Shown: positions 1-64,000 of the stretch, piece after piece
How positions within the stretch are numbered: position 1 is the first letter of the stretch
How the letters are laid out: each line of letters opens with the position of its first letter
The notes under the pieces: model-generated
Database searches by the model: none
Told to the model about the DNA's origin: nothing
What the model saw: only the letters and a program-made list of their open reading frames with translations
Assembly (NCBI GenBank): GCA_001464795.1
Contig: LNEB01000013.1
Coordinates: 62,001-126,000 of the forward strand
Source of the DNA: Bdellovibrionales bacterium Ga0074139
Lineage (GTDB): Bacteria; Bdellovibrionota; Bdellovibrionia; Bdellovibrionales; Bdellovibrionaceae
Direction of reading: 5' to 3'
DNA: 64,000 nucleotides
Translations under genes and position numbers: made by a program

Positions 1-1101
<1,101 letters not shown>

Positions 1102-1123
1102 CTACCTCTTTACTTTCTAATTC

Positions 1124-4100
1124 CTAGTGAGTGGGTTGGGTGATTGTTGGCTGACCGTCTGGCTCGATAGATGATTCCTCATCGTTCGAATCAGTTAATA
1201 TGTCAGATTCAATTAGCTCAACATTCAGAGCGAGTGACTGGAGTTCTTTCACGAGTACGTTGAAAGACTCTGGTAAACCCGGTTCTAAGATGTTTTCACC
1301 CTTTACAATGCTTTCATACATTCGAGTTCTACCTGCGACGTCATCGGACTTCACAGTTAAGAATTCTTGCAATGAATAAGCAGCACCGTAAGCTTCGATC
1401 GCCCAAACTTCCATTTCTCCAAGTCTCTGACCACCAAACTGCGCTTTACCGCCAAGAGGTTGTTGAGAAACAAGTGAATAAGGCCCGATAGAGCGTGCAT
1501 GAATTTTTTCTTCAACGAGATGATGAAGCTTCAGCATGTACATGATTCCAACAGTCACAGGATTTGTGAAAGGCTCGCCTGAACGACCGTCAAACAAGAT
1601 TGTTTGACCTGTCGATGGAAGATTGGCTTTTGCAAGCATATCTTTCACATCTTTTTCACGTGCACCTTCGAAAACCGGTGTTCCTACGTGAACTCCGTCT
1701 TTCATCGTTGTGATCATTTTCTTGAGTGAAGCCTCGTCCGCTGTTTCCACTTTTTTAGTGATATCAGTGTCAGAGAAAATATTTGTTAAATCTTTTCGAG
1801 CCGCGTCCGCATTCCAGTTATCAAGGTAAGTTGATAATTGCTTACCTAAATTGTGAGCGGCCCAGCCTAAGTGAACTTCCAAGATCTGACCGATGTTCAT
1901 ACGAGAAGGAACGCCGAGTGGGTTCAATACCATATCAACAGGAGTTCCGTCAGCGAGGTAAGGCATGTCTTCAACTGGAAGAACCCGTGAAACCACACCC
2001 TTATTTCCGTGACGACCGGCAAACTTATCACCGATTTGAAGTTTACGTTTAATTGCCACGTAGACTTTAACCATTTTGATAACGCCAGGAGGAAGTTCAT
2101 CACCCTTTTTAAGACGTTCGATTTTTTCTTGGAAAACCATTTTAACAGCATCCAATTGGTTTCTTGCGCCATCGATGATCTTGTTCACTTGGAATTCAAG
2201 TTCTTGATCAAGTGGGATGTACGACAATAATTCAAATGGAATGGTCTCTAGGTCCGCAGCTGTGATGTCTTGACCTTTGCTTAGAAGCTTCTGAGATCCA
2301 TCTTCATTAAGAAGAACACCAGTCGTTTTTTTGCCGATCAAGATTTCACGAAGCTTCGTAATCGAATTGTTTCGGATTACGTTTTGCTCAACTGAGAAAT
2401 CTTTTTCTAATTTTTTCTTCTTTTCTTCGATGATGGCAGACAATCGCTCGTCACGCTCGGAACCTTCACGGCTATAAACTTGCGCATCGATCACTGTTCC
2501 ATAAACACCTGATGGTGCACGAAGAGAAGTATCACGAACGTCACCAGCTTTTTCACCGAAGATCGCACGTAAGAGTTTTTCTTCAGGAGAAAGTTGAGTC
2601 TCCCCTTTAGGAGTCACTTTACCAACTAGGATTGTACCAGGTTTTACATCAGCACCGATACGAACGATACCTGAGTTGTCGAGGTCTTTGAGAGCCTCTT
2701 CACCCACGTTCGCGATATCACGTGTGATTTCTTCTTTACCTAATTTTGTATCACGAGCCACACATTCAAATTCTTCAATGTGAACGGATGTGTAGGTGTC
2801 TTCTTTTAAGAGACGCTCTGAAACGAGAATGGAATCCTCGAAGTTGTAACCCATCCAAGGTGTAAACGCGACTAGGATGTTTTGTCCAAGTGCTAGTTCA
2901 CCCACTTCTGTGGAAGGTCCGTCGGCAATGATATCAGTTTTAACAACTTTATCGCCCACTTTTACTATCGGCTTTTGGTTGAAACATGTATTTTGATTTG
3001 TACGCTGATACTTTGTTAAATTGTAGATATCAACGTTAGCTCCGAGTTCGCCACCTTTAGCAAATCTTCGGATTACAACACGTGATGCATCCACTTCTTC
3101 AACGATACCATCATTTTGTGCAACAACTGAAGTTCCAGAATCACGAGCGACTAATCGCTCGACGCCTGTTCCAACAAGTGGAGCACGAGATCTTAATAAT
3201 GGAACTGCTTGACGTTGCATGTTCGATCCCATGAGGGCTCGGTTGGCATCGTCATGCTCGAGGAATGGAATCAAAGAAGCGGCAATCGACACGAGCTGAG
3301 AAGGAGATACGTCCATCAAAGTGACTTTGTCTTTGTCGACAAGTTCGTACTCACCGTCACGACGGATCGTCATAGTGCTTTGATTGATAGTTCCAGTATC
3401 TTGTTCGCGGTCAGCTTGAGCTTTGTAATGACCTTGTTCTTCAAGGGCTGACATATAAGTGATTTCTTTAGAAATCTTACCTTCATCCACTTTTCTGTAG
3501 GGTGTTTCGATAAATCCATAGTGATTAATACGCGCATAAGTCGCCAAAGATGCGATCAAACCGATATTTGGTCCCTCTGGAGTTTCAATCGGACAAATAC
3601 GACCGTAGTGAGTCGGATGAACGTCACGTACTTCGAAACCTGCACGGTCACGAGTCAAACCACCAGGCCCGAGAGCTGATAGACGACGCTTGTGCGTGAT
3701 TTCAGAAAGTGGATTTGTTTGATCCATAAACTGAGAAAGCTGAGAGGATCCGAAGAATTCTTTAACAACAGCGTTCACAGGTTTAGCGTTAACTAAATCA
3801 TGAGGCATCATCGTTTCCACATCTTGAAGACTCATGCGCTCACGGATGGCTCGCTCCATACGAACGAGACCAATGCGGTACTGATTTTCCAAGAGCTCAC
3901 CCACAGATCGTACGCGACGATTTCCGAGGTGATCGATATCATCGACGATACCTTTTCCGTTTTTAAGATCGATCAATGTCTTAACTGTAGAGACGATGTC
4001 TTTTTCAGTTAATGTTCTGAATGTCGGAGGACAATCTTCCATTGAAATACCGAATTTGTGGTTGATCTTAATACGACCTACTTCTGAAAGATCATAAGCT

Positions 4101-5308
4101 TCTGGATCAAAGAAAAGTCTTTGAAAGAAAGCCGTTGAAGCTTCTAAAGTTGGAGGCTCACCAGGACGAAGTCTTTTGTAGATTTCAATCAAGGCTTCTT
4201 CTTTGTTGTTGATCTTATCAACTAACAGAGTGTTTCTGAGGTAAGGACCCACAGAAAGACCGTCAAAGAAAATCAATTTAAATTCTGTAATTCCAAGCGA
4301 AATGGCCTTCTTAATGAGTGAAGGAGAAAGTTCGGCGTTAGCATCAGCAATGATTTCACCCGTTGATTCATCGATCAAAGGTTTCGCTAATACTTTTCCA
4401 TCTAGATCTTCAGGTTGAACTTCAACTTCTGAGAGATTGATGTCTTTCATTTTCTTAACAATTGCACGAGTCACACGGCGACCGGCTTTGACAAGCACTT
4501 CGCCAGATTTAGGATCTACGATATCAGAAACGGCACGTTGACCGGCCATTCTTTCGATATCGAGTTTTCTGAACAATTGCTTACCGTTGAGGTAAACATG
4601 ATCAAGATCATAGAATTGTTCCAATAGGTACTCAGTGTTGTAACCTAAGGCTTTAAGGATAATCGTAGCAGGAAATTTTCTGCGACGATCGATACGAGCA
4701 TGGATGAGATCTTTTTGGTCAAATTCAAAATCGAGCCAAGAACCACGATAAGGAATCACCCGTGCTGAGTAAATTAATTTTCCATTGGCATTGTTTTTAC
4801 CGCTGTCGTGGTCAAAGAAAACACCAGGAGATCTGTGAAGCTGAGACACAACAACGCGTTCAGTTCCGTTGATAATGAAAGAACCATTTGCCGTCATGAG
4901 TGGAATTTCACCCATGTAAACTTCTTGTTCTTTTACGTCACGAATGCTGCGAGCTTCTGTTGCTTCATCAACGTCGAAAACGATTAAACGCATGGTCACC
5001 TTGATGGGTGCTGCGAAGGTCATTCCGCGCTGACGACATTCTTCAACGTCGTATTTTGGAGTCTCGAGAGTGTAGCTAACGTACTCGAGGCTTGAAGTGT
5101 TATTAAAATCTGAAATAGGGAAAACGGATTTGAAAACACCGTTCAATCCTGTTTCAGGTCGGCGATCGGGATCCATGTCTTTTTGCAAAAAAGCTTCGTA
5201 AGAGCGCTTTTGCAATTCGATGAGGTTGGGTATGTCGATCACTTGTTTATTTTTTGCGAATGATTTTCTGATGCGAAGGTTGGACGCGGTAACAGGAATC
5301 TTATCCAT
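1124..5308 (-). CDS. rpoB: RNA polymerase beta subunit
   Basis: Second-largest, catalytic subunit of RNA polymerase; 1394 residues, close to the proteobacterial length. Visible hallmarks are the rifampicin region ([20 protein letters not shown] followed by [19 protein letters not shown]), where the Asp, His and Ser positions linked to resistance in E. coli carry the sensitive residues, and the active-site region [19 protein letters not shown] near residue 1090. The C-terminal tail after the conserved [10 protein letters not shown] is short and acidic. The ATG has a clear AGGAG site 8 nt upstream. It is separated from rplL by an intrinsic terminator, so part of its transcription must read through or start in the 112-bp gap, where I see no convincing promoter. 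Confidence 0.99.
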
Positions 5309-5420
5309 TCATTCTCCTGAAGATTATTGGTGACCATTGTCGAGAGTCTGCACGGTGCATTTGGTTCGGGGCAAAAACACAAGCCCACATTTTAAATTCG
5401 AGGAATCTAGGACATTACAT

Positions 5421-5465
5421 AAAAAATGACACAAGGGAAAGAGTATTTTCACCCTTTCCCTTGTG
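5421..5465 (-). terminator. Intrinsic terminator or attenuator between rplL and rpoB
   Basis: On the minus strand a perfect 12-bp inverted repeat (arms 5430-5441 and 5454-5465, 12-nt loop) lies 20 bp after the rplL stop and is followed, after three bases, by a run of six U (5421-5426). This is a textbook Rho-independent terminator shape. In E. coli a partial attenuator sits at the same place and lowers rpoBC output relative to the ribosomal proteins; the same role is inferred here. Confidence 0.85.
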
Positions 5466-5484
5466 ACTTATATCAGCGAAATAA

Positions 5485-5859
5485 TTACTTAACTGTAACT
5501 TTTGCACCAGCAGCTTCAAGCTGCTTTTTGATTTTCTCTGCGTCTTCTTTAGAAGCGCCTTCTTTAACTGGTTTGTTTCCAGCCTCAGTTAAAGCTTTTG
5601 CTTCAGCAAGTCCAAGACCTGTGATTGCGCGTACTTCTTTGATTACGTTGATTTTGTTCGCACCAGCGTCAACAAGGATTACGTCAAAAGCTGTTTTTTC
5701 TTCTGCAGGTGCGCCGCCAGCAGCAGCTCCGCCACCAACCATTACAGCAGCAGCAGCAGAAACGCCCCACTTCTCTTCTAAAAGTTTTACAAGTTCAGCA
5801 ATTTCTAAAACTGTTTTTTTAGAAAGCTCATCTACCAATTGATCATTTGTTAAAGACAT
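5485..5859 (-). CDS. rplL: Ribosomal protein bL12 (L7/L12)
   Basis: Acidic stalk protein of the large subunit that recruits and activates the translational GTPases. The 124-residue chain has the N-terminal dimerisation helix ([20 protein letters not shown]), an Ala/Gly-rich hinge at about residues 34-53, and the globular C-terminal domain with EKTAFDVIL and the conserved [14 protein letters not shown]. It follows rplJ after 26 bp, as in the standard operon, and is followed by the terminator at 5421-5465. Confidence 0.99.
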
Positions 5860-5885
5860 AAATTCTCCTAATTAAAAATAAATTA

Positions 5886-6407
5886 TTAAGCCTGAGGAGC
5901 AGCTTCAGCGCCGCCCTCTTGCGATTTTTTCACATACTCATTTAAGCAACGAGCGAGCTTGCTTCCAGTGGCATTAAGAACACTCAGGAATTGAGCACGT
6001 AACTGGTCTTTACCAGGCAACGATGCCAAAAACTTGATTTTTCCTTCGTCCATTGGGTTTCCATCCATCATACCAGACTTAATCTGAAGAACTTCGACGT
6101 CTTTAGCCATATCAGCCAAAGTCTTCGCAGTTAGATTCACTTCACCGTAGGAAAATACAATGGCGTTTGTGCCTTGCATTGTCGCGGAGAAAGCTTTCTC
6201 AGCATCTGGATGATCTTTGAACGCAATTTTCGCAAGAGTGTTTCGAACAACTTTCATCTCGGAATCAGCTTGATTCAGTTTTTTGCGAAGTGATGTCACT
6301 TGCTCAACTTTCATGCCTTTGAAATCGATGATGAAAGCCCCCTTTGCCTTAGCAAATTTATCTTTGATGGCTTTAACATCTTGCTCTTTTTTTGCACGAG
6401 TCATCAT
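5886..6407 (-). CDS. rplJ: Ribosomal protein uL10
   Basis: Base of the ribosomal stalk, to which the L12 dimers bind, and in many bacteria the autoregulator of its own operon. The 173-residue protein shows the family pattern: N-terminal globular domain with [20 protein letters not shown] and [11 protein letters not shown], then a C-terminal helix for L12. Two ATG codons are adjacent (MMTR); an AGGAGG site lies about 8 nt before the first. It is preceded by an L10-leader-like structure. Confidence 0.98.
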
Positions 6408-6425
6408 AATGAGGACCTCCTTTCG

Positions 6426-6549
6426 TTAGATTTGAGACCCCGATTAAAGGGCCTGTTTTTCATCGACTGAGTTTTTAGGAGAGGTGGTCTCTGTCTAATC
6501 TCGGTAGGCTGTTTTGCATTTAGGAGACTTTAAAAAATTTCAAAGTCTC
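6426..6549 (-). promoter_or_regulatory. Candidate L10 leader (autoregulatory mRNA structure) before rplJ
   Basis: The 184-bp rplA-rplJ gap holds a long-range helix on the minus strand: 6494-6498 pairs with 6426-6430 and 6486-6491 pairs with 6434-6439, interrupted by a small asymmetric internal loop (2 against 3 nt), a shape that could be a kink-turn. A separate 8-bp hairpin (6542-6549 with 6524-6531) lies further upstream, without a U tail. In many bacteria L10, bound to L12, represses rplJL by binding such a leader. The helices are seen; L10 binding is inferred. Confidence 0.6.
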
Positions 6550-6591
6550 ACCTACTGTCTTTGATCGATGAGTTATTTTATAAGTTAAAAA

Positions 6592-7293
6592 CTATTCTGT
6601 TTCAGCGCCACTGGCTGCAAAAGTGTCAACTTTGATTCCAGGTCCCATTGTCGAAGACAATGTCACTGAACGTAAGTAAATACCTTTTGAAGTTTGTGGT
6701 TTTGCTTTCATGATTGCAGCCATAAGAACCGCGAAGTTTTCAGAAAGCTTCTGTCCACCCATGGATTTTTTTCCAATCCCTGCATGCACGATTCCAGCTT
6801 TATCAACTCGGAAATCAAGCTTACCTTTTTTCTCGGCCGTAACAGCATCGCCAACATTCATAGTCACTGTTCCAACCTTTGGATTCGGCATTAGACCACG
6901 AGGCCCCAGTACCTTTGCCACTTTAGAAACAGTTGCCATCATGTCAGGAGTTGCAATGGCTTTATCGAAATCAAGCCATCCATCTTGAATCTTCTGAACG
7001 AGGTCATCAGATCCAACATAATCAGCACCCGCATTTTTTGCTTCGATTTCTTTAGGTCCTTTAGCAAATACAACAACGCGGACTGTTTTACCCAATCCGT
7101 GAGGAAGAGCAACGGCACCACGCACTTGTTGATCTGATTGCTTAGGGTCAACCCCTAAACGAAAAGCCGCTTCGATGGTTTCATCAAACTTAGCTGGAGC
7201 TGTTTGCACAACTAAATCGAAAGCTTCATTCACTTTGTATTTTTTTGAGGGCTCGACGAGCTTAGCTACTTTTTCAAATTTTTTACCAGACAT
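6592..7293 (-). CDS. rplA: Ribosomal protein uL1
   Basis: L1 stalk protein of the large subunit, which helps deacylated tRNA leave the E site. The 233-residue length is standard, and the signature around [17 protein letters not shown] (residues about 128-144) is intact, as are the domain II start [16 protein letters not shown] and the C-terminal [11 protein letters not shown]. It begins 9 bp after rplK, so the two are translated from one message, as in the usual L11 operon where L1 represses both. Confidence 0.99.
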
Positions 7294-7302
7294 CTTCTAC
7301 CC

Positions 7303-7728
7303 CTATTCAACCACTTCAAGTCCCATGCTCTTCGCAGTACCTGCGACTTGAGACATAGCGGACTCTACTTTTAAGCAGTTCAAATCAGGAATCTTCAATG
7401 TGGCGATTGCCTTGATTTGATCTGGTTTAATTTTTCCAACCTTATCTTTTTGGGGCATCTTCGAGCCTGATTCAAGCTTGAGAGCCTTTTTGATAAGATT
7501 AGAGACTGGCGGCGTCTTGGTGATGAAGGTGAATGAACGGTCCTGATAAACAGTGATGATCACAGGGATCACATTGTCCGCATCTTTTTGAGTGCGAGCA
7601 TTAAACTGCTTACAGAATTCCATGATATTCACCCCATGCTGGCCGAGTGCCGGTCCCACGGGAGGCGCTGGATTTGCCTTTCCTGCCGGTATCTGGAGTT
7701 TAATCATTCCAGTGACTTTTTTAGCCAT
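7303..7728 (-). CDS. rplK: Ribosomal protein uL11
   Basis: Part of the GTPase-associated centre of the large subunit. The protein is 141 residues, the usual length, with the N-terminal Pro-rich thiopeptide-binding region ([20 protein letters not shown]) and a C-terminal 23S rRNA-binding domain. An AGGAG site precedes the ATG. It lies 59 bp after nusG and 9 bp before rplA, the canonical order. Confidence 0.99.
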
Positions 7729-7787
7729 TTTCCCACTCCTTTTGAGCTGAGGTTTTAGTTAACTATCTAAATCTGACCTATTCAGAT

Positions 7788-8330
7788 TTAGCTTTTTTCT
7801 ACTTGTACGAAATCCAACTCAACAGGAGTTGGACGACCGAAAATACTGACTAAGACTTTAACTTTGCCTTTATCTTCGTTAATTTCTTCCACTGTTCCGT
7901 TGAAATTACTAAACGGTCCGTCGGTCACCATCACATTTTCACCAACTGAAAATTTGACTTTGGAGCGTGGCTTTTCACCCATTCCCGCCATCGCTTGTGT
8001 TACACGAAACACTTCAGCTTCAGGAACTTCAGGAGGACGAGTTTTACCACCGCTACCGGCACCTACGAAACCAGAGACCTTAGACGAATTTTTAACTAAA
8101 TGCCAAGTCTCTTCTGTTAAAACCATCTGAACAAACATGTAACCTGGGAAAAATTTACGTGATTTTTCCTTTTTCTGGCCTTTAACAAGCTCAACAACAC
8201 TTTCAGCAGGAATTAGAATATCACCAAAAAATTTTTCCATTTTATGGGATCTAATTCTTTCTTCGATCGCTGATTTAGCAGTTCCTTCGGAACCACTAAG
8301 AACATTGATTATATACCACTTCTTATCCAT
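7788..8330 (-). CDS. nusG: Transcription elongation/antitermination factor NusG
   Basis: Binds RNA polymerase and links it to Rho or to the ribosome. The 180-residue protein has the NGN domain (KKWYIINVLSGSE, then FFPGYMFVQMVL) and a C-terminal KOW domain around DGPFSNFNGTVEEINEDKGK. No extra domain is inserted, so this is the housekeeping NusG rather than a specialised paralogue such as RfaH. It starts 9 bp after secE. Confidence 0.99.
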   Translation of the reverse strand: MDKKWYIINVLSGSEGTAKSAIEERIRSHKMEKFFGDILIPAESVVELVKGQKKEKSRKFFPGYMFVQMVLTEETWHLVKNSSKVSGFVGAGSGGKTRPPEVPEAEVFRVTQAMAGMGEKPRSKVKFSVGENVMVTDGPFSNFNGTVEEINEDKGKVKVLVSIFGRPTPVELDFVQVEKS

Positions 8331-8339
8331 TGCGATCTC

Positions 8340-8717
8340 CTACCTCATGAGTGAGTTGATACCAAGACCAGATGCCCAATCCATGAGAGAAATAATGAGT
8401 GAAGAAATCAAAACCATAACAATGACAGAAACCGTCATAGCCACAGTGTCTTTTCGCGAAGGAAATACGACTTTTTTAATTTCAACAATAACTTCTTCAG
8501 CCCAGGTATTAAATTTTGAATTAAATTGGCAAGAAAAGAAAATAGCCAAACCCACAAAAATGGGAAGACCGTGCTTAAATAAATCTTGATCACCTAATCT
8601 TGCCATAACAGCAAATGCACCAGAGAGAGCTTTAAGAAGTAAGTGCAAGGTGACTCCGATAAGAGCCGAGAACAATCCCAAACATGCTGTTATAGTTTTT
8701 GCATTCGAATTTTCCAT
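8340..8717 (-). CDS. secE: Preprotein translocase subunit SecE, three-helix form
   Basis: Essential partner of SecY in the inner-membrane export channel. The conserved core, an amphipathic helix with EEVIVEIKKVVFPSRKDT followed by a hydrophobic helix, covers about residues 74-114. Ahead of it are two more hydrophobic segments (about 8-31 and 47-65), giving the 125-residue, three-helix form known from E. coli rather than the single-helix form of about 60 residues found in many bacteria. It lies between tRNA-Trp and nusG. Confidence 0.96.
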   Translation of the reverse strand: MENSNAKTITACLGLFSALIGVTLHLLLKALSGAFAVMARLGDQDLFKHGLPIFVGLAIFFSCQFNSKFNTWAEEVIVEIKKVVFPSRKDTVAMTVSVIVMVLISSLIISLMDWASGLGINSLMR

Positions 8718-8750
8718 CTCACAACACCTTTCGAGTGAACTCTTTATTGG

Positions 8751-8823
8751 CAGGGGCGGAGGGATTCGAACCCACGACCTAACGATTTGGAGTCGTTCGC
8801 TCTACCGCTGGAGCTACACCCCT
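8751..8823 (-). tRNA. tRNA-Trp (CCA anticodon)
   Basis: The minus strand folds into a cloverleaf of 73 nt: a seven-pair acceptor stem starting AGGGGTG (with one G-U pair), D arm, anticodon loop CTCCAAA with anticodon CCA, and the T arm with GGTTCGAATCC. The terminal CCA is encoded (8748-8750). It sits between tuf and secE in the same transcription direction and is probably processed from the long operon transcript. Confidence 0.97.
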
Positions 8824-8833
8824 GTAAAGAGTT

Positions 8834-8861
8834 AAGGGGACATCCGCGTAGATGTCCCCTT
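8834..8861 (-). terminator. Hairpin after tuf
   Basis: An 11-bp perfect inverted repeat (8834-8844 with 8851-8861, 6-nt loop) lies about 25 bp after the tuf stop and 11 bp before tRNA-Trp. GC content of the stem is good, but on the minus strand only a short U stretch follows, interrupted by other bases. It may act as a weak terminator or as a boundary or processing hairpin between the tuf message and the tRNA. Confidence 0.6.
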
Positions 8862-8887
8862 TATTAAGCTATTCAGTCTAAAGAAAA

Positions 8888-10081
8888 TTACTCAACGATT
8901 TCAGTAACGACACCCGCACCAACAGTACGGCCACCTTCACGAATTGCGAAGCGTAATTCTTTTTCCATGGCGATAGGAGCGATGAGTTCTACAACCATCT
9001 CTTCTACTTTATCACCAGGCATGATCATTTCAGTTCCGTCTTTCAAAGTTACAACACCCGTTACGTCAGTTGTTCTGAAGTAAAACTGTGGGCGGTAACC
9101 GTTGAAGAATGGAGTATGACGGCCACCCTCTTCTTTTGTGAGGATGTACGCAGAAGCTTTGAATTTCTTGTGAGGCTTAACAGATCCTGCTTTAGCAAGA
9201 ACTTGACCACGCTCGACGTCTTCTTTTTTAGTACCACGTAGTAAACAACCACAGTTGTCACCAGCACGGCCTTCATCAAGAAGCTTACGGAACATTTCGA
9301 TACCCGTTACAGTTGTCTTAACTGTAGGTCGGATTCCCACGATTTCGATCTCTTCGTTCACTTTGATAATTCCGCGCTCGATACGACCAGTTACAACAGT
9401 TCCACGACCAGAGATCGAGAAAACGTCTTCCACAGGCATCAAGAAAGGCTTATCAGTAGCACGAACGGGTTCTGGAATCGCAGCATCACAAGCTTCCATG
9501 AGCTTCATGATTGAAGGACGACCAAGCTCAGAAGTATCACCTTCCAGACCTAGTTTTGCAGAACCTTTTACTATTGGAATTGTATCACCAGGGAAATCGT
9601 ACTTAGAAAGAAGTTCACGAACTTCCATTTCCACTAGCTCGAGAAGATCTTTATCATCAACCATGTCACACTTGTTCATGAACACAACAAGCGCAGGAAC
9701 ACCAACTTGGCGAGCCAAAAGGATGTGCTCACGAGTTTGTGGCATAGGTCCGTCAGCAGCAGAAACCACGAGAATAGCGCCGTCCATTTGCGCAGCACCT
9801 GTGATCATGTTTTTTACGTAGTCCGCGTGTCCTGGGCAATCCACGTGTGCGTAGTGACGCTTGTCAGTTTCGTACTCAACGTGAGTAGTAGAAATCGTGA
9901 TACCACGCTCTTTTTCCTCAGGAGACTTATCGATTTGATCGTAAGACATCGCTTGAGCTTTACCAATAGTTGCTAATGTAGTTGTAATAGCAGCTGTTAA
10001 AGTCGTTTTACCATGATCGACGTGACCGATTGTACCGATATTCACGTGCGGTTTGGTACGGTTGAATTTTTCTTTAGACAT
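8888..10081 (-). CDS. tuf: Elongation factor Tu
   Basis: GTPase that brings aminoacyl-tRNA to the ribosome. It is 397 residues with all G motifs: GHVDHGKTT (P loop), RGITI (switch I), DCPGHADY (G3), NKCD (G4) and GSAKLGLEG for G5, then the two beta-barrel domains. An AGGAGG site lies ahead of the ATG. The gene sits between four upstream tRNA genes and tRNA-Trp, as tufB does in enterobacteria. The 135-bp gap before it has a 7-bp inverted repeat (10177-10183 with 10202-10208) but no clear promoter. Confidence 0.99.
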
Positions 10082-10219
10082 TGTTTCCTCCTGAGAGTGT
10101 TTAGTTTTTTAATCTCAATTTAAATCGTACAAATACAAAAAAATCGATCGCTAGTAACAATTCCAAGGAAACAGATAAACTGCAACCTTTTTGAATCACT
10201 GGCAGTTTCATAAAACTGG

Positions 10220-10291
10220 AGCCCGTGATCGGAGCCGAACCGACGACCTCACCCTTACCAAGGGTGCGCTCTACCACTGAGCTACACGGGC
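10220..10291 (-). tRNA. tRNA-Thr (GGT anticodon)
   Basis: A 72-nt cloverleaf on the minus strand with acceptor stem GCCCGTG/CACGGGC, D arm AGCTCAGTGGTAGAGC, anticodon loop TTGGTAA (anticodon GGT, threonine) and T arm GGTTCGGCTCC. The terminal CCA is encoded at 10217-10219. It is the last of four tRNAs preceding tuf. Confidence 0.96.
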
Positions 10292-10304
10292 CATCCTAAT
10301 TTGG

Positions 10305-10378
10305 AGCGGGAGACGGGTCTCGAACCCGCAACCCTCTGCTTGGAAGGCAGATACTCTAGCCAATTGAGCTACTCCCGC
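10305..10378 (-). tRNA. tRNA-Gly (TCC anticodon)
   Basis: A 74-nt cloverleaf on the minus strand with acceptor stem GCGGGAG/CTCCCGC, anticodon loop CTTCCAA (anticodon TCC, glycine) and T arm GGTTCGAGACC; CCA is encoded at 10302-10304. It lies 13 bp from the neighbouring tRNA-Thr, so the two are processed from one precursor. Confidence 0.96.
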
Positions 10379-10424
10379 TCTATGATAACAACACTAAGGC
10401 CCACTTTTTTCTTGGAAGAAATGG

Positions 10425-10507
10425 TGGACAGGGAAGGATTCGAACCTTCGTAGACATAAGCCAGCAGATTTACAGTCTGCCCCCTTTAGCCACTCGGGCA
10501 CCTGTCC
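10425..10507 (-). tRNA. tRNA-Tyr (GTA anticodon)
   Basis: An 83-nt cloverleaf on the minus strand with the long variable arm of a class II tRNA. Acceptor stem GGACAGG/CCTGTCC, anticodon loop CTGTAAA (anticodon GTA, tyrosine), T arm GGTTCGAATCC, and encoded CCA at 10422-10424. Confidence 0.97.
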
Positions 10508-10530
10508 CCAAAAAACCAAAAAAGAAATGG

Positions 10531-10603
10531 AGCTGGTTATGGGACTCGAACCCGCAACCTGCTGATTACAAATCAGCTGCTCTACCAATTGAGCTAAACC
10601 AGC
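10531..10603 (-). tRNA. tRNA-Thr (TGT anticodon)
   Basis: A 73-nt cloverleaf on the minus strand with acceptor stem GCTGGTT/AACCAGC, anticodon loop TTTGTAA (anticodon TGT, threonine), T arm GGTTCGAGTCC and encoded CCA at 10528-10530. It is the first gene of the run, about 13 nt downstream of the predicted transcription start. Confidence 0.96.
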
Positions 10604-10622
10604 CTTACAAACGGACCCAAAA

Positions 10623-10651
10623 ATTATTTTTGAAATGATTTTTAGAGACAA
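10623..10651 (-). promoter_or_regulatory. Sigma-70 promoter of the tRNA-tuf operon
   Basis: On the minus strand TTGTCT (10646-10651) and AATAAT (10623-10628) are separated by exactly 17 bp, about 20 bp upstream of the first tRNA. The upstream stretch to 10720 is rich in A and T runs and could serve as an UP element. I see no other good promoter before the tRNA cluster, which supports its use as the main start of the operon. Confidence 0.7.
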
Positions 10652-10767
10652 ATCGGCATCGAAACGCTGACCGTAACTTCGAAAACTTCAAAAACATGTT
10701 TTGTGTTTTTGTAACCGAATGTTTTTACGGAAAAAGCTGTAGGGAGTCAAAACAAATTAAAGGCGAA

Positions 10768-11577
10768 CTAATTTCGAGAGCCCCATCGCTGACGACTTGT
10801 CTCTCCAAGTGCTAAAGCTGTGGCCACTGACGCGTTGTAGCTGGCATCGGCAGACGTTTGTGGAAGTCTGACAATTTCGTCACATAACCGTTCGGTGGTT
10901 GTACGAAGGCCCTTATCTTCCGCACCGACCAACCATATGACTTTTTCCGGAAACTTGAAATTATAAAGAACTTTCGTGGACTTATGAGATAAACCATAGG
11001 CCCAAAAACCCATCTCTTTTAGTTTTTCTAAAGAGGCTGTGAAGTTGGGAACAATTTCAACGGGAACATGCTCGACTCCGCCGCAGGCCACTTTGTGCAC
11101 AGTGGCCGTCAAGTGAACCGATCGATCTTGAGGAATAAACAGAGCGTCAACTCCTAGCAACCAAGCCGTTCTTAAAATGGCTCCTAAGTTATGAGGATCT
11201 TCGATTCCATCCAAAAAGAGAACGATGCTTTCTGGTTTTTCTGCCAATTTTTCCCAGTCGACACGAGGTCGACCCTCGACAACCAAGACGGCACCTTGGT
11301 GGGCTGGAAATTCTTTTGTCAAAAATTCTTTTGGCTTCACTTCTAGGGTGAGTTTCAGTTTACGTGATTTATCTTCGAGTTCCCTGAGGTCTTCCGAAGA
11401 CTCGTGACCTTTTTGCACCCATACAGATTGAATTTTGGCTGCATTGGTTTTTAGTGTTTCCATGATAGCGTGATGGCCCACCACAACTCGAGAGTTTTTA
11501 TAGTCGATGGTTCTTTTTTGATTGGATGCTGGTTCAGAGCGGTGATTTTTTTTGCTGGGAATATTTGTTTTTTTCAT
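10768..11577 (-). CDS. rlmB: 23S rRNA 2'-O-ribose methyltransferase, RlmB/TrmH (SpoU) family
   Basis: SAM-dependent methylase of the SPOUT class; RlmB methylates a guanosine in the peptidyl-transferase region of 23S rRNA. The 269-residue protein has a basic N-terminal extension of about 30 residues, the small substrate-binding domain (VVVGHHAIMETLK), and the knotted catalytic domain with DGIEDPHNLGAILRTA (motif 1, about 143-158), the SAM loop VGAEDKGLR and the terminal motif LPQTSADASYNASVATALAL. Assignment to RlmB over other TrmH-type enzymes rests on the N-terminal domain. It lies just upstream of the tRNA operon in the same direction. Confidence 0.9.
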   Translation of the reverse strand: MKKTNIPSKKNHRSEPASNQKRTIDYKNSRVVVGHHAIMETLKTNAAKIQSVWVQKGHESSEDLRELEDKSRKLKLTLEVKPKEFLTKEFPAHQGAVLVVEGRPRVDWEKLAEKPESIVLFLDGIEDPHNLGAILRTAWLLGVDALFIPQDRSVHLTATVHKVACGGVEHVPVEIVPNFTASLEKLKEMGFWAYGLSHKSTKVLYNFKFPEKVIWLVGAEDKGLRTTTERLCDEIVRLPQTSADASYNASVATALALGETSRQRWGSRN

Positions 11578-11636
11578 CTGACCATTTAGTGGCGAAGGTT
11601 AGCAATTGGAAAGCAAAATCTGAGAGCGTAAAAAAT

Positions 11637-12056
11637 TTACGGCCTTGCTCCTGAATCAATCCAAACTTGGATGGCCAAAATTTGCTCTGCATTGACAGGA
11701 GTAATGGAACTGGATCTGGGAGGCATACGCCTTCTGGCATCAGGCTGGATGACCCGGTAAAACGAACTGGCCGCAGAGTCACCCGGAACCACGACGTTCA
11801 CAAAAATCCCATTCACAAGATCTTCATAGGAATTAAAAGGCAAGTCAGAAGCACTTCCCTGGGGACTGTGACAACTGATACATTTAGGTAGAATAATATT
11901 TTCATTAATGGAAGCAAAAGTAGGCTCGACTTTAGAAACGAAATTACCCTCTGGTGTAAGTTCAATTTCAGGTAAAACGATGTCATCAAAAAAGCGGTAA
12001 TGACAACTGGTAGTGATAAGACAAAAAAGTACTAAACAAATTCGACTTAATCTCAT
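11637..12056 (-). CDS. Small cytochrome-c-like lipoprotein
   Basis: A 139-residue exported protein with a lipoprotein signal (LFCLITTSC, lipid-anchored Cys at residue 18) and one heme-attachment motif CISCH at about residues 59-63, preceded by ENIILPKC. The downstream MPP motif (RRMPPRS) may supply the axial Met. This pattern matches short c-type cytochrome domains found in surface and periplasmic proteins of delta-proteobacteria-like and planctomycete genomes. Electron partner unknown. It lies 59 bp upstream of rlmB and may be cotranscribed with it, without functional link that I can see. Confidence 0.75.
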   Translation of the reverse strand: MRLSRICLVLFCLITTSCHYRFFDDIVLPEIELTPEGNFVSKVEPTFASINENIILPKCISCHSPQGSASDLPFNSYEDLVNGIFVNVVVPGDSAASSFYRVIQPDARRRMPPRSSSITPVNAEQILAIQVWIDSGARP

Positions 12057-12199
12057 AACTCAAAGCCTAACTAACAAAAATGGCAGAGAGGTACTTATTA
12101 TACCCGGTGCTGTAATATCTCAGGACCTAAGACTAGAGCTTTACCAATGGACCCAATAGTGCAATAAGGCATTAAATCAAATACACCTGGAGGTTTTTT

Positions 12200-12766
12200 A
12201 TGAAACTGATCACAACTCTAGCCTTTCTTTTTTGGAGTTCATTATCTATGGCTGTACAAACTGTTCCTCAACTTGATCTGAATCGATACTTAGGCAAATG
12301 GTACGAAGTTTCCAGCATCCCTGCTTTTTTTCAAAAAAAATGTGTGAAAGATACGACAGCTGAATACAAACTTCTTGAGACTGGAAAAATCGATGTGATC
12401 AATTCCTGCCGTCAAGCCAATGGAAAAATTCAAGTGGCCAATGGTTTAGCCGTTGTTAAAAATAAGCAAACCAATGCAGAACTCGGAGTTTCCTTTGTTC
12501 CATTACTCAATCACTTTGGTTTTTTTCAAGGTCAGTACAAAGTTTTAGCCCTTGGAGAAAACTACGAATATTCTTTAGTCGGAACCGATGATTTAAAATT
12601 TGGATGGATTTTATCTCGTACGCCAGGCCTTTCAATTGATACCTTAGCTGTGATAGAAAAAGAAATTCGCAGACAAGGTTATGATTCTTGTCAATTTTTA
12701 ATGAGTTTACAAACAGATGGAACTTACGTGGAACGTGTTCCACTTTGTGAAGCTGTTAAGCACTGA
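12200..12766 (+). CDS. Secreted lipocalin (Blc-like)
   Basis: A 188-residue protein with a cleavable signal peptide (about 18 residues, ending SMA) and no lipobox, unlike E. coli Blc, which is lipid-anchored. The lipocalin signature is clear: LNRYLGKWYEVSSIP near the start, NSCRQANGK in the middle, YEYSLVGTDDLKFGWILSR near the end. Four cysteines could form two disulfides in the periplasm. Blc-type lipocalins bind fatty acids or lysophospholipids. A GGAGG site precedes the ATG. Its 3' end overlaps that of pyrF by 11 bp on the other strand. Confidence 0.88.
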   Translation: MKLITTLAFLFWSSLSMAVQTVPQLDLNRYLGKWYEVSSIPAFFQKKCVKDTTAEYKLLETGKIDVINSCRQANGKIQVANGLAVVKNKQTNAELGVSFVPLLNHFGFFQGQYKVLALGENYEYSLVGTDDLKFGWILSRTPGLSIDTLAVIEKEIRRQGYDSCQFLMSLQTDGTYVERVPLCEAVKH

Positions 12767-13442
12767 AAGAGACAAAAGCTTTAGCTGCTTTTTTCATATC
12801 TTGAGCGTCGATAATGGGCCGGCCTACAACAAGAGCGCTGGCCCCTTTTTGAATCGCTTCACCAGGTGTCATCACTCTTTTTTGATCCTGAGCTAAATCC
12901 TGAGCCCCTCTGATACCTGGCACAACTTTAAACAGTTTTTTATTTATTAATAAATCAAGCTCATGGCCTGAACAAACAAGTCCATCCAGACCCGATTGCA
13001 AAACGAGATCCGAAAGTTGATCCACATGGTGGGTGGGTGTTTGTGATTTAAAATTAGATGGAAAACTGGACTGATCCCAACTTGTTAAAATACTGACACA
13101 TAAAATTTTAAAAGGGCGAATTTCATTGAGTTCTTTTTCTAATATTGCACACTGTGTGAGAGCCTCGAAACCTGCAAGAGCATGAACTGTAACAAAAGTT
13201 GCACCAGAATCAAAACTGGTTCTTATTGCCGAAATCATTGTGCTGGGAATATCAAAGTGTTTCATATCAACAAAAACTGGCAATAGCTGACTAAGCTTAT
13301 CAATCAATCTTGAGCCCTCTTTCATCACAAGCCTAGGGCCAAGTTTAAATCCGCCTACGATATCTTGAAGCTCAAAAGCGATTTCAAGTGCTTTTTCTGG
13401 TTGATCCACATCAAGTGCGACAAGAATCGGATTCTTAAGCAC
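12756..13442 (-). CDS. pyrF: Orotidine 5'-phosphate decarboxylase
   Basis: Last step of UMP synthesis. The 228-residue length is typical of the short bacterial form. The catalytic tetrad is present as LVALDVD at the N-terminus and VDMKHFDIPST, giving the D-x-K-x2-D motif at D59, K61 and D64; the phosphate-binding loops appear as VTVHA and VPGIRG, ending with VVGRPI. Its start overlaps the 3' end of proS by 8 bp, so it is the last gene of a long run from ribE. Confidence 0.95.
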   Translation of the reverse strand: MLKNPILVALDVDQPEKALEIAFELQDIVGGFKLGPRLVMKEGSRLIDKLSQLLPVFVDMKHFDIPSTMISAIRTSFDSGATFVTVHALAGFEALTQCAILEKELNEIRPFKILCVSILTSWDQSSFPSNFKSQTPTHHVDQLSDLVLQSGLDGLVCSGHELDLLINKKLFKVVPGIRGAQDLAQDQKRVMTPGEAIQKGASALVVGRPIIDAQDMKKAAKAFVSFSA

Positions 13443-15159
13443 GCTTCACCAAAGATGAAACGACATCAGGTGAAACTTTTGAAACTTCTTTTGTTCTACG
13501 AATCACAAGTTCCACTTCGTTTTGCTCGAGGCCTTTTTTTCCAATCACAATTCGGTATGGCATTCCTAAAAGGTCAGCATCTTTGAATTTAAACCCTGGT
13601 CGCTCGTCACGGTCATCAATGAGAACATCAAGGCCTTTTGCAACCAACTCTTTTTCAATTTTGAGACAAACTTCCACAGCATTTGGATCTTTTGTATCAA
13701 GCAGGCAAATATGCACGTCGAAAGGGGCAATGGCTTGCGGCCAGACAATGCCATCCTGATCATGATTTTGTTCGATGCAAGCTTGTACTGTTCTAGAAAC
13801 ACCAATTCCATAGCAACCCATTTCAAAAGCCTGTGCTTTTCCTTGAGAATCTAAGAATGTGGCTTTCATTTTTTCGGAGTACTTCTTACCTAAATAAAAA
13901 ACATGGCCCACTTCTATACCTCGAAAGGCTTGCAGCTTTCCGTTGGATTCAGGACATTTATCACCAGCCTTGGCCATTCTGATGTCAACAATTTGAGTGG
14001 CTTGAAAATCTTTGGGGAAGTTTACATTTTTTAAATGGAAACCATCTTCGTTGGCCCCCACAATGACATTTTTAAGGCCTTGAACACCCGTGTCCATATA
14101 AATGGGAATTTTCAAACCCACAGGGCCGCAGGAACCAGGATGAGCACCAGAAACTTCTCGAACCTCTGCATCTGTTAACATCAAAGGTGCATTCGTTAAT
14201 TTTAAAACATTCTTTAATTTGATCGGATTGAGCTCGTCTGATCCTCTAAGTAAAACACATATTGGTTTAAGTGATGTGTCTTTAGGATTGGTGCGATCAT
14301 TGCTACTGAAAAATAAAGTTTTAACTAAATCTTTTTCTTGTACACCTGTACTTTTCGAAAGATCAGCGATGGTTTTTAATCCAGGTGTAGCAAATTTTTC
14401 TATTTCCTTAGGCGCCTCATGGGACACATGAGCAATGGAATCAATGGCCGGGCAAACTTCAATATTAGCTGCAAAATCTGTGGTGTCACTAACAAGAAGA
14501 GAGTCTTCACCCGCGTCAGCAAGAAGCTGAAACTCGTGAGTCTGGCTGCCTCCGATATTGCCAGCATCCGCTTGCACGATTCGGTATTTTACACCTAATC
14601 GATCAAAAATGGCTTTGTAGGCATTGTACATTACATCATAGGATTTGAGTGCTGAGGCCTGATCCGCATCAAAAGTATAGGCGTCTTTCATGATGAATTC
14701 ACGACCTCGCATCAGACCAAAGCGGGGTCTGATTTCATCTCTGTACTTGGTTTGCACTTGATAAATATTTTTAGGTAAATCTTTATAGGACTTCACATCA
14801 TTACGAACGAAATCGACAACGGCTTCTTCGTGAGTGGCACCTAGACAAAACCAATGTTCATTACGATTTTTAAATTTTAAAAGCCCCGCACCCATTTCTT
14901 CCCAACGGTTGGTCTCTTCCCATAATTCTCGGGGGTGAACAATCGGCATGAGAATTTCGGTTCCACCACGGGAATCCAATTCCTGGCGAATGATATTTTC
15001 AAACTTACGTATAGCCCTAAGAGCAAGAGGACCATAAGTATACAGACCTGGCGCTAACTTTTTTATAAGTCCTGCCCTGATCATCAGTTTGTGGCTTGGG
15101 ATCTCAGCATCACTGGGAGCTTCTTTAAGAGTGTAAATATGACTTTGTGACCAACGCAT
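13435..15159 (-). CDS. proS: Prolyl-tRNA synthetase, bacterial type with editing domain
   Basis: Class II aminoacyl-tRNA synthetase; 574 residues, matching the bacterial form with an inserted YbaK-like editing domain between motifs 2 and 3 (about residues 225-385, with KTLFF and SGAHPGSCGPVG). Motif 1 lies near GLYTYGPLALRAIRKFENII, motif 2 at YRDEIRPRFGLMRGREF, motif 3 at FEMGCYGIGVSR, and the anticodon-binding domain is at the end with DDRDERPGFKFKDADLLG. It lies 12 bp after ntrX. Confidence 0.97.
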   Translation of the reverse strand: MRWSQSHIYTLKEAPSDAEIPSHKLMIRAGLIKKLAPGLYTYGPLALRAIRKFENIIRQELDSRGGTEILMPIVHPRELWEETNRWEEMGAGLLKFKNRNEHWFCLGATHEEAVVDFVRNDVKSYKDLPKNIYQVQTKYRDEIRPRFGLMRGREFIMKDAYTFDADQASALKSYDVMYNAYKAIFDRLGVKYRIVQADAGNIGGSQTHEFQLLADAGEDSLLVSDTTDFAANIEVCPAIDSIAHVSHEAPKEIEKFATPGLKTIADLSKSTGVQEKDLVKTLFFSSNDRTNPKDTSLKPICVLLRGSDELNPIKLKNVLKLTNAPLMLTDAEVREVSGAHPGSCGPVGLKIPIYMDTGVQGLKNVIVGANEDGFHLKNVNFPKDFQATQIVDIRMAKAGDKCPESNGKLQAFRGIEVGHVFYLGKKYSEKMKATFLDSQGKAQAFEMGCYGIGVSRTVQACIEQNHDQDGIVWPQAIAPFDVHICLLDTKDPNAVEVCLKIEKELVAKGLDVLIDDRDERPGFKFKDADLLGMPYRIVIGKKGLEQNEVELVIRRTKEVSKVSPDVVSSLVKRA

Positions 15160-15171
15160 ACGACTTCCTAT

Positions 15172-16533
15172 CTATCCATTTGTTTCGATGCCGTAAGCTT
15201 TAATCTTACGGTGTAAATAACTTCTCTCAAGGCCAATGGCTTCAGCTGTTTTGGAAATATTGCCGCCGTTTTCTTGAATTTTCATCTCTAAATATTCTTT
15301 TTCAAAACCAGCTCGGGCTTCGCGAAATGTTTGCATTTCACTATTTTTATTTTCACCTGCTAAACCCGTGTCCACAAGTCCAGCGAACCTGAGGTCATGA
15401 ATATCCACAAAGTCACCAGGAGTTAAAATATAAACTCTTTCGATGAAATTTTTAAGTTCTCGGATATTTCCAGGCCATCCGTAGGAAATCATCAAAGCCA
15501 CTGCCCCATCTGAAAATAATTTTTTATTTTCACCGGTGTCACGGGAAATCATATCTGCAAAATGAGTGATTAAACTTGTGAGATCTTCTTTTCGGTTGCG
15601 CAAAGGCTCTAGATGTAAACGAAAGGTGCTTAAACGATCATAAAAATCCTGGCGTAAAGTTCCTGCTTGAATGGATTTTTCTGGCGCCTCTGAAGTGGAG
15701 ATGATGACCCGAGCTTCAGATTTCACAAGCTCTTGCCCCATGTACCGAGTGAATTGCCGCTCTTGCATGAATCTGAGTAGTTTGTTCTGAAGATGGGCAG
15801 GCATGGAGGTGATTTCTTCAATGTAAAGAGTGCCATTTTCAACGAGTTCTAACTTTCCTTTTCGAGATCTATCGACCCCGGGCATGGCCCCTTTTTCAAT
15901 TCCAAAAATTTCCCCTTCGAGAAGGTCTTCAGGAATAATTTCACAGTTGATTTCTGCAAATGCCTTACTTGCACGCGGGCTCATGTAATGAATATTTTGC
16001 GCTGCAAGCTGTTTACCTGTTCCTGCCTCACCGGTCACAAGAACCCAAGCTTGAGTGGGTGCGAGCTTTGCAATGAGCTGTTTGGTTTGCATAATTTTTT
16101 GTGAGTCACCACGAATGGCAATGTTACTTCTTAGTTTGCTTAACAATGCCGACTTTTCAGCTTGGGCTTGACGGTAATTAATCGCATTTACAATGGTGAT
16201 AGAGATTTTCTCGATGGACAATGGTTTTTCAATAAAATCATAGGCACCCAGTTTAGTGGCTTTAACAGCCGTTTCAATAGTTCCGTGCCCTGAAATCATC
16301 ACAAATTCTACTTCTGGATATATTTGCCGGGCTTCTTTCAATATTTCCAGACCATCCCTATGACCTGGCATCCAAATATCTAAAAACACCACATCTGGTT
16401 CAATGGATTTTAATAACTTTAAGCCTTCATCACCATTAGCAGCAGTGGCCACTTCATAGCCTTCATCTTTTAAACTGGCCGATAAAATGTCACGAATAGA
16501 AGCTTCATCATCGATAATTAAAATTTTACTCAT
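15172..16533 (-). CDS. ntrX: NtrX-like response regulator with altered AAA+ motifs
   Basis: Response regulator partnered with the adjacent NtrY kinase. Domains: receiver (residues 1-120, phospho-acceptor D52), AAA+ domain (about 140-375) and a Fis-type helix-turn-helix at the C-terminus (NISKTAEAIGLERSYLHRKI). The Walker A is GEAGTGKQ (168-175). The loop that contacts sigma-54, normally GAFTGA, reads GAMPGV (215-220), and Walker B ends EE (239-240) instead of DE. A classical sigma-54 activator is therefore doubtful; it may regulate sigma-70 promoters or act by DNA binding only. Its start overlaps the ntrY stop by 4 bp. Family assignment is firm, the name ntrX less so. Confidence 0.85.
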   Translation of the reverse strand: MSKILIIDDEASIRDILSASLKDEGYEVATAANGDEGLKLLKSIEPDVVFLDIWMPGHRDGLEILKEARQIYPEVEFVMISGHGTIETAVKATKLGAYDFIEKPLSIEKISITIVNAINYRQAQAEKSALLSKLRSNIAIRGDSQKIMQTKQLIAKLAPTQAWVLVTGEAGTGKQLAAQNIHYMSPRASKAFAEINCEIIPEDLLEGEIFGIEKGAMPGVDRSRKGKLELVENGTLYIEEITSMPAHLQNKLLRFMQERQFTRYMGQELVKSEARVIISTSEAPEKSIQAGTLRQDFYDRLSTFRLHLEPLRNRKEDLTSLITHFADMISRDTGENKKLFSDGAVALMISYGWPGNIRELKNFIERVYILTPGDFVDIHDLRFAGLVDTGLAGENKNSEMQTFREARAGFEKEYLEMKIQENGGNISKTAEAIGLERSYLHRKIKAYGIETNG

Positions 16534-18719
16534 TCTTTAGGTCTCCAACCTTCTACTGTGAGCACTGGCATTTCGATCACCATTTTAGAGCCCTGGGGTT
16601 CATTTGGCAAAGCGCGAATGTATCCCCCATGGTCCTCAATGACTCGCTTAACAATCGAGAGTCCAAGGCCAGTTCCACTTTCTTTAGTACTAAAATACGG
16701 TTCAAAAATTTGTTGCCGATTCTGCGCTGGAATTCCCACTCCATTATCGGTCACAGAAATTCGTACAGTTTTTAGCTGATGATCATACTGAGTCATCACC
16801 TGAACAACAGGTGATTGGACTTTTGCACAAGCAGCTACGGCATTATCAATTAGATTGGTAAGGACTCGCTTGATTTGATCCACATCAAATTTAAAAATGG
16901 GAACCGTTTCATCCAATTGTACATCGAATTGAATATCACTGTGAGCATTTGAAAATAGACTGACAGTCTGTTGTGTCACTTCATTGAGCATTCCAGGAAT
17001 GGGCCTGGATTGGGGAAGCCTTGCGAATTGACTGAATTCGTTCACCAAATTTTTCATATCATCCACTTGATGAACAATAACTTGAATGCAATCACGAAAA
17101 GCAGGGTCTTGAATTTGATCAGAAAATTTGCGGTGCAAACGCTCGGCCGCAAGCTTGATAGGAGTTAATGGATTCTTGATTTCATGGGCAATACGTCTTG
17201 CCACTTCTGTCCAAGCAGCAGCTCTTTGTGCAGATACGATGGGGCTTAAATCATCAAACACTAAAACTTTTCCAATTTCATGGCCTTCAGAATCTTTTAA
17301 AATTGATAAATTGAGAGACAAGGGCAGAGACTCACCTTCCACATTCACTGTCATATCACGACGAATGGTTTCAAGTTTATACTCTTGCATATTCTTTAAA
17401 AGCTCAGCAAAAACTCGAAAATAGTCAGACCTGAGTAATTCACGGACAGGACGACCGATATAAGCTTCAGGTTGAATTTTTAAAAGATCAGCTGCGTGTC
17501 GGTTCACTGTTGAAATAATACCTTTTTTATCAACTGAAATAACTCCTGTTGATATGTGACCAAGAACCACTTCCACATATTTAATGGTTTCATGAAGCTG
17601 GGTGGTGGTTTGATCGAGGTTTTCTGTCATGAGATTAAAATTATCCATCAGATAAGTGATCTCTTCGCTGCCTGAAGAGAGTTGCACCGGAGAGTAATCT
17701 CCGCTGGCCACTTTTCGAACGGCTCGTCCCAGCTGCACCAGTGGTGTTGAAATTTGTTTAGCCAGATAAAAACCAAACCAGACGGCAGCAAACAGAATGA
17801 CCAGAGTCATCATTAACAGCACGATGATGTAAATGGATTTCAATGGGGACTCCAAAGGATTCACATCACGAAATTCTTCATAGGCGGAAGACACGTCGGT
17901 CATTTGCGAGGTCAATGATAAGGGCACAAAGCTAGAAACCACCAAAGCTTTTTGAGGCTTTGAATTTTTAATTGGCAAAATCACGCGGACTAGATTTCCA
18001 TCACCAAACTGTTGGATAGTTGAAGACTCTACTTTTTTAACAAGGCCTTTTTGTAAAAAATCAGTATCCGCGAGTGGAAGATGGTAAAGGCTTTCATCCG
18101 TTGTCATCGAATAAATTCGGTCCCCGTCGATGGACGAATAAATTTCAATGGCATCCAGGGCGTAGCGTTTTCGTAAAGATTCAAGGTTTTGTGTTAATAA
18201 TTTTTCGTTGGTGAAATTTCGAATTTCCCTTTGGGCCTCATAGGCGAAATGATAATTTCTTTTTTTAGCGTTGAAATAATAAGAATTTTGAATCTCTAAA
18301 GAGCTTTTTAGAACTCCCACCATTTTAAGGGAAAACCATTTATCAAAACTGGTGTTAATATAAAAAACGGAAATCACAAGAAGTAACAAAGTGGGAATCG
18401 TACTAAAAGCAACAAAGGCTGCTATCAATTTTGATTTCAGTGAACTGCCGAAGATTTTGTTTTTTCTTTCAACAAAGACCTTCACGACGTTTCTGAAAAT
18501 CAAAAACAACAAAAGTAAAAGCAAAATAATATTGAGATTAACCAGACCAAAGAAAAAGATACTATGAACAAATGGAAGCTGTTGGCTGATTGAAAATAGT
18601 CTAATTTCAAACCAAGTTAAAAAAACGACTAAAAAGGAAAGCAGAAAAATAAATACGATTTCTCGTTTTCTTTTTCGCTCTTCTTTGGGTTTGTCGACTT
18701 CTTCAACGGGCTCAATCAT
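16530..18719 (-). CDS. ntrY: NtrY-like membrane sensor histidine kinase
   Basis: A 729-residue kinase with three hydrophobic helices in the first 120 residues, a periplasmic sensor region (about 120-290), a fourth helix (about 295-318), HAMP, a PAS domain with VSVDKKGIISTVNRHAADLL, then HisKA with the phospho-accepting H512 in RRIAHEIKNPLTPIK, and an ATPase domain with N box NLIDNAVAAC, G1 DNGVGIP and G2 GTGLGLSIVK. This order is that of NtrY. It starts 3 bp after ribH and overlaps ntrX by 4 bp. The input signal cannot be read from the sequence. Confidence 0.88.
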   Translation of the reverse strand: MIEPVEEVDKPKEERKRKREIVFIFLLSFLVVFLTWFEIRLFSISQQLPFVHSIFFFGLVNLNIILLLLLLFLIFRNVVKVFVERKNKIFGSSLKSKLIAAFVAFSTIPTLLLLVISVFYINTSFDKWFSLKMVGVLKSSLEIQNSYYFNAKKRNYHFAYEAQREIRNFTNEKLLTQNLESLRKRYALDAIEIYSSIDGDRIYSMTTDESLYHLPLADTDFLQKGLVKKVESSTIQQFGDGNLVRVILPIKNSKPQKALVVSSFVPLSLTSQMTDVSSAYEEFRDVNPLESPLKSIYIIVLLMMTLVILFAAVWFGFYLAKQISTPLVQLGRAVRKVASGDYSPVQLSSGSEEITYLMDNFNLMTENLDQTTTQLHETIKYVEVVLGHISTGVISVDKKGIISTVNRHAADLLKIQPEAYIGRPVRELLRSDYFRVFAELLKNMQEYKLETIRRDMTVNVEGESLPLSLNLSILKDSEGHEIGKVLVFDDLSPIVSAQRAAAWTEVARRIAHEIKNPLTPIKLAAERLHRKFSDQIQDPAFRDCIQVIVHQVDDMKNLVNEFSQFARLPQSRPIPGMLNEVTQQTVSLFSNAHSDIQFDVQLDETVPIFKFDVDQIKRVLTNLIDNAVAACAKVQSPVVQVMTQYDHQLKTVRISVTDNGVGIPAQNRQQIFEPYFSTKESGTGLGLSIVKRVIEDHGGYIRALPNEPQGSKMVIEMPVLTVEGWRPKE

Positions 18720-18722
18720 GAT

Positions 18723-19208
18723 TTATTTTTTTCGATTCATTTTTTTGAGGCTGTTAATAAGCCCTACCATTTCAAGTGCTACGAGTGCTGCTTCTTCGCC
18801 TTTGTGCCCGTGTTTGCCACCAACGCGTTCAAGGGCTTGTTCTTCATCTTCCGTGGTGATCACTCCGAAGCCAATGGACTTACCAGTTTCTAGCATCACT
18901 TGAGTCACTCCACGCTCGACACTGTTACAAACCAAGTCATAGTGGGAGGTTTCGCCGCGAATGACAGCGCCCAACGCTACAGCTGCATCACAACCTTGTT
19001 CGAACATCACTTTTATCGTCAAAGGAATTTCCACGGCTCCTGGAACTTTGACCGAGAAGATTTCAACTTCAGCGGTTTCCAGCACGTTCAACGCACCTTC
19101 CAGAAGTCTTTCTGTTATGTCTTCGTTAAATCGACTGGTGACGACTGCAATTTTCAATCGTGGAGGAATGGCTTTCGAGGGTTTCTTTTTTGCTAACTTC
19201 TTTTTCAC
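18723..19208 (-). CDS. ribH: 6,7-dimethyl-8-ribityllumazine synthase
   Basis: Penultimate step of riboflavin synthesis, condensing the pyrimidine product with 3,4-dihydroxy-2-butanone 4-phosphate. Signatures: LKIAVVTSRFNEDITERLLEG near the start, VPGAVEIPL, ALGAVIRGETSHYD (the substrate loop) and GVITTEDEEQALERVGGKHG. I place the start at GTG (19206-19208), which has an AAGGA site; a TTG 60 bp further upstream has none. Even so, the gene overlaps the 3' end of ribB by 83 bp and carries a basic N-terminal extension (KKKLAKKKPSK) before the conserved core. Confidence 0.93.
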   Translation of the reverse strand: MKKKLAKKKPSKAIPPRLKIAVVTSRFNEDITERLLEGALNVLETAEVEIFSVKVPGAVEIPLTIKVMFEQGCDAAVALGAVIRGETSHYDLVCNSVERGVTQVMLETGKSIGFGVITTEDEEQALERVGGKHGHKGEEAALVALEMVGLINSLKKMNRKK

Positions 19209-19839
19209 TTTGGAATTCCTTCTTTGCTTGGGACTTGAGATGATTAATAAGATCTCGTATTTGTCCAATTTTCAACTTGTGCTGCTCGGCAAAGATTTCT
19301 AAATCGGGAAGTCTGGCCATAGTACCATCTGAATTCATGACCTCACAAATCACAGCTGCGGGTTGAAGCCCTGCCAGCTTCATGAGATCCACACTGGCTT
19401 CCGTGTGCCCAGCCCTTTCTTGCACTCCACCCAAACGAGCTCTGAGAGGAAAAATATGTCCAGGTGAGCGAATATCTTCTGGTTTCGAATTTTTATGACT
19501 GGCCACCTGGATGGTCCGAGCTCGGTCAGCGGCTGATATTCCTGTGGATATTCCTGTGGAAGCTTCGATACTGACAGTGAATGCCGTTTTGTTAGGTGAG
19601 CCATTTTTTGACTCAGGCACCATCAAAGGTAATTCTAAGCGCTCGATGACCTCAGGAGCCAAAGCAAGACAGATAAGACCCCTGGCTTCTTTAGCCAAAA
19701 AATTAATTTTTTCAGCGCTGACATGTTCAGCAGAAAAAATAAGATCGCCTTCGTTTTCACGGTCCTCGTCGTCGACGACAATAATCATATTTCCAGAGGT
19801 GAGTTCCAATAGAAGTTCATCAACCGAACTGAATTTCAT
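19126..19839 (-). CDS. ribB: 3,4-dihydroxy-2-butanone 4-phosphate synthase
   Basis: Converts ribulose 5-phosphate to the four-carbon unit of riboflavin. The 237-residue protein has the catalytic start VVDDEDRENEGDLIF, then TGISAADRART and SPGHIFPLRARLGG with the key residues, and the final RAGHTEASVDLMKLAGL. It is the single-domain form, not fused to GTP cyclohydrolase II; ribA and ribD are not in the window. About 27 C-terminal residues lie in the overlap with ribH and are not part of the conserved core. Confidence 0.95.
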   Translation of the reverse strand: MKFSSVDELLLELTSGNMIIVVDDEDRENEGDLIFSAEHVSAEKINFLAKEARGLICLALAPEVIERLELPLMVPESKNGSPNKTAFTVSIEASTGISTGISAADRARTIQVASHKNSKPEDIRSPGHIFPLRARLGGVQERAGHTEASVDLMKLAGLQPAAVICEVMNSDGTMARLPDLEIFAEQHKLKIGQIRDLINHLKSQAKKEFQSEKEVSKKETLESHSSTIENCSRHQSI

Positions 19840-20438
19840 GTTGAGGTCTCGAATTCTTTTTTATGTAAGTAAAGTTTAGCAAGGTAGTCGGTCTCAAGAT
19901 TGATCAGCCCATTCAATGGAATTTGTGACAGATTCGTTCGCGAAACAGTTTCAGGAATTAAACAAAACTCTACCACACCATCACGAATTTCATTGATCGT
20001 TAGACTAACCCCGTGAATGGCAAGGCTGCCTTTTTTCCAAATTAACGGGAGTAAGTTTTTTGGACATTCCACGTTCAGAAACCAGGAGTCACCGTAGGCT
20101 TCATTGCGAACCACTTTTCCTAGGGCTTCCACATGGCCAGTCACAAGATGACCGTGCACACGATCACCAAATCTAAGCGAACGCTCGAGATTCCAAACCT
20201 GTCCTGTCAAAGAATCCATGTGAATGTTGAGAGTTTTTAAAGTTTCAAATCCTAGAATAAAGTGGATGGAGTGGTCGTTAAACAAATGAACCGTTAAGCA
20301 AACTCCATTACAAGCAATACTGTCGCCAATTTTAATATCATCAAAGTTTTTGGGTCGGATTAAAACAACCTCGACGGCCTGCTTGTGGGGGATCACTTTT
20401 AGAATTTGAGATGTGGTCTCGATGATTCCTGAAAACAT
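19836..20438 (-). CDS. ribE: Riboflavin synthase, alpha chain
   Basis: Dismutates two lumazines to riboflavin. The 200-residue protein has the two lumazine-binding repeats typical of the family: MFSGIIET with GDSIACNGVCLTV in the first, and GHLVTGHVEALG with HGVSLTIN in the second. Its stop overlaps the ribB start by 4 bp. It is the first gene of the ribE-ribB-ribH-ntrY-ntrX-proS-pyrF run. The 61-bp gap upstream is too short for an FMN riboswitch and shows none. Confidence 0.96.
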   Translation of the reverse strand: MFSGIIETTSQILKVIPHKQAVEVVLIRPKNFDDIKIGDSIACNGVCLTVHLFNDHSIHFILGFETLKTLNIHMDSLTGQVWNLERSLRFGDRVHGHLVTGHVEALGKVVRNEAYGDSWFLNVECPKNLLPLIWKKGSLAIHGVSLTINEIRDGVVEFCLIPETVSRTNLSQIPLNGLINLETDYLAKLYLHKKEFETST

Positions 20439-20499
20439 GTGAGCATTAGTAGCTGCGCACTAGGTAAAATGCAACCTGGTGCGATGCAACAATGCTGGC

Positions 20500-21615
20500 T
20501 TACATGCCCTTGGGGGCTTCGATATCTTCCACTCGTTTTAACAACTGAACTCTCCAGCCTGGCAGGATCTTACGGTTGTCGTAACGCTGAGTGATGGCGA
20601 CCGTGCTGAAGTTGCGATCCAAGTAGATCACCTCACCCACAGCAATGGGCCTTGGGTTAATGCGGTTATAGCCATTGAATTCGGATTCACAGGGCTTACC
20701 CTTCCAAATCGTAGCGTCTTGGTAGAACTCAAGCTGATCCCCGACTTTCAGGTTCACGTCCGCGCCACCTTTAATAACATATCCCAAGTCACCAAAAGGA
20801 TTTTCTTCATCACCAAAGGGTTTCAAGTCCAAAATCTTTGTTGTCCATTGTACCTTGTTCATCTCATCTTTGATTTTATCAACAGCTGTTACCAAAGCCC
20901 GCTCGGTCACTTTTGAAAGTGGAGTGGATTTGTACCAACCATAACCTAAACCAATTTGATTAAACGACAAGTCCACTTGGCCGTCCGTATCTTTACTGGT
21001 TTCACGCACCAAAGGAGCTGCGATTAACTTCGATTTTCCATTGTTAATGTCTTTTGCGATATCAAAAGCTCTCATTTGAAGGCTCAGCTCTTTGACTTTA
21101 ACACGAAATTTGGCACCTAAACCAAATCCTGTGTGCACAGTGCCTGTATTTTGGTTGAAACCAATGGAAATATTATTTCCTGATGACATTTCATAGGACA
21201 ATACACTGCCTTCAATTTTTACATCAGGCAAATTAATCAAACATCTGGCTTCTTCAGAGAAATAAAGATCATTACCCACATTTTTTGAACCAAAGGCTTT
21301 TTGGTACATACCCTGGGCTCCCGCAAGTACGGGTCCACTTTTTTCCATCATAATTCCAGGTCCATTATAGCTTGCTGTGAATCCTTTAGAATTAAAGAGC
21401 ACGCCATAAAGTTGCTCGCTGGCCACATAGCCGAAGTCAAAATTACCAGCTTCACCGAATTGCACAGACGGAGATCTGACCGCACCGGCATCGGCATACC
21501 ATTTAAGGGCACGTTTTTCGACAACAACAGGTGCCTGCTCTTCGCAACCTTCGTTTCCCATTAAACTAAGACCGAGACCTAACATTGCGACCGATTTTAA
21601 AAATTTTGATTTCAT
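20500..21615 (-). CDS. Secreted or lipid-anchored protein of unknown function
   Basis: A 371-residue protein with a signal peptide (LKSVAMLGLGLSLMG) and a Cys at residue 24 in GNEGCEE, a poor lipobox, so lipid anchoring is uncertain. The middle is rich in Gly and alternating hydrophobic residues (about 100-230), suggesting beta structure; the last part (AVGEVIYLDRNFSTVAIT, then RQ-rich tail) is reminiscent of a small beta barrel. I do not recognise the family. A strong ribosome site (GAGG and AAGG) precedes the ATG. It is a single gene with its own upstream region, next to the ATPase operator region. Confidence 0.6.
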   Translation of the reverse strand: MKSKFLKSVAMLGLGLSLMGNEGCEEQAPVVVEKRALKWYADAGAVRSPSVQFGEAGNFDFGYVASEQLYGVLFNSKGFTASYNGPGIMMEKSGPVLAGAQGMYQKAFGSKNVGNDLYFSEEARCLINLPDVKIEGSVLSYEMSSGNNISIGFNQNTGTVHTGFGLGAKFRVKVKELSLQMRAFDIAKDINNGKSKLIAAPLVRETSKDTDGQVDLSFNQIGLGYGWYKSTPLSKVTERALVTAVDKIKDEMNKVQWTTKILDLKPFGDEENPFGDLGYVIKGGADVNLKVGDQLEFYQDATIWKGKPCESEFNGYNRINPRPIAVGEVIYLDRNFSTVAITQRYDNRKILPGWRVQLLKRVEDIEAPKGM

Positions 21616-21897
21616 CCTTCACCTCACGTCTAGACTATCGACCAACCACAGACTAAAGTTTATAGACGTAGGCCCTGATGATCAAAATTGTGGCAACTGC
21701 CTGTTCTTAAAGGATTTTTATGAACAGTGTTTTAGAATGAGACACTCTAACTTGTTGAAAGTTGTGGAAAATAAAAAAATCGAGAGAAAAACTTTTTTTT
21801 TGATTGAAAAAAGTTTGAGCAGAAATTTAAACAAACTGACGAAAGTCCTGTCGAAAGTTATGACGAAAAAATGAGAGCTTAACATCATAAACTCAAT

Positions 21898-21967
21898 ATT
21901 CCTTATTTTTGGATACATGTCCAAAAATAAGTACTTAATATTTGACTTACGTCCAAAAATAAGGAAT
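21898..21967. promoter_or_regulatory. Triple 12-bp repeat upstream of the DUF4143-type ATPase gene
   Basis: The motif TCCAAAAATAAG occurs three times in 62 bp: inverted at 21902-21913, direct at 21920-21931 and direct at 21952-21963. The first two form a 12-bp palindrome with a 6-bp spacer; the first and third match over 16 bp as an inverted repeat ending with GGAAT. The direct copies start exactly 32 bp apart, about three helical turns. The last copy ends 14 bp before the ATPase start. This is what an operator cluster for cooperative repression looks like. The rest of the 362-bp gap (21616-21977) shows nothing else I can name. Confidence 0.65.
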
Positions 21968-21977
21968 TATAAAATGT

Positions 21978-23093
21978 ATGAAGAAGCGCTATCTTTCTGA
22001 GCAGATTCTAAAAGACTTGAAAAATAAGATGGTCTTTTTAGGGGGCCCTCGCCAAGTGGGCAAAACGACTTTGTCTTTAGACTTATTCTCTGAGAAATTC
22101 TATCTCAACTGGGATTCTTCAGAAGATCGTGAAAAAATCCTAAAATTTGAATTACCAGCAGAAAAAACATGGGTATTTGATGAAATTCACAAATACAAAA
22201 AGTGGCGGAGTTATGTTAAGGGACTTTACGATAAGAATAAAAAGCAGCAAATTGTGGTGACAGGAAGTGCAAGGCTTGATTTCTATCGCTTTGGTGGCGA
22301 CTCCCTACAAGGGCGCTATCACTTTCTAAGACTTCATCCATTTACTATTGATGAATTACAGTCCAATTCTTTCTCGGATTTTAAAACTCTTTTTGAACTT
22401 GGTGGCTTTCCAGAGCCTTTTCTAAAGGGTGATAAAACAGAAGCCACGAGGTGGTCAAAAGAGTACAGATCTCGTATTCTTAGAGATGACATCAGCTCAA
22501 TTGAATCTATTCACGATTTAGGGTCTGCCGAATTGGTTCTTATGCGTTTACCAGAATTAGTCGGTAGTCCACTATCAATCAATGGCATCAGCGAAGATAT
22601 TCAGATTAGTTTTAAAACCATAAAAAAATGGCTTGATATCTTTGAGCGCTTTTATGCCATCTACAGACTTTCACCCTTCGGCTCGACGAAAATAAAAGCA
22701 TTAAAAAAAGACCAAAAGCATTACCACTATGACTGGACACTTGTAAAAGATTTGGGATGCCGATTTGAAAATATGATCGGCAATCACTTGCTAAAACGAA
22801 TTCACTATTTAGAAGACACCCAAGGACGGGAAATTGAACTTAGATATTTTCGCGATAACGAGCAGCGCGAAGTTGATTTTGTTGTCGTAGAAGATAAAAA
22901 ACCAGTATTGTTTATCGAATGCAAATTGAATGATACAAGCGTGTCACCACACTTAAAATATCTAAAGAAAAAATTCCCTTCGGTAGATTCGTATCAGTTG
23001 ACCTATAACGCAAAAAAAGATTTCGTATCACAAGATGGAATTCGAGTCTGTGATGCTCATAATTTGATGACAGAGATTTTATCTAAAATTTAA
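21978..23093 (+). CDS. AAA+ ATPase with C-terminal DUF4143 / nuclease-like domain
   Basis: A 371-residue protein of the COG1373-like ATPase group. Walker A is GGPRQVGKTT (22-31), Walker B is KTWVFDEIH (about 63-71), and a sensor motif VVTGSARLD follows. The C-terminal half holds LPELVGSPLSINGI, typical of the DUF4143 region, and ends with a PD-(D/E)xK-like pattern (REVDFVVVEDKKPVLFIECK). Such genes are sporadically distributed, often horizontally acquired, and their function is poorly known. It has its own upstream repeat cluster and stands alone. The composition is AT-rich by eye. Confidence 0.8.
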   Translation: MKKRYLSEQILKDLKNKMVFLGGPRQVGKTTLSLDLFSEKFYLNWDSSEDREKILKFELPAEKTWVFDEIHKYKKWRSYVKGLYDKNKKQQIVVTGSARLDFYRFGGDSLQGRYHFLRLHPFTIDELQSNSFSDFKTLFELGGFPEPFLKGDKTEATRWSKEYRSRILRDDISSIESIHDLGSAELVLMRLPELVGSPLSINGISEDIQISFKTIKKWLDIFERFYAIYRLSPFGSTKIKALKKDQKHYHYDWTLVKDLGCRFENMIGNHLLKRIHYLEDTQGREIELRYFRDNEQREVDFVVVEDKKPVLFIECKLNDTSVSPHLKYLKKKFPSVDSYQLTYNAKKDFVSQDGIRVCDAHNLMTEILSKI

Positions 23094-23103
23094 CAATAAA
23101 AAA

Positions 23104-23132
23104 TGATTACTGTTAAGTCACTCACTTATAAT
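23104..23132 (+). promoter_or_regulatory. Putative sigma-70 promoter for the transglycosylase-lipoprotein pair
   Basis: A perfect TATAAT (23127-23132) lies 75 bp before the gene start, with a weak TGATTA box 17 bp upstream (23104-23109). No other consensus -10 is seen in this gap. Confidence 0.45.
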
Positions 23133-23206
23133 GTCGATTGCAAAAAGAATAAAAGTCGTTATTATTGATCTCTACTTTCAAGAATTGTCAAAGCAAGCAG
23201 GTAAAA

Positions 23207-23902
23207 ATGGCAAAGCGAGCACCAGTTACTAAAAAAGCTAGAAAAAAGGTGATTCAAGTTCGCGAGCATCTACTGACTGTTCCTACTAGTAAAAAAAATC
23301 CAACTGGTAAAACTATAAGAGACAGTCATCCGAGACGATTAGTAGGAACTTATTTAGATCTTAACGAAATTAATGCAGTATTTAAAAAATATGATCGAAA
23401 GAAAATTATTTATCCTACACCAAAAAAATTAAAAAGTGAATATCCTAATTCCGATCAATTTGATGATTTAATCGCCGTATGGACAGACTACTTCAATAAA
23501 AAAATGAATACTCAATTCCCAATTGATCCTGATGTTATCAAAGCCCTGATCGCAAGTGAATCAAGCTTTGATCCAGACCCTTTAGGTAACAGAAAAATTG
23601 CCAGAGGATTGACTCAAATAACAAAAGCTACATTTAAAATTTTACAGGATCCAAGCGGTGAAGCTAAAGATTTTATTTTCAAGGGTATCAGACAAAAAGA
23701 TTTAGCAGATCCCAACATTTCCATACCAATGGCCATCAGATGGTTGCATCGCAAACGAGAGACTGCAGCAAGCAAACTCAAGCGATCTCCAAGTCATGAA
23801 GAAATTATTTTAGACTATAAAGGTCTTCTTAAAAGCCAATCAGTATATAAAAATAATGCTATCACAAAATATCGAGACATGTATGCGAAACTTAAAAAGT
23901 AA
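23207..23902 (+). CDS. Transglycosylase-like (SLT fold) protein without signal peptide
   Basis: A 231-residue protein. Residues about 105-190 show the SLT pattern: VIKALIASESSFDPDP with the presumed catalytic Glu118 followed by Ser, then ARGLTQITKAT (132-142). The first 45 residues are strongly basic (KR-rich) and there is no signal peptide, so it does not look like a normal Sec-exported periplasmic enzyme. I start it at ATG 23207, which has an AGG site; a TTG 42 bp earlier is in frame. The next gene, a lipoprotein, overlaps its end by 20 bp. Phage-type or contact-delivered lysozyme are alternatives to a housekeeping role. Confidence 0.7.
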   Translation: MAKRAPVTKKARKKVIQVREHLLTVPTSKKNPTGKTIRDSHPRRLVGTYLDLNEINAVFKKYDRKKIIYPTPKKLKSEYPNSDQFDDLIAVWTDYFNKKMNTQFPIDPDVIKALIASESSFDPDPLGNRKIARGLTQITKATFKILQDPSGEAKDFIFKGIRQKDLADPNISIPMAIRWLHRKRETAASKLKRSPSHEEIILDYKGLLKSQSVYKNNAITKYRDMYAKLKK

Positions 23903-24410
23903 ATTATTTGGACTGCTCATAATTGTCGGCGCAGTAGGTTGCCAAACCTACAAAACATTTCACCTTAAATCATTTAAACAATTAAATGCGAGTGATCTAC
24001 ATATCATTCAAGTAAAAGCCTCACTAGTTCAGCAAAAATGTCTTTATTTTAATGCTGAGGCTGATAATAACTGGCGACATCAATATTTCATTTATGTGCG
24101 AAATGATAAAAATGAGTTTTTTGAAATTATGCACCCAACACATCAAGACAAGGAGACATGTGACTTACAAGTTAAGAAAATTGAAAAAATCTTAAAAACA
24201 GGGTCTGAAGTCAGTTTGTGTGCTCGCGGAGAAATAAGGAAAGCCTCAGTCAATCGTGACTACCTTGGAGGCATAATTGACGCGGATTCATCAAATGAAC
24301 CACTCACTGTCTACCAAGCACTCACATTGGACAGTATTTGCTTCTCTAAAAAGTGCTTTAGCAATAATAGTGTCTTTACTACCACATGTCCTGGATTTAC
24401 GAAAAACTAA
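23883..24410 (+). CDS. Lipoprotein coupled to the transglycosylase-like gene
   Basis: A 175-residue lipoprotein: signal peptide LKSKLFGLLIIVGAVGC with the lipid-accepting Cys at residue 20. The mature part has six or more cysteines spread through it, likely forming periplasmic disulfides, and no family that I recognise. The ATG at 23883 lies inside the end of the preceding gene, so translation is coupled and a joint role is likely, for example protecting against or guiding that enzyme. Its end overlaps clpB by 14 bp on the other strand. Confidence 0.65.
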   Translation: MRNLKSKLFGLLIIVGAVGCQTYKTFHLKSFKQLNASDLHIIQVKASLVQQKCLYFNAEADNNWRHQYFIYVRNDKNEFFEIMHPTHQDKETCDLQVKKIEKILKTGSEVSLCARGEIRKASVNRDYLGGIIDADSSNEPLTVYQALTLDSICFSKKCFSNNSVFTTTCPGFTKN

Positions 24411-26982
24411 ACCTGAGCTTCTTCCCATCACTCTCAACTCGCACCTTCGACCCTGGTTTCAAATCCCCCGCAATCATTTGCGTAGCTAATGGATTTAAAA
24501 CATCAGTCTGGATCAATCGCTTCAAAGGGCGTGCTCCGTAGATGGGATCAAAGCCACGCACAGATAAGTAGTCCAAAGCTTCTTGTGCGAATTCAATGGC
24601 AATTTTTTTCTCTTCAAGCCGAGAGATCACGGATTTCAACTGCACCGACACGATATCTCGAAGTTGTTCTTGCCCCAGAGGCTTAAACATAATGATCTCG
24701 TCAATACGGTTCAAAAATTCAGGTCTGAAAGAAGATCTTAAAACTTCCATGACCTTTTTTTCTTTTTCCGTCATCGATAAATCTTTATCGATCAAAAATT
24801 GAGAGCCCATATTAGAAGTCATGATGACCACGGTGTTTTTAAAATCCACCGTTCGACCTTGACCGTCAGTTAGCCTTCCGTCATCTAAAACTTGTAATAA
24901 AATATTAAACACTTCAGGATGAGCTTTTTCCACTTCATCAAGCAGCACAACACTGTAGGGTTTTCGTCTGACAGCTTCTGTAAGCTGCCCGCCTTCTTCG
25001 TAACCCACATATCCCGGAGGGGCTCCCACAAGTCTTGAAACAGTGTGCTTTTCCATGTACTCGCTCATGTCGATACGGATAATAGATTGCTGATCATCAA
25101 ACAAAAATTCAGCCAGCGCTTTGACAGTTTCTGTTTTTCCGACTCCTGTTGGACCTAAAAATAAAAAACTGCCGATGGGTTTATGAGGATCTGAAATTTC
25201 AGCTCTTGATCTTCTGACCGCATCAGCTACCATTTTTAAGGCGTGATCTTGACCGACCACACGGGCTGACATCAGCTTTTCCATCTCAAGTAATTTCTTT
25301 GTTTCACTGCTGAGCATTTTAGAAACAGGAATTCCCGTCCACTTGGCCACGACTTCGGCCACTTCTTCAGGCCCCACTTCTTCTTTTAAAAGTTTGCTGG
25401 GTGATGAAGTTGTTTCTGTTTTGAATTCAAGACTTGCAATTAATTTTTCAGTGTCAGGAATTTTTCCATATTTCAATTCCGCTGCACGTCCCAAATCACC
25501 GGTGCGCTCGGCTTTTTCCATTTCAACTCGGAGTTGATCAAGCTGTGATTTTAAATTTTTACCTTTTTCAAGACCACCTTTTTCAAATTCCCATTGCTCT
25601 CGGAGTTGTTGATTCTGAGCACTGAGTTCTGAAATTTGCTTTTCAAGCTGACCCAATCGGTCCATTGAAGCGGCATCTTTTTCTTTTTTTAAAGATTCTT
25701 TTTCCACCCGAAATTGCATCAGTCTTCTTTCAATTTCATCAATGGCTTCAGGTCTGGATTTTGATTCAATCGACAGCCTTGAAGCCGCTTCGTCAATCAG
25801 GTCGATGGCTTTATCAGGTAAAAATCTTGAAGTGATATAACGATGAGACAGCTTCACAGCTGCTACTAACGCAGAATCCATGATGCGAATCCCGTGATGA
25901 ACTTCGTATTTTTCCTTCAGGCCCCGCAAAATTGTTAAAGCCTCATCAGGACTGGGCTCGTCTACAAGTACTGTTTGAAAACGACGCTCAAGAGCTGCAT
26001 CTTTTTCGATATATTTTTTATATTCATCTAATGTGGTCGCACCGATGCAACGAAGCTCACCTCTTGCAAGGGCTGGTTTTAAAAGTTGACCAGCATCCAT
26101 GGCTCCTTCGCCTTTACCTGCACCCACTAAGGTATGAATCTCATCGATAAATAAAATAATTTGTCCAGCCGCTTGAACCACTTCGTTAATGACAGCTTTT
26201 AGACGCTCTTCAAATTCTCCGCGGTACTTGGCCCCTGCGATTAAAGATCCCATATCTAAAGACATCAGCGTCTTGCCTTGTAAATTTTCAGGCACATCGT
26301 CTTTGACGATTCGAGTGGCCAGTCCTTCAGCAATTGCTGTTTTACCCACACCAGGTTCACCAATCAAAACAGGATTATTTTTAGTGCGTCTTGATAACAC
26401 CTGCATCACACGCCGGATCTCATCATCGCGGCCGACAACTGGGTCAAGTTTACCCTCTTGTGCCAATTGTGTCAGATCACGAGCGTACTTTTTTAGAACT
26501 TCAGTTTTACTTTCAGGATCATCATCGTTCACTTTTTTACCCTGCCGCATGTCTTGAATAGCTTTTTCAACAGCTTGCAGCCCAATCCCATTCTTTTTAA
26601 ACAAATTTTTAAGTTCAGAATCATCTAATTTAAGGGCTGCTACAAAAAAATGTTCTGTAGAAATAAAAGAATCACCAAAAGCTCGCATTTCCACTTCGCT
26701 ACCTTGAAACAACTTTTCCAGCCTCGAGCTAGCTGTAACTTTCGAGGGACCTGAGACTTTTGAAAGTTTATCGAGTCTTTCCTTAATCGACTTGAGAACC
26801 ACCACAGGAGCTTGTCCCAGCTTTTCAATGATACGCGGGACAAGACCTTCTTGCTGCTTGATCAGCTCATAAAGAACGTGCTCAGGCTCGACTTGAGGAT
26901 GCTTTTCAGTTTCAGCCAGTTTTGCTGCATTCTGCATGGCCTCTTGGGATTTTCTTGTCATTTTCTCTATATCGTGGCTCAT
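24397..26982 (-). CDS. clpB: ClpB disaggregase
   Basis: Hsp100 chaperone that rescues aggregated proteins together with DnaK. The 861-residue protein has the N-terminal double-repeat domain, first AAA+ module with [13 protein letters not shown] and [14 protein letters not shown], the coiled-coil middle domain (about 400-530, Glu/Lys-rich), and second AAA+ module with [13 protein letters not shown] and [12 protein letters not shown]. The middle domain and the absence of an IGF loop exclude ClpA. A GAGAGGGA ribosome site precedes the ATG, and a sigma-32-like promoter lies just upstream. Confidence 0.98.
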
Positions 26983-27012
26983 ATAGGTCCCTCTCTATCA
27001 CTTAGATTAAAC

Positions 27013-27038
27013 ATGAGGCGTACCCAATGAAAGTCAAG
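27013..27038 (-). promoter_or_regulatory. Sigma-32-like heat-shock promoter of clpB
   Basis: On the minus strand CTTGACT (27032-27038) and CCTCAT (27013-27018) are 13 bp apart, close to the sigma-32 consensus CTTGAAA-N13-CCCCAT. The expected start lies about 23 nt before the clpB ATG. The same bases also cover the start codon region of the divergent small gene at 27027, so the two genes may interfere with each other. Confidence 0.6.
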
Positions 27039-27272
27039 ACGGCGAAAACACCAAAAAGAATACGCCCCAGCATCAAGCTTGATAAAATTCATCCCGCTCA
27101 GTTTAATAAATATAGATTGCCTTGGGCCTGTGAGGATTGCACTCACTTTGATTCCATCAATGAAAGCTGCACTCTGGGCTACAACACCGTTCACCATCGC
27201 CTAGTCCAGCAACAAAAACAGTACGAAATGTCTGGATCAATGGCCCTGTGCAGGTTTCAAGAGATCGACTAA
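27027..27272 (+). CDS. Small Cys-rich protein, divergent from clpB
   Basis: An 81-residue basic protein with four cysteines: CEDC at about 35-38, then single Cys at 48 and 75, together with several His (THF, HHR), a layout that would suit a small metal-binding domain. There is no signal peptide. A GAGG site lies ahead of the ATG. I do not recognise a family. It lies 44 bp from clpB in the opposite direction, and its start overlaps the clpB promoter. Confidence 0.6.
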   Translation: MKVKTAKTPKRIRPSIKLDKIHPAQFNKYRLPWACEDCTHFDSINESCTLGYNTVHHRLVQQQKQYEMSGSMALCRFQEID

Positions 27273-27409
27273 CGACCCGTAAAAGTCAAAATTCCATTAC
27301 GACTTGAGTCTAATTGTAGCAGAAAAAACGCATTTCTCGCCTACAGTCCTGTCAAGAACACGTCACAAACCGTCGAAGTTTATTTTGTGAATACTTAATA
27401 ACTTTAATT

Positions 27410-27592
27410 TGGATCCAGGAGGATCCAGAGAATCAAGGTCAGATTCTCTCCCCAACGCCGAAAGGAGGGCCTTCAAGGATGAGATAACAACTTAAAACAA
27501 AATCGAACATTGAAAGTTCGATAGTAGGTTTTAAAAGGCCAAAAATTAACGAAGGCTCGGATGCCGATCTGAAATCTCAAACGAGAAATCAG
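27410..27592 (+). promoter_or_regulatory. Structured flagellin mRNA leader (four hairpins)
   Basis: The 384-bp gap before the flagellin gene carries four local inverted repeats on the coding strand: 27410-27416 with 27421-27427 (7 bp, loop AGGA), 27427-27434 with 27442-27449 (8 bp), 27502-27508 with 27516-27522 (7 bp), and 27569-27592 (two 4-bp helices with an internal loop). The first hairpin exposes GGA in a four-base loop and has GGA on both sides, as CsrA-type regulators favour; CsrA control is inference. I found no convincing sigma-28 promoter. Confidence 0.55.
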
Positions 27593-27615
27593 AAAACAAC
27601 AGGGAAGGATTTTTT

Positions 27616-27633
27616 ATGAAGTTTAAATATTAA
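27616..27633 (+). CDS. Five-codon upstream ORF (MKFKY) before flagellin
   Basis: ATG-AAG-TTT-AAA-TAT-TAA starts 6 nt after a very strong ribosome site (GGGAAGGA, 27602-27609), stronger than that of the flagellin gene itself (AAAGGA), and stops 23 nt before it. A translated mini-ORF here could load ribosomes for flagellin or tune its output. It could also be chance; the site strength is the main argument. Confidence 0.4.
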   Translation: MKFKY

Positions 27634-27656
27634 CTAAATTAACAAAGGACAATAAA

Positions 27657-28490
27657 ATGGGAATGAGAATATCTACAAACATCGCAGCACTTAACGCTCA
27701 AAGAAATTTGATGGGTAGCCAGCGTGTTATGAACAAATCAATGGCGCAATTAGCTTCTGGAAGCAGAATCAACATTGCTGCTGACGATGCTGCAGGTCTA
27801 GCGATCTCTGAGAACTTGAAAGCTCAGATCCGATCATCTGCTCAAGCACAACGAAATGCGAACGACGGTATCTCTATGGTACAAACGGCTGAGGGTGGTC
27901 TTTCTGAGATCAGCAACATCGTAACTCGTCTTCGTGAACTTGGTATCCAAGCGGCTTCTGACACTGTTGGTGAGACAGAGCGTGGATTTCTTGATAAAGA
28001 GGTTCAGCAATTGAAAAACGAAGTTCAGCGTATTGCATCTGTTACAACTTGGGGAACAACTAAGTTACTTGACGGATCTTCACCTGATTTCGATTTCCAA
28101 GTGGGTATCTTTAACAGCGACTTTGAAGATCGTATTACATTTGCTTCTTCTGAGAACGTAGCGACTTTGGATGCCTTGGGACTTGATAGTCTTGATTACA
28201 CTTCTAAAGAAGGTGCACAATCAGCACTAGAACAACTGGATCTGGCTCAAACAAGCGTGAACGGAACTCGTGCAAACCTTGGAGCTCTTCAGAATCGATT
28301 AACTTCGACTGTTGATAACTTAGGTGTGTCACAAGAGAACTTGTCTGCAGCTAACTCACGAATTCGTGACACTGACGTAGCACAAGCTTCATCTGAGATG
28401 GTACGAAACAACATCTTGTTACAAGCTGGTACTTCTACATTGGCTCAAGCTAACCAATCTAATCAATTGGCGCTTAAGTTGATCGGGTAA
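27657..28490 (+). CDS. fliC: Flagellin
   Basis: Filament subunit; 277 residues, near the short end of the family, consisting almost only of the conserved D0/D1 parts. N-terminal MRISTNIAALNAQRNL and LASGSRINIAADDAAGLAIS, C-terminal SRIRDTDVAQASSEMVRNNI and QANQSNQLALKLIG are canonical; the central domain is only about 80 residues. Ends in a strong terminator at 28500-28535. Bdellovibrio-type bacteria usually have several such genes; only one is here, and no other flagellar structural genes are in the window. Confidence 0.97.
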   Translation: MGMRISTNIAALNAQRNLMGSQRVMNKSMAQLASGSRINIAADDAAGLAISENLKAQIRSSAQAQRNANDGISMVQTAEGGLSEISNIVTRLRELGIQAASDTVGETERGFLDKEVQQLKNEVQRIASVTTWGTTKLLDGSSPDFDFQVGIFNSDFEDRITFASSENVATLDALGLDSLDYTSKEGAQSALEQLDLAQTSVNGTRANLGALQNRLTSTVDNLGVSQENLSAANSRIRDTDVAQASSEMVRNNILLQAGTSTLAQANQSNQLALKLIG

Positions 28491-28499
28491 TTAATCTGG

Positions 28500-28535
28500 G
28501 ATGTAGGTGAGGATCAATCCTCACCTACATCTTTT
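28500..28535 (+). terminator. Intrinsic terminator of the flagellin gene
   Basis: A perfect 14-bp inverted repeat (28500-28513 with 28518-28531) with a TCAA tetraloop is followed by TTTT and a T/A-rich stretch. It begins 9 bp after the flagellin stop and is the strongest terminator in the window. Confidence 0.95.
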
Positions 28536-28550
28536 ACTATTTTAAGGATT

Positions 28551-29186
28551 ATGAAAAAACTAACTTCGCTTTTTTTACTATTACTTCTCAATGCCTGCTC
28601 GGGGGGGTTTCAGCCTAGCTCCAGTGACGGCAGTTCTTTCGATGGTGACATTCCTTTTAGCTCTGATATCACTGCGACGATCGTGACTGGACCTTTCGAA
28701 GGCCAGGTTGTGATTAACCAAGTTCAAAATTCCAAAATTCAAATTCTTATTCCGTTGGGGATTAATAATTTTCTCACCCCAGGGGCCTTTAGTGCCGAAA
28801 ATTTACAAATCTCTGGACGTGTTTTAGCTGACAACAATCAAGCAAAATTGGTTGAACTAAACATACCCTACTCCTATGTTTTGCGAGGCGTTAGCCTCCC
28901 GATTCGTCAGCAACTTCCAACCGGTGAATCCTTAAGTTCCTATTTTTCAAACAGCGTTGCTTCTGCACAATTTCCCATTGACCCGTCAGGTCAAGTTCAA
29001 GCTCATGTCTACTTCAGTCCCCCACAATTTGGAGTTTTTATTCAAACTCCTTTTGATCAAACAAATGCTCGTCAGTACCAGGTCAATTACGGGACTTCAT
29101 TCATGGATATCGGGCGATTTTCCACGCATCCCCATTTGAATGGTCTGAATGGTGGAATGTTTCTTTTCATTTCCTTGCCTCAGTAG
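28551..29186 (+). CDS. Lipoprotein of unknown function
   Basis: A 211-residue protein with a lipoprotein signal (LTSLFLLLLLNACSGG, Cys at residue 16) followed by a Ser/Gly-rich linker. The rest is predicted beta-rich with few charged residues, containing VVINQVQNSKIQILIPLG and YSYVLRGVSLPI. No known family. An AAGGA site precedes the ATG. It begins 15 bp after the flagellin terminator and is expressed separately or by low read-through. Confidence 0.65.
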   Translation: MKKLTSLFLLLLLNACSGGFQPSSSDGSSFDGDIPFSSDITATIVTGPFEGQVVINQVQNSKIQILIPLGINNFLTPGAFSAENLQISGRVLADNNQAKLVELNIPYSYVLRGVSLPIRQQLPTGESLSSYFSNSVASAQFPIDPSGQVQAHVYFSPPQFGVFIQTPFDQTNARQYQVNYGTSFMDIGRFSTHPHLNGLNGGMFLFISLPQ

Positions 29187-29242
29187 ACATTTATCATTAC
29201 GATTTTAATCCATAGGTCACACCATTTATCTAAGGAGTTCCC

Positions 29243-29713
29243 ATGGCTAAGAAAAAGAAACCTGCAAAAAAAGCAGCTCAAAAGACAACTAAAAAAGTAA
29301 CAAAAAAAGCCGCTCCTAAAAAAGCGACTAAAAAGAAAGCGGCCCCCAAAAAGGCCACTAAAAAAGTGGCTGTAAAAAAAGCGACTAAAAAAGTAACTAA
29401 GAAAGCAGCGCCAAAAAAGCCAGCAAAAAAAGTAGCCGCTCCGAAAGCTAAAAAAGAGAAAAAAGTAAAAGCTGCAGCGGCTTCGCCTTTACTTGCTGAA
29501 ATTGCAAGTGAGTTTGACGATGAGTCTGAAATGGACAACATGGTTGGACTTGATGATGACTTAACTCCAGAAGAAGACGAAGAGTGGAGCGAGCCCGATA
29601 ACGCTGAAGACGACGCCTTTGAAGATCTCGAAGACGAAGAGGACCTTGTAGAAAAAGATCCTAAAGCGACTGATGAAGAAGATGATGATGGCGATGAAGA
29701 AGGTTATTTCTAG
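29243..29713 (+). CDS. Lysine-rich histone-H1-like protein with acidic tail
   Basis: A 156-residue two-part protein. Residues 1-80 are built almost only of Lys, Ala, Pro and Thr in short repeats (AAPKKATKKK, VKKATKKVTKKA), as in bacterial H1-like DNA-compacting proteins. Residues about 93-156 are the opposite, nearly all Asp and Glu (EEDEEWSEPDNAEDDAFEDL). A short neutral linker with LLAEIASEF joins them. The basic half should bind DNA; the acidic half may be an intramolecular brake. AAGGAG precedes the ATG. The last four bases overlap the next gene on the other strand. Confidence 0.75.
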   Translation: MAKKKKPAKKAAQKTTKKVTKKAAPKKATKKKAAPKKATKKVAVKKATKKVTKKAAPKKPAKKVAAPKAKKEKKVKAAAASPLLAEIASEFDDESEMDNMVGLDDDLTPEEDEEWSEPDNAEDDAFEDLEDEEDLVEKDPKATDEEDDDGDEEGYF

Positions 29714-30609
29714 TCTAGAGGTAAAATCTCTGAATTCGTGGATGAATCTTTTTTAGTAGGTTGATCCACGATTTCTTCAGGTTTAGCACTTTCTTGTACA
29801 TTAATTTTGATTGGGGTGGGAACTTTTTCAGTGACCACCTTTTTTGTTTCCGGCTTTGTTTCTACTACAACCGGCTGAACCTTTTCTACGGGTTGATCTT
29901 TAACTACAACTTCAGGCTGATTCACTATGACTTCGGGTTGAGAAGTTACCACTTCAGATTGTGATGTTACAACTTCAGGTTGCTGCCTAATAATTACTGT
30001 TGGCTTAGCATCATATACAGGAGGAAGTTCACGAACTCGCGGTTGAGTTCGAGGGATTATGATATCAAGTATCGAATCATGGCAACTTTGCGCGGTTTCA
30101 ACAACGCTTTGTGAGCGCATGGGATGAGTGCTCACACACTGAACAAATTTGGGAATCTGACTTCTGTAATTTTGGTTGGCAAAGTCACAGTACTGAATCG
30201 CATGTTCTGAATGCCAGCCCGCTTTTTGCACGATGTTCATTAAACAACTCATCATCACATCACTGGAATCCCACTGACAAATTTCAAATGACCTTCTAGG
30301 GCTCATCCTTGCACCGGCCTGGAGTCTGGCTTCACAAGTGTTAAAATTAACATACTGAGCGCCAGATGGAGTGACAGCTTTTTTAAATTTTGAATCACAT
30401 TTCACCGCTGCTGAATGGACATCCAACTGAGTCGTGAGTGATTTGTGATCCATACATTTTAAAAAGACTTTAGAAGAATTGATTGAACAAATGTGCTGAG
30501 CTTCCGTGGCTGTAGCTTTGAAATTGAACATTAAATCAGTAACACACGAATTAGCAGAAGACTGTGCAGAAATACCTAGTAATGCAGATAGTAGTATAAA
30601 TTTAAACAC
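29710..30609 (-). CDS. Secreted protein with Pro/Val/Gln-rich tail
   Basis: A 299-residue exported protein with a signal peptide (FILLSALLGISAQSSA). The N-terminal two thirds have many cysteines in spaced pairs (for example CSINSSKVFLKCM, CEARL, CQWDSSDVMMSC), suggesting a disulfide-bonded repeat domain. The C-terminal third is low-complexity, with a repeated EVVTSQ / PEVIVNQ / PEVVVKDQ unit, likely a flexible or cell-wall-spanning segment. Start is GTG with an AAGGAG site. Family not recognised. Confidence 0.65.
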   Translation of the reverse strand: MFKFILLSALLGISAQSSANSCVTDLMFNFKATATEAQHICSINSSKVFLKCMDHKSLTTQLDVHSAAVKCDSKFKKAVTPSGAQYVNFNTCEARLQAGARMSPRRSFEICQWDSSDVMMSCLMNIVQKAGWHSEHAIQYCDFANQNYRSQIPKFVQCVSTHPMRSQSVVETAQSCHDSILDIIIPRTQPRVRELPPVYDAKPTVIIRQQPEVVTSQSEVVTSQPEVIVNQPEVVVKDQPVEKVQPVVVETKPETKKVVTEKVPTPIKINVQESAKPEEIVDQPTKKDSSTNSEILPLD

Positions 30610-30634
30610 AGTCTTCTCCTTCGAGATTAACGAA

Positions 30635-31708
30635 TTATTTCATCGGACGAGTATGCACAGCATACTTATCAAATTCACCGTACTCATGAAGCTTGTTGTA
30701 AAGCGTCTTGATTGTGATTCCTAAGTTAGTGGCTGCTTGAGTTTTATTGCCTCCGTAAAAATCCAGAGCTTTTAAAATGTAGCGCTTCTCAAGTTCATAC
30801 AAAGGTAATGAAGGATCATACTCCATTGATTTATCATTTTTTTCAGGAGTACGAATATGATCAGGCAAATCAAGAAGCATAATTTCGTGACCTTCAGAAA
30901 GAATTTGCAATCTTTCACAAACATTTTGAAGCTCTCGAATATTTCCAGGCCATTCGTATTTTAAAATGACTTGTAAGGCTTCATCAGAAATTCTTTTTCC
31001 ACGATTCAAGTAAGAATGCTGAGGCTGATTTAAGAAATGTGTTATCAAACCGGGAATGTCTTCTTTGCGGCGACGTAGAGGTGGAGTCGTCACTACAATT
31101 GTATTGATTCTATAGTAAAGATCTTCACGGAAATTTCCCTTAGAAACTTCTTGCTCAAGATCACGATTAGTTGCAGAAATCAGGCGGATATCCACTTTGA
31201 TAGGATCTTTACCACCTACACGGTAGATCTCACCCTCTTGAACGAATCTTAATAGTTTCGCCTGAATACCTTGAGACAACTCACCGATTTCATCCAAGAA
31301 TAAAGTTCCACCGTTAGCCATTTCAGCTAAACCAGTTTTGCGATTGTAAGCACCAGTGAAAGAACCTTTTTCATGACCAAACAATTCTGATTCCAATAAA
31401 GTTTCACGTAAAGCACCGCAGTTGATGGCCACGAAAGGCTTATTTTTACGGTTCGACTTTTCATGAACGGCACGAGCAATCAGCTCTTTTCCAGTTCCTG
31501 ACTCTCCCATAACGAGAACGTTGGCCTGAGACGGCGCCACACGGTCAATCATCTTCATCAACTGAGTCATCACATCAGATTGATAAATAATTGCACGAGT
31601 GATCTCGGGCTTAGCTACAACCTGCTGGGTAGCTCCCCATTGCAAGGTCTGGCCACTATTTTGAGGAGTGGGTAAAATTGTGGTCGAGGAATTGGAATTG
31701 TCGTTCAT
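30635..31708 (-). CDS. Sigma-54-dependent transcription activator without receiver domain
   Basis: A 357-residue activator starting at ATG 31708, which has a good AGGCGG site (an upstream in-frame TTG has none). It lacks a receiver; a 35-residue tail precedes the AAA+ domain. Motifs are intact: Walker A GESGTGKE (68-75), sigma-54 contact loop GSFTGA (115-120), Walker B TLFLDE (135-140), arginine finger region FREDLYYRINTI. The C-terminal Fis-type helix-turn-helix reads NKTQAATNLGITIKTLYNKL. It could be a flagellar or stress regulator; neighbouring genes give no strong clue, and no sigma-54 promoter is visible nearby. Confidence 0.88.
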   Translation of the reverse strand: MNDNSNSSTTILPTPQNSGQTLQWGATQQVVAKPEITRAIIYQSDVMTQLMKMIDRVAPSQANVLVMGESGTGKELIARAVHEKSNRKNKPFVAINCGALRETLLESELFGHEKGSFTGAYNRKTGLAEMANGGTLFLDEIGELSQGIQAKLLRFVQEGEIYRVGGKDPIKVDIRLISATNRDLEQEVSKGNFREDLYYRINTIVVTTPPLRRRKEDIPGLITHFLNQPQHSYLNRGKRISDEALQVILKYEWPGNIRELQNVCERLQILSEGHEIMLLDLPDHIRTPEKNDKSMEYDPSLPLYELEKRYILKALDFYGGNKTQAATNLGITIKTLYNKLHEYGEFDKYAVHTRPMK

Positions 31709-31873
31709 ACGTACCGCCTTTCGATATAAAATCGAATGAGAATGATGCAATGGATCTAAGTGGGGTGGTTACGTTCTGAAATCCCACTTTGATACACCGC
31801 GTTTACGCATTGCAATATAACTTTGGTACTGAAACTTTTGCAAGTTTATTTTTCATGACCGTGAAAATAGGTA

Positions 31874-32743
31874 ATGGGTGACAAAATGTGGAACTGGCCC
31901 GAGAAAATAGATAAGTTCTTGATATTTATGAATAATGTTGAATCTTGCTCGCCTCATACACTACGGGCCTATGCCTCTGATCTGAAAATCGTACCCAAAT
32001 TTATTCATGAGAATAGTTCGGAAAGTGATGTCATCACACAGCTTCGAAAGGGTCTCAGTTCCTGGCAAAACTTAAGTCCGGCCACCCGAAATCGCAAGTC
32101 TGCTGCTCTGAAAAGCTTCTTCAATTGGATGTTTCAAAAGTCCTATTTTCAAGAGGATTTGTCTCTTAGAATTCAGACTCCCAAGGTTCCTTTAAAAATC
32201 CCTCACTACATTTCTGCAGACGAGGCCATTAGCGTACTGAAGTCTTACCCTGGGAAGCTTTCTCAAGAAGAATCACAGGATAAAACTTTATTTTGTTTAC
32301 TTTATGGTGCTGGCCTTCGAGTCTCTGAAGCTTGCACTTTAAAGTGGAGTGATGTGAATTGGTCCAAGTCACAGATCTTAATCATCAGAAAAGGTGGCAA
32401 TGAGCACTGGGTCCCGATTCCTGAAATGGCTTTGGGAGTGTTAAAAAAGCACTCTAGAAATCAAGATCACAAATATGTTTTCGGCGATATTCCTATGAAT
32501 ACAAGAACAGCCTATGAAATTATAAAAAAGCGCGGGATCGAAGCTGGATTACTGAAGCCTCTGCATCCACATGCCTTGAGGCACAGTTATGCTACGCACT
32601 TATTAAGCAGCGGGGCTGATTTGCGGGTCTTACAAGAATTGCTTGGGCATCAATCGCTGGGCACTACTCAACGATACACCCATCTAACGACCCATGAGTT
32701 AGCTCGGATGATTGATAAGCACCATCCACTCGCTAAGAAGTGA
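31874..32743 (+). CDS. Tyrosine recombinase, XerC/XerD family
   Basis: Site-specific recombinase; 289 residues, the length of XerC/D. N-terminal core-binding domain (about 8-100), then catalytic residues R149 (GAGLRVSE), K173, H233 and R236 (HALRH), H259 (LLGHQSL) and Y268 (TQRYTHL), a complete set. The likely task is chromosome dimer resolution at dif. It is not inside any visible mobile element, and no dif-like site is recognised here. XerC or XerD cannot be told apart from one gene. It abuts recO tail to tail with no bases between. Confidence 0.9.
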   Translation: MGDKMWNWPEKIDKFLIFMNNVESCSPHTLRAYASDLKIVPKFIHENSSESDVITQLRKGLSSWQNLSPATRNRKSAALKSFFNWMFQKSYFQEDLSLRIQTPKVPLKIPHYISADEAISVLKSYPGKLSQEESQDKTLFCLLYGAGLRVSEACTLKWSDVNWSKSQILIIRKGGNEHWVPIPEMALGVLKKHSRNQDHKYVFGDIPMNTRTAYEIIKKRGIEAGLLKPLHPHALRHSYATHLLSSGADLRVLQELLGHQSLGTTQRYTHLTTHELARMIDKHHPLAKK

Positions 32744-33346
32744 TTAATTCGTCGTCGCCGTTTCAATGTAATGCCTGACCACTTTTTCAAAGTAGCCTGA
32801 TTTTTCTTGAATCAAAGATTGATACTTCGACAGCTCTTGATAATCGCCTATGGAAATTTGCAAAAAAGGGTTCATCCATGGTTCCAGTTCAAGAACACCT
32901 TGTTGTCTCATAAGCTTGATATAAAATTGCATTTTCAGTCCTGAATAATCCTTGGCATTTTCTAATGCTTTTAAAAGATGCCCCAGCAAATTATAAAGCG
33001 AAGCAGAATCTGAATCTCCTTCGAGAGAAACTTTGGCAACAAATTCAAGTGCTAGAAGGGCGAAATTCAATTTATCATAATCAAGCCTGAGGCCTTCAAA
33101 GCCTTGTAGAAGCTGAGCCTCTTTCAATGTGTGCATATCTGATTTTCCACTGACAGAGTAAGTGAATTTCACGTGATGTGTGGGCTCGAGCACTCCCCCA
33201 CCAAAACGTTTTTTTGATTTTAAAGCTCCTCGAGCAAGAAATGATTTTTTTTCCCCTGTACTTGAAAGGGCATGCAAAATCAAATCTGCTTCACCGTATT
33301 TTATTTTTCTTAAAATAATAAATGAGCCTTCTAGTTCTGTGGCCAT
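32744..33346 (-). CDS. recO: DNA repair protein RecO
   Basis: RecFOR mediator that loads RecA onto SSB-coated DNA. The 200-residue protein has the OB-fold N-terminus (GSFIILRKIKYGEADLILHAL, then RFGGGVLEPTHHVKFTY) and a helical C-terminal domain. It is shorter than most family members and lacks the zinc-binding cysteine pairs seen in many others. It overlaps the upstream gene by 16 bp. Confidence 0.85.
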   Translation of the reverse strand: MATELEGSFIILRKIKYGEADLILHALSSTGEKKSFLARGALKSKKRFGGGVLEPTHHVKFTYSVSGKSDMHTLKEAQLLQGFEGLRLDYDKLNFALLALEFVAKVSLEGDSDSASLYNLLGHLLKALENAKDYSGLKMQFYIKLMRQQGVLELEPWMNPFLQISIGDYQELSKYQSLIQEKSGYFEKVVRHYIETATTN

Positions 33347-34329
33347 TGAGAATCAAACTGAAGTGATTTTATAACACTTTGAAAAGTTGTTAAAAAATCA
33401 GGCTTTATAATGGCTGCTGCATCGATAACTAACATTCCCCTTAAAGTTTCGGGTGTGGGCTGAGGAGTCCACCAAGTTTTCATCATCTTGTAAGATTCAG
33501 TAAAGCAAGTGTTCGGAGTGACAACTTGATCTTCTGGAACATTTTTAGCGATCAATCTTGTTCTGATGGCATCTGCTGACAAATCAGGAAATACCAATAC
33601 TGAGCGGTCCCATCTTCTTGCTGACACATTTTGGAAGTAAGCCCATTCAGAAAAGTTTTTTTCAAAATTTTGAATGGCTGTTTGATTTTCGATTAACTGC
33701 TTTCGGTTTTGAAACGAGGGAGCTTTCCAAGGATGATAGGGCATCACTTTTTCTGGAGCTCGAAACCTAGAACCGCAGACTACAGTGGCTAAAGATCCAA
33801 AACCTGAGGGACCAATCCAAACAGTGAAAGGCATGAGCTGCGATGAATCTGGCAATTGAAAGTGGCTAACTCGGATAAAAAATATTTTTTTATTATTTAA
33901 TGCTTCTTCAAATAAATTAAGATTTACTTTTTGACCCGTGACTGCGTGTTCTTCAAAACCTAAAACAAACAAAGTATCTTTTGGCAGTGCTTCCACCCAG
34001 GCCACTGGCTCTTGACCGAACTGTTGGTGGACTTTCCAATCCACACTTTGAACTTGAAAGCCGTCCCGCAAAAAGCTAGCCAGTGAGCCTTCGAACATTG
34101 GCGAGAGCCCCTTAATCCAGGTAAAAGATTTTTTGTGCGATAAAAAAGAAGCCAACTGAGTTGTGACTTCATCCACTGCGCAGTAAAGATTAGGGTAAGT
34201 TCGAATGGCATTTTCTTTAGGATAATTAAAAATCTCAGTTAGCTGATTATTAATTTTATCCCAAATTTCTGGCGCTTGTAGTGGCATCAACATATGTGAA
34301 ATTAAATCATAGCCCCTCAGAGGTGTCAA
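33331..34329 (-). CDS. Protein of unknown function upstream of recO
   Basis: A 332-residue soluble protein with no signal peptide or obvious motif. Segment order (LYCAVDEVTTQLASFLSH, GFQVQSVDWKVHQQFG, VWIGPSGFGSLATVVCG) is vaguely like the large domain of a pyridoxal-phosphate aminotransferase, with GPSGFG in the place where such enzymes bear the catalytic Lys, but no such lysine is visible, so an active enzyme is unlikely. Start uncertain: the TTG at 34329 and the ATG at 34293 both lack a good ribosome site. It overlaps recO by 16 bp and is probably cotranscribed. Confidence 0.5.
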   Translation of the reverse strand: MTPLRGYDLISHMLMPLQAPEIWDKINNQLTEIFNYPKENAIRTYPNLYCAVDEVTTQLASFLSHKKSFTWIKGLSPMFEGSLASFLRDGFQVQSVDWKVHQQFGQEPVAWVEALPKDTLFVLGFEEHAVTGQKVNLNLFEEALNNKKIFFIRVSHFQLPDSSQLMPFTVWIGPSGFGSLATVVCGSRFRAPEKVMPYHPWKAPSFQNRKQLIENQTAIQNFEKNFSEWAYFQNVSARRWDRSVLVFPDLSADAIRTRLIAKNVPEDQVVTPNTCFTESYKMMKTWWTPQPTPETLRGMLVIDAAAIIKPDFLTTFQSVIKSLQFDSQWPQN

Positions 34330-34453
34330 AAGACTCGGCTGCTATTCACTTCTCACTGACATATTTTGTCTCTGTCTCACTTCGAAACAATCAAAGTTCA
34401 TAAAGTCGATTAGAAGATACTTTTGTGGCCAGTTCCCTGCATTGAAGACAGAC

Positions 34454-35578
34454 ATGGTAACAAAGATGCAGATTCTATTTATGATTTTGACTTTTCTTTC
34501 ACTTGATTACGCCTACTCGCAAGATCAAGCTTCTACAAAACAGCATCAAACCAATTCAACGAACAGCCTGAAGTGTGAAGAAGATAAGTCCTATCTAACC
34601 CAAGAAATCACAGCTCTTAAAAAGTCTAATAACCTTTCAGCTGAATTTCTTAAATCCCAACCTTTTTCAAAACTTTTTGTGAAAAGAAGCTGTATCAGTT
34701 CGGCCCTCGCACAGGTTTCAGCAGGTCGCAAATTAACAGACAAAGAAAAAAGAAAGAGTAAAGAAGAGTTTGTAGGTAACAATTTTGTTCGCTGTGATGA
34801 TGATGATGTTCTTCATGATTTTCAAAAGACCCCCTGCCAATCAGAGGATTCTATTAAACTCATCCATAACTCTTTCGAAACGGTCACCCAATGTTTGAAA
34901 GATTATGTCAGTGATTCAAAGGATCCATCTGTTCAAAATGAGTGGGTGAAACTTTATTTTAAAATGCTGACGAAAGAATCGGGCCTGCAAAATTATGTAA
35001 GGTCCCGACGAAAAGCTTGGGGTGCAGGTCAAATTATGCCCGAATACATTCAAGACTTTATTAATTTTTCAAAAGAGGGCGTACAAGAGCACCTTGAAAA
35101 ATCAGAGCATTTAGTATGCAGGAACTTAGGAGAAGAAATTTTATCAGATACCAATTTTAAAAAATTCTATTCCACTAAAAAAAAGGCAAATGAACTTTTT
35201 CGCACTTGTTCCTTTGTGGGAGCTGACGATAATCAAATCCTAAGAAATCTACTGGTCGGATTTTCCAGTTTGAAGGTCACTCGAACCCGAGCCAGAAGAT
35301 CTGCCTTTTCTAATGAGGTGGTCAAACTCTCATCGAAAGACCAACTGCAAGTGGAGCTTTCCCTAGTGCCTTTAGCTTACAATATGGGGCCAGGAAATTT
35401 AGACAGAACCATTACAAAAGCATTAAAATGGAAAAAACAAATCAGTAATCCAAGGGAATATATTGCTTCAATTAAAAATGCGATTCCCTTTGTAGAGACT
35501 AAGAATTATCAGTTCAACATCGACAAGCGATTTGCCGATGTTGTGAAGGACTCTGGTCAGAAATCCTGTTTTAACTAG
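34454..35578 (+). CDS. Secreted transglycosylase-like (SLT fold) protein
   Basis: A 374-residue protein with a signal peptide (ILFMILTFLSLDYAYS). The C-terminal half shows the SLT transglycosylase signature: LTKESGLQNYV with presumed catalytic Glu near residue 175, WGAGQIMPEYI about 15 residues on, and LAYNMGPGNLDRT near residue 315. The N-terminal 150 residues are unassigned and contain six cysteines. It should cut peptidoglycan in the periplasm. I start at ATG 34454; an in-frame ATG 12 bp later is possible. The stop codon is part of a tandem repeat. Confidence 0.75.
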   Translation: MVTKMQILFMILTFLSLDYAYSQDQASTKQHQTNSTNSLKCEEDKSYLTQEITALKKSNNLSAEFLKSQPFSKLFVKRSCISSALAQVSAGRKLTDKEKRKSKEEFVGNNFVRCDDDDVLHDFQKTPCQSEDSIKLIHNSFETVTQCLKDYVSDSKDPSVQNEWVKLYFKMLTKESGLQNYVRSRRKAWGAGQIMPEYIQDFINFSKEGVQEHLEKSEHLVCRNLGEEILSDTNFKKFYSTKKKANELFRTCSFVGADDNQILRNLLVGFSSLKVTRTRARRSAFSNEVVKLSSKDQLQVELSLVPLAYNMGPGNLDRTITKALKWKKQISNPREYIASIKNAIPFVETKNYQFNIDKRFADVVKDSGQKSCFN

Positions 35579-35607
35579 ATCCCGCTTTTCACTAGATCCC
35601 GCTTTTA
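35574..35607. repeat. 17-bp tandem duplication carrying the stop codons of two convergent genes
   Basis: ACTAGATCCCGCTTTTC (35574-35590) is followed directly by a copy differing only in the last base (35591-35607). Each copy contains CTAG, which reads TAG on both strands: the first copy supplies the stop of the transglycosylase-like gene, the second that of nuoI. Confidence 0.85.
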
Positions 35608-36116
35608 TGTCTTTCCACTTCATCAACCACTGAAACGACTCCGCCTTTTAATTGTGGGCGGTAAGCTAAATGATTAATGTCATAGATAAACTGGCTTCCA
35701 TTGGATCCAGGTGTTTGCCACTCAGGTCCCATACGAATCGCATCAACAGGACAGGCTTCTTCACAAAATCCACAAAACACACAACGTAAAACATCAATTT
35801 CGTAGGCGATCGGGAATTTTTCTACTGTGGGATCATTGTGCTCTGCCGCTGTGATTTTAATGCACTCTGCAGGGCAGTTCGTTGCACAAAGCATACAAGC
35901 TGTACAGCGAATGGCTCCGTCTTTTTTCACAGTCAGTACGTGATTACCCTTAAACCGCGGAGAGTACTCATACTTTTCCTCGGGGTAATTCAAAGTGATC
36001 ATCTTATCTTTATTGAGAAGATTTTTTATCAAGTGCTTAGCTGTGATAAATAATCCACCTAAAATACTACTAAAATACCAATTGGATTTATTCGGAGTAT
36101 TATTCACAACGCTCAT
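35592..36116 (-). CDS. nuoI: NADH-quinone oxidoreductase subunit I
   Basis: Iron-sulfur subunit that hands electrons through clusters N6a and N6b to N2. The 174-residue protein has the two 4Fe-4S motifs CTACMLCATNCPAECI and CVFCGFCEEACPVDAI. It directly follows nuoG with a 4-bp overlap; nuoH, which usually lies between, is absent from the window. The stop codon comes from a 17-bp tandem repeat. Confidence 0.95.
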   Translation of the reverse strand: MSVVNNTPNKSNWYFSSILGGLFITAKHLIKNLLNKDKMITLNYPEEKYEYSPRFKGNHVLTVKKDGAIRCTACMLCATNCPAECIKITAAEHNDPTVEKFPIAYEIDVLRCVFCGFCEEACPVDAIRMGPEWQTPGSNGSQFIYDINHLAYRPQLKGGVVSVVDEVERHKSGI

Positions 36117-37687
36117 AGAGATCCCCTTTTGAAAACAAATTCGTTTTTCTTTCGGTTCTCGATCATCACTTGGTCAGCTCTTCTATCCACATCTACGAAT
36201 GCTGCTGCCTGAGGAGCCACAGCGATTGGAATACTTTGTCCTGTTAACAAGAAGCTAGCCTCTGATAACGTCAAAGCATGGCTTACTATGGTTGTTGCTT
36301 TCTTAAAGGACTGATTGAGTCCTGCATGATTCGTAAATGTCCCTGCTTTTTCAAGGTAGCTTTTCGTAGGAATTACAAAGGCTGATTGATTAAAAGCTTT
36401 AAACTGTTCCGAATGACAAGCTGTCATCCAGATCACATTTTCCGCTTGAGCCATAAGTTTCACTTTATCTGCAAAATCAGGATACACCGCTAAATTTTCA
36501 GGACCTGCCACAACCACTGTTGTGATGGCACCCGAGCTGAGTGATTTTTCAAGATCATTCCAATTGGTATGAATGCCAGCCGCTTTCATGGCCGCTTCAA
36601 GTCCCTTTGTATTGGGGTTTTTATCACCACGAATTAATAAACCATCAAAATCATTCATCGAATTTTCTAAATTCTTCCAATGAAAAACATTTTTTGTTTT
36701 AAAGTTTTTCAAAACAGCTTCGTACTCTTCGTTTGTATATTGACCCGTTAAAACAACTGCTAATTTTTCAGAAGGTGTGGACTTTACAACTTGAAAAGCT
36801 TCTGTGGCCGCTTGTCCAGCAGGCATTTCAGATTTCTGACCACCGATCATTTTGTGCGCTAATGTTTGGCGATGTTCAATATTAACAAATTTATAAATAT
36901 CTCGGCCTTCGTCACACATCCAGTGCCCATTGACGTTTTCATTGAAAACAGGCTTCACACGAAATGCACCTTCTTTGTTGTAATAGACTTTTACATTACA
37001 ACCCGTTGAGCATCCTGTGCAGACCGTTTCAGAATTTTTGAGATACCATACCCTTTGACGGAATCTGAAATCTTTTGAGGTCAAAGCTCCTACTGGGCAA
37101 ATATCCACAGTGTTCAAAGAGTATTTGTTGTTGAGTTCTTTACCTTCAAAAGTTCCAATCTCTGTTTTGTCACCACGGTTAAAGAGACCCAGTTCATTGG
37201 TCTTCGAAACTTCATCAGTGAAGCGAACGCAACGTGAACATAAAATGCATCTTTCAGAATCCAAAACCACGGTGGGACCTAAATCCACAACTTTGTGTTT
37301 TTTAACTTTGGGTTCAGCCATCTCGGAGTTGTATTTGCCGTACTCCATATATTGTTCTTGAAGTCCGCACTCACCGGCTTGGTCACAAATAGGACAATCG
37401 AGCGGATGATTGATCAAGTGAAAATCCAGAATCCATTTCACACCATCTTTGATTTTTTCCGACTGATTGGAAACTTTCATGCCTTCGGTCACCACTGTAT
37501 TACAAGCGATTTGGGGACGTGGATTTCCTTCAATATCAACAACACAAAGTCTGCACACACCCGCTACAGAAAGTCCGGGATGATAACAATAGTGAGCAAT
37601 GCCCTGATCAAGTTGATAGAAAGCCTGCATGATAGTGCTTCCTTCTTTTACTTCTACTTCTTGTCCATTAATGGTGCATTTGGGCAT
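36113..37687 (-). CDS. nuoG: NADH-quinone oxidoreductase subunit G, short form with N7 ligands
   Basis: Large iron-sulfur subunit of the complex I peripheral arm, 524 residues versus the common 680-900. The N-terminal 2Fe-2S motif (CYHPGLSVAGVCRLC), the His-Cys cluster motif HPLDCPICDQAGECGLQ, and the two 4Fe-4S motifs starting CILCSRCVRF and CPVGAL are all present. The extra cluster N7 motif C-x2-C-x3-C-x27-C is complete (CTGCSTGC, then Cys 27 residues on). The shortening is in the C-terminal molybdopterin-like domain. The start overlaps the nuoF end by 20 bp. Confidence 0.93.
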   Translation of the reverse strand: MPKCTINGQEVEVKEGSTIMQAFYQLDQGIAHYCYHPGLSVAGVCRLCVVDIEGNPRPQIACNTVVTEGMKVSNQSEKIKDGVKWILDFHLINHPLDCPICDQAGECGLQEQYMEYGKYNSEMAEPKVKKHKVVDLGPTVVLDSERCILCSRCVRFTDEVSKTNELGLFNRGDKTEIGTFEGKELNNKYSLNTVDICPVGALTSKDFRFRQRVWYLKNSETVCTGCSTGCNVKVYYNKEGAFRVKPVFNENVNGHWMCDEGRDIYKFVNIEHRQTLAHKMIGGQKSEMPAGQAATEAFQVVKSTPSEKLAVVLTGQYTNEEYEAVLKNFKTKNVFHWKNLENSMNDFDGLLIRGDKNPNTKGLEAAMKAAGIHTNWNDLEKSLSSGAITTVVVAGPENLAVYPDFADKVKLMAQAENVIWMTACHSEQFKAFNQSAFVIPTKSYLEKAGTFTNHAGLNQSFKKATTIVSHALTLSEASFLLTGQSIPIAVAPQAAAFVDVDRRADQVMIENRKKNEFVFKRGSL

Positions 37688-38957
37688 AATTGGTTCCTTT
37701 TACCTGAGAGCGGCCTTCTCGTACAAAAAACTCAAATTCTTCACGAAACTTAGAAACAAAACTAAGTACTGGTAAAGCAGCTGCATCTGAAAGGGCACAG
37801 ATCGTGCGGCCTTTCATATTGTCAGCCACTTTAATTAATAAATCGATGTCTTGCAGTCTTCCGCGACCTTCTAAAATCGAGTGAACAATTTTATCAAGCC
37901 AGCCCGTTCCTTCACGACAAGGTGTGCACTGACCACAGGATTCGTGATGATAAAAATGCGTCAGCGTACCTAGCATATCCACCATGCACTGAGAATCATC
38001 GATCACAATCACAGCCCCTGAACCCAACATGGTTCCAAGACTTGCTAAATTTTCGTAATCCATAGTGGCTTTCATGGCTTCTTCAGCATTTAAAACAGGA
38101 GCCGATGAACCACCAGGAATAACGGCTTTTAATTTACGTCCAGGCTTCATTCCACCAGCCAATTCAATAAGATCTTTTAAAGGATATCCCAATGGAACTT
38201 CGAAATTTCCTGGTTTCATCACATTTCCACTGACTGAAAATAATTTTGTTCCAGTGGATTTTTCTGTTCCGTACTTTTTGTATCCTTGAGCTCCGTCACG
38301 AATAATATATTTAACAGCTGCCAATGTTTCGACATTGTTCACGATAGTGGGTTTTCTTAAATAACCTTGTACAGCTGGAAATGGAGGCTTTAATTTGGGC
38401 TGACCTTTAAGGCCTTCAAGAGATGAAATCATTCCTGTTTCTTCACCACAAATGTAAGCACCGGCACCCACGTAAACATCCATATCGTGATCAAAACCAG
38501 AACCAAAAATATTTTTCCCTAAATATCCGGCTGCATAGGCTTCTTCGATGGCTTTTCTAACACAAGCAATGGGGTAGTCGTATTCGCCACGAATATAAAT
38601 ATAAGATTTTTTTGAATTGATAGCGAAGGCTGAAATAATCATGCCTTCGATTAACTGATGAGGCGCTCTTTCCATCATCAAACGATCTTTAAAAGTTCCA
38701 GGCTCACCTTCATCGGCATTACAAAGCAAGTATCGGGGTTCGTTGTTTTTAGGTAAAAAGCCCCACTTCATTCCAGTAGAAAAACCAGCTCCGCCACGAC
38801 CACGAAGACCTGATTTTTTAACTTCATCGATGATTTCTTCAGGCTTCATTTTCAAAGCTTTCGCTGCTTCAACATAGCCACCATTTTTTTTGTAGCCTTC
38901 AAGACCTTGAAATTCGTTAAGATGATAAAACTCAGTTAGATATTTAACTTCGCTCAT
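37668..38957 (-). CDS. nuoF: NADH-quinone oxidoreductase subunit F
   Basis: Flavin- and NADH-binding subunit of complex I, 429 residues. The FMN/NADH glycine-rich loop GLRGRGGAGFSTGMKWGF, the GAGAYICGEET motif, and the cluster N3 ligands CGQCTPCREG with a later TICAL are intact. The overlap with nuoE is an ATGA junction. It is coupled to nuoG by a 20-bp overlap. Confidence 0.97.
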   Translation of the reverse strand: MSEVKYLTEFYHLNEFQGLEGYKKNGGYVEAAKALKMKPEEIIDEVKKSGLRGRGGAGFSTGMKWGFLPKNNEPRYLLCNADEGEPGTFKDRLMMERAPHQLIEGMIISAFAINSKKSYIYIRGEYDYPIACVRKAIEEAYAAGYLGKNIFGSGFDHDMDVYVGAGAYICGEETGMISSLEGLKGQPKLKPPFPAVQGYLRKPTIVNNVETLAAVKYIIRDGAQGYKKYGTEKSTGTKLFSVSGNVMKPGNFEVPLGYPLKDLIELAGGMKPGRKLKAVIPGGSSAPVLNAEEAMKATMDYENLASLGTMLGSGAVIVIDDSQCMVDMLGTLTHFYHHESCGQCTPCREGTGWLDKIVHSILEGRGRLQDIDLLIKVADNMKGRTICALSDAAALPVLSFVSKFREEFEFFVREGRSQVKGTNYAQMHH

Positions 38958-39427
38958 TTGAGACCTCTTAAAATATTCATTGCAGATTCATTCGTTAAAT
39001 TTTCGTAATAGCGATCATTCACTTGCATCATAGGAGCTGTTCCACAAGAACCTAAACATTCAACTCGGCTGATTGTGAATCTTCCATCTTCTGTCACTTC
39101 ATTGTGTTTCACTTTGAGTTCATGACACAAATGACTAGAAAGTTCGCGAGCTCCTACGAGAGCACAGGAAATTGTGGCACAAACCTGAACATGATACTTA
39201 CCCACAGGTTTTTGATTGAACATGGTGTAGAACTTAAAAACTTCATTAATTTTGCTTTCAGGAATTTCCATCACTTTTGACAAATGATCGACCACGTCTT
39301 TTGAAACCCAACCATTGTTTTCTTTTTGCGCGATAAAAAGGCTTGGAATAATAGCCGAGTCCTTTGTTTCGTAACGAGAGAGTTCCTTTTTTACAGCCTG
39401 CAGTCCTTCAGAGGATAACTGAAACAT
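38954..39427 (-). CDS. nuoE: NADH-quinone oxidoreductase subunit E
   Basis: Thioredoxin-fold subunit carrying cluster N1a; 157 residues. Ligands follow the C-x4-C ... C-x3-C pattern (CATISC and CLGSC). N-terminal helices precede it. It starts 15 bp after nuoCD and ends in an ATGA junction with nuoF. Confidence 0.96.
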   Translation of the reverse strand: MFQLSSEGLQAVKKELSRYETKDSAIIPSLFIAQKENNGWVSKDVVDHLSKVMEIPESKINEVFKFYTMFNQKPVGKYHVQVCATISCALVGARELSSHLCHELKVKHNEVTEDGRFTISRVECLGSCGTAPMMQVNDRYYENLTNESAMNILRGLK

Positions 39428-39442
39428 TTTTATAATCTCCTA

Positions 39443-41122
39443 TTATCGATCAAGTTCACCCGCAATAACGTTCATACTAGCTACAGTTGCAATCGCATCC
39501 GCTAACATTGAACCTCTTACGACATGAGGAAATGATTGGTAAATTGCAAAACAAGGTGGTCGCACTTTAAGTCTGTAGGGGTTTGCTGAGCCATCACTGA
39601 CTAAATAAAAACCAAGCTCTCCGTTAGGAGCTTCAGTGGCATCATAGGTTTCCCCAACAGGAGGTCTAAGGCCTTTAATCACAAGCATAAAGTGATTCAT
39701 CAAACCTTCGATGTTTCCGTAAACATCTTTTTTTTCTGGAAGCACGATACCCTTGTCACGAATTGTGTAATCTCCGCCGGGCATATTTTTACAAACCTGC
39801 TCGATGATTCTTAAGCTTTGCTTCATCTCTTCGATGCGAACTAGGTAGCGATCATAAATATCACCGTTCGAGCCCACTGGAACGTCAAAATTAAGTCCAT
39901 CATAACCATAATAAGGAGTTAATTTTCTAAGATCTAAATTCACACCTGAAGCACGAAGCATAGGACCTGTGTAACCCCATTCAATGGCCTCGTTGGACTT
40001 CACAGGGCACACACCTTGAGTTCGCTTGATAAAAATTTTGTTATCAAGCATCAGCTTTGTGATTTCATCAACACCGCCGCGCATATCTTTACAAAATGCG
40101 AGAACATCATCAAACCATCCATCAGGTGCATCTTGAGCCATGCCACCCACGCGGGTCATACTGACTGTTAATCTTGCACCACAAAGTTTTTCAAATAAAG
40201 TGTAAACTTTTTCTCGGTAAGTGAATAAATGGAAGAACGAAGTCAAAGCACCTAAGTCGACTCCACCCGTTCCGACAGCAACGATGTGATCGATCACCCG
40301 AGACAATTCCATTAAAATCACTCGCATGGCTTGTGCGCGCGCAGGAATTTCCACACCCAATAATTTTTCAACAGTTTTGCAATAGCCGACGTTATTGGAA
40401 GGAGCTGAGCAATAATTCAAACGATCTGTGTAGGGAATCACCTGGTTGTAAGGATGAGTTTCAGCCATTTTTTCGAAACAACGATGCAAATAACCAATTT
40501 CGTTATTTACACGCACTATGGTTTCACCATCGAGCTCGACCATGACCCGTAAAGTTCCATGCATGGCTGGATGAGAGGGACCAATGTTAAGTGGAACTAA
40601 ATTTTCATTTAAAACATCACCGCGAGAGTTTTCATCATTTAAAAAATGAATGGGCTGTACACTATCGCAATGTTGCTGGTGATCCGCTTCATAATCTTTT
40701 CTAAGTGGATGTCCGACAAATTGGTGATGAGTTAATAATTTTTTTAAGTTAGGATGACCTTCGAAAATAATTCCGAACATATCAAAGGCTTCTCGCTCAA
40801 ACCAGTCCGCCCCACGCCAAACTTGTAAAGCAGACGGTACCGATTCACCTTCAGCAAGAGCGACTTTGATACGAAGGCGCTGACCTTCTTTAGAAGAAAA
40901 AAGATGATAGACCACATCAAAACGTTTCGCCCTGGCTGGATAGTCGGCACCACAAACGTCCATTAAAAAATCAAAACTGTGATTTCTTAAAAAACGAAGG
41001 GCTGGGATCAACTGATTTTTTTCGAGCTCAATAACGTCATCACCCACGGCATGAGTGAACTTCATCTTTGAAACATCCATTTGTTGGCCGAGGGCCGTTT
41101 TTAGTTCTTCAAGCTTGGTCAT
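39443..41122 (-). CDS. nuoCD: NADH-quinone oxidoreductase subunits C and D, fused
   Basis: A single 559-residue chain: NuoC (about 1-170, with [12 protein letters not shown] and HPLRKDYE) followed by NuoD (about 185-559, with [20 protein letters not shown] and [10 protein letters not shown]), as in enterobacteria. It binds quinone together with NuoB. I start at ATG 41122, inside the end of nuoB (14-bp overlap), with a GGAAG site; a longer reading begins 48 bp earlier but adds no conserved sequence. Confidence 0.95.
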
Positions 41123-41630
41123 GGGGATTCTTCCAATTGTCCTTCCAAGGACGTGGTTGTTGAGTCGCAATCATTTTTTGTAAAAGCATAACACCATCTA
41201 AAACGGCTTCGGGAGTCGGAGGACAACCAGGAACATACACGTCAACAGGAATGACTTTATCACAACCCTGTAACACGTGATACGCTCGGTAGAATCCACC
41301 ACTGGAAGCACAAGCTCCCATAGACAAAACATACTTGGGTTCTAACATTTGTTCGTAGATGCGCACCAAAATAGGAGCCATTTTTTCGGTGATTGTTCCT
41401 GCCACAACAAGTAGATCCGCTTGTCTTGGAGAGAACCTGACAACCTCAGCACCGAAGCGAGCAAGATCATATTTGGGACCCATTACGCTCATGAGTTCGA
41501 TACCACAACAGGCCGTTCCATAAGGCAGTGGCCACAAGGCATTTTTTCGTCCCCACGCGACTATGGCATCCAACTTTGTAGTGAATGCAAAGCTACGTGA
41601 AAAATCATCTGAGGTTTGAGTTCCCAACAT
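41109..41630 (-). CDS. nuoB: NADH-quinone oxidoreductase subunit B
   Basis: Subunit holding the terminal cluster N2, next to the quinone site. The 173-residue protein has the tandem cysteines (GTACCGIEL), a single Cys in MGACASSGG and CPPTP for the last ligand. It is the first gene of the operon; nuoA, which normally precedes it, is not here, and the 194-bp gap upstream separates it from a divergent protease gene. Confidence 0.97.
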
Positions 41631-41760
41631 AACGCTCCCTTTTCATTTTCATTAGACTTTCAATTAAGTAACTCGGAATTTCCATAAAGCCAACAGCATT
41701 AACTATGTCAGAAGCTTGAGCTTTTTGTCCAACGCGTCGATTCATTTTTGTGTTTTAACT

Positions 41761-41790
41761 TTGCTTGAGTGCCAAAATGGAACCTATGAT
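41761..41790 (+). promoter_or_regulatory. Putative promoter of the subtilase gene
   Basis: TTGCTT (41761-41766) and TATGAT (41785-41790) are 18 bp apart, about 35 bp before the ATG, which has an AAGGAGGGG site. Between this and nuoB the gap 41631-41760 shows no structure I can name. Confidence 0.5.
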
Positions 41791-41824
41791 TTTGTAATGA
41801 ATTTTCTCAAGGAGGGGAACTTTT

Positions 41825-43264
41825 ATGGCTATCACATATCGTAAATCATTATTTTTTGGATACCTACTGCTAATTGGCATGATTTTGAGCTTGGTGCTCA
41901 CCGAAATTGCCTACGCCCAAAGTCACTCACAACAGGAAGTGCTCGTTAAAATAGCAGATTCAACAAAAGACATGAAAGCTTTTCGAAATCTGGGAATGAA
42001 AAACATAGGCGGAGGCTGGTACCTCATCAGTCAGCCCCGACAATTATCAAAGCTATCGGAAATTGAAGGAGTTATTACTGTACAGCCTAATTTTCAACTG
42101 GGACTTTTGCATGACTTTCGCATTCAAGATTTAAAAAAACGCGAACAGCTTTTGGCTCAACGGGGATCTAATCGTGGATTGCGGCCTGATAACCCGGCCA
42201 TCCCACCAACTCCCACAACTCAAGCTGGTGCCGATCCACTTTACAATAAACAGTGGGGTATGATTGACAACGGGGTTAAAGAAGCTTGGGCAAAAACTCA
42301 AGGAAATCCTGAAATTGTTGTGGCTGTCCTCGACACGGGAGTTGATTACACTCATGAGGATTTACTAGAGAACTTATGGTGGAACAAAAAGGAAATTCCT
42401 AACAACAAGATCGACGACGACAACAACGGTTATGTGGATGATGTGATCGGCTATGATTTCGTCAGCAACGACTCTCTTCCCTACGACTTGGCTGTGGATA
42501 ACCCTCTGGATTTATTAACTGGGGGAGGTAATCCTGGACATGGAACTCATTGCGCAGGAAATGTGGCAGCCAGAGGTAACAACTCAATTGGAATTTCAGG
42601 CGTCGCTCCCAATGTAAAAATCATGAGCCTCAGATTTATCAGTGAAAAAGGCTCGGGAACGACGGCAGCTGCCATTCAAGCCATCCGCTATGCTGTGGAT
42701 AATGGAGCACAAATTCTTTCTAACTCATGGGGTGGAGAAGGTCAGGACGATCAATCCGAGGAAAATTTAGCACTTAAGGAAGCCATTCAATACGCTCAAG
42801 AAAAAGGGGTTCTTTTTGTGGCAGCCGCAGGCAATGGTCGAAAAGGTCGTGGCTACAATAATGACACAGATTCACGTCCCATTTACCCCGCCAGTTATAA
42901 TTTTGAAAATATCATCACAGTTGCAGCGCTTGATAGTTCCGATAAGCTAGGAGTTTTTTCTAATTTTGGCAGCAAAACAGTGCATATTGGCGCTCCAGGA
43001 GTAAAGGTTTTTTCGACGACTGTTGCGAATAACTATGATGATACGGTGATTGATAAATTTGGCTTTAAAGCGACTTGGGATGGAACTTCCATGGCCACTC
43101 CCCATGTGGCGGGTGCCGCTGCTTTGTATTGGTCAGCCCATCCAAACGCCAATTACAAAGATGTCAAAAATGCCATTTTAAATTCGGCCGTTAAAATTCC
43201 CTCATTAACTGGTAAAGCCGTTACAGAAGGAAAATTAAACGTTAAAGCTTTGATGAATCAGTAA
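41825..43264 (+). CDS. Secreted subtilisin-like serine protease
   Basis: Peptidase family S8; 479 residues. A signal peptide (LLLIGMILSLVLTEIAYA) is followed by an I9-like propeptide (about 35-95) and a linker, then the catalytic domain with D170 (VLDTGVDYTHEDL), H239 (GHGTHCAGNV), oxyanion Asn337 (AAAGN) and S422 (GTSMATPHVAGA). An Asp/Asn-rich loop (IDDDNNGYVDD, about 196-206) may bind calcium. It has no C-terminal extension, so it should be released free into the periplasm or outside. It is a candidate for degrading external protein. The end overlaps the kinase gene by 23 bp on the other strand. Confidence 0.92.
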   Translation: MAITYRKSLFFGYLLLIGMILSLVLTEIAYAQSHSQQEVLVKIADSTKDMKAFRNLGMKNIGGGWYLISQPRQLSKLSEIEGVITVQPNFQLGLLHDFRIQDLKKREQLLAQRGSNRGLRPDNPAIPPTPTTQAGADPLYNKQWGMIDNGVKEAWAKTQGNPEIVVAVLDTGVDYTHEDLLENLWWNKKEIPNNKIDDDNNGYVDDVIGYDFVSNDSLPYDLAVDNPLDLLTGGGNPGHGTHCAGNVAARGNNSIGISGVAPNVKIMSLRFISEKGSGTTAAAIQAIRYAVDNGAQILSNSWGGEGQDDQSEENLALKEAIQYAQEKGVLFVAAAGNGRKGRGYNNDTDSRPIYPASYNFENIITVAALDSSDKLGVFSNFGSKTVHIGAPGVKVFSTTVANNYDDTVIDKFGFKATWDGTSMATPHVAGAAALYWSAHPNANYKDVKNAILNSAVKIPSLTGKAVTEGKLNVKALMNQ

Positions 43265-43997
43265 CAATATAGGGGACCTTGAGCTCAAACAAGGTCCCTG
43301 AATAAGCACTCGAATCTGACTTTTGCTTCGAAAAAACCTGAATCTCAGCCCCGATACTATCAATCAAAAATTTTACGATCGGCAGTCCGTAGCCCGTTCC
43401 TGCTTCATTTTCTGTCCCCAAGCTGGTGGTGGACCCAGAAAAATTAAATAAAGTGGGAACTTTTTCTTTGGGAATACCGACTCCACTGTCAGAAATATAA
43501 ATCATATAAAAATCTAATTTTTTTTGCACACTGATTAATACTTTGCCATCCCGGTAAGAAAATTTAATCGCATTTGTTAAAAGATTGATCAGTATGTGAT
43601 TGGTAAATAAATTCTCGTCTGTAAAGGTTCTATCAAAAGTAGGCCATTCCAAGAAATCAAATTGCACATTTTTAGCTTTTGCCATTGATTCTAGCTGCTG
43701 CAGCGCCGACAAAAAACACTGCTTCAAAGAAATTGGATTCGATAAAATTGGCAACTTTCCAGAGCTCAAACCATGGGCATCCCGTGCTAAACTGAGCATT
43801 GAATTCACTTTTTTTGCTGCGTTCAGAGATCGATCAATGGAATCCATCGATGGGCCAAAGTCATAGTCCTTCAGGGCCATCAGTTCAAATTTAACTTTTT
43901 CCAAATTAAGAGTGATAACTGTCATCGGAGTTGCCAGATCATGACAAAGCACTGACAATAGTTGAGAACTTAAATGAGCTGAATCTTTTTCTTCCAT
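43242..43997 (-). CDS. Sensor-less cytoplasmic histidine kinase
   Basis: A 251-residue kinase with only the catalytic parts: HisKA with H19 in LSVLCHDLATPMTV, N box HILINLLTNAIKFS, G1 ISDSGVGIP and G2 GTGYGLPIV. It has no membrane helix and no PAS or GAF domain, so the signal must come from a partner protein. No response regulator is adjacent. The HisKA motif has Asp instead of Glu after His, as in some families. Confidence 0.85.
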   Translation of the reverse strand: MEEKDSAHLSSQLLSVLCHDLATPMTVITLNLEKVKFELMALKDYDFGPSMDSIDRSLNAAKKVNSMLSLARDAHGLSSGKLPILSNPISLKQCFLSALQQLESMAKAKNVQFDFLEWPTFDRTFTDENLFTNHILINLLTNAIKFSYRDGKVLISVQKKLDFYMIYISDSGVGIPKEKVPTLFNFSGSTTSLGTENEAGTGYGLPIVKFLIDSIGAEIQVFSKQKSDSSAYSGTLFELKVPYIVTDSSKL

Positions 43998-44057
43998 TTC
44001 ATTAGGAAAACATAAAAAATATTTAAAGTGTATTACTTAATTTTAATTAAAATACCT

Positions 44058-44086
44058 TTGACTAGTTCTGAGATTTTGTGAAAGAT
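44058..44086 (+). promoter_or_regulatory. Possible promoter of the XRE regulator gene
   Basis: TTGACT (44058-44063) lies 17 bp before AAAGAT (44081-44086), a weak -10, about 25 bp before the gene. An AT-rich palindrome (TTTTAATTAAAA) lies just upstream, 44041-44052. The -10 match is poor. Confidence 0.35.
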
Positions 44087-44109
44087 CATAGCATCAGGAG
44101 AATATACAT

Positions 44110-44370
44110 ATGGAAATCGGCGAAATTTTAAAAACTTACCGTGCACAAGCTGGAATCACTCAGCAGCAACTGGCTTCTCAATTAGGATACAAAATTCCTC
44201 AATTTATTTCACTACTTGAAAATGGTCACTCAAAAGTGCCTCTCAACATAATTGCAGATCTTGTTGCAATCCTAAAGATCCCCGAGAACGTTATTCTTGA
44301 CTCTCTTGTTCAAGCCTATGAAAAGGAAGCAAGAAGACACCTCAATAGAAAAACAAAAAAAAGAGCTTAA
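44110..44370 (+). CDS. XRE-family helix-turn-helix regulator
   Basis: An 86-residue protein that is little more than a helix-turn-helix domain (IGEILKTYRAQAGITQQQLA, then GYKIPQFISLLENGHSKVPL), with a short basic tail. A clear CAGGAG site precedes the ATG. It is followed after 18 bp by a gene of unknown function, so the two probably form one operon. Toxin-antitoxin pairing cannot be excluded, but the partner does not resemble any known toxin. Confidence 0.85.
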   Translation: MEIGEILKTYRAQAGITQQQLASQLGYKIPQFISLLENGHSKVPLNIIADLVAILKIPENVILDSLVQAYEKEARRHLNRKTKKRA

Positions 44371-44388
44371 AGCACATAAAAGGGCCCT

Positions 44389-45072
44389 ATGAGCACTGCT
44401 GAATTAGAAGTAAAAAAACAAAAGTTTTCTGAACTTTTATTTAGCATTCAATCTCAGCTAGAGCCCTTTCTCAACGTGACCGAATCTTTTTCCTCGATTG
44501 AACACAAAGTCAAATCTTCAAAGGCCCTTAACCTTCTGTATCTTCCAAACCTTGAAGTTCTATCCGAGTTTTTAATTGAAAATCAGTTCAAAAGTAAAAA
44601 ATTCTCTGAAATCGATGCTCTTCGGCTTTTCGTAAAAAAAATGGGTTGGCACTTTCCTGAAGGTAGTGATGAATTCCTTTTGGATTCACATATTTTTGAA
44701 ATTTATGATCACCAGGGTTTACAAATTTACAGAAGTTTTAATTTTTTTAAAATTTCGAGCTATTCGATCACTGATATTTTAACCAACCATTGGTGGGATC
44801 TGTATGAAAGAAATCCTTTCATAGCAAAATCCCTTGCTGACCAAGCCATTCGTATTTTTTCAGAACAAATCAAAACTCCAATGCACTTACAACTGCAGCC
44901 TCATGTTGCCACTGAAAAGTGGTCTGAAAGAATCAGTGAAGCGCAAATGTTTCACGATAGCTTCGTTCCCGTTCTTGACGAGCACAACAATACGGTGGCG
45001 ATTTTATCGCCCTACCGTATTTTGAATTTTCAATTTAAGAAGCCGTCTCAATATTTACAGGCTGATGCTTAG
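44389..45072 (+). CDS. Unknown protein cotranscribed with the XRE regulator
   Basis: A 227-residue soluble protein with a helical N-terminal half and a beta-rich middle (LQIYRSFNFFKISSYSITDI), then VPVLDEHNNTVAILSPYRIL near the C-terminus, a shape that resembles a sensory domain of PAS or GAF type, without firm evidence. An AAAGGG site precedes the ATG. The 3' end overlaps that of the diiron gene by 38 bp on the other strand, the longest such overlap here. Confidence 0.55.
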   Translation: MSTAELEVKKQKFSELLFSIQSQLEPFLNVTESFSSIEHKVKSSKALNLLYLPNLEVLSEFLIENQFKSKKFSEIDALRLFVKKMGWHFPEGSDEFLLDSHIFEIYDHQGLQIYRSFNFFKISSYSITDILTNHWWDLYERNPFIAKSLADQAIRIFSEQIKTPMHLQLQPHVATEKWSERISEAQMFHDSFVPVLDEHNNTVAILSPYRILNFQFKKPSQYLQADA

Positions 45073-45673
45073 CTAAAATTTCGCTCAATATTTTTTTATA
45101 CCCCTCGTGAGTAGAAAGAATGGAATTAAGCAAAGTCGTTTTTTGTTTTTGATTCAAGCCCATACAAAATTCAAGTGCTCCACGTACGTGATCAACGTCA
45201 TCCTGAGTATGTGTTTTTAAAAAATGGCAAGCTTTAGGATTATGATATTGACTAACTCGGTTGTAAAGTTCAGGCCCCACTGCAATCGAAAGATTCTCCA
45301 AATAAAGCATGTAACCCATGTGAGCCATGCAACCATTAAGCTTCATATCTTTTTTTTGATTTTCCACGAACTGAGAAGTTGCAAAGCTAGAGGGTGATAG
45401 ATTCTGTCCCAATTTTTTTACGTCATGAATCAGAATTAAATCATGTTTTTGTTCTTCCGGAAGATGTTTAAGAAAAAAATAATGCAAATCATCTTCAACA
45501 GCGACTTCCGCCACACTGGCACCCATGGCTAGTAATCGCGTAGTATGTTTAACAAAGTGGTAAGTTTGCGATAACCACTCGGCATACACGGCTGGATTTT
45601 GCCAATCACATATCATAACTTTTTGGGAAGTTTCCTGAGCACTAACTTGCAATGCGTTTAATATCGAATCCAT
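45035..45673 (-). CDS. Heme-oxygenase-like diiron oxidase (HDO) candidate
   Basis: A 212-residue all-helical protein with the ligand pattern of heme-oxygenase-like diiron enzymes: KHLPEEQKHDLILIHDVKKLG gives E74 and H77, E126 lies in YLENLSIAVG, and H155-x3-D159-x2-H162 is in HTQDDVDHV. The family includes UndA, BesC and related enzymes that oxidise amino acids or fatty acids with O2. Heme degradation is possible but less likely. I start at ATG 45673, preceded by an AAAGG site. The start overlaps the upstream GNAT-like gene by 32 bp, which argues for a shared pathway. Confidence 0.78.
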   Translation of the reverse strand: MDSILNALQVSAQETSQKVMICDWQNPAVYAEWLSQTYHFVKHTTRLLAMGASVAEVAVEDDLHYFFLKHLPEEQKHDLILIHDVKKLGQNLSPSSFATSQFVENQKKDMKLNGCMAHMGYMLYLENLSIAVGPELYNRVSQYHNPKACHFLKTHTQDDVDHVRGALEFCMGLNQKQKTTLLNSILSTHEGYKKILSEILAKHQPVNIETAS

Positions 45674-46328
45674 CGTAGGGGACCTTTCTTGTAAGAGTTG
45701 GGGTGTGACTAAAAAGCTGTAAAGCAAGATCTTTTAAATCAGTTGTTAGAAAATTGAGGTGCAAATTTTCTCTTAAACCACAAACAAGGGAGACCGGTAC
45801 GCCGTGGAGATCAATGTTTTCAATTATTTCACAACCCCCACTTTGCGCCAATTGGGCCACTCCCACATCTGATCTTGCAGGAGCCACCATGGCCTGTATG
45901 TTTTCAAGACTTTGCAAGAACTGGATGCCTTGTGAAAATAAAAGTGGAGCTAAGCCAATGCCTCCTGCACGCTTCCTAAAACTGGGATCCACCATCATGG
46001 ACTCAAAACTCATCACTTGAAAAATTTCATTTTTCTTTAAATATTCAAAAAAAGAGGCGGTAAAATTTTGTTTTAAATATTCATGCTTTAAAATTGAGCA
46101 ACATCTGATATCAAAAACTGAATAAAGATGAACAGCCAAGGGTTTGTCATTTTCATGGATGACACCGAAGTAGTCCTGTCTAAAAAATTCGTTTGCACTT
46201 AAAACATACATAGGATCAATTCGCTTATAAACGTCCACCCAATTTTGATACCAAAATTCAAAAGCGCTATTAAAAAGTTCCATTTGCTCTGGGGATGGAT
46301 TTTTTCCTGGTAAAACTGTAAATTGCAT
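45642..46328 (-). CDS. GNAT-fold acyltransferase-like protein
   Basis: A 228-residue protein whose centre fits the GNAT fold: strand FFRQDYFGVIHENDKPLAVH (about 49-68), then MMVDPSFRKRAGGIGLAPLL (111-130), where RKRAGGIG resembles the acyl-CoA pyrophosphate loop. The N-terminal acidic pattern is somewhat like N-acyl amino acid or autoinducer synthases of the FeeM/LuxI kind. No close family recognised. It is the first gene of a two-gene unit with the diiron candidate. Confidence 0.6.
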   Translation of the reverse strand: MQFTVLPGKNPSPEQMELFNSAFEFWYQNWVDVYKRIDPMYVLSANEFFRQDYFGVIHENDKPLAVHLYSVFDIRCCSILKHEYLKQNFTASFFEYLKKNEIFQVMSFESMMVDPSFRKRAGGIGLAPLLFSQGIQFLQSLENIQAMVAPARSDVGVAQLAQSGGCEIIENIDLHGVPVSLVCGLRENLHLNFLTTDLKDLALQLFSHTPTLTRKVPYDGFDIKRIAS

Positions 46329-46420
46329 AAAAACCTCACTCTTACACTTAACAAAGTAAAATGCTTTAAGCTTCGCAAGGGCAGTCCAGATTATTTAATT
46401 TAGACCTCCGTCTCTAGACA

Positions 46421-46449
46421 TTGACTTTGATCCTATTCGAAAGTTTAAC
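46421..46449 (+). promoter_or_regulatory. Promoter predicted to give a leaderless mRNA for the ABC exporter
   Basis: TTGACT (46421-46426) and TTTAAC (46444-46449) are exactly 17 bp apart and the -10 ends 6 bp before the ATG, so transcription should start at or very near the start codon. The gene has no ribosome-binding site, which fits a leaderless message. Confidence 0.5.
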
Positions 46450-46455
46450 AGAGCC

Positions 46456-48213
46456 ATGGCTGGCCACAAATCACTGACACAAAAACCATTTTTGTTTTAT
46501 GTCCTTCATAATAAGCGACCTTTTGTCCTAGGAATTTCATTACTTATCGTAACAAACTTCCTCGATTCGATTTGGCCTTTGTTTATCAAAATGGGTATTG
46601 ATCAAATTGAAAAAGTAGCTCCTCTATCTGAACTCACAAAAACCTGTGTGATGTTTGCAGCTGTCATGATCATGCTTTCCTTGTTTCGTTACGGCTGGCG
46701 AAGACAATGGGGTGAATTTCATACCACGGCTGGTGAACACCTAAGACTCACATTGTTCGACCATATGGTTTACATGAGCTCACGATTTTTTCAAAAAAAT
46801 CCTCCTGGTGAACTCATGAGCCTGATGACCAATGACATTCAATCCTTTAGGCAAGGTATAGGTCCTGGCTTTTTAATTTTAGCTGATGGAATAATTTATA
46901 CCATCATTGTGATCCCCATCATGCTTTCTTTAAACCCTGAATGGACTTGGAAATCTTTGATTTTATTGCCATTTGTACCTCTTCTTATTTGGTACGTAAT
47001 GAATAAAATTGAAAAAAACTACACTAAACAACAAGAAATTTATGCTGATTTAACTCAATTTACAGAAGAACAAATCAGTGGGATTCGAGTTGTCAAAGGC
47101 TTTGGTCTTGAAACCTTACGCCTGAAGCTCTACGAAACTGTCTCAAAACGTTTAGAAGCTCAAAGTTTTAAAACTTCGGTTATCGATGCGATTTTTATGC
47201 CTGTTATGCAGCTCTCAGCGACATTTGGCGGGGTCATTTTACTGTACGTAGCTCAAGATGATGTGCTTTCAGGGACTGCCACCGTCGGAACCTTCATCGC
47301 TTTTCACAAGTACGTGCAAAAAATGGTTTGGCCCATGACAGCTTTAGGACTGGGTCTTTCCTATTGGCAAAAAGGTATGGCCTCTTTTGGAAGAGTCAAA
47401 GAAATTTTAAAAACTCAAACTGACACACCTGATTCGGGCACTTTAGAACTCAAGAGCATAGAATCCATAGAGTTTCGTGATGTTTATTTTAAATATGAAA
47501 CAGCTCCCAACTGGATTTTACAAAATATAAATTTCAAAATTAATAGCGGTGAAAAATGGGCCTTACTTGGTCCCATTGGATCAGGAAAAAGTACATTGAT
47601 CCATTTGATTCTTAGGCTTTATCCACTTGATAGGGGGCAAATTTTAATTAATGGAATCCCTCACTCGAATTACACATTGGATTCTTTAAGAAAAACCATT
47701 CAGCTTGTCCCCCAAGAACCCTTTCTTTTTGGTCGGTCTGTTGCAGATAATGTGTTGATGGGAATTACCCATCCAGATCCTGATATTGAAAACACCGATC
47801 GAAGACTTTGGTCTGAACTTGCTAAATTTCAAATGGATGAAGAAGTTCAAAGATTACCTGAAAAAGAAAAATCAATGTTGGGTGAAAAGGGAGTTAATCT
47901 ATCAGGGGGGCAAAAGCAAAGGCTCACCTTAGCCAGAGCTTATGCACTTAATCCTCAATTGATGATTCTAGACGATGTACTTTCAGCAGTGGACACAGAA
48001 ACTGAATTTAAAATCAGTCAGCAACTTTTTGCTGATCCTGAAAAAACTTACCTTGTGATTGCTCATCGACTATCCACTGTTAAAATAACTCAAAAAGTTA
48101 TTGTTCTTCGAGAGGGACAAATTGAGTTTCAAGGACTTTGGGATGAGGCTCTGAAAAACAGTCCTACTTTACAAGTTTTCCAGAAAATTCAAAATGAAGG
48201 ACTTTCTTCATGA
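46456..48213 (+). CDS. ABC exporter half, degenerate ATP-site subunit
   Basis: A 585-residue half-transporter: six membrane helices (about 1-320) and an ATPase domain with Walker A GPIGSGKST, signature LSGGQKQR and Walker B LMILDDVLSAVD. The catalytic Glu after Walker B is Asp (D507), the mark of the inactive site in heterodimeric exporters such as TM287/288. It overlaps the partner gene by 4 bp. Substrate unknown (drug, lipid or peptide). There is no ribosome site; the promoter suggests a leaderless mRNA. Confidence 0.9.
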   Translation: MAGHKSLTQKPFLFYVLHNKRPFVLGISLLIVTNFLDSIWPLFIKMGIDQIEKVAPLSELTKTCVMFAAVMIMLSLFRYGWRRQWGEFHTTAGEHLRLTLFDHMVYMSSRFFQKNPPGELMSLMTNDIQSFRQGIGPGFLILADGIIYTIIVIPIMLSLNPEWTWKSLILLPFVPLLIWYVMNKIEKNYTKQQEIYADLTQFTEEQISGIRVVKGFGLETLRLKLYETVSKRLEAQSFKTSVIDAIFMPVMQLSATFGGVILLYVAQDDVLSGTATVGTFIAFHKYVQKMVWPMTALGLGLSYWQKGMASFGRVKEILKTQTDTPDSGTLELKSIESIEFRDVYFKYETAPNWILQNINFKINSGEKWALLGPIGSGKSTLIHLILRLYPLDRGQILINGIPHSNYTLDSLRKTIQLVPQEPFLFGRSVADNVLMGITHPDPDIENTDRRLWSELAKFQMDEEVQRLPEKEKSMLGEKGVNLSGGQKQRLTLARAYALNPQLMILDDVLSAVDTETEFKISQQLFADPEKTYLVIAHRLSTVKITQKVIVLREGQIEFQGLWDEALKNSPTLQVFQKIQNEGLSS

Positions 48214-49973
48214 AATTAGATCAAGAGAATCAATCAGGCACATCATCAATCATGGGTTACGGTGATCTTCTGAAGTTCATGAAGCCTTATTTGAAAAGGC
48301 ATTGGGGTGCTGTTGCTGTTTTAGTGGTTCTTGTGCTTGGATTGGCTGCCTTATCAAGGGCTATTCCGTTTCTCATCGGGATGGTAGCCGAAAGAGGGTT
48401 TCAGAATAAGGATGTCGCCTTTTTGGCCACAGCAGCTCTTATTTATTTGGGGATTGAAATCACCCGAACTCTTTTTGAATTCAGTCAGTTCAGTTTGTTT
48501 AGCTTTCTTGGCAACAGAATTATTCATGAAGTGCGTGTGGACTTAGTCAAGCATGTACAAAAAATGCCTCTGGAATTTTTTAATCAAAATTCAACTGGGC
48601 GAATAGTCACTCGTCTAACAAACGACCCCAATACTTTAGCAGAACTTTTTACTGATGGTGTTGTAACAGCCTTTGTTCAAACAGTTATCCTTGCTTCCAT
48701 ATTAATTTCACTGCTTTTCATATCTGTTAAACTCACTTTACTCAGTCTTTTGTTAGTACCACTATTTACTTATCTGGCTTACTGGTTAACTGAAAAAATA
48801 AAATTAATTTTAGTGGATCAAAAGAAAAAATTAGCCGAGATTAACGGATTCTTAGCAGAAAATTTCAACGGCATGAAGATTGTTCAAATTCTGAATCAGC
48901 AAAAAAAATCGATTCATCAGATGAAAAATCTTTCCAATGACTATTGGAATCTCAATATGAAATCTGTAAAAGCTTATGCACTGATGCAGCCTTCGATGAA
49001 TCTTCTGAATGCCTCTGTGGTGATCAGTGCTCTTTACTTGGCCGGTGGAGCGGCCATCAGGGGAGAAATAGCATTAGCTGCTTTAATCGCTTTTGTACTT
49101 AATTCTCAAGACATCATTCATCCCATTCGTGAAATCTTGGAAAAGTATCAACAGTTTCAAAACTCATTAACCAGTGCTGATCGGTTGAAAACTTTATTTT
49201 CGCATCCTCAAGAAAATTTTGATGAAACGCTGGCTGTAGAATCTAAATTCAAAGGAAAAATTGAATTCAAAGATGTCACTTTTCGTTACCAAAAGCATTT
49301 ACCCAAAGTCCTTGAAGATGTTTCGCTTACTGTTCAGCCCGGACAAAGCTTGGCGCTAACAGGACGAACAGGTTCAGGAAAAACCACTTTTGCTTCACTT
49401 CTATTAAGACTCTATGAAATCAATGAAGGTGAAATTTTAATTGATGGAAAGAATTTATTACAAATTTCTCCTTTGGATTTAAGAAGACGCTTTGCTTTGA
49501 TTCAACAAGACCCCTACTTATTTAAAGGCAGTCTGAAAGAAAATATTGTATTAGGTGACCCAACCATCACAGATCATCATCTTAATCATGCCTTTCAGTT
49601 GGTGGGTTTTAAAGACTATCTCAGCCGAACCGGCCGAGATTTGGATTTTAAAGTCTTGGAAAAAGGTAGCAATCTTTCCCTAGGCGAAAGACAACTGATT
49701 GCATTTCTAAGAGTTTTAAGTCGGGATCCTGATGTTGTCATACTGGATGAAGCCACTGCCAACGTGGACAGCGAAACAGAAAGTCTTATTCAAAAAGCAA
49801 CTCTCGAAATCATGAAAAATAAAACGTGCATCATTATTGCTCACCGCCTTAGCACCATCGAAAATTGTGATCACATGATTGTGTTAAGCCGTGGGAAAAT
49901 AATTAAACAGGGGCCACCTCGAGAGCTTCTTAAGCAATCCGAAGTTAAACAAGAGCTCGAGACAGTTCACTAG
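48210..49973 (+). CDS. ABC exporter half, active-site subunit
   Basis: A 587-residue partner of the preceding gene: membrane domain then ATPase with Walker A GRTGSGKTT and Walker B VVILDEATANVD with the catalytic Glu (E514). Its signature is LSLGE (489-493), altered from LSGGQ, as expected for the subunit that completes the degenerate site. The two together form an MdlAB or TM287/288-like heterodimer. Its 3' end overlaps the VWA lipoprotein gene by 4 bp on the other strand. Confidence 0.9.
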   Translation: MKLDQENQSGTSSIMGYGDLLKFMKPYLKRHWGAVAVLVVLVLGLAALSRAIPFLIGMVAERGFQNKDVAFLATAALIYLGIEITRTLFEFSQFSLFSFLGNRIIHEVRVDLVKHVQKMPLEFFNQNSTGRIVTRLTNDPNTLAELFTDGVVTAFVQTVILASILISLLFISVKLTLLSLLLVPLFTYLAYWLTEKIKLILVDQKKKLAEINGFLAENFNGMKIVQILNQQKKSIHQMKNLSNDYWNLNMKSVKAYALMQPSMNLLNASVVISALYLAGGAAIRGEIALAALIAFVLNSQDIIHPIREILEKYQQFQNSLTSADRLKTLFSHPQENFDETLAVESKFKGKIEFKDVTFRYQKHLPKVLEDVSLTVQPGQSLALTGRTGSGKTTFASLLLRLYEINEGEILIDGKNLLQISPLDLRRRFALIQQDPYLFKGSLKENIVLGDPTITDHHLNHAFQLVGFKDYLSRTGRDLDFKVLEKGSNLSLGERQLIAFLRVLSRDPDVVILDEATANVDSETESLIQKATLEIMKNKTCIIIAHRLSTIENCDHMIVLSRGKIIKQGPPRELLKQSEVKQELETVH

Positions 49974-50938
49974 CCTGCAGAATCTGGGGTGAACTCAACA
50001 CGAATTTTGGAATCCACGGCTGGCACAGCTGTTCCAAAAAACCGAATCACTCGAAGATCAGGAATATAATCCCAACCATTCACCTGCGACCTCGGTACGA
50101 CCAAGCCATCTTTTAGAACGCGAAGAGTCGCCAAATTAGGAACTGAAGACAGCGGGTAATCCGTTATGATTTCAAGAACACGTGTCTGCAAACCCTTTAC
50201 AGCTAATGATAAATCAGGAGTACAAATAGAATATTTTGTGCCTTTAGAAATATTAACAAGATCAATATACCTGTTACCAATCCAAGACTGTCCAAAATTG
50301 TTCTGGCAAGTGGTATCTAGCACTCCAATGAAGTTGACTAACCATCCTCCTACGTTAGGACGGAACGGTCTTTTGAAAGTATTTAATTGATTGGTCAGCG
50401 ACTGCACGACACTGGATGCAGACCCCGGAGACTGATCATCTTCATCACTTAAAAAATTAATCAGCAGCAAAGCCTCTTCACGGTGAAATCCTTGGCCACC
50501 TTGGCTTAAAAAATTAGGAGACAGCAGATTTTGCACACTTAGCAAACCTTGCTCGAGGTTGGATCCTGATTCACCACGTAGAAGACGATTTTGAAAGATG
50601 CTAACTAAATTAGGAGTCGATGCTGTTAGTATTTGCGGTGATCCGAAATAAGTACCACCAGCAAAACCGTTTCCTATGGATGTGGTCGTGACAACCATTC
50701 TGTAATCCATCTTCAGTGAATTGAGAGTTTGAATCATGGAATCAACCTGTGCGGCTAACTTTTGTTGAGGAATATTCATTGAAAGGGAATCATCAATCAC
50801 CCAAATGATATCGACTTTATTATTATAAAGGGTTGATGAAAAGTCTTCTTGTTTGTCTTCAACACCAAAACTTGCGCCGTTAGAGCATCCAAGAGTTCCG
50901 ATCAAACCTAAAAATAGAAAAAGCCGAACAAAAATCAA
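49970..50938 (-). CDS. VWA-domain lipoprotein
   Basis: A 322-residue lipoprotein (LFLFLGLIGTLGC, Cys at residue 18) with a von Willebrand A domain: the metal-site motif is DDSLSM in VDIIWVIDDSLSM (about 43-55), and NFLSDEDDQSPG is probably the third metal segment. Such proteins bind partners at the cell surface. Start is TTG in a TTGA junction with the upstream PilZ gene, with an AAGGAGG site. A Ser-rich C-terminal domain with RVEFTPDSAG is unassigned. Confidence 0.8.
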   Translation of the reverse strand: MIFVRLFLFLGLIGTLGCSNGASFGVEDKQEDFSSTLYNNKVDIIWVIDDSLSMNIPQQKLAAQVDSMIQTLNSLKMDYRMVVTTTSIGNGFAGGTYFGSPQILTASTPNLVSIFQNRLLRGESGSNLEQGLLSVQNLLSPNFLSQGGQGFHREEALLLINFLSDEDDQSPGSASSVVQSLTNQLNTFKRPFRPNVGGWLVNFIGVLDTTCQNNFGQSWIGNRYIDLVNISKGTKYSICTPDLSLAVKGLQTRVLEIITDYPLSSVPNLATLRVLKDGLVVPRSQVNGWDYIPDLRVIRFFGTAVPAVDSKIRVEFTPDSAG

Positions 50939-51726
50939 GCGGCCTCCTTTTTATTCAAGGTGCTTGTAAATGTGTAAATTTGATCTTTAATTGTTTGAGA
51001 CAGACTTGTAAATCTGACTCCGTACTTGTGTGGTGTTCCCATCATTTCAAGATCCGATCCCAATTTGCTAACCACAGAGGCCACAGCATTAAAAGCAGGG
51101 ACTGATCGTGTTGGATGAAAATGCAGCAGCAACGTCTGACCTGGTTGTAGAGCTTGGCTAGGAATTAGTAACCCCGCACCGCCGGCACTGATCTGAAAAG
51201 ATTGACCTCTGAAGACAGTTTTATTGTCATGAACAATTAATGTTCCCTCAAACTCAGCACGTGGATATCTTCTTCTGTTAAATACTTCTTTCACGTGACG
51301 ATCTCCTTGTGACAATAGTTGCTTTACTTTTTTGGCAGAAAATTCTTCGAATTCTTTGATCTTTTTAAATTCTTGTTGGCTCAAAGTGGCCAATTGATCT
51401 TGCTCAACAAGAGTTTTCTCTTGCATCATTTGTACAATTTCAAGGTAAGTAAAAGGGCCAAATTTCTTTTCATCTTTGAATACAACCCATTTTTTTTCAT
51501 GAAAGGGATGAGTGGCTGTTTCAGAAAGCGTAGATCTGGCCCAGCCTTCATTATACTTAGATGAAAAAAGAGGATGCTCTAAAATCAGCATCCAATCTTC
51601 ACGTGATTCTTCAAAAATATAATCGTTCCAAGCGTGCTCATTGGATTGAAGTTTTTCAAGAACTTCATTAACTGTATAGGGGCCGACTTGCAAACCTTGC
51701 CGAGCCAAAAAAAATCTTTTTAACAT
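50935..51726 (-). CDS. PilZ-domain protein with two GYF-like repeats
   Basis: A 263-residue cytoplasmic protein with two GYF_2-like repeats (QVGPYTVNEVLEKL at 13-26 and KFGPFTYLEIVQMM at 88-101) and a C-terminal PilZ domain (about 148-260). The c-di-GMP motifs are RxxxR at R152-R156 (RRRYPR) and ISAGGAG at 179-185; the usual Asp/Asn before xSxxG is Gln, so binding may be weaker. It is translationally coupled to the VWA lipoprotein by a TTGA overlap. It probably links c-di-GMP to a surface process such as gliding or predation. Confidence 0.85.
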   Translation of the reverse strand: MLKRFFLARQGLQVGPYTVNEVLEKLQSNEHAWNDYIFEESREDWMLILEHPLFSSKYNEGWARSTLSETATHPFHEKKWVVFKDEKKFGPFTYLEIVQMMQEKTLVEQDQLATLSQQEFKKIKEFEEFSAKKVKQLLSQGDRHVKEVFNRRRYPRAEFEGTLIVHDNKTVFRGQSFQISAGGAGLLIPSQALQPGQTLLLHFHPTRSVPAFNAVASVVSKLGSDLEMMGTPHKYGVRFTSLSQTIKDQIYTFTSTLNKKEAA

Positions 51727-51873
51727 ATTCGACTCCTACCGTTCATATCCATAATTGATTATCGGCGAAGGTCTGGAGGGTCTTGAGATGAATTTAAAAG
51801 TTCAAAAAAGTGAACAGAGAGTCGACAAAAAGACTCAAAATCAAAGTTTCATTTTGAGAATTTGCCTATGAAA

Positions 51874-53289
51874 TTACAATATTCTATCGAGTAAAGCCTG
51901 CCACTGTAAGTAGGCGAGCTCTAGGTCAGCTCGGACTTGCACCTGTTCCACCTCTGCTGCTTCAGCGCGATTGATGGCTTCGATTAAAATGCTAATATCA
52001 ATTCTTCCCTGATTAAAAATCTGTGTGAGTTCTTTCACAGCGTCTCTTCTTGAGTTAAGAAGCTGCAACTGAACTTTAAGATTGTTTTCCAATGTGAAAA
52101 TATCAGATTCTAACTGAGCCTTTAATTTTTTAAGTCTTAGATTTTCAGTCACAAAAAGAATTTCCTGAGCTTGAGCTTGGGCCTCAGCCTGCTTGGTTTG
52201 AGCCGAGCGAATTCCACTTCCAAAAGTTTGACTCCATCTAACACCCACATACCAACTGGGTCGATCTCCATTAATCATTTGCTCTTGTGCTTCACGAGTA
52301 TAAGAATCGACCCCTGTAGAGCCCACTCGTCCGACGAGGGCCACTTGTGAGCGATTATTTTGTTTTACACTTTCAGCAGCATCGTAAGCTTGAGATTTTT
52401 GTAATTGTGAAATTTTGAAGCTTCGAGTATCTTCTATATTCAGATTCACAGCCTTTATTTTTTCTGAATATTTTGGAATATCCATAGGCAAAATCCAATC
52501 ATCAGAAGTCATTTCAGGAAAAAATACTTTTAAATTTAAAAGATTGCGATCGAAATCCAATTGATTCAACTGGGTTTGTCGTTGCTGGTTATAAAGTTCA
52601 GCTCGAACCTGGGAAAGTTCACCAGGAGCTGCGTATTTATTCTGAGCTTTTCTTTCAATATTTTTAACAAGATTTTCGTAACGTTTTAAAGCGGCTTTCG
52701 ATTCATTTAATTTTCGAAATGCCACCGCAGAATTCCAATAGAGTTGAGACCCACTAATAAGAGCTTCTTCAATTAACTCAAGCCCACGCATTGTGTAGAT
52801 CTCACCTTGTGCATCAGCAGATCTTAGTAAAGCCCGAGAACCCATTCCAAAGGAATCCCTCCAAAGATTTTGTTCTATGGTCAATAAATAGGAATTAAAC
52901 ACTCCATCACGGGGAGCTGCCAAAAAAGTTGTTGTGGATTTTAGTTTTTCAGAAAGGACTTCAAGGCTAAAATTTGTTCCCGTAGAAAAATATTTTTCTG
53001 CACTTGCAGAATACAAATAAGATTCTTCTAAATCAAAGGCCCGGTTGGTTAAAGACACAGTTCGGTCACGGTCCTGCCCTGCTTCAAGGGCTAAGGTCCA
53101 ATCGAATTGTCTTTCAATTTCATACTTTGGAAAACCAGAAACAGAGTATTGCAACTTAAGAGCCTGTATTTCGGGGGATTTTTCAACGGCTTGAGAATAA
53201 AACTCATCCCAGGTAAAGGCCTGAGCCAATTGCGATAAAGTAATAATAAAGATGACAACATAACGATTGATTTGTTTTAAATTTTTCAC
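51874..53289 (-). CDS. TolC-family outer-membrane efflux protein
   Basis: A 471-residue channel protein with a signal peptide (INRYVVIFIITLSQLAQA) and two long coiled-coil repeats typical of TolC-type tunnels (LKRYENLVKNIERKA and the Gln/Ala-rich stretch near 340-430). It probably serves the divergent RND pump. The start is doubtful: GTG 53289 gives the best signal peptide, TTG 53325 is also possible, and neither has a good ribosome site. Confidence 0.8.
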   Translation of the reverse strand: MKNLKQINRYVVIFIITLSQLAQAFTWDEFYSQAVEKSPEIQALKLQYSVSGFPKYEIERQFDWTLALEAGQDRDRTVSLTNRAFDLEESYLYSASAEKYFSTGTNFSLEVLSEKLKSTTTFLAAPRDGVFNSYLLTIEQNLWRDSFGMGSRALLRSADAQGEIYTMRGLELIEEALISGSQLYWNSAVAFRKLNESKAALKRYENLVKNIERKAQNKYAAPGELSQVRAELYNQQRQTQLNQLDFDRNLLNLKVFFPEMTSDDWILPMDIPKYSEKIKAVNLNIEDTRSFKISQLQKSQAYDAAESVKQNNRSQVALVGRVGSTGVDSYTREAQEQMINGDRPSWYVGVRWSQTFGSGIRSAQTKQAEAQAQAQEILFVTENLRLKKLKAQLESDIFTLENNLKVQLQLLNSRRDAVKELTQIFNQGRIDISILIEAINRAEAAEVEQVQVRADLELAYLQWQALLDRIL

Positions 53290-53370
53290 CAACAAAAGAT
53301 AACAATTTGTAGCAATCAGCAACAATGACTTTTACAATTTGACGCTCTGTTAATACAAAAATTATGACAC

Positions 53371-53383
53371 ATAACAATGTTAT
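53371..53383. promoter_or_regulatory. Palindrome in the tolC-RND divergent promoter region
   Basis: ATAACA-A-TGTTAT (53371-53383) is a perfect 6+1+6 palindrome in the short gap between the divergent tolC-like and RND genes. It is a plausible operator for a local repressor, but no regulator gene is adjacent. Confidence 0.4.
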
Positions 53384-53431
53384 CAATTAAGGTTTGTTAA
53401 GTCGGACCCTTAAAAGGCAAAATTAAAAACT

Positions 53432-56400
53432 ATGGATTTAATTAAAATATCAATTACCCGCCCTGTATTCGCTTGGATCTTAATGTCAGCCCTGATCGTA
53501 TTTGGAGGACTCGCCTTTTTAAGGGTGGGTATCAGCCAAATGCCCGATGTGGATTTTCCCATTGTCTCCGTCAGTGTCTCCTATGAAGGAGCTTCTCCTG
53601 AAATTGTAGAATCTGAAATCATCGATCCTTTTGAACAACAGCTTTTGTCGCTCGAAGGATTAAAAGAAATCAAAGCCACTGCCAGACAGGGCTCGGCATC
53701 AATTTCCATGGAATTTGATATCAACAGAAATGTCGACGTTGCACTTCAGGAAGTTCAAGCCGCTGTTTCACAAATTCGCCTACCTCCCGGCGTTGTGGAC
53801 CAACCCATAATACGAAAGCAAAATCCTGAAGAAGAACCCATTATGTTTATTGGAGTTTGGAGTGACGGTACATTCAAAGAAACAGTCGACTATGCTGATC
53901 AGTTCTTGATTTCACAAATGCAAACTGTCGACGGAATCGGAGAGGTCAATGTCGCCGGCTTCAGTGCTAAAAATCTACGTGTTTGGATCGATCACGAGAA
54001 GCTCAAAAATTTCGATCTAACAGTGACAGATATTCTAGACTCCATTCAACAACAACACGTTGACCGAGCTGCAGGCTTTATCACTAATCCTAAACAAGAG
54101 CTTAACGCACGTCAGTTCGGTGAAGCTCAAAGCGTAGAGGAATTTGCAAACCTTCCCATTCTTCGACGTGGTGGATCTGTTATTTTAAATCAAAAATACA
54201 AACTGAAAGACTTCGCCCGTGTCGAGGACGGACTTAGTGATTTAAGAAGAGTCGCCTTAGTAGATGGAAAATATGCAATTTCCATCGCCGTTAGAAAACA
54301 AAGGGGATCCAATGAAGTCGCCGTTGCTAAAGCCCTTCGTGAAGAAATCGAAAATTTAAAATCAAGATTACCACCAGGTTTTAATATGCGTGTAAACGTT
54401 GACTTCACGAAATCAACGGAAGCCACAGTTAATGCAACTCAAACCAAACTTTTATACGCTGGCTTAGTAACTGTGTTTGTAGTCTTTTTGTTTTTAGGAA
54501 ACTGGGCCTCTGTATTTAATGTGTTTTTATCCATACCCACATCCATCATCGGAACTTTTCTGATCATGTACTTTGCTGGCTTTACGATGAATTTGTTCAC
54601 ACTACTTGCTTTAGCATTAGTTATTTCAATCGTTGTCGATGATGCCATCATGGTGCTTGAAAATATCATTCGTCACTTCCGTATGGGTAAAAGTCCCGCC
54701 AAAGCCGCTTACGATGGTACCCATGAAGTTTTAGGCGCAGCCATCGCCGCAACTTTAGCAGTAGTGGCCGTTTTTGCGCCGGTTATCTTCATGGAAGGAA
54801 TTATTGGTAAATTCTTTTTACAATTCGGTATCGTAATGTCAGCCGCTGTACTTTTATCACTGGTTGAATCTATCACGATTACACCTATGCGAGCCGCACA
54901 GTTCCTAGCTATGAATCCCAACCCATCAAAATTTGAAATCTGGCTGGATCATAAATTTGAAGATCTTGCGAAGGTTTATCAAAATTCTTTGAAACATGTT
55001 TTTAAATTTAGAAATCTTTATTTAGCCACTGGGATGATTATTTTTGCAGTTTCAATGTCTTTATTCAAATTTGTAAAAAAAGAATTCGTTCCACCGCAGG
55101 ATCAAAATTTTGTTATTCTCACTCTTCAAGCTAAACTTGACGCCTCCATGGATTACACTCTAAAAAAAGCAGAAGAAGTCGAAAAAATCCTAAAAACAAT
55201 CCCAGAGATTCAAGGCTTTTTTGTCTCCGTGGGTTCCGGTGGACCCTCAAGTTCATCCAATCAAGGATTTATTCCCTTGATTTTAAAAGACAGTCTGGAC
55301 AGGGAACTGAATCATTTAGAAGTGATGGAAAAAGTCCGAAAGGAACTTTCCGTTATTAAAGATGTTCGTTTCCAACTGCGTGATATATCGACAAGAAACC
55401 TTACATCAGGACGTGCGTTCCCAGTTTCGTTTAACTTACGAGGGCCTGACTATGATATTTTGGACGAAAAAGGCCAAGAGATCATGAAGCGTTTGCAAGA
55501 CCAAAGCTTAGCTGTGGATCTTGATACTGATTACAAAAAAGGAACTCGTGAAGTTCGCATTTATCCGAAAAGGGAAATCATTGCGGCAAAGGGTGTTTCC
55601 ATGGAAACAGTGACCCGAACGATCAATGCTGCAGTCGCCGGATCACGAGAAGGCCAATTCACGCAAAATGGTCGTCGCTATGATATCAGAGTCAAACTTG
55701 AAGAGGGCTTTATCCTGAATCAAAATGACATTAAAAAAATATTTGTCCGCAATATTACAGGCAATCTTATTTCACTTTCAGAACTTGTCGAAATTCGTGA
55801 AGAACCCGTCATTCAAAGTATTTCCCGCGTGGACCGTCAAAGAACAATTTCCATCTATGGAGGCCTAGCGGCTGGAAAGTCTCAAGGTGTTGTTCTTGGT
55901 GAAGCTCGTAAAATTGCCAATGAAATTTTACCACCTGGCTACGGATTTAAGCTCGAAGGTGCCTCGGCTGGTTTTGAAGATGCATTTAAAAGTATTTATT
56001 TTGCTCTGATCTTAGGAATCATTGTGGCCTATATGATCTTAGCTGTGCAGTACAATAGCTTTCTTCACCCTGTAACAGTTTTGATGGCCCTACCATTTGG
56101 TTTAACAGGAGCCCTGCTTGCTTTGTGGGTCACTGGGCAGTCGTTAAATTTGTTCAGTCTTATTGGTGTGATTGTTCTAATGGGTATTGCAAAAAAGAAC
56201 TCTATCTTGCTTGTGGAATTCGTTAATCAAACCCGAGAACATCAACCTGATATCCGTCAGGCCATCATCGAAGGTTGTCCTGTAAGACTAAGACCGATTC
56301 TAATGACATCCATTGCAACAATTTTAGCGGCCCTTCCGCTATTACTGAAACAAGGAATTGGTAAAGAAACGAGTTCTGCGTTAGCACTTACTGTACTCGG

Positions 56401-56500
56401 TGGAACTTTCATCTCTACGATTTTTACTTTGTATGTGATCCCAATGATTTACGAATTCTTAAGTCCACTTGAAAGAACGAAAAAGATTTCAGTCGATTAA
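53432..56500 (+). CDS. RND-family efflux pump, inner-membrane subunit
   Basis: HAE1/AcrB-type proton-driven exporter; 1022 residues with the twelve-helix two-repeat architecture. The protein begins with RPVFAWILM of the first helix; charged relay residues sit in helix 4 (ALVISIVVDDAIMVLEN, two adjacent Asp). Large periplasmic loops follow helices 1 and 7. The membrane-fusion adaptor normally encoded nearby is absent. Transcribed away from the TolC-like gene. Confidence 0.92.
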   Translation: MDLIKISITRPVFAWILMSALIVFGGLAFLRVGISQMPDVDFPIVSVSVSYEGASPEIVESEIIDPFEQQLLSLEGLKEIKATARQGSASISMEFDINRNVDVALQEVQAAVSQIRLPPGVVDQPIIRKQNPEEEPIMFIGVWSDGTFKETVDYADQFLISQMQTVDGIGEVNVAGFSAKNLRVWIDHEKLKNFDLTVTDILDSIQQQHVDRAAGFITNPKQELNARQFGEAQSVEEFANLPILRRGGSVILNQKYKLKDFARVEDGLSDLRRVALVDGKYAISIAVRKQRGSNEVAVAKALREEIENLKSRLPPGFNMRVNVDFTKSTEATVNATQTKLLYAGLVTVFVVFLFLGNWASVFNVFLSIPTSIIGTFLIMYFAGFTMNLFTLLALALVISIVVDDAIMVLENIIRHFRMGKSPAKAAYDGTHEVLGAAIAATLAVVAVFAPVIFMEGIIGKFFLQFGIVMSAAVLLSLVESITITPMRAAQFLAMNPNPSKFEIWLDHKFEDLAKVYQNSLKHVFKFRNLYLATGMIIFAVSMSLFKFVKKEFVPPQDQNFVILTLQAKLDASMDYTLKKAEEVEKILKTIPEIQGFFVSVGSGGPSSSSNQGFIPLILKDSLDRELNHLEVMEKVRKELSVIKDVRFQLRDISTRNLTSGRAFPVSFNLRGPDYDILDEKGQEIMKRLQDQSLAVDLDTDYKKGTREVRIYPKREIIAAKGVSMETVTRTINAAVAGSREGQFTQNGRRYDIRVKLEEGFILNQNDIKKIFVRNITGNLISLSELVEIREEPVIQSISRVDRQRTISIYGGLAAGKSQGVVLGEARKIANEILPPGYGFKLEGASAGFEDAFKSIYFALILGIIVAYMILAVQYNSFLHPVTVLMALPFGLTGALLALWVTGQSLNLFSLIGVIVLMGIAKKNSILLVEFVNQTREHQPDIRQAIIEGCPVRLRPILMTSIATILAALPLLLKQGIGKETSSALALTVLGGTFISTIFTLYVIPMIYEFLSPLERTKKISVD

Positions 56501-56506
56501 GATAAA

Positions 56507-56911
56507 TTAAATGACCTGGATGGCTTTAAGCCATTCAGGACTTGCTTCAACAAGCTTACGGGTCTTCAGATCAAACATCCCATAAACAACATAACCTTCT
56601 AAAGCCACTGTCCCATCACTTTTCAAAATACTTTGATGAATGGTGCCGATTTTACCCTTCATTGGACCGGTTTGCACAGTCACTTGAATTTTTTCACGAA
56701 GTTTTAATTCTTTACGAAATTTCACTGAAACTTCTAGGATGACCGGACCAATACCTGTGCTTTGAACTTTTTCATAACCATAACCATTCAAGGTGATGCT
56801 TTCCCACCTGGCCTCTTCAAGAATTTGCACATAGGTGGCATTATTAACATGACCGTAGGAATCTAAATGGTGTTCCTTGATTGTCATTTCATAAATAAAG
56901 ACTTCAGACAT
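56507..56911 (-). CDS. Acyl-CoA thioesterase, 4HBT (YbgC-like) family
   Basis: A 134-residue hotdog-fold hydrolase; the motif HLDSYGHVNNATYVQILEEA contains the nucleophile-type Asp of the 4-hydroxybenzoyl-CoA thioesterase family. Substrate unknown. Its ATG shares one base with the stop of phnE, so it is the last gene of the phn-like run, probably by accident of compaction. Confidence 0.85.
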   Translation of the reverse strand: MSEVFIYEMTIKEHHLDSYGHVNNATYVQILEEARWESITLNGYGYEKVQSTGIGPVILEVSVKFRKELKLREKIQVTVQTGPMKGKIGTIHQSILKSDGTVALEGYVVYGMFDLKTRKLVEASPEWLKAIQVI

Positions 56912-57939
56912 TATTTTAAAGCCTCACGCAGGTAAGCAGAAGCCTGATCCAGAAGCCACACGACAACCGCGATCACCACAATAATACAGCCCACCTGTGG
57001 CCACATCGCTTGACCCTGGTACTGAATCAAAAGTGTGCCGATACCACCACCACCGACTAAACCAATAATTGTGGCCATTCGAACATTGATGTCCCAACGA
57101 TAAACGGTAAAGGAAATGTAGGGTAAAATAACTTGGGGAACGATAGCAAACCAAACCATTTGTAATCTTGTGGCACCCGTTGAAAGAATCCCTTCAATGG
57201 GTCCTTCATTTACGGATTCTACCATTTCCGAGTACTGCTTGGCCAATGATGCGATCGAGTGAATCATCAATGCCATCATTCCCGCGAAAGGTCCGATTCC
57301 CACCCATACTGAGAAAATAATAGCCCAAATCAAAGCTTCCACTGACCTGGTCACATTTAACAATGTTCTTAAAATAAGGTAGACAGGAAAAGCCACAGGA
57401 CCCTTCATGATATTTTTTGCTGCTAAAAAACTAAAAACAAAAGCGATGGGAATAGCCAATGCCGTTGCGATAAAGGCCATAAAAATCGTTTCAATAATAT
57501 TCAAAACAGCTTTAGGAAGCAGGGTCCAGTCAGGGTTAAATATACCTTGGAACAAACGCATGGCGCCTGCGAAACCATCGGGATTGGAAAGTTCATAAAA
57601 TGAAAATTTTGTTTTTACTAAACCCACAATAAAAGTTGTTATTAGGACAATTAAAGCCTGCCAACCCCAAAAAGTTTTAAGAAGTGGAACTTCCGCATCA
57701 ACCGCTTTTTTCTGCGGTGGTAGAAAAATTTGTTCTCCCCAAGTGCGAATATTGAAGTGATTCAAAACCCAGCTAATAACTCCACTGAACAAAAACAGCA
57801 GACCCGCCAAGCTGGCATTGAAAGAAAGATTCAGTTGTTGTTCTTCGGTTGGGTTAGTGACAACGACTATCACGACCAAAAAAAGAAAGGCGATGGTGAT
57901 ACCGTCAAAGACCATTGATTTAAGATTGAAGTTTTTCAT
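56911..57939 (-). CDS. phnE: Phosphonate/phosphite-type ABC transporter permease (PhnE-like)
   Basis: Inner-membrane permease; 342 residues with about six to seven helices, longer than typical PhnE (around 260-280), with an extra N-terminal hydrophobic part (about 1-100). The EAA-like loop SMVESVNEGPIEGILSTGATRLQ precedes the final helices. It follows phnC with an 18-bp gap and probably passes the substrate of PhnD. Confidence 0.85.
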   Translation of the reverse strand: MKNFNLKSMVFDGITIAFLFLVVIVVVTNPTEEQQLNLSFNASLAGLLFLFSGVISWVLNHFNIRTWGEQIFLPPQKKAVDAEVPLLKTFWGWQALIVLITTFIVGLVKTKFSFYELSNPDGFAGAMRLFQGIFNPDWTLLPKAVLNIIETIFMAFIATALAIPIAFVFSFLAAKNIMKGPVAFPVYLILRTLLNVTRSVEALIWAIIFSVWVGIGPFAGMMALMIHSIASLAKQYSEMVESVNEGPIEGILSTGATRLQMVWFAIVPQVILPYISFTVYRWDINVRMATIIGLVGGGGIGTLLIQYQGQAMWPQVGCIIVVIAVVVWLLDQASAYLREALK

Positions 57940-57957
57940 GCTGTTGATCCCTTAAAC

Positions 57958-58728
57958 TTAGTTGATATGAACTTCTTTAGCGCCTTCACCGTAGATTTTT
58001 TCAAACCAAGCTTCAGAAATTTCTGAAGGTGATCCTTGAAAAACGATTTCTCCGCCTTTTAAAGCGATCACTCGGGTCGCATACTGTCTAACAAGACTTA
58101 GAAAATGAAGATTACAAATAACTGTTATGCCTAACTCTTGATTCACCTTTTTAAGATAGTCCATCACAACATGACAAGTGGCAGGATCTAAAGAGGCCAC
58201 GGGTTCGTCGGCTAACAGTAAATCAGGTCCTTGAGTCAAAGCCCTTGCGATGGCAACACGTTGTTGCTGACCACCAGAAAGATTATCGGCACGAAGTCCT
58301 GCCTTTTCACGAATCCCGACAAGTTTTAAATAATCTAAAGCTTTTTCTTTGTCTTTTTGATTAAAAATACCCAGTAAGCTAGCCACAGATGTCATAGTTC
58401 CTAAGCGACCCATCAATACATTTTTTAAAACTGAATAGCGGGGAACAAGATTAAAATGCTGAAAGATCATTCCAATTTTTTTTCTAATTTCACGGACCTC
58501 ATCACCTTTGGCTTTCGCGATGTCCTGATCGTAAAATAAGATTTCCCCTGATGTGGGATCATGAAGTCTGTTAATACACCTTAATAAAGTGGACTTACCT
58601 GATCCGCTAAGACCAATGATAACAAGGAATTCACCCTTCTTCACATCAAAGGACACACCCTTCAAGGCATGGGTTCCATTCTCGTAAGTTTTCTTCAAAT
58701 TTTTAACGGACAAAATTGTCTGACTCAT
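57958..58728 (-). CDS. phnC: Phosphonate-type ABC transporter ATPase (PhnC-like)
   Basis: A 256-residue ATPase with Walker A GLSGSGKST, signature LSGGQQQR and Walker B LLLADEPVASLDP. It couples ATP use to the PhnE permease. It lies 8 bp after phnD. Confidence 0.92.
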   Translation of the reverse strand: MSQTILSVKNLKKTYENGTHALKGVSFDVKKGEFLVIIGLSGSGKSTLLRCINRLHDPTSGEILFYDQDIAKAKGDEVREIRKKIGMIFQHFNLVPRYSVLKNVLMGRLGTMTSVASLLGIFNQKDKEKALDYLKLVGIREKAGLRADNLSGGQQQRVAIARALTQGPDLLLADEPVASLDPATCHVVMDYLKKVNQELGITVICNLHFLSLVRQYATRVIALKGGEIVFQGSPSEISEAWFEKIYGEGAKEVHIN

Positions 58729-58736
58729 GGTGATCC

Positions 58737-59651
58737 TTATTTTTTGCCTGTGGCCATTTCATTGAGGTTAACGCCCAATTCATCATACATTTTAACTGTG
58801 GGTGCATAATCCGCATCTGTGGCATCTTTTAAAGCTGTTACACCGTAAATTTCTTTGAAAGCAGCTTGGCCCACATCTGTTTGCACGAAATCTTTAAAAG
58901 CTTTGATGATTTTCAATTTCATTTCTTCTGATAAATCTTTTCTGAAAACGATGGGATCGTTAGGTACAGGTAAGGAAAGTTCAACGATGCGAACTTTTTC
59001 TTCCACATCAGGGTACTGGGTTTTTACAAGTCTTCTAGCATCTTCAATGCCGTCTTTGTTGGGTGGAGAATAGAATGTGGCTCCCACATCCACTTGGCCT
59101 TGGTAAACCATAGAGACTACTGAATCGTGCTTCATTGCAAAAACAGTTTCTTTCGCTTTAATGTTTTTATCCTTTAAAGTTTTAAGCGGCAGTAAGTATC
59201 CCGAAGTAGAAGCAGGATCCACAAAAGCTAATTTTTTACCCTCGATATCTGCAATTGTTTTGATTGAGCTATCAGTCCTAGTAATGAATTGCGATTGATA
59301 AGTGGCCGATCCATTTCGTAGCACCGTAAGCCTGGCTTCAGCTCCGTATTTTTTATTCGCTAGTGCGTAGCCAAATGTATTCATGGCTGCTACATCGGCC
59401 CGCTTTGTGCCAAAAGCTTCCACAACTGCGACAAAGGATTGAGGAATGGAAACTTCAAATTTATAGGGAGTATTTTTTTCCAAATACTCACGAAATTTTT
59501 TCGAATTGTCTTCAATGACTTTTGCATCAACAGATGGGACGAAATAAAGCTTAATGGGATTTTTTTCGGTGCCCAGCTCGCCTCGAGATCCTGTACACGC
59601 TGTCATGGCCCAAACTAACATCACAAGACCGAGTGAAATTGCAGTTCTCAT
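58737..59651 (-). CDS. phnD: Phosphonate-type substrate-binding lipoprotein (PhnD-like)
   Basis: Periplasmic solute-binding protein; 304 residues. I start at ATG 59651, directly after a perfect AAAGGAG site; the longer reading adds no conserved sequence. The signal ends in AMTAC (Cys at 19). Core motifs FVDPASTSGYLLPL and DVGATFYSPPN fit PhnD/PtxB proteins. No C-P lyase or phosphite dehydrogenase genes are in the window, so the actual substrate is open. Confidence 0.9.
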   Translation of the reverse strand: MRTAISLGLVMLVWAMTACTGSRGELGTEKNPIKLYFVPSVDAKVIEDNSKKFREYLEKNTPYKFEVSIPQSFVAVVEAFGTKRADVAAMNTFGYALANKKYGAEARLTVLRNGSATYQSQFITRTDSSIKTIADIEGKKLAFVDPASTSGYLLPLKTLKDKNIKAKETVFAMKHDSVVSMVYQGQVDVGATFYSPPNKDGIEDARRLVKTQYPDVEEKVRIVELSLPVPNDPIVFRKDLSEEMKLKIIKAFKDFVQTDVGQAAFKEIYGVTALKDATDADYAPTVKMYDELGVNLNEMATGKK

Positions 59652-59745
59652 GAACTCTCCTTTAAATGGAAGTGATTGAAGCGGCTGGAAGTTAACAAAA
59701 TTCCACCCCAGGGCCAAGGAAAGTCTTTGATTTTAGATTCCTTTC

Positions 59746-60507
59746 ATGGCTGAATGGGCGCCTATGACGCAACCCTTCAAGACTTTGAAAGAGCTCGTAA
59801 AGTCTGTGGAAACGGATCTTTTAAATGGCAAGCGAGTTTTGTCAGTATTTGATTTAGATTCCACACTTTTTGATGTGAGTCCTCGAATTCAGAAAATCCT
59901 GGACGAATTAAAAGACCACCCCGAAGTTGTAACCAAATTCCCCCAGCATGCCCCCATGCTGGAGCTCGTGAAAATGCAAAAGTCTGATTGGGGAATCAAA
60001 GATGCCCTTTCTAGGGTTTTTCATGCGGAACCCCCTCCCATGGATTTTCACCGCATAGCACGTGATTTCTGGGCCCAGCATTTCTTTAGTGACGATTATC
60101 TGCACTTTGATCATCTCGTCGAAGGTTCCCAGGCCTTTGTTGATCGTCTTCATAAAAAAGGCTCTGACATTGCTTACCTAACGGGCCGTGACTGGCAAAG
60201 AATGGGAAAAGGCACAGTTGAAGTCTTAAGTAAATGGAACTTCCCGATTCCCAATGATAAAAATGTGAGACTGGCAATGAAACCAATTAAAGGCTCTGAT
60301 GATGCCGAGTTCAAATCCCAATGGTTTGAATCACTCAAGCCCCATGAATTTGAAAGAATATTATTTTTTGAAAATGAACCCGTTATTTTAAATAAAGTGA
60401 TGCATACTCACCCTGAAGTGGAAATCATTTTTTTAGATACGACCCATTCAAAGCAAGCAGATCCACAAACCCATTGGATCACCATTCAAAATTTTAACGA
60501 AAACTAA
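59746..60507 (+). CDS. HAD-like hydrolase
   Basis: A 253-residue protein with HAD motif I (VFDLDSTLFDVS, nucleophile Asp in DxDST) and a motif II-like Thr in YLTGRD. Motif IV is weak (LFFENEPVIL, Glu-Asn in place of the usual Asp pair), so activity is uncertain. There is no signal peptide. An alternative start at ATG 59764 exists; neither has a strong ribosome site. Confidence 0.7.
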   Translation: MAEWAPMTQPFKTLKELVKSVETDLLNGKRVLSVFDLDSTLFDVSPRIQKILDELKDHPEVVTKFPQHAPMLELVKMQKSDWGIKDALSRVFHAEPPPMDFHRIARDFWAQHFFSDDYLHFDHLVEGSQAFVDRLHKKGSDIAYLTGRDWQRMGKGTVEVLSKWNFPIPNDKNVRLAMKPIKGSDDAEFKSQWFESLKPHEFERILFFENEPVILNKVMHTHPEVEIIFLDTTHSKQADPQTHWITIQNFNEN

Positions 60508-60516
60508 AGGATATTT

Positions 60517-61185
60517 ATGTTGTATGTTGTTTCCACACCCCTAGGTGATCCCCAGGATCTTTCTTTTCGTGCGCTGCAAATATTAAAAGAATGCGACGTG
60601 ATCATTTGTGAAAGCACGAAAGAAGCATCGAAGCTTTTAAGACATCACGGTGTGACCGGTAAAACTTTTGAAGTTTTAGATGAACACTCACAGCAGATCG
60701 ATTTAGCCGCCTTAGTTAAAATTGTGAAAGCTCAAAAGTGTGCTTTAGTCAGTGATTGTGGCACTCCAGGTTTTTGTGATCCGGGCGCTGATCTGATTCA
60801 ACAGTGCCGTAATAAAAACATTGAAGTTAAAATTGTCCCTGGACCCTCAGCCATCGCAGCCCTTTTAAGCGTTGTAGGCGCAAAAACCTCTGAATTTATA
60901 TTTGTTGGATTTATTCCTGCAGAAAATGAAGCTCGTGATAAAAAATGGAAAAGTTTAATTATCGAAAAGCGTCCCTTTATTTTAATGGACACTCCCTATA
61001 GACTTACAAAAATTCTAGAGGAACTGGAAAAGCACTGTGCACAAAGAAATTGTGTGATCGTTGTCGACGTTTCACTTGAAACAGAACAGATTCTTGAAGG
61101 TAAACCCAGCCAATTACTTGATAGTTTACGAGGTAAAAAGGCTGAGTTCATGATTTGGATAAATCCTGATCAATTAAAGAAATAA
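60517..61185 (+). CDS. rsmI: RsmI-like tetrapyrrole-methylase-family methyltransferase
   Basis: A 222-residue methylase of the RsmI fold: STPLGDPQDLSFRAL near the start, then SDCGTPGFCDPGADLI (about 86-101) and VPGPSAIAALLSVVG. RsmI methylates C1402 of 16S rRNA at the 2'-oxygen. It is shorter than usual (about 270-290) and lacks the C-terminal part, and ESTKEAS replaces the usual EDTR motif, so it could be a paralogue. An AAAGGA site precedes the ATG. Convergent overlap of 16 bp with the next gene. Confidence 0.7.
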   Translation: MLYVVSTPLGDPQDLSFRALQILKECDVIICESTKEASKLLRHHGVTGKTFEVLDEHSQQIDLAALVKIVKAQKCALVSDCGTPGFCDPGADLIQQCRNKNIEVKIVPGPSAIAALLSVVGAKTSEFIFVGFIPAENEARDKKWKSLIIEKRPFILMDTPYRLTKILEELEKHCAQRNCVIVVDVSLETEQILEGKPSQLLDSLRGKKAEFMIWINPDQLKK

Positions 61186-61658
61186 CGAAAACCCAAACCG
61201 CCCATAAAAGCAGCTGAAGTTTCAGGAAAAATAGAAATCCCTGGGGCAATTTCAAAATAAATGCCCAAGGCTGGATTATCATTTTTCCATTCTATTCCAA
61301 GTGGAACCCGAACTCCAAGACCTAGGGAGCCTTCATCTTTATCGAAATAACCATTTTTACTTCTTCGATCTTCAGTGGTGATTGCAAGCGCAGCACCAAC
61401 TCCAATATAAGGTGTTAATTGATTGATGAAATCCTCTGTGGTTTTGAAAGCACCGGGATAGTGATAAAGTCGATCAGCATATATTAGAATAGAATCATCA
61501 TAACTAAAGGCAAGACCTGCTTGATAGGAACTGGTTTCTGATAAAACAGTTTGTCCTACAATTGCAGTGGGGTTACCCAACAGAAATCCGATGGAATTAC
61601 TTTTTGCATAAAGAGTTGGAGTTAATAAAAGAGCAATTATAACAATTAATTTTTTCAT
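61170..61658 (-). CDS. Small outer-membrane beta-barrel protein
   Basis: A 162-residue protein with a signal peptide (LIVIIALLLTPTLYA). The rest alternates polar and hydrophobic residues, ending in GGLGFRYFFN, close to an outer-membrane barrel C-terminus although the last residue is Asn rather than Phe. No family known. I start at ATG 61658; an upstream TTG adds seven residues. It lies 34 bp downstream of the protease-barrel gene and may be cotranscribed. Confidence 0.6.
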   Translation of the reverse strand: MKKLIVIIALLLTPTLYAKSNSIGFLLGNPTAIVGQTVLSETSSYQAGLAFSYDDSILIYADRLYHYPGAFKTTEDFINQLTPYIGVGAALAITTEDRRSKNGYFDKDEGSLGLGVRVPLGIEWKNDNPALGIYFEIAPGISIFPETSAAFMGGLGFRYFFN

Positions 61659-61692
61659 AATGTCATTATAAGTATCCATCTAGGTTTAACAA

Positions 61693-62781
61693 CTAAAACA
61701 GCAGACCAAGGCCTACCATGCCATAAGATTTATTATCCACTTCGAATGCCGATAGCTTGGCATAGATAGGAAACCACGAAGGTTTAAGACTTATTGATAA
61801 AGCTGTGGATAGTTTTTGGACGTGAAGTTCATTTTGTAACGGATCTCGAAAACGAAATTTAATAACTTCAATGGCTGGTAATAATTTATAGTGCTGCAAA
61901 GGATCTTCAGCTTGAATGTGAAAATTCCAACCTATTCCATACTGAGTAAAGGCTTCTTTAGTGTCTAAATTGGTATCAAGACTGAATCTTAAGCGATCCC
62001 ATAATTGAATGCCTAAACCCACGTTCCAATAGGTTTTTGAATCTCCCTGACGATTCTTTCGAAAATTAGGCTGTGAATACAGTAAATAAAGATCTGCTGA
62101 AGTTCTTGCGTTCAAAAAGCTTTCGCTGTGAATTTTTTTACTTTTATTATTATCGATTAACTGATGAATATGTTTGTGGTTAGAAATAAAGCCAAGATCA
62201 CCCGTGAATCGATCAATTCTTTTCTTCGATACCACACCCACGATCTGTCCTTTTTGATCAAACACAGGCCCACCGGAATTACCAGGACTGACTGACATGT
62301 CTGATACGAAACCACTTTTACCAACTTTTGAAATAAGACCACTTGAAATGACATGTAAATAATCAGAGCGTAACAGGCTGGAGATTCTAAATATTGATCC
62401 CCCAATCGGGTGACCAATGGTTGCAATACTTTGGCCTTCAACAAGCAATTGATCTTGAGGAAAAATTTTTAATACAGGCAACTGCACATCTTTTTCAATT
62501 TGAATCAGTGCCAAATCTGAAGATTCAAGAAGTTGCACCCGGCTGGCTGATAAGCGAATCCATTCTGATAAATAAAAGTAGACAGAAATGCTTCTGTAAT
62601 GATCTACACAATGGGCTGAAGTTAAAATTAAATTTTTTTCGATCAAAGCGCCCGAGCAAATGGCACCAGAAGAGACGATGATGGGTATGCTGCTTTTATT
62701 TTGCTGATAAACTGATGACCAATTTTGAGCATCGGCTTGAAAGGCAAAAACAAAAAATAAAAAATTAACGATGAAATTCAT
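61693..62781 (-). CDS. Trypsin-like serine protease joined to a C-terminal beta-barrel
   Basis: A 362-residue protein with a signal peptide (NFLFFVFAFQADA). Residues 30-215 form a trypsin-like domain with H57 (LTSAHCVD), D89 (SSDLALIQ) and S169 (SPGNSGGPVF). From about 225 to the end there is a stretch of alternating residues with aromatic girdles (WNVGLGIQLWDRLRFSLDTN), closing with GMVGLGLLF, a typical outer-membrane barrel end with a terminal Phe. The simplest reading is a protease tethered to the outer membrane. It overlaps cysE by 17 bp at its start. Confidence 0.75.
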   Translation of the reverse strand: MNFIVNFLFFVFAFQADAQNWSSVYQQNKSSIPIIVSSGAICSGALIEKNLILTSAHCVDHYRSISVYFYLSEWIRLSASRVQLLESSDLALIQIEKDVQLPVLKIFPQDQLLVEGQSIATIGHPIGGSIFRISSLLRSDYLHVISSGLISKVGKSGFVSDMSVSPGNSGGPVFDQKGQIVGVVSKKRIDRFTGDLGFISNHKHIHQLIDNNKSKKIHSESFLNARTSADLYLLYSQPNFRKNRQGDSKTYWNVGLGIQLWDRLRFSLDTNLDTKEAFTQYGIGWNFHIQAEDPLQHYKLLPAIEVIKFRFRDPLQNELHVQKLSTALSISLKPSWFPIYAKLSAFEVDNKSYGMVGLGLLF

Positions 62782-63265
62782 TGAGCTTAACTGTTGTGTT
62801 GGGTTCTACATTTTTTGTGACGACAGCATTAGCTCCGATTCTTGCATCATCACCGACAGTCACTGGTCCTAAAATTTTAGCACCTGTTCCAATCAAAACT
62901 CGGCTGCCAACAGTCGGGTGCCTTTTGACGGGGTCAAATTTTAATCCGCCAAGTGTCACTCCATGGAAAATAATACAGTTATCACCAATTTCAGCCGTTT
63001 CACCAATGACCACACCCATACCATGATCGATCACTAAACATTTACCTATTTTAGCCCCTGGGTGAATTTCAATGCCGGTTAAAAATCTTCCACACTCGGA
63101 CATCCAGCGTGCTATAAAATAAAATTTCTTATTATAAAAACAGTGAGCTAAACAATAAAGCCCCACAGCTTTGGGACCGGGGTACAGTAGTAGAACTTCC
63201 CAAAAAGACTTCGCAGCCGGATCATAATTGAGATAGGCCTGAATGTGGGTTTTAATACTGCTCAC
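62765..63265 (-). CDS. cysE: Serine O-acetyltransferase, short form
   Basis: Left-handed beta-helix transferase that starts cysteine synthesis; 166 residues, the short EpsC-like form with the hexapeptide repeats (HPGAKIGKCLVIDHG, GVVIGETAEIGDN, GTGAKILGPVTVGDDA) and catalytic His in VIDHG and IFHGVTLGG. It is coupled to the protease gene by 17 bp and to the upstream lipoprotein by 4 bp. Confidence 0.92.
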   Translation of the reverse strand: MSSIKTHIQAYLNYDPAAKSFWEVLLLYPGPKAVGLYCLAHCFYNKKFYFIARWMSECGRFLTGIEIHPGAKIGKCLVIDHGMGVVIGETAEIGDNCIIFHGVTLGGLKFDPVKRHPTVGSRVLIGTGAKILGPVTVGDDARIGANAVVTKNVEPNTTVKLNEFHR

Positions 63266-63912
63266 TTTTTTTCCTCAACTTTGCGAAATCCTGAACAAAA
63301 TAGATCTTGGCGTTTTGAATCGTAAAAAGTCACCTGACTTACGATCCAAGATGTTTCTGTTTCAAGCAAAAATATAAAATGACCACCTAACACAGATAGA
63401 TGGCGGTCCCGAGTTGTATTTAAAGTAATTAAATCTTTAAATTCTAAACTTCCTAAGCTGGAACTCAAATCAAGAAGCTTATTACAACCAGAGCCTAAAA
63501 TTTCATTATCTACTTTTCTTTGCCGACTTTGGCTAATGAAGTAGATTTTCTTATTTAGAAGTTTATCTTTGACGGGAACATTGAAGCCAAGAAAAAAAGT
63601 ACCTGGCTGTCCAGTGACAACTTTTGATAAATCAATTTCTCCGCCTCCGCTGGGTAAATTAAAAATCGCCGCACTTTCAAGCAATATACCTTTATTTTTT
63701 TCACTCAATTTAAGAGATAAAGGTCCGTAGGTGATGGGCTTAGGCTTTGCAGGTTCAATCACATCTTCAGTAATAGCCCATATCTGACTGGGGATTTGAA
63801 AATCCATAGGTAAGTCTTCAACTTCGAAAGTGACAATATCTGACTTTTCAGCTGGTGATTTATTTTCACAACCCAAAAGAAACAGAATTAAAATAAGTCC
63901 TAGAGTCTTCAA
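63262..63912 (-). CDS. Lipoprotein of unknown function
   Basis: A 216-residue lipoprotein (TLGLILILFLLGC, Cys at residue 15). The mature part is beta-rich with three later cysteines and has no family I recognise. Start is TTG in a TTGA junction with the upstream partial gene; its end overlaps cysE by 4 bp, so it belongs to the same operon. Confidence 0.65.
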   Translation of the reverse strand: MKTLGLILILFLLGCENKSPAEKSDIVTFEVEDLPMDFQIPSQIWAITEDVIEPAKPKPITYGPLSLKLSEKNKGILLESAAIFNLPSGGGEIDLSKVVTGQPGTFFLGFNVPVKDKLLNKKIYFISQSRQRKVDNEILGSGCNKLLDLSSSLGSLEFKDLITLNTTRDRHLSVLGGHFIFLLETETSWIVSQVTFYDSKRQDLFCSGFRKVEEKK

Positions 63913-64000
63913 AGAGCTTCCTCGATATCATAACGAATATTAAGCAGCTCTGTGGATAAAGGATCTTGTGCTAAACCCTGCCCGATCACAAAGCGACAAC
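63909..64000 (-). CDS. C-terminal end of an unidentified gene (cut by window edge)
   Basis: An open frame enters from the right edge and ends with TGA at 63909-63911. The last residues are CRFVIGQGLAQDPLSTELL and NIRYDIEEAL. Too little is visible for a family; its overlap with the lipoprotein start marks it as the upstream member of that operon. Confidence 0.55.
   Translation of the reverse strand, partial: CRFVIGQGLAQDPLSTELLNIRYDIEEAL

Follow-up and report, generated by a model that had tools for sequence, protein, structure and literature searches.

FleQ is an activator that works without the GAFTGA motif. The NtrX of Brucella abortus, whose partner kinase is NtrY, has been reported to bind ATP but not to hydrolyse it, and to act as a repressor at its own promoter. 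Brucella NtrX (PDB entries 5m7n, 5m7o and 5m7p) shares with the protein described here the order of its receiver (REC), AAA+ and helix-turn-helix (HTH) domains and the absence of GAFTGA. According to the accessible part of PMC10274813, Caulobacter NtrX also lacks GAFTGA, and NtrC of Caulobacter, NtrC of R. capsulatus and a regulator of V. cholerae have been reported at sigma-70 promoters. Activators without GAFTGA, including the NtrX of Brucella and Caulobacter, are already known; the Caulobacter and Rhodobacter NtrC, VpsR and FleQ belong to orthologous groups other than NtrX. The NtrX of R. sphaeroides, described in PMC7240162, binds upstream of cell-envelope genes as well as of the operon that encodes it, and it may be an activator and a repressor alike. 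For the activator PspF, Table 1 of PMC3419264 lists Vmax values (per min) of 39.5 for the wild type, 0.23 for D107A, 0.18 for R162A, 0.17 for R168A and 1.37 for E43A, with K42A not detected; the accessible text describes ATPase activity as abolished, or Vmax as cut more than 100-fold, in D107A, K42A, R162A and R168A. A search for Bdellovibrio together with NtrX, GAFTGA, sigma-54 or NtrC found no prior report of motif loss in titles and abstracts of the open-licence literature, a scope outside which most subscription journals fall.

The ntrYX locus

In the window, by which we mean the whole 64,000-nucleotide stretch of DNA analysed, an ntrX-like gene lies immediately downstream of its kinase gene ntrY on the minus strand. 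The initial annotation had placed ntrX at the right coordinates and left the strand unstated. The features of the locus are the following.

12756..13442, minus strand: pyrF, downstream neighbour (named by recognition)
13435..15159, minus strand: proS, downstream neighbour (named by recognition)
15172..16533, minus strand: ntrX-like response regulator, 453 aa, REC-AAA+-Fis HTH
15193..15306, minus strand: Fis-type HTH, residues 410-447; recognition helix common to orthologues with and without the loop threonine
15634..15654, minus strand: RxDxxxR motif, residues 294-300, kept
15691..15693, minus strand: sensor I position S281, replacing Asn
15814..15819, minus strand: Walker B acidic pair E239-E240, replacing D-E
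15874..15891, minus strand: L1 loop GAMPGV, residues 215-220, replacing GAFTGA
16009..16032, minus strand: Walker A GEAGTGKQ, residues 168-175; K174 kept, the next Glu changed to Gln
16201..16524, minus strand: receiver domain, residues 4-111; phosphoacceptor D52 kept
16378..16380, minus strand: codon of phosphoacceptor D52
16530..18719, minus strand: ntrY-like sensor kinase, 729 aa, with NtrY_N, HisKA and HATPase_c; 4-base overlap with ntrX
18723..19268, minus strand: ribH, upstream neighbour (named by product recognition)
19126..19839, minus strand: ribBA-type gene, same strand as ntrX (named by recognition)
19836..20438, minus strand: ribE-type gene, same strand as ntrX (named by recognition)

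The protein is built of receiver, AAA+, lid and Fis-type HTH domains, the AAA+ domain matching PF00158 at 168.9 bits (cut-off 20.2). Its top curated family is NtrX (NF051870, 423 bits, E 1.4e-126, below that family's cut-off of 600 bits), and Brucella NtrX is the closest PDB entry both by sequence (5m7n, E 5.6e-99) and by predicted fold (5m7o, E 1.5e-43). The fold is intact in the AlphaFold2 model (pLDDT 88.5, pTM 0.65). The overlapping kinase gene upstream encodes NtrY_N, PAS, HisKA and HATPase_c domains and is of NtrY type.

The altered loop and Walker B pair noted in the initial annotation can be read directly in the protein: residues 215-220 are GAMPGV, with F, T and the last A of GAFTGA all changed and the L1 motif consequently absent, and residues 239-240 are EE. 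Two changes come in addition, sensor-I Asn to S281 and the Glu following the Walker A Lys to Q175. K174, the switch Asn N196, R294, D296 and R300 of the RxDxxxR motif, the sensor-II R358 and D52 are kept, so that five of the seven ATPase residues (K, D, E, N, R, R, R) are in place, D having become E and N having become S. The likeness to Brucella NtrX does not extend to the manner of the loss: in the alignment the Brucella loop is shortened by gaps and its Walker B keeps DE, whereas in the window protein the loop keeps its length and is substituted, and Walker B is altered.

NtrX orthologues in Bdellovibrionota

Orthologues (n=150) came from searches of 99 relatives, of the class and of the phylum, and were scored at the loop threonine and at seven ATPase positions (the Lys of Walker A, the Asp and Glu of Walker B, the sensor-I Asn, two R-finger arginines and the sensor-II Arg); families and genera are designated by f and g codes. 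Nine of the 99 relatives (G001, G017, G040, G052, G054, G063, G073, G085 and G097) had no usable full-length orthologue or were omitted, and the survey took in 19 of 22 new class-level orthologues and 41 of the 61 same-phylum genomes with a match.

The loop threonine is intact in 71/150 orthologues, here called keepers, all of which have 7/7 ATPase residues. It has been lost in the other 79 (losers), and this alignment, which the initial annotation had proposed as a check, links the two traits closely: 78 of the losers lack at least two ATPase residues (two in 38 cases, three to six in 40), and a single one, L061, still has 7/7. All 58 sampled members of the window's own family, f1, have lost the threonine, which rules out sequencing error or chance, and a congener (G002, 77% identity) carries the identical GAMPGV loop. 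Threonine losses also occur in f2, f4, f6, f8, f9, f10 and f16, and f4, f6 and f10 contain both keepers and losers. Two distant members of the phylum in f16 (L165 and L166) represent a separate loss of the loop motif, the L1 loop being deleted in one of them.

Five receiver residues, the phosphoacceptor Asp among them (D8, D9, D52, S81 and K103 in window numbering), are present in 150/150 orthologues. NtrY was found beside NtrX in 147/150 loci, and not found in L056 (3000 nt of upstream DNA available), L087 (136 nt) and L104 (1892 nt). By simple patterns, the kinase H-box is found in 145/147 NtrY proteins and the DxGxG box in 141/147. Because the order ribH-ntrY-ntrX-proS-pyrF recurs in both keeper and loser families of the order, one gene has changed in place, and this synteny rules out replacement by a paralogue. 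The keeper NtrX proteins of Bdellovibrionota are orthologous to the window protein and within the order share its locus and its recognition helix; unlike it, they combine GAFTGA or GSFTGA with 7/7 ATPase residues, as do the keepers in the phylum of the Nitrospirales genome G262. One record titled as a Streptomyces griseus MAG (L195, contig CALQIT020000095.1) looks mislabelled, since its ntrX is identical to that of G021 over 400 residues and a Bdellovibrio-type ntrY lies beside it as well.

NtrX outside Bdellovibrionota

The association of threonine and ATPase residues recurs in other groups. Among the best 30 from the phylum of G262, where 54 of 61 genomes matched, the T is kept in 29 and one has GSFSGA, with 7/7 ATPase residues in 30/30. 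Gamma-type NtrX, from the class of Thiomicrospira sp. ALE5 (G261), resembles the window protein in being linked to NtrY (29/30 loci) and in keeping the receiver Asp; in the best 30 of 70 genomes matched, a set biased by a query that itself lacks the loop, the loop is lost in 30/30 and at least one ATPase residue in 29/30, L250 having lost the loop and yet kept 7/7. The gamma-type loop is deleted, however, while that of the window protein is substituted, and the gene downstream of the gamma-type L205 ntrX looks by recognition like trkA, in the place of proS in the window.

Paralogous activators and sigma-54

As the initial annotation stated, the window contains just one further sigma-54-type activator (30635..31750, minus strand), which has GSFTGA and DE; a weak PF00158 match inside 24397-26982 belongs to a Clp-type ATPase and not to a sigma-54 activator. 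The genome has 17 PF00158 matches, 14 of them real activators, and the 13 other than NtrX all keep the loop threonine, as GxFTGA or GAYTGA, and Walker B DE. These intact paralogues rule out a genome-wide trait, again in agreement with the initial annotation. The same holds for 20 paralogous activators taken from 20 genomes of keepers and losers: every one has the loop threonine and DE in Walker B, and in two of them Ser replaces the second Gly of the loop motif. Loss of sigma-54 from the lineage is also ruled out: losers still carry it, and rpoN is present in 92/99 relatives and in 79/81 genomes of good quality. The lowest-scoring true activator of the genome (L014, G000:C15:1926-2429, outside the window) has GAYTGA and DE, but its sensor I reads Ala-Lys and a Lys occupies the R-finger position.

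Graded decay and the number of losses

Family f1 spans a range of states. At the mild end are GAFAGA and GAFPGA loops with milder changes of the ATP site; intermediate members combine GAMPGV with a Walker B pair of A-E, as in most of genus g6 (for example the NtrX of G036), or E-E, as in the window protein; and at the far end, in genus g3, are GTLPGI and relatives with the Walker A Lys changed to Arg and the R-fingers gone. That the window protein still activates at sigma-54 promoters, with a tolerated loop variant and a slow ATPase, would agree with its intact predicted fold, with the retention of K174, E240, R294, D296 and R300, and with the largely preserved loop length and GAxPG glycines in f1. 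We nevertheless consider this very unlikely: F, T and the last A of the motif have all changed, sensor-I Asn is gone, the threonine has been lost family-wide together with the ATPase site (Walker B D-to-A in 19/58 and Walker A K-to-R in 13/58 f1 members), and GAFTGA mutants are in most cases unable to activate (review, accessible part of PMC7175178).

The f1 loop is itself conserved, with Pro218 in 54/58 members (15/19 genera) and Gly219 in 57/58, and the letters at 218 vary in other losers. A fixed GAxPG loop could mean that the AAA+ domain now recognises a ligand or partner that it did not have before, such as a second messenger or a different contact on the polymerase, and the non-canonical activators FleQ and VpsR, whose entry titles give c-di-GMP complexes, are among the fold matches. 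The proline may, however, reflect a founder effect and a structural turn, and we regard such a gain as rather improbable.

The number of separate threonine losses lies between 5 and 12, and is given as a range because both trees carry long-branch warnings. An NtrX tree built without the motif columns gives 5 threonine-state changes, and in it the long, fast-evolving degenerate branches are grouped together across families. The NtrY tree (147 rows), in which many forks are weakly supported, splits none of the listed families (21 changes, the minimum) and gives 12 threonine-state changes. Counting losses only returns the same 5 and 12. In a strict test restricted to well-supported branches, five independent pairs were available, a number that gives the sign test low power: ATPase decay accompanied threonine loss in four, went against it in none and did not differ in one (p 0.125). 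This result is consistent with joint loss of the threonine and the ATPase residues.

Constraint on the protein

In losers the AAA+ domain is under less constraint than in keepers, and the receiver and DNA-binding domains are under more. The mean share of the majority residue among same-order keepers (32 rows) is 0.73 in REC, 0.84 in AAA+, 0.70 in the lid and 0.84 in the HTH, against 0.80, 0.67, 0.74 and 0.89 in f1 (58 rows). The recognition helix reads ERSYLHRK in 58/58 f1 members and is nearly invariant elsewhere. With synonymous change near saturation, dN/dS is 0.030 in REC, 0.048 in AAA+, 0.060 in the lid and 0.036 in the HTH for g6 (42 pairs), and 0.133 in AAA+ and 0.015 in the HTH for g3 (4 pairs); few pairs were available outside g6, and three groups had no usable ones. 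Since the domains are conserved and dN/dS is far below 1 in all of them, the protein is maintained. A gene in decay with little function left would fit the low conservation of the AAA+ core, which ranks last among the four structured domains of f1, and the single stop within the match in each of G060 and G017, the frame of G060 still having 452 residues. It is hard to reconcile with a receiver and an HTH better conserved in f1 than in keepers, with the low dN/dS in every domain, AAA+ included, at synonymous sites close to saturation, or with the retained kinase and operon, and we find it scarcely credible. As a separate observation, position 80 of the receiver, adjoining Ser81, holds Ile in 56/58 f1 members and Met in 71/71 keepers and 21/21 other losers (L018-L167).

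Discussion

Our comparison suggests that the window NtrX is very probably a phosphorylation-controlled DNA-binding regulator that no longer activates with sigma-54 and that, as with Brucella NtrX, either represses or works at promoters of another kind. The initial annotation had suggested a possible departure of the regulator from sigma-54 control, and every comparative test run supports this at the level of sequence. The ancestor of NtrX at this locus would have been an ordinary sigma-54 activator, and its AAA+ motor would since have been retired. The linked kinase NtrY would phosphorylate D52, and the protein would bind DNA through its unchanged Fis-type HTH. Lacking the contact threonine of the L1 loop and having a degenerate ATP site, NtrX would not remodel the sigma-54 RNA polymerase; its targets would most likely be sigma-70-type promoters, or it would repress. 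The AAA+ domain could then serve as a scaffold for dimerisation or oligomerisation.

By analogy with the published PspF mutants, as given in the accessible part of PMC3419264, we infer that the window protein would have neither ATPase nor sigma-54 activity. Many losers are altered at positions tested in PspF, and the D-to-A substitution found in genus g6 is exactly the one tested. Against loss of the motor, the window protein still has the Lys of Walker A, the catalytic Glu, the switch Asn and the two R-finger arginines. It is possible that it binds ATP and hydrolyses it slowly, since its D to E change and the change corresponding to E43 to Q lie outside the PspF mutants in the available portion of that paper.

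What appears to be new is the recurrent loss in place in Bdellovibrionota, its tight association with ATPase decay, the graded intermediates and the family-specific GAxPG loop. A bolder proposal, which we put forward as speculative and doubtful, is that across Bdellovibrionota one chromosomal NtrX gene turned again and again, on perhaps a dozen occasions, from an ATP-driven sigma-54 activator to a motorless phospho-switch reading the same DNA sites, the loop having been refashioned to GAxPG with a new contact in the Bdellovibrio family. If this were true, the target promoters would have switched sigma factor while the operator stayed fixed. The orthologues grade naturally between intact and largely dismantled forms of a single regulator, while the locus, the kinase and the DNA reader stay the same, and the role of an activator after leaving sigma-54 could therefore be tested by swapping them. 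The annotation "sigma-54-dependent activator" is likely to be wrong for the f1 gene.

Other features of the window

Near the run of riboflavin and ntrYX genes lies a gene for an AAA_14/DUF4143 ATPase (21978-23093, plus strand). Within 8748-10603, five tRNA genes (Trp, Thr, Gly, Tyr and Thr) flank an EF-Tu-like gene, and an ORF of 85 aa at 10394-10651, which overlaps two of them, is probably spurious.

Follow-up and report, generated by a model that had tools for sequence, protein, structure and literature searches.

A GNAT-fold acyltransferase and a heme-oxygenase-like diiron oxidase (HDO) are encoded side by side in the window, the whole stretch of 64,000 nucleotides of Bdellovibrionales bacterium Ga0074139 that was analysed. 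Together they probably provide the catalytic core of a small-molecule module that is conserved in the Bdellovibrionota, with a PAS-domain protein and a small XRE-type regulator in a sensing or regulatory role. HDOs, GNATs and PAS sensors are each known kinds of protein; the novelty lies in how they are combined, in the GNAT family and in the exchange of the oxidative partner. In the literature searched, including that on HDOs with quorum sensing or Bdellovibrio, we found no description of a GNAT-HDO pair or module, and the same holds for native acyl-type signalling in the Bdellovibrionota. Since the GNAT family lacks a useful Pfam or NCBIfam match, cluster finding based on profiles would probably miss it.

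The locus and its two enzymes

The two enzymes are encoded on the minus strand, the GNAT followed by the HDO, and the XRE and PAS genes converge on them from the plus strand (Table 1). The sequence-only reading had described an overlapping pair of genes opposed by an XRE regulator and a protein of no recognised type, and the coordinates bear this out. The overlap of the GNAT and HDO genes suggests that they are co-transcribed, and their order and tight spacing are repeated at most homologous loci. We place the start of the HDO at the ATG at 45673, while the mechanical open reading frame reaches a TTG at 45727. At its other end the HDO gene is overlapped tail to tail by the final 38 bp of the PAS gene (45035-45072). 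No operator common to both intergenic regions was found, the best score being equalled in 39% of shuffles, and promoter matches were no better than the chance level.

Table 1. Features of the module in the window
Feature	Position	Strand	Description
GNAT-fold acyltransferase gene	45642-46328	-	228 aa; LuxI/FeeM-like fold; family without description
HDO (heme-oxygenase-like diiron oxidase) gene	45035-45673	-	212 aa; PF14518 superfamily
Overlap of GNAT 3' end and HDO 5' end	45642-45673	-	32 bp
PAS-domain protein gene, putative sensor	44389-45072	+	227 aa; N-terminal helical part and C-terminal PAS; convergent with HDO
Small XRE-type (HTH_3) regulator gene	44110-44370	+	86 aa; upstream of the PAS gene and co-oriented

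Two further features flank the module. A short histidine kinase (HisKA/HATPase, 251 aa; 43242-43997, minus strand) without an evident sensor domain adjoins the XRE gene, and two ABC exporter half-transporters, which probably form a heterodimer, are encoded divergently from the GNAT (46456-49973, plus strand). The transporter could export the product of the module; it was rejected as a member, being not conserved as a neighbour at other loci.

The HDO carries the six-ligand pattern of three histidines and three glutamates or aspartates in the order found in HDOs. The ligands named in the sequence-only reading, E74, H77, E126, H155, D159 and H162, form a full set. They do not vary in any of the 38 aligned homologues, nor do Y30, D84 and G120, although the identity of these homologues to the window protein is just 22-33%. 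A single-sequence search found homologues in 45 of 60 relatives. The alignment profile matches the HDO-fold structure 3dde (E 3.9e-20) and the mangotoxin acetylenase MboA (E 7.7e-8), and all six ligands align with those of both. PF14518 is matched at E 0.01 or better by 37 of the 38 members, the window protein scoring 28.7 against a cut-off of 28.9. In the crystal structure of MboA the ligands are Glu86, His89, Glu143, His172, Asp176 and His181, with Asp90 as an alternative ligand (PMC13185094). At the position matching Asp90, which immediately follows the second ligand, 36 of the 38 sequences have an Asp or Glu. Given the invariant ligands and the profile matches with MboA and 3dde, the assignment as a diiron oxidase is strong, and catalysis of this type is predicted from the sequence.

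The acyltransferase is recognised by its fold. An AlphaFold2 model made with 28 sequences has a pLDDT of 90.8 and the complete GNAT topology, confirming the GNAT-like core that had been seen in the sequence. In a comparison with the PDB, 863 chains reach Z 8 or more, the top rows being all of GNAT fold. The best matches are CoA-dependent AHL synthases, RpaI (Z 16.9 over 194 residues) and BjaI (16.1); MesI (14.4), FeeM (13.9) and LasI (13.3) are also matched, so that the suggested FeeM/LuxI-type resemblance is retained. Caution on function is called for by the agmatine/polyamine and arylalkylamine acyltransferases, which come close to the AHL synthases at Z 15.4-15.5 over about 170 residues. 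By its modelled fold the protein belongs to the GNAT superfamily. At the level of sequence there is little to reveal this. The window GNAT has no Pfam match at or below E 0.1, and together with 35 relatives it has no convincing Pfam family and no PDB sequence match. PF00583 is matched by just two of the 36 members (best E 0.006), but that profile misses many divergent GNAT-fold families, and thus the absent Pfam match does not outweigh the match in fold. The RKRAGGIG loop pointed out earlier is present at residues 118-125, yet only R118 (28 of 36) and G123 (22 of 36) are well conserved in the family.

The family is not a member of LuxI. In hhalign comparisons LuxI ranked first, with weak similarity (P 9.5e-5, probability 58.7 over 163 columns), the probabilities for OlsB and generic GNATs being 21 and 24. 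The profile alignment places the ExDqfD motif of LuxI on a conserved SDxF motif of the window family, but the Glu/Arg positions before motif A of LuxI have no counterpart. No member of the family matches PF00765 (LuxI) at or below E 0.1, nor does any protein of the window's genome, in a search that recovers LuxI in eight of 76 alphaproteobacteria. Since PF00765 is unmatched and the Glu/Arg positions lack an equivalent, we describe the protein as LuxI/FeeM-like in fold.

Linkage of the pair and exchange of the oxidase

How widely does the pair occur? A survey of 291 Bdellovibrionota genomes gave 130 GNAT matches, 105 of which have an HDO within 2.5 kb, and conversely 101 of the 107 core HDOs have a GNAT as neighbour. 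Three of the six remaining HDOs start less than 700 bases from a contig end, and one adjoins a weak GNAT match. A SAM-dependent methyltransferase gene directly follows one GNAT-less HDO (L069:6747-7574, plus strand; genome G035). Among the 105 pairs the order is GNAT-HDO on one strand in 89 and HDO-GNAT in 12, while three are divergent and one is convergent. With four relative orientations the linkage is not merely that of one inherited operon, and the varied arrangements argue for selection on proximity. The functional link that the sequence-only reading proposed between the two genes is thus upheld by a common adjacency of their homologues. Apart from PAS, XRE and one large mixed cluster, the neighbours of the pair show no widely recurring gene family.

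A contig profile search, made with a seven-sequence HDO subset and one peptide pattern, gave at least 31 loci, which is an undercount; the relatives named in it were Bdellovibrio, Bacteriovorax and their kin, and no relatives were found in viral contigs. The pair also occurs, with neither PAS nor XRE gene, in two Methylocystis genomes and in Methylosinus sporium (L084, L085, L092). The three methanotroph GNAT sequences form one clade nested in the Bdellovibrionota tree, which fits horizontal transfer and probably reflects it. A wide distribution of the GNAT family in the Pseudomonadota was rejected; it was present in one of 398 sampled genomes, that one being the chosen centre of the sample. 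In the family of this centre it was found in one of 119 genomes and was otherwise absent. Within the window's own family a solitary GNAT is found at seven loci that form one group on the tree. In Bdellovibrio-type genomes a second GNAT of the same family lacks an oxidase or PAS partner (L124-L130); at L124 and L125 its neighbours are conserved genes for peptidases and glutathione-transferase-like proteins.

The HDO is an exchangeable part of the module, a property absent from the earlier account of the locus. Of the 25 GNATs that lack an HDO, 21 were examined, at 20 loci. A desaturase-like membrane enzyme of PF00487 lies near ten of these GNATs, one locus being a tandem duplication, and a flavin oxidase of PF01565, whose relatives include 4-cresol dehydrogenase and vanillyl-alcohol oxidase, is present at two HDO-less loci and also at L040. 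Usually a desaturase-like enzyme or flavoenzyme replaces the HDO. At a third HDO-less locus, L120 (4565-6877, minus strand), the GNAT is fused to a vanillyl-alcohol-oxidase-type flavin oxidase in one reading frame of 770 aa, a natural fusion predicted to link the two activities. A B12-binding-type radical SAM protein (L112:7223-8893, plus strand) is encoded close to a GNAT that has PAS and XRE genes but no HDO, and is a possible further type of partner. The genome of a congener of the window organism (G002) has the desaturase version (L117), and in genome G667 a unit of PAS, desaturase-like enzyme, GNAT and XRE is duplicated in tandem (L118:5746-9540).

The exchange has occurred repeatedly. 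On a tree of 81 GNAT sequences the presence of the HDO changes 16 times, at least ten of the changes being forced by well-supported (starred) branches, though this is a quick tree in which many tip branches are long. Pairs that differ in partner are L073 (HDO) with L117 (desaturase), and L061 (HDO) with L114 (desaturase). Strict mutual exclusion was rejected; six loci of the tree carry both HDO and desaturase, and thus the enzymes are either alternatives or additions.

The partners also bear on what is oxidised. Where the desaturase-like enzyme adjoins an HDO, its best score is with GntB, an L-Arg hydroxylase, above any desaturase model but far below the GntB cut-off. The flavin oxidase is of a phenol-oxidising type, and MboA modifies a Leu-Ala-Arg peptide at the C-terminal residue (PMC13185094). 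By analogy these three points lean towards oxidation by the HDO of an amino-acid-derived part, with the acyl chain as the alternative.

The PAS protein and its XRE partner

The protein of no recognised type is a PAS protein. Its model (pLDDT 91.2) has a PAS fold over residues 100-214 and a helical N-terminal part. Residues 100-214 match PAS/LOV chains with Z up to 9.6, and the fatty-acid-bound PAS domain of the quorum-sensing receptor RpfR matches with Z 8.5; the best Foldseek match is the redox-sensing FAD PAS domain of NifL. The window protein has no Pfam match, and PAS_9 is found in two of 34 members. The XRE regulator scores 31.3 bits on HTH_3 against a cut-off of 23.

Among loci with at least 2.5 kb of flank, a PAS gene is found no more than 3 kb from the GNAT at 38 of 48 HDO loci, all eight desaturase-only loci and three of four flavin-oxidase loci, and a member of the XRE family at 25 of 48 HDO loci. 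Both genes are missing at ten of the 48 HDO loci, those of the methanotrophs included. Across 60 relatives the GNAT and PAS proteins co-occur (43/2 against 4/11; Fisher p 2.7e-7, not corrected for phylogeny). Thus the PAS protein stays beside the GNAT even where there is no HDO, in keeping with the earlier suggestion that the opposing genes belong to the system. Three Bdellovibrio-type genomes (G007, G033, G036) have six PAS paralogues each, most of them far from any GNAT, an arrangement that recalls receptor solos.

Proposed chemistry, alternatives and known systems

From these data we infer a substrate, an order of steps and a role in signalling or sensing. With acyl-CoA or acyl-ACP as donor, the GNAT would acylate an amine, which is probably an amino acid or derived from one. 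Using O2 and its diiron site, the HDO would then hydroxylate or desaturate the amino-acid-derived part or the acyl chain, and more generally an exchangeable oxidase would finish the N-acyl compound made by the GNAT. The PAS protein and the small XRE regulator would sense the product or its metabolic state and adjust expression, and the product may carry a signal between cells. Function does not follow from a shared fold, the targets of GNATs are diverse, and PAS domains as a class respond to a wide range of ligands or redox states. We are nevertheless highly confident that the GNAT and HDO act in the same pathway. It is likely that the GNAT is an N-acyltransferase of small molecules, and we hold it equally likely that the HDO acts on the substrate or product of the GNAT. 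Regulation of the pathway by the PAS/XRE pair is probable, if with less assurance, while a role of the product as a cell-cell signal is an appreciable possibility that falls short of probable.

The pathway might instead make a membrane lipid, the HDO or desaturase-like enzyme modifying the acyl chain before or after the action of the GNAT to give an oxidised N-acyl lipid that has no part in signalling. The alternative partner does belong to the fatty acid desaturases of PF00487, and the FeeM-, MesI- and LasI-type folds that resemble the GNAT take medium to long chain acyl donors. However, the preference of the desaturase-like partner for an arginine hydroxylase model, the phenol-oxidising type of the flavin oxidase and a linked PAS/XRE pair suggestive of a sensed product all speak against a lipid, which we consider unlikely. 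More improbable is a hydroxamate or metallophore pathway, in which the HDO would N-oxygenate an amine and the GNAT acylate the N-hydroxy amine, as in siderophore biosynthesis. Foldseek ranks the desferrioxamine acetyltransferase DfoC second, with NcdE and SidF among the matches; some HDOs perform O-atom transfer (PMC13185094), and a diiron enzyme has been proposed to N-oxygenate a lipo-amino acid amide in lipothrenin biosynthesis (PMC10616846). Yet the characterised relatives of the desaturase-like and vanillyl-alcohol-oxidase-type replacements carry out C-H oxidation, not N-oxygenation, and the scarcity of widely recurring neighbours also counts against such a pathway.

A GNAT that served to regulate the oxygenase or the PAS protein by acetylating it, with no acylated small molecule involved, would account for a generic GNAT fold and for the presence of NatC-type and other protein acetyltransferases among the structural matches. 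But AHL synthases align over a greater length (about 190 residues, against about 145), and interchangeable, unrelated partners fit a common small-molecule substrate better than a common protein target; we think this very improbable. A better case, though still an unlikely one, is that the PAS/XRE pair is a frequent neighbour with a redox or oxygen-sensing role of its own, and that the pathway comprises the enzyme pair only. The NifL match, the distant PAS paralogues and the methanotroph loci all agree with that. On the other side, the PAS copy beside the GNAT is the best-scoring copy in each of the three six-paralogue genomes, and the PAS gene is retained at the desaturase-type and most flavin-type loci. 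We keep to the reading of a small-molecule module with a linked sensor or regulator.

There is research interest in Bdellovibrionota as living antibiotics, and they may produce and detect oxidised acyl signals or metabolites of their own. More tentatively, the module could represent a chemical-signalling family of predators, with a non-LuxI synthase of AHL-synthase-like fold making an N-acyl signal, a swapped oxidase giving lineage-specific chemistry, and a PAS receptor with an XRE partner to detect it. If the signalling reading is true, the additional PAS paralogues of Bdellovibrio would be counterparts of LuxR solos. A compact conserved module with an AHL-synthase-like fold, a swapped finishing enzyme and a candidate receptor is directly testable. 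The partner swapping is in effect a natural experiment; the products of the HDO, desaturase and flavin-oxidase versions would reveal the chemistry of a little-known HDO clade.

MboA and other HDOs (UndA, BesC, SznF) have the same six ligands in the same order as the window HDO. MboA, however, acts together with ATP-grasp ligases and with MboB as its redox partner, and no such genes recur at window-type loci; there the partner is a GNAT, an association for which no description was found in the literature searched. The N-acyl amino acid synthase FeeM shares the GNAT fold, but it scores below the AHL synthases and has no sequence match to the window GNAT, and we know of no pairing of FeeM with an HDO or with PAS/XRE proteins. 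The LuxI-type AHL synthases (RpaI, BjaI, MesI, LasI) match the GNAT over the whole chain and likewise have a linked sensor or regulator, putative in our case, yet sequence identity is about 10%, and the putative sensor here is a PAS protein with an XRE regulator, unlike that of LuxI systems. A precedent is the three-gene R1-I1-crotonase quorum-sensing circuit of Mesorhizobium, where the signal depends on a crotonase-like gene next to an AHL synthase (PMC10470506). It too combines an acyl-CoA-type synthase, a linked tailoring enzyme and a receptor gene, the corresponding roles in the window being predicted. The two differ in synthase family, tailoring enzymes and receptor fold, and in the module described here the tailoring enzyme has been exchanged many times.
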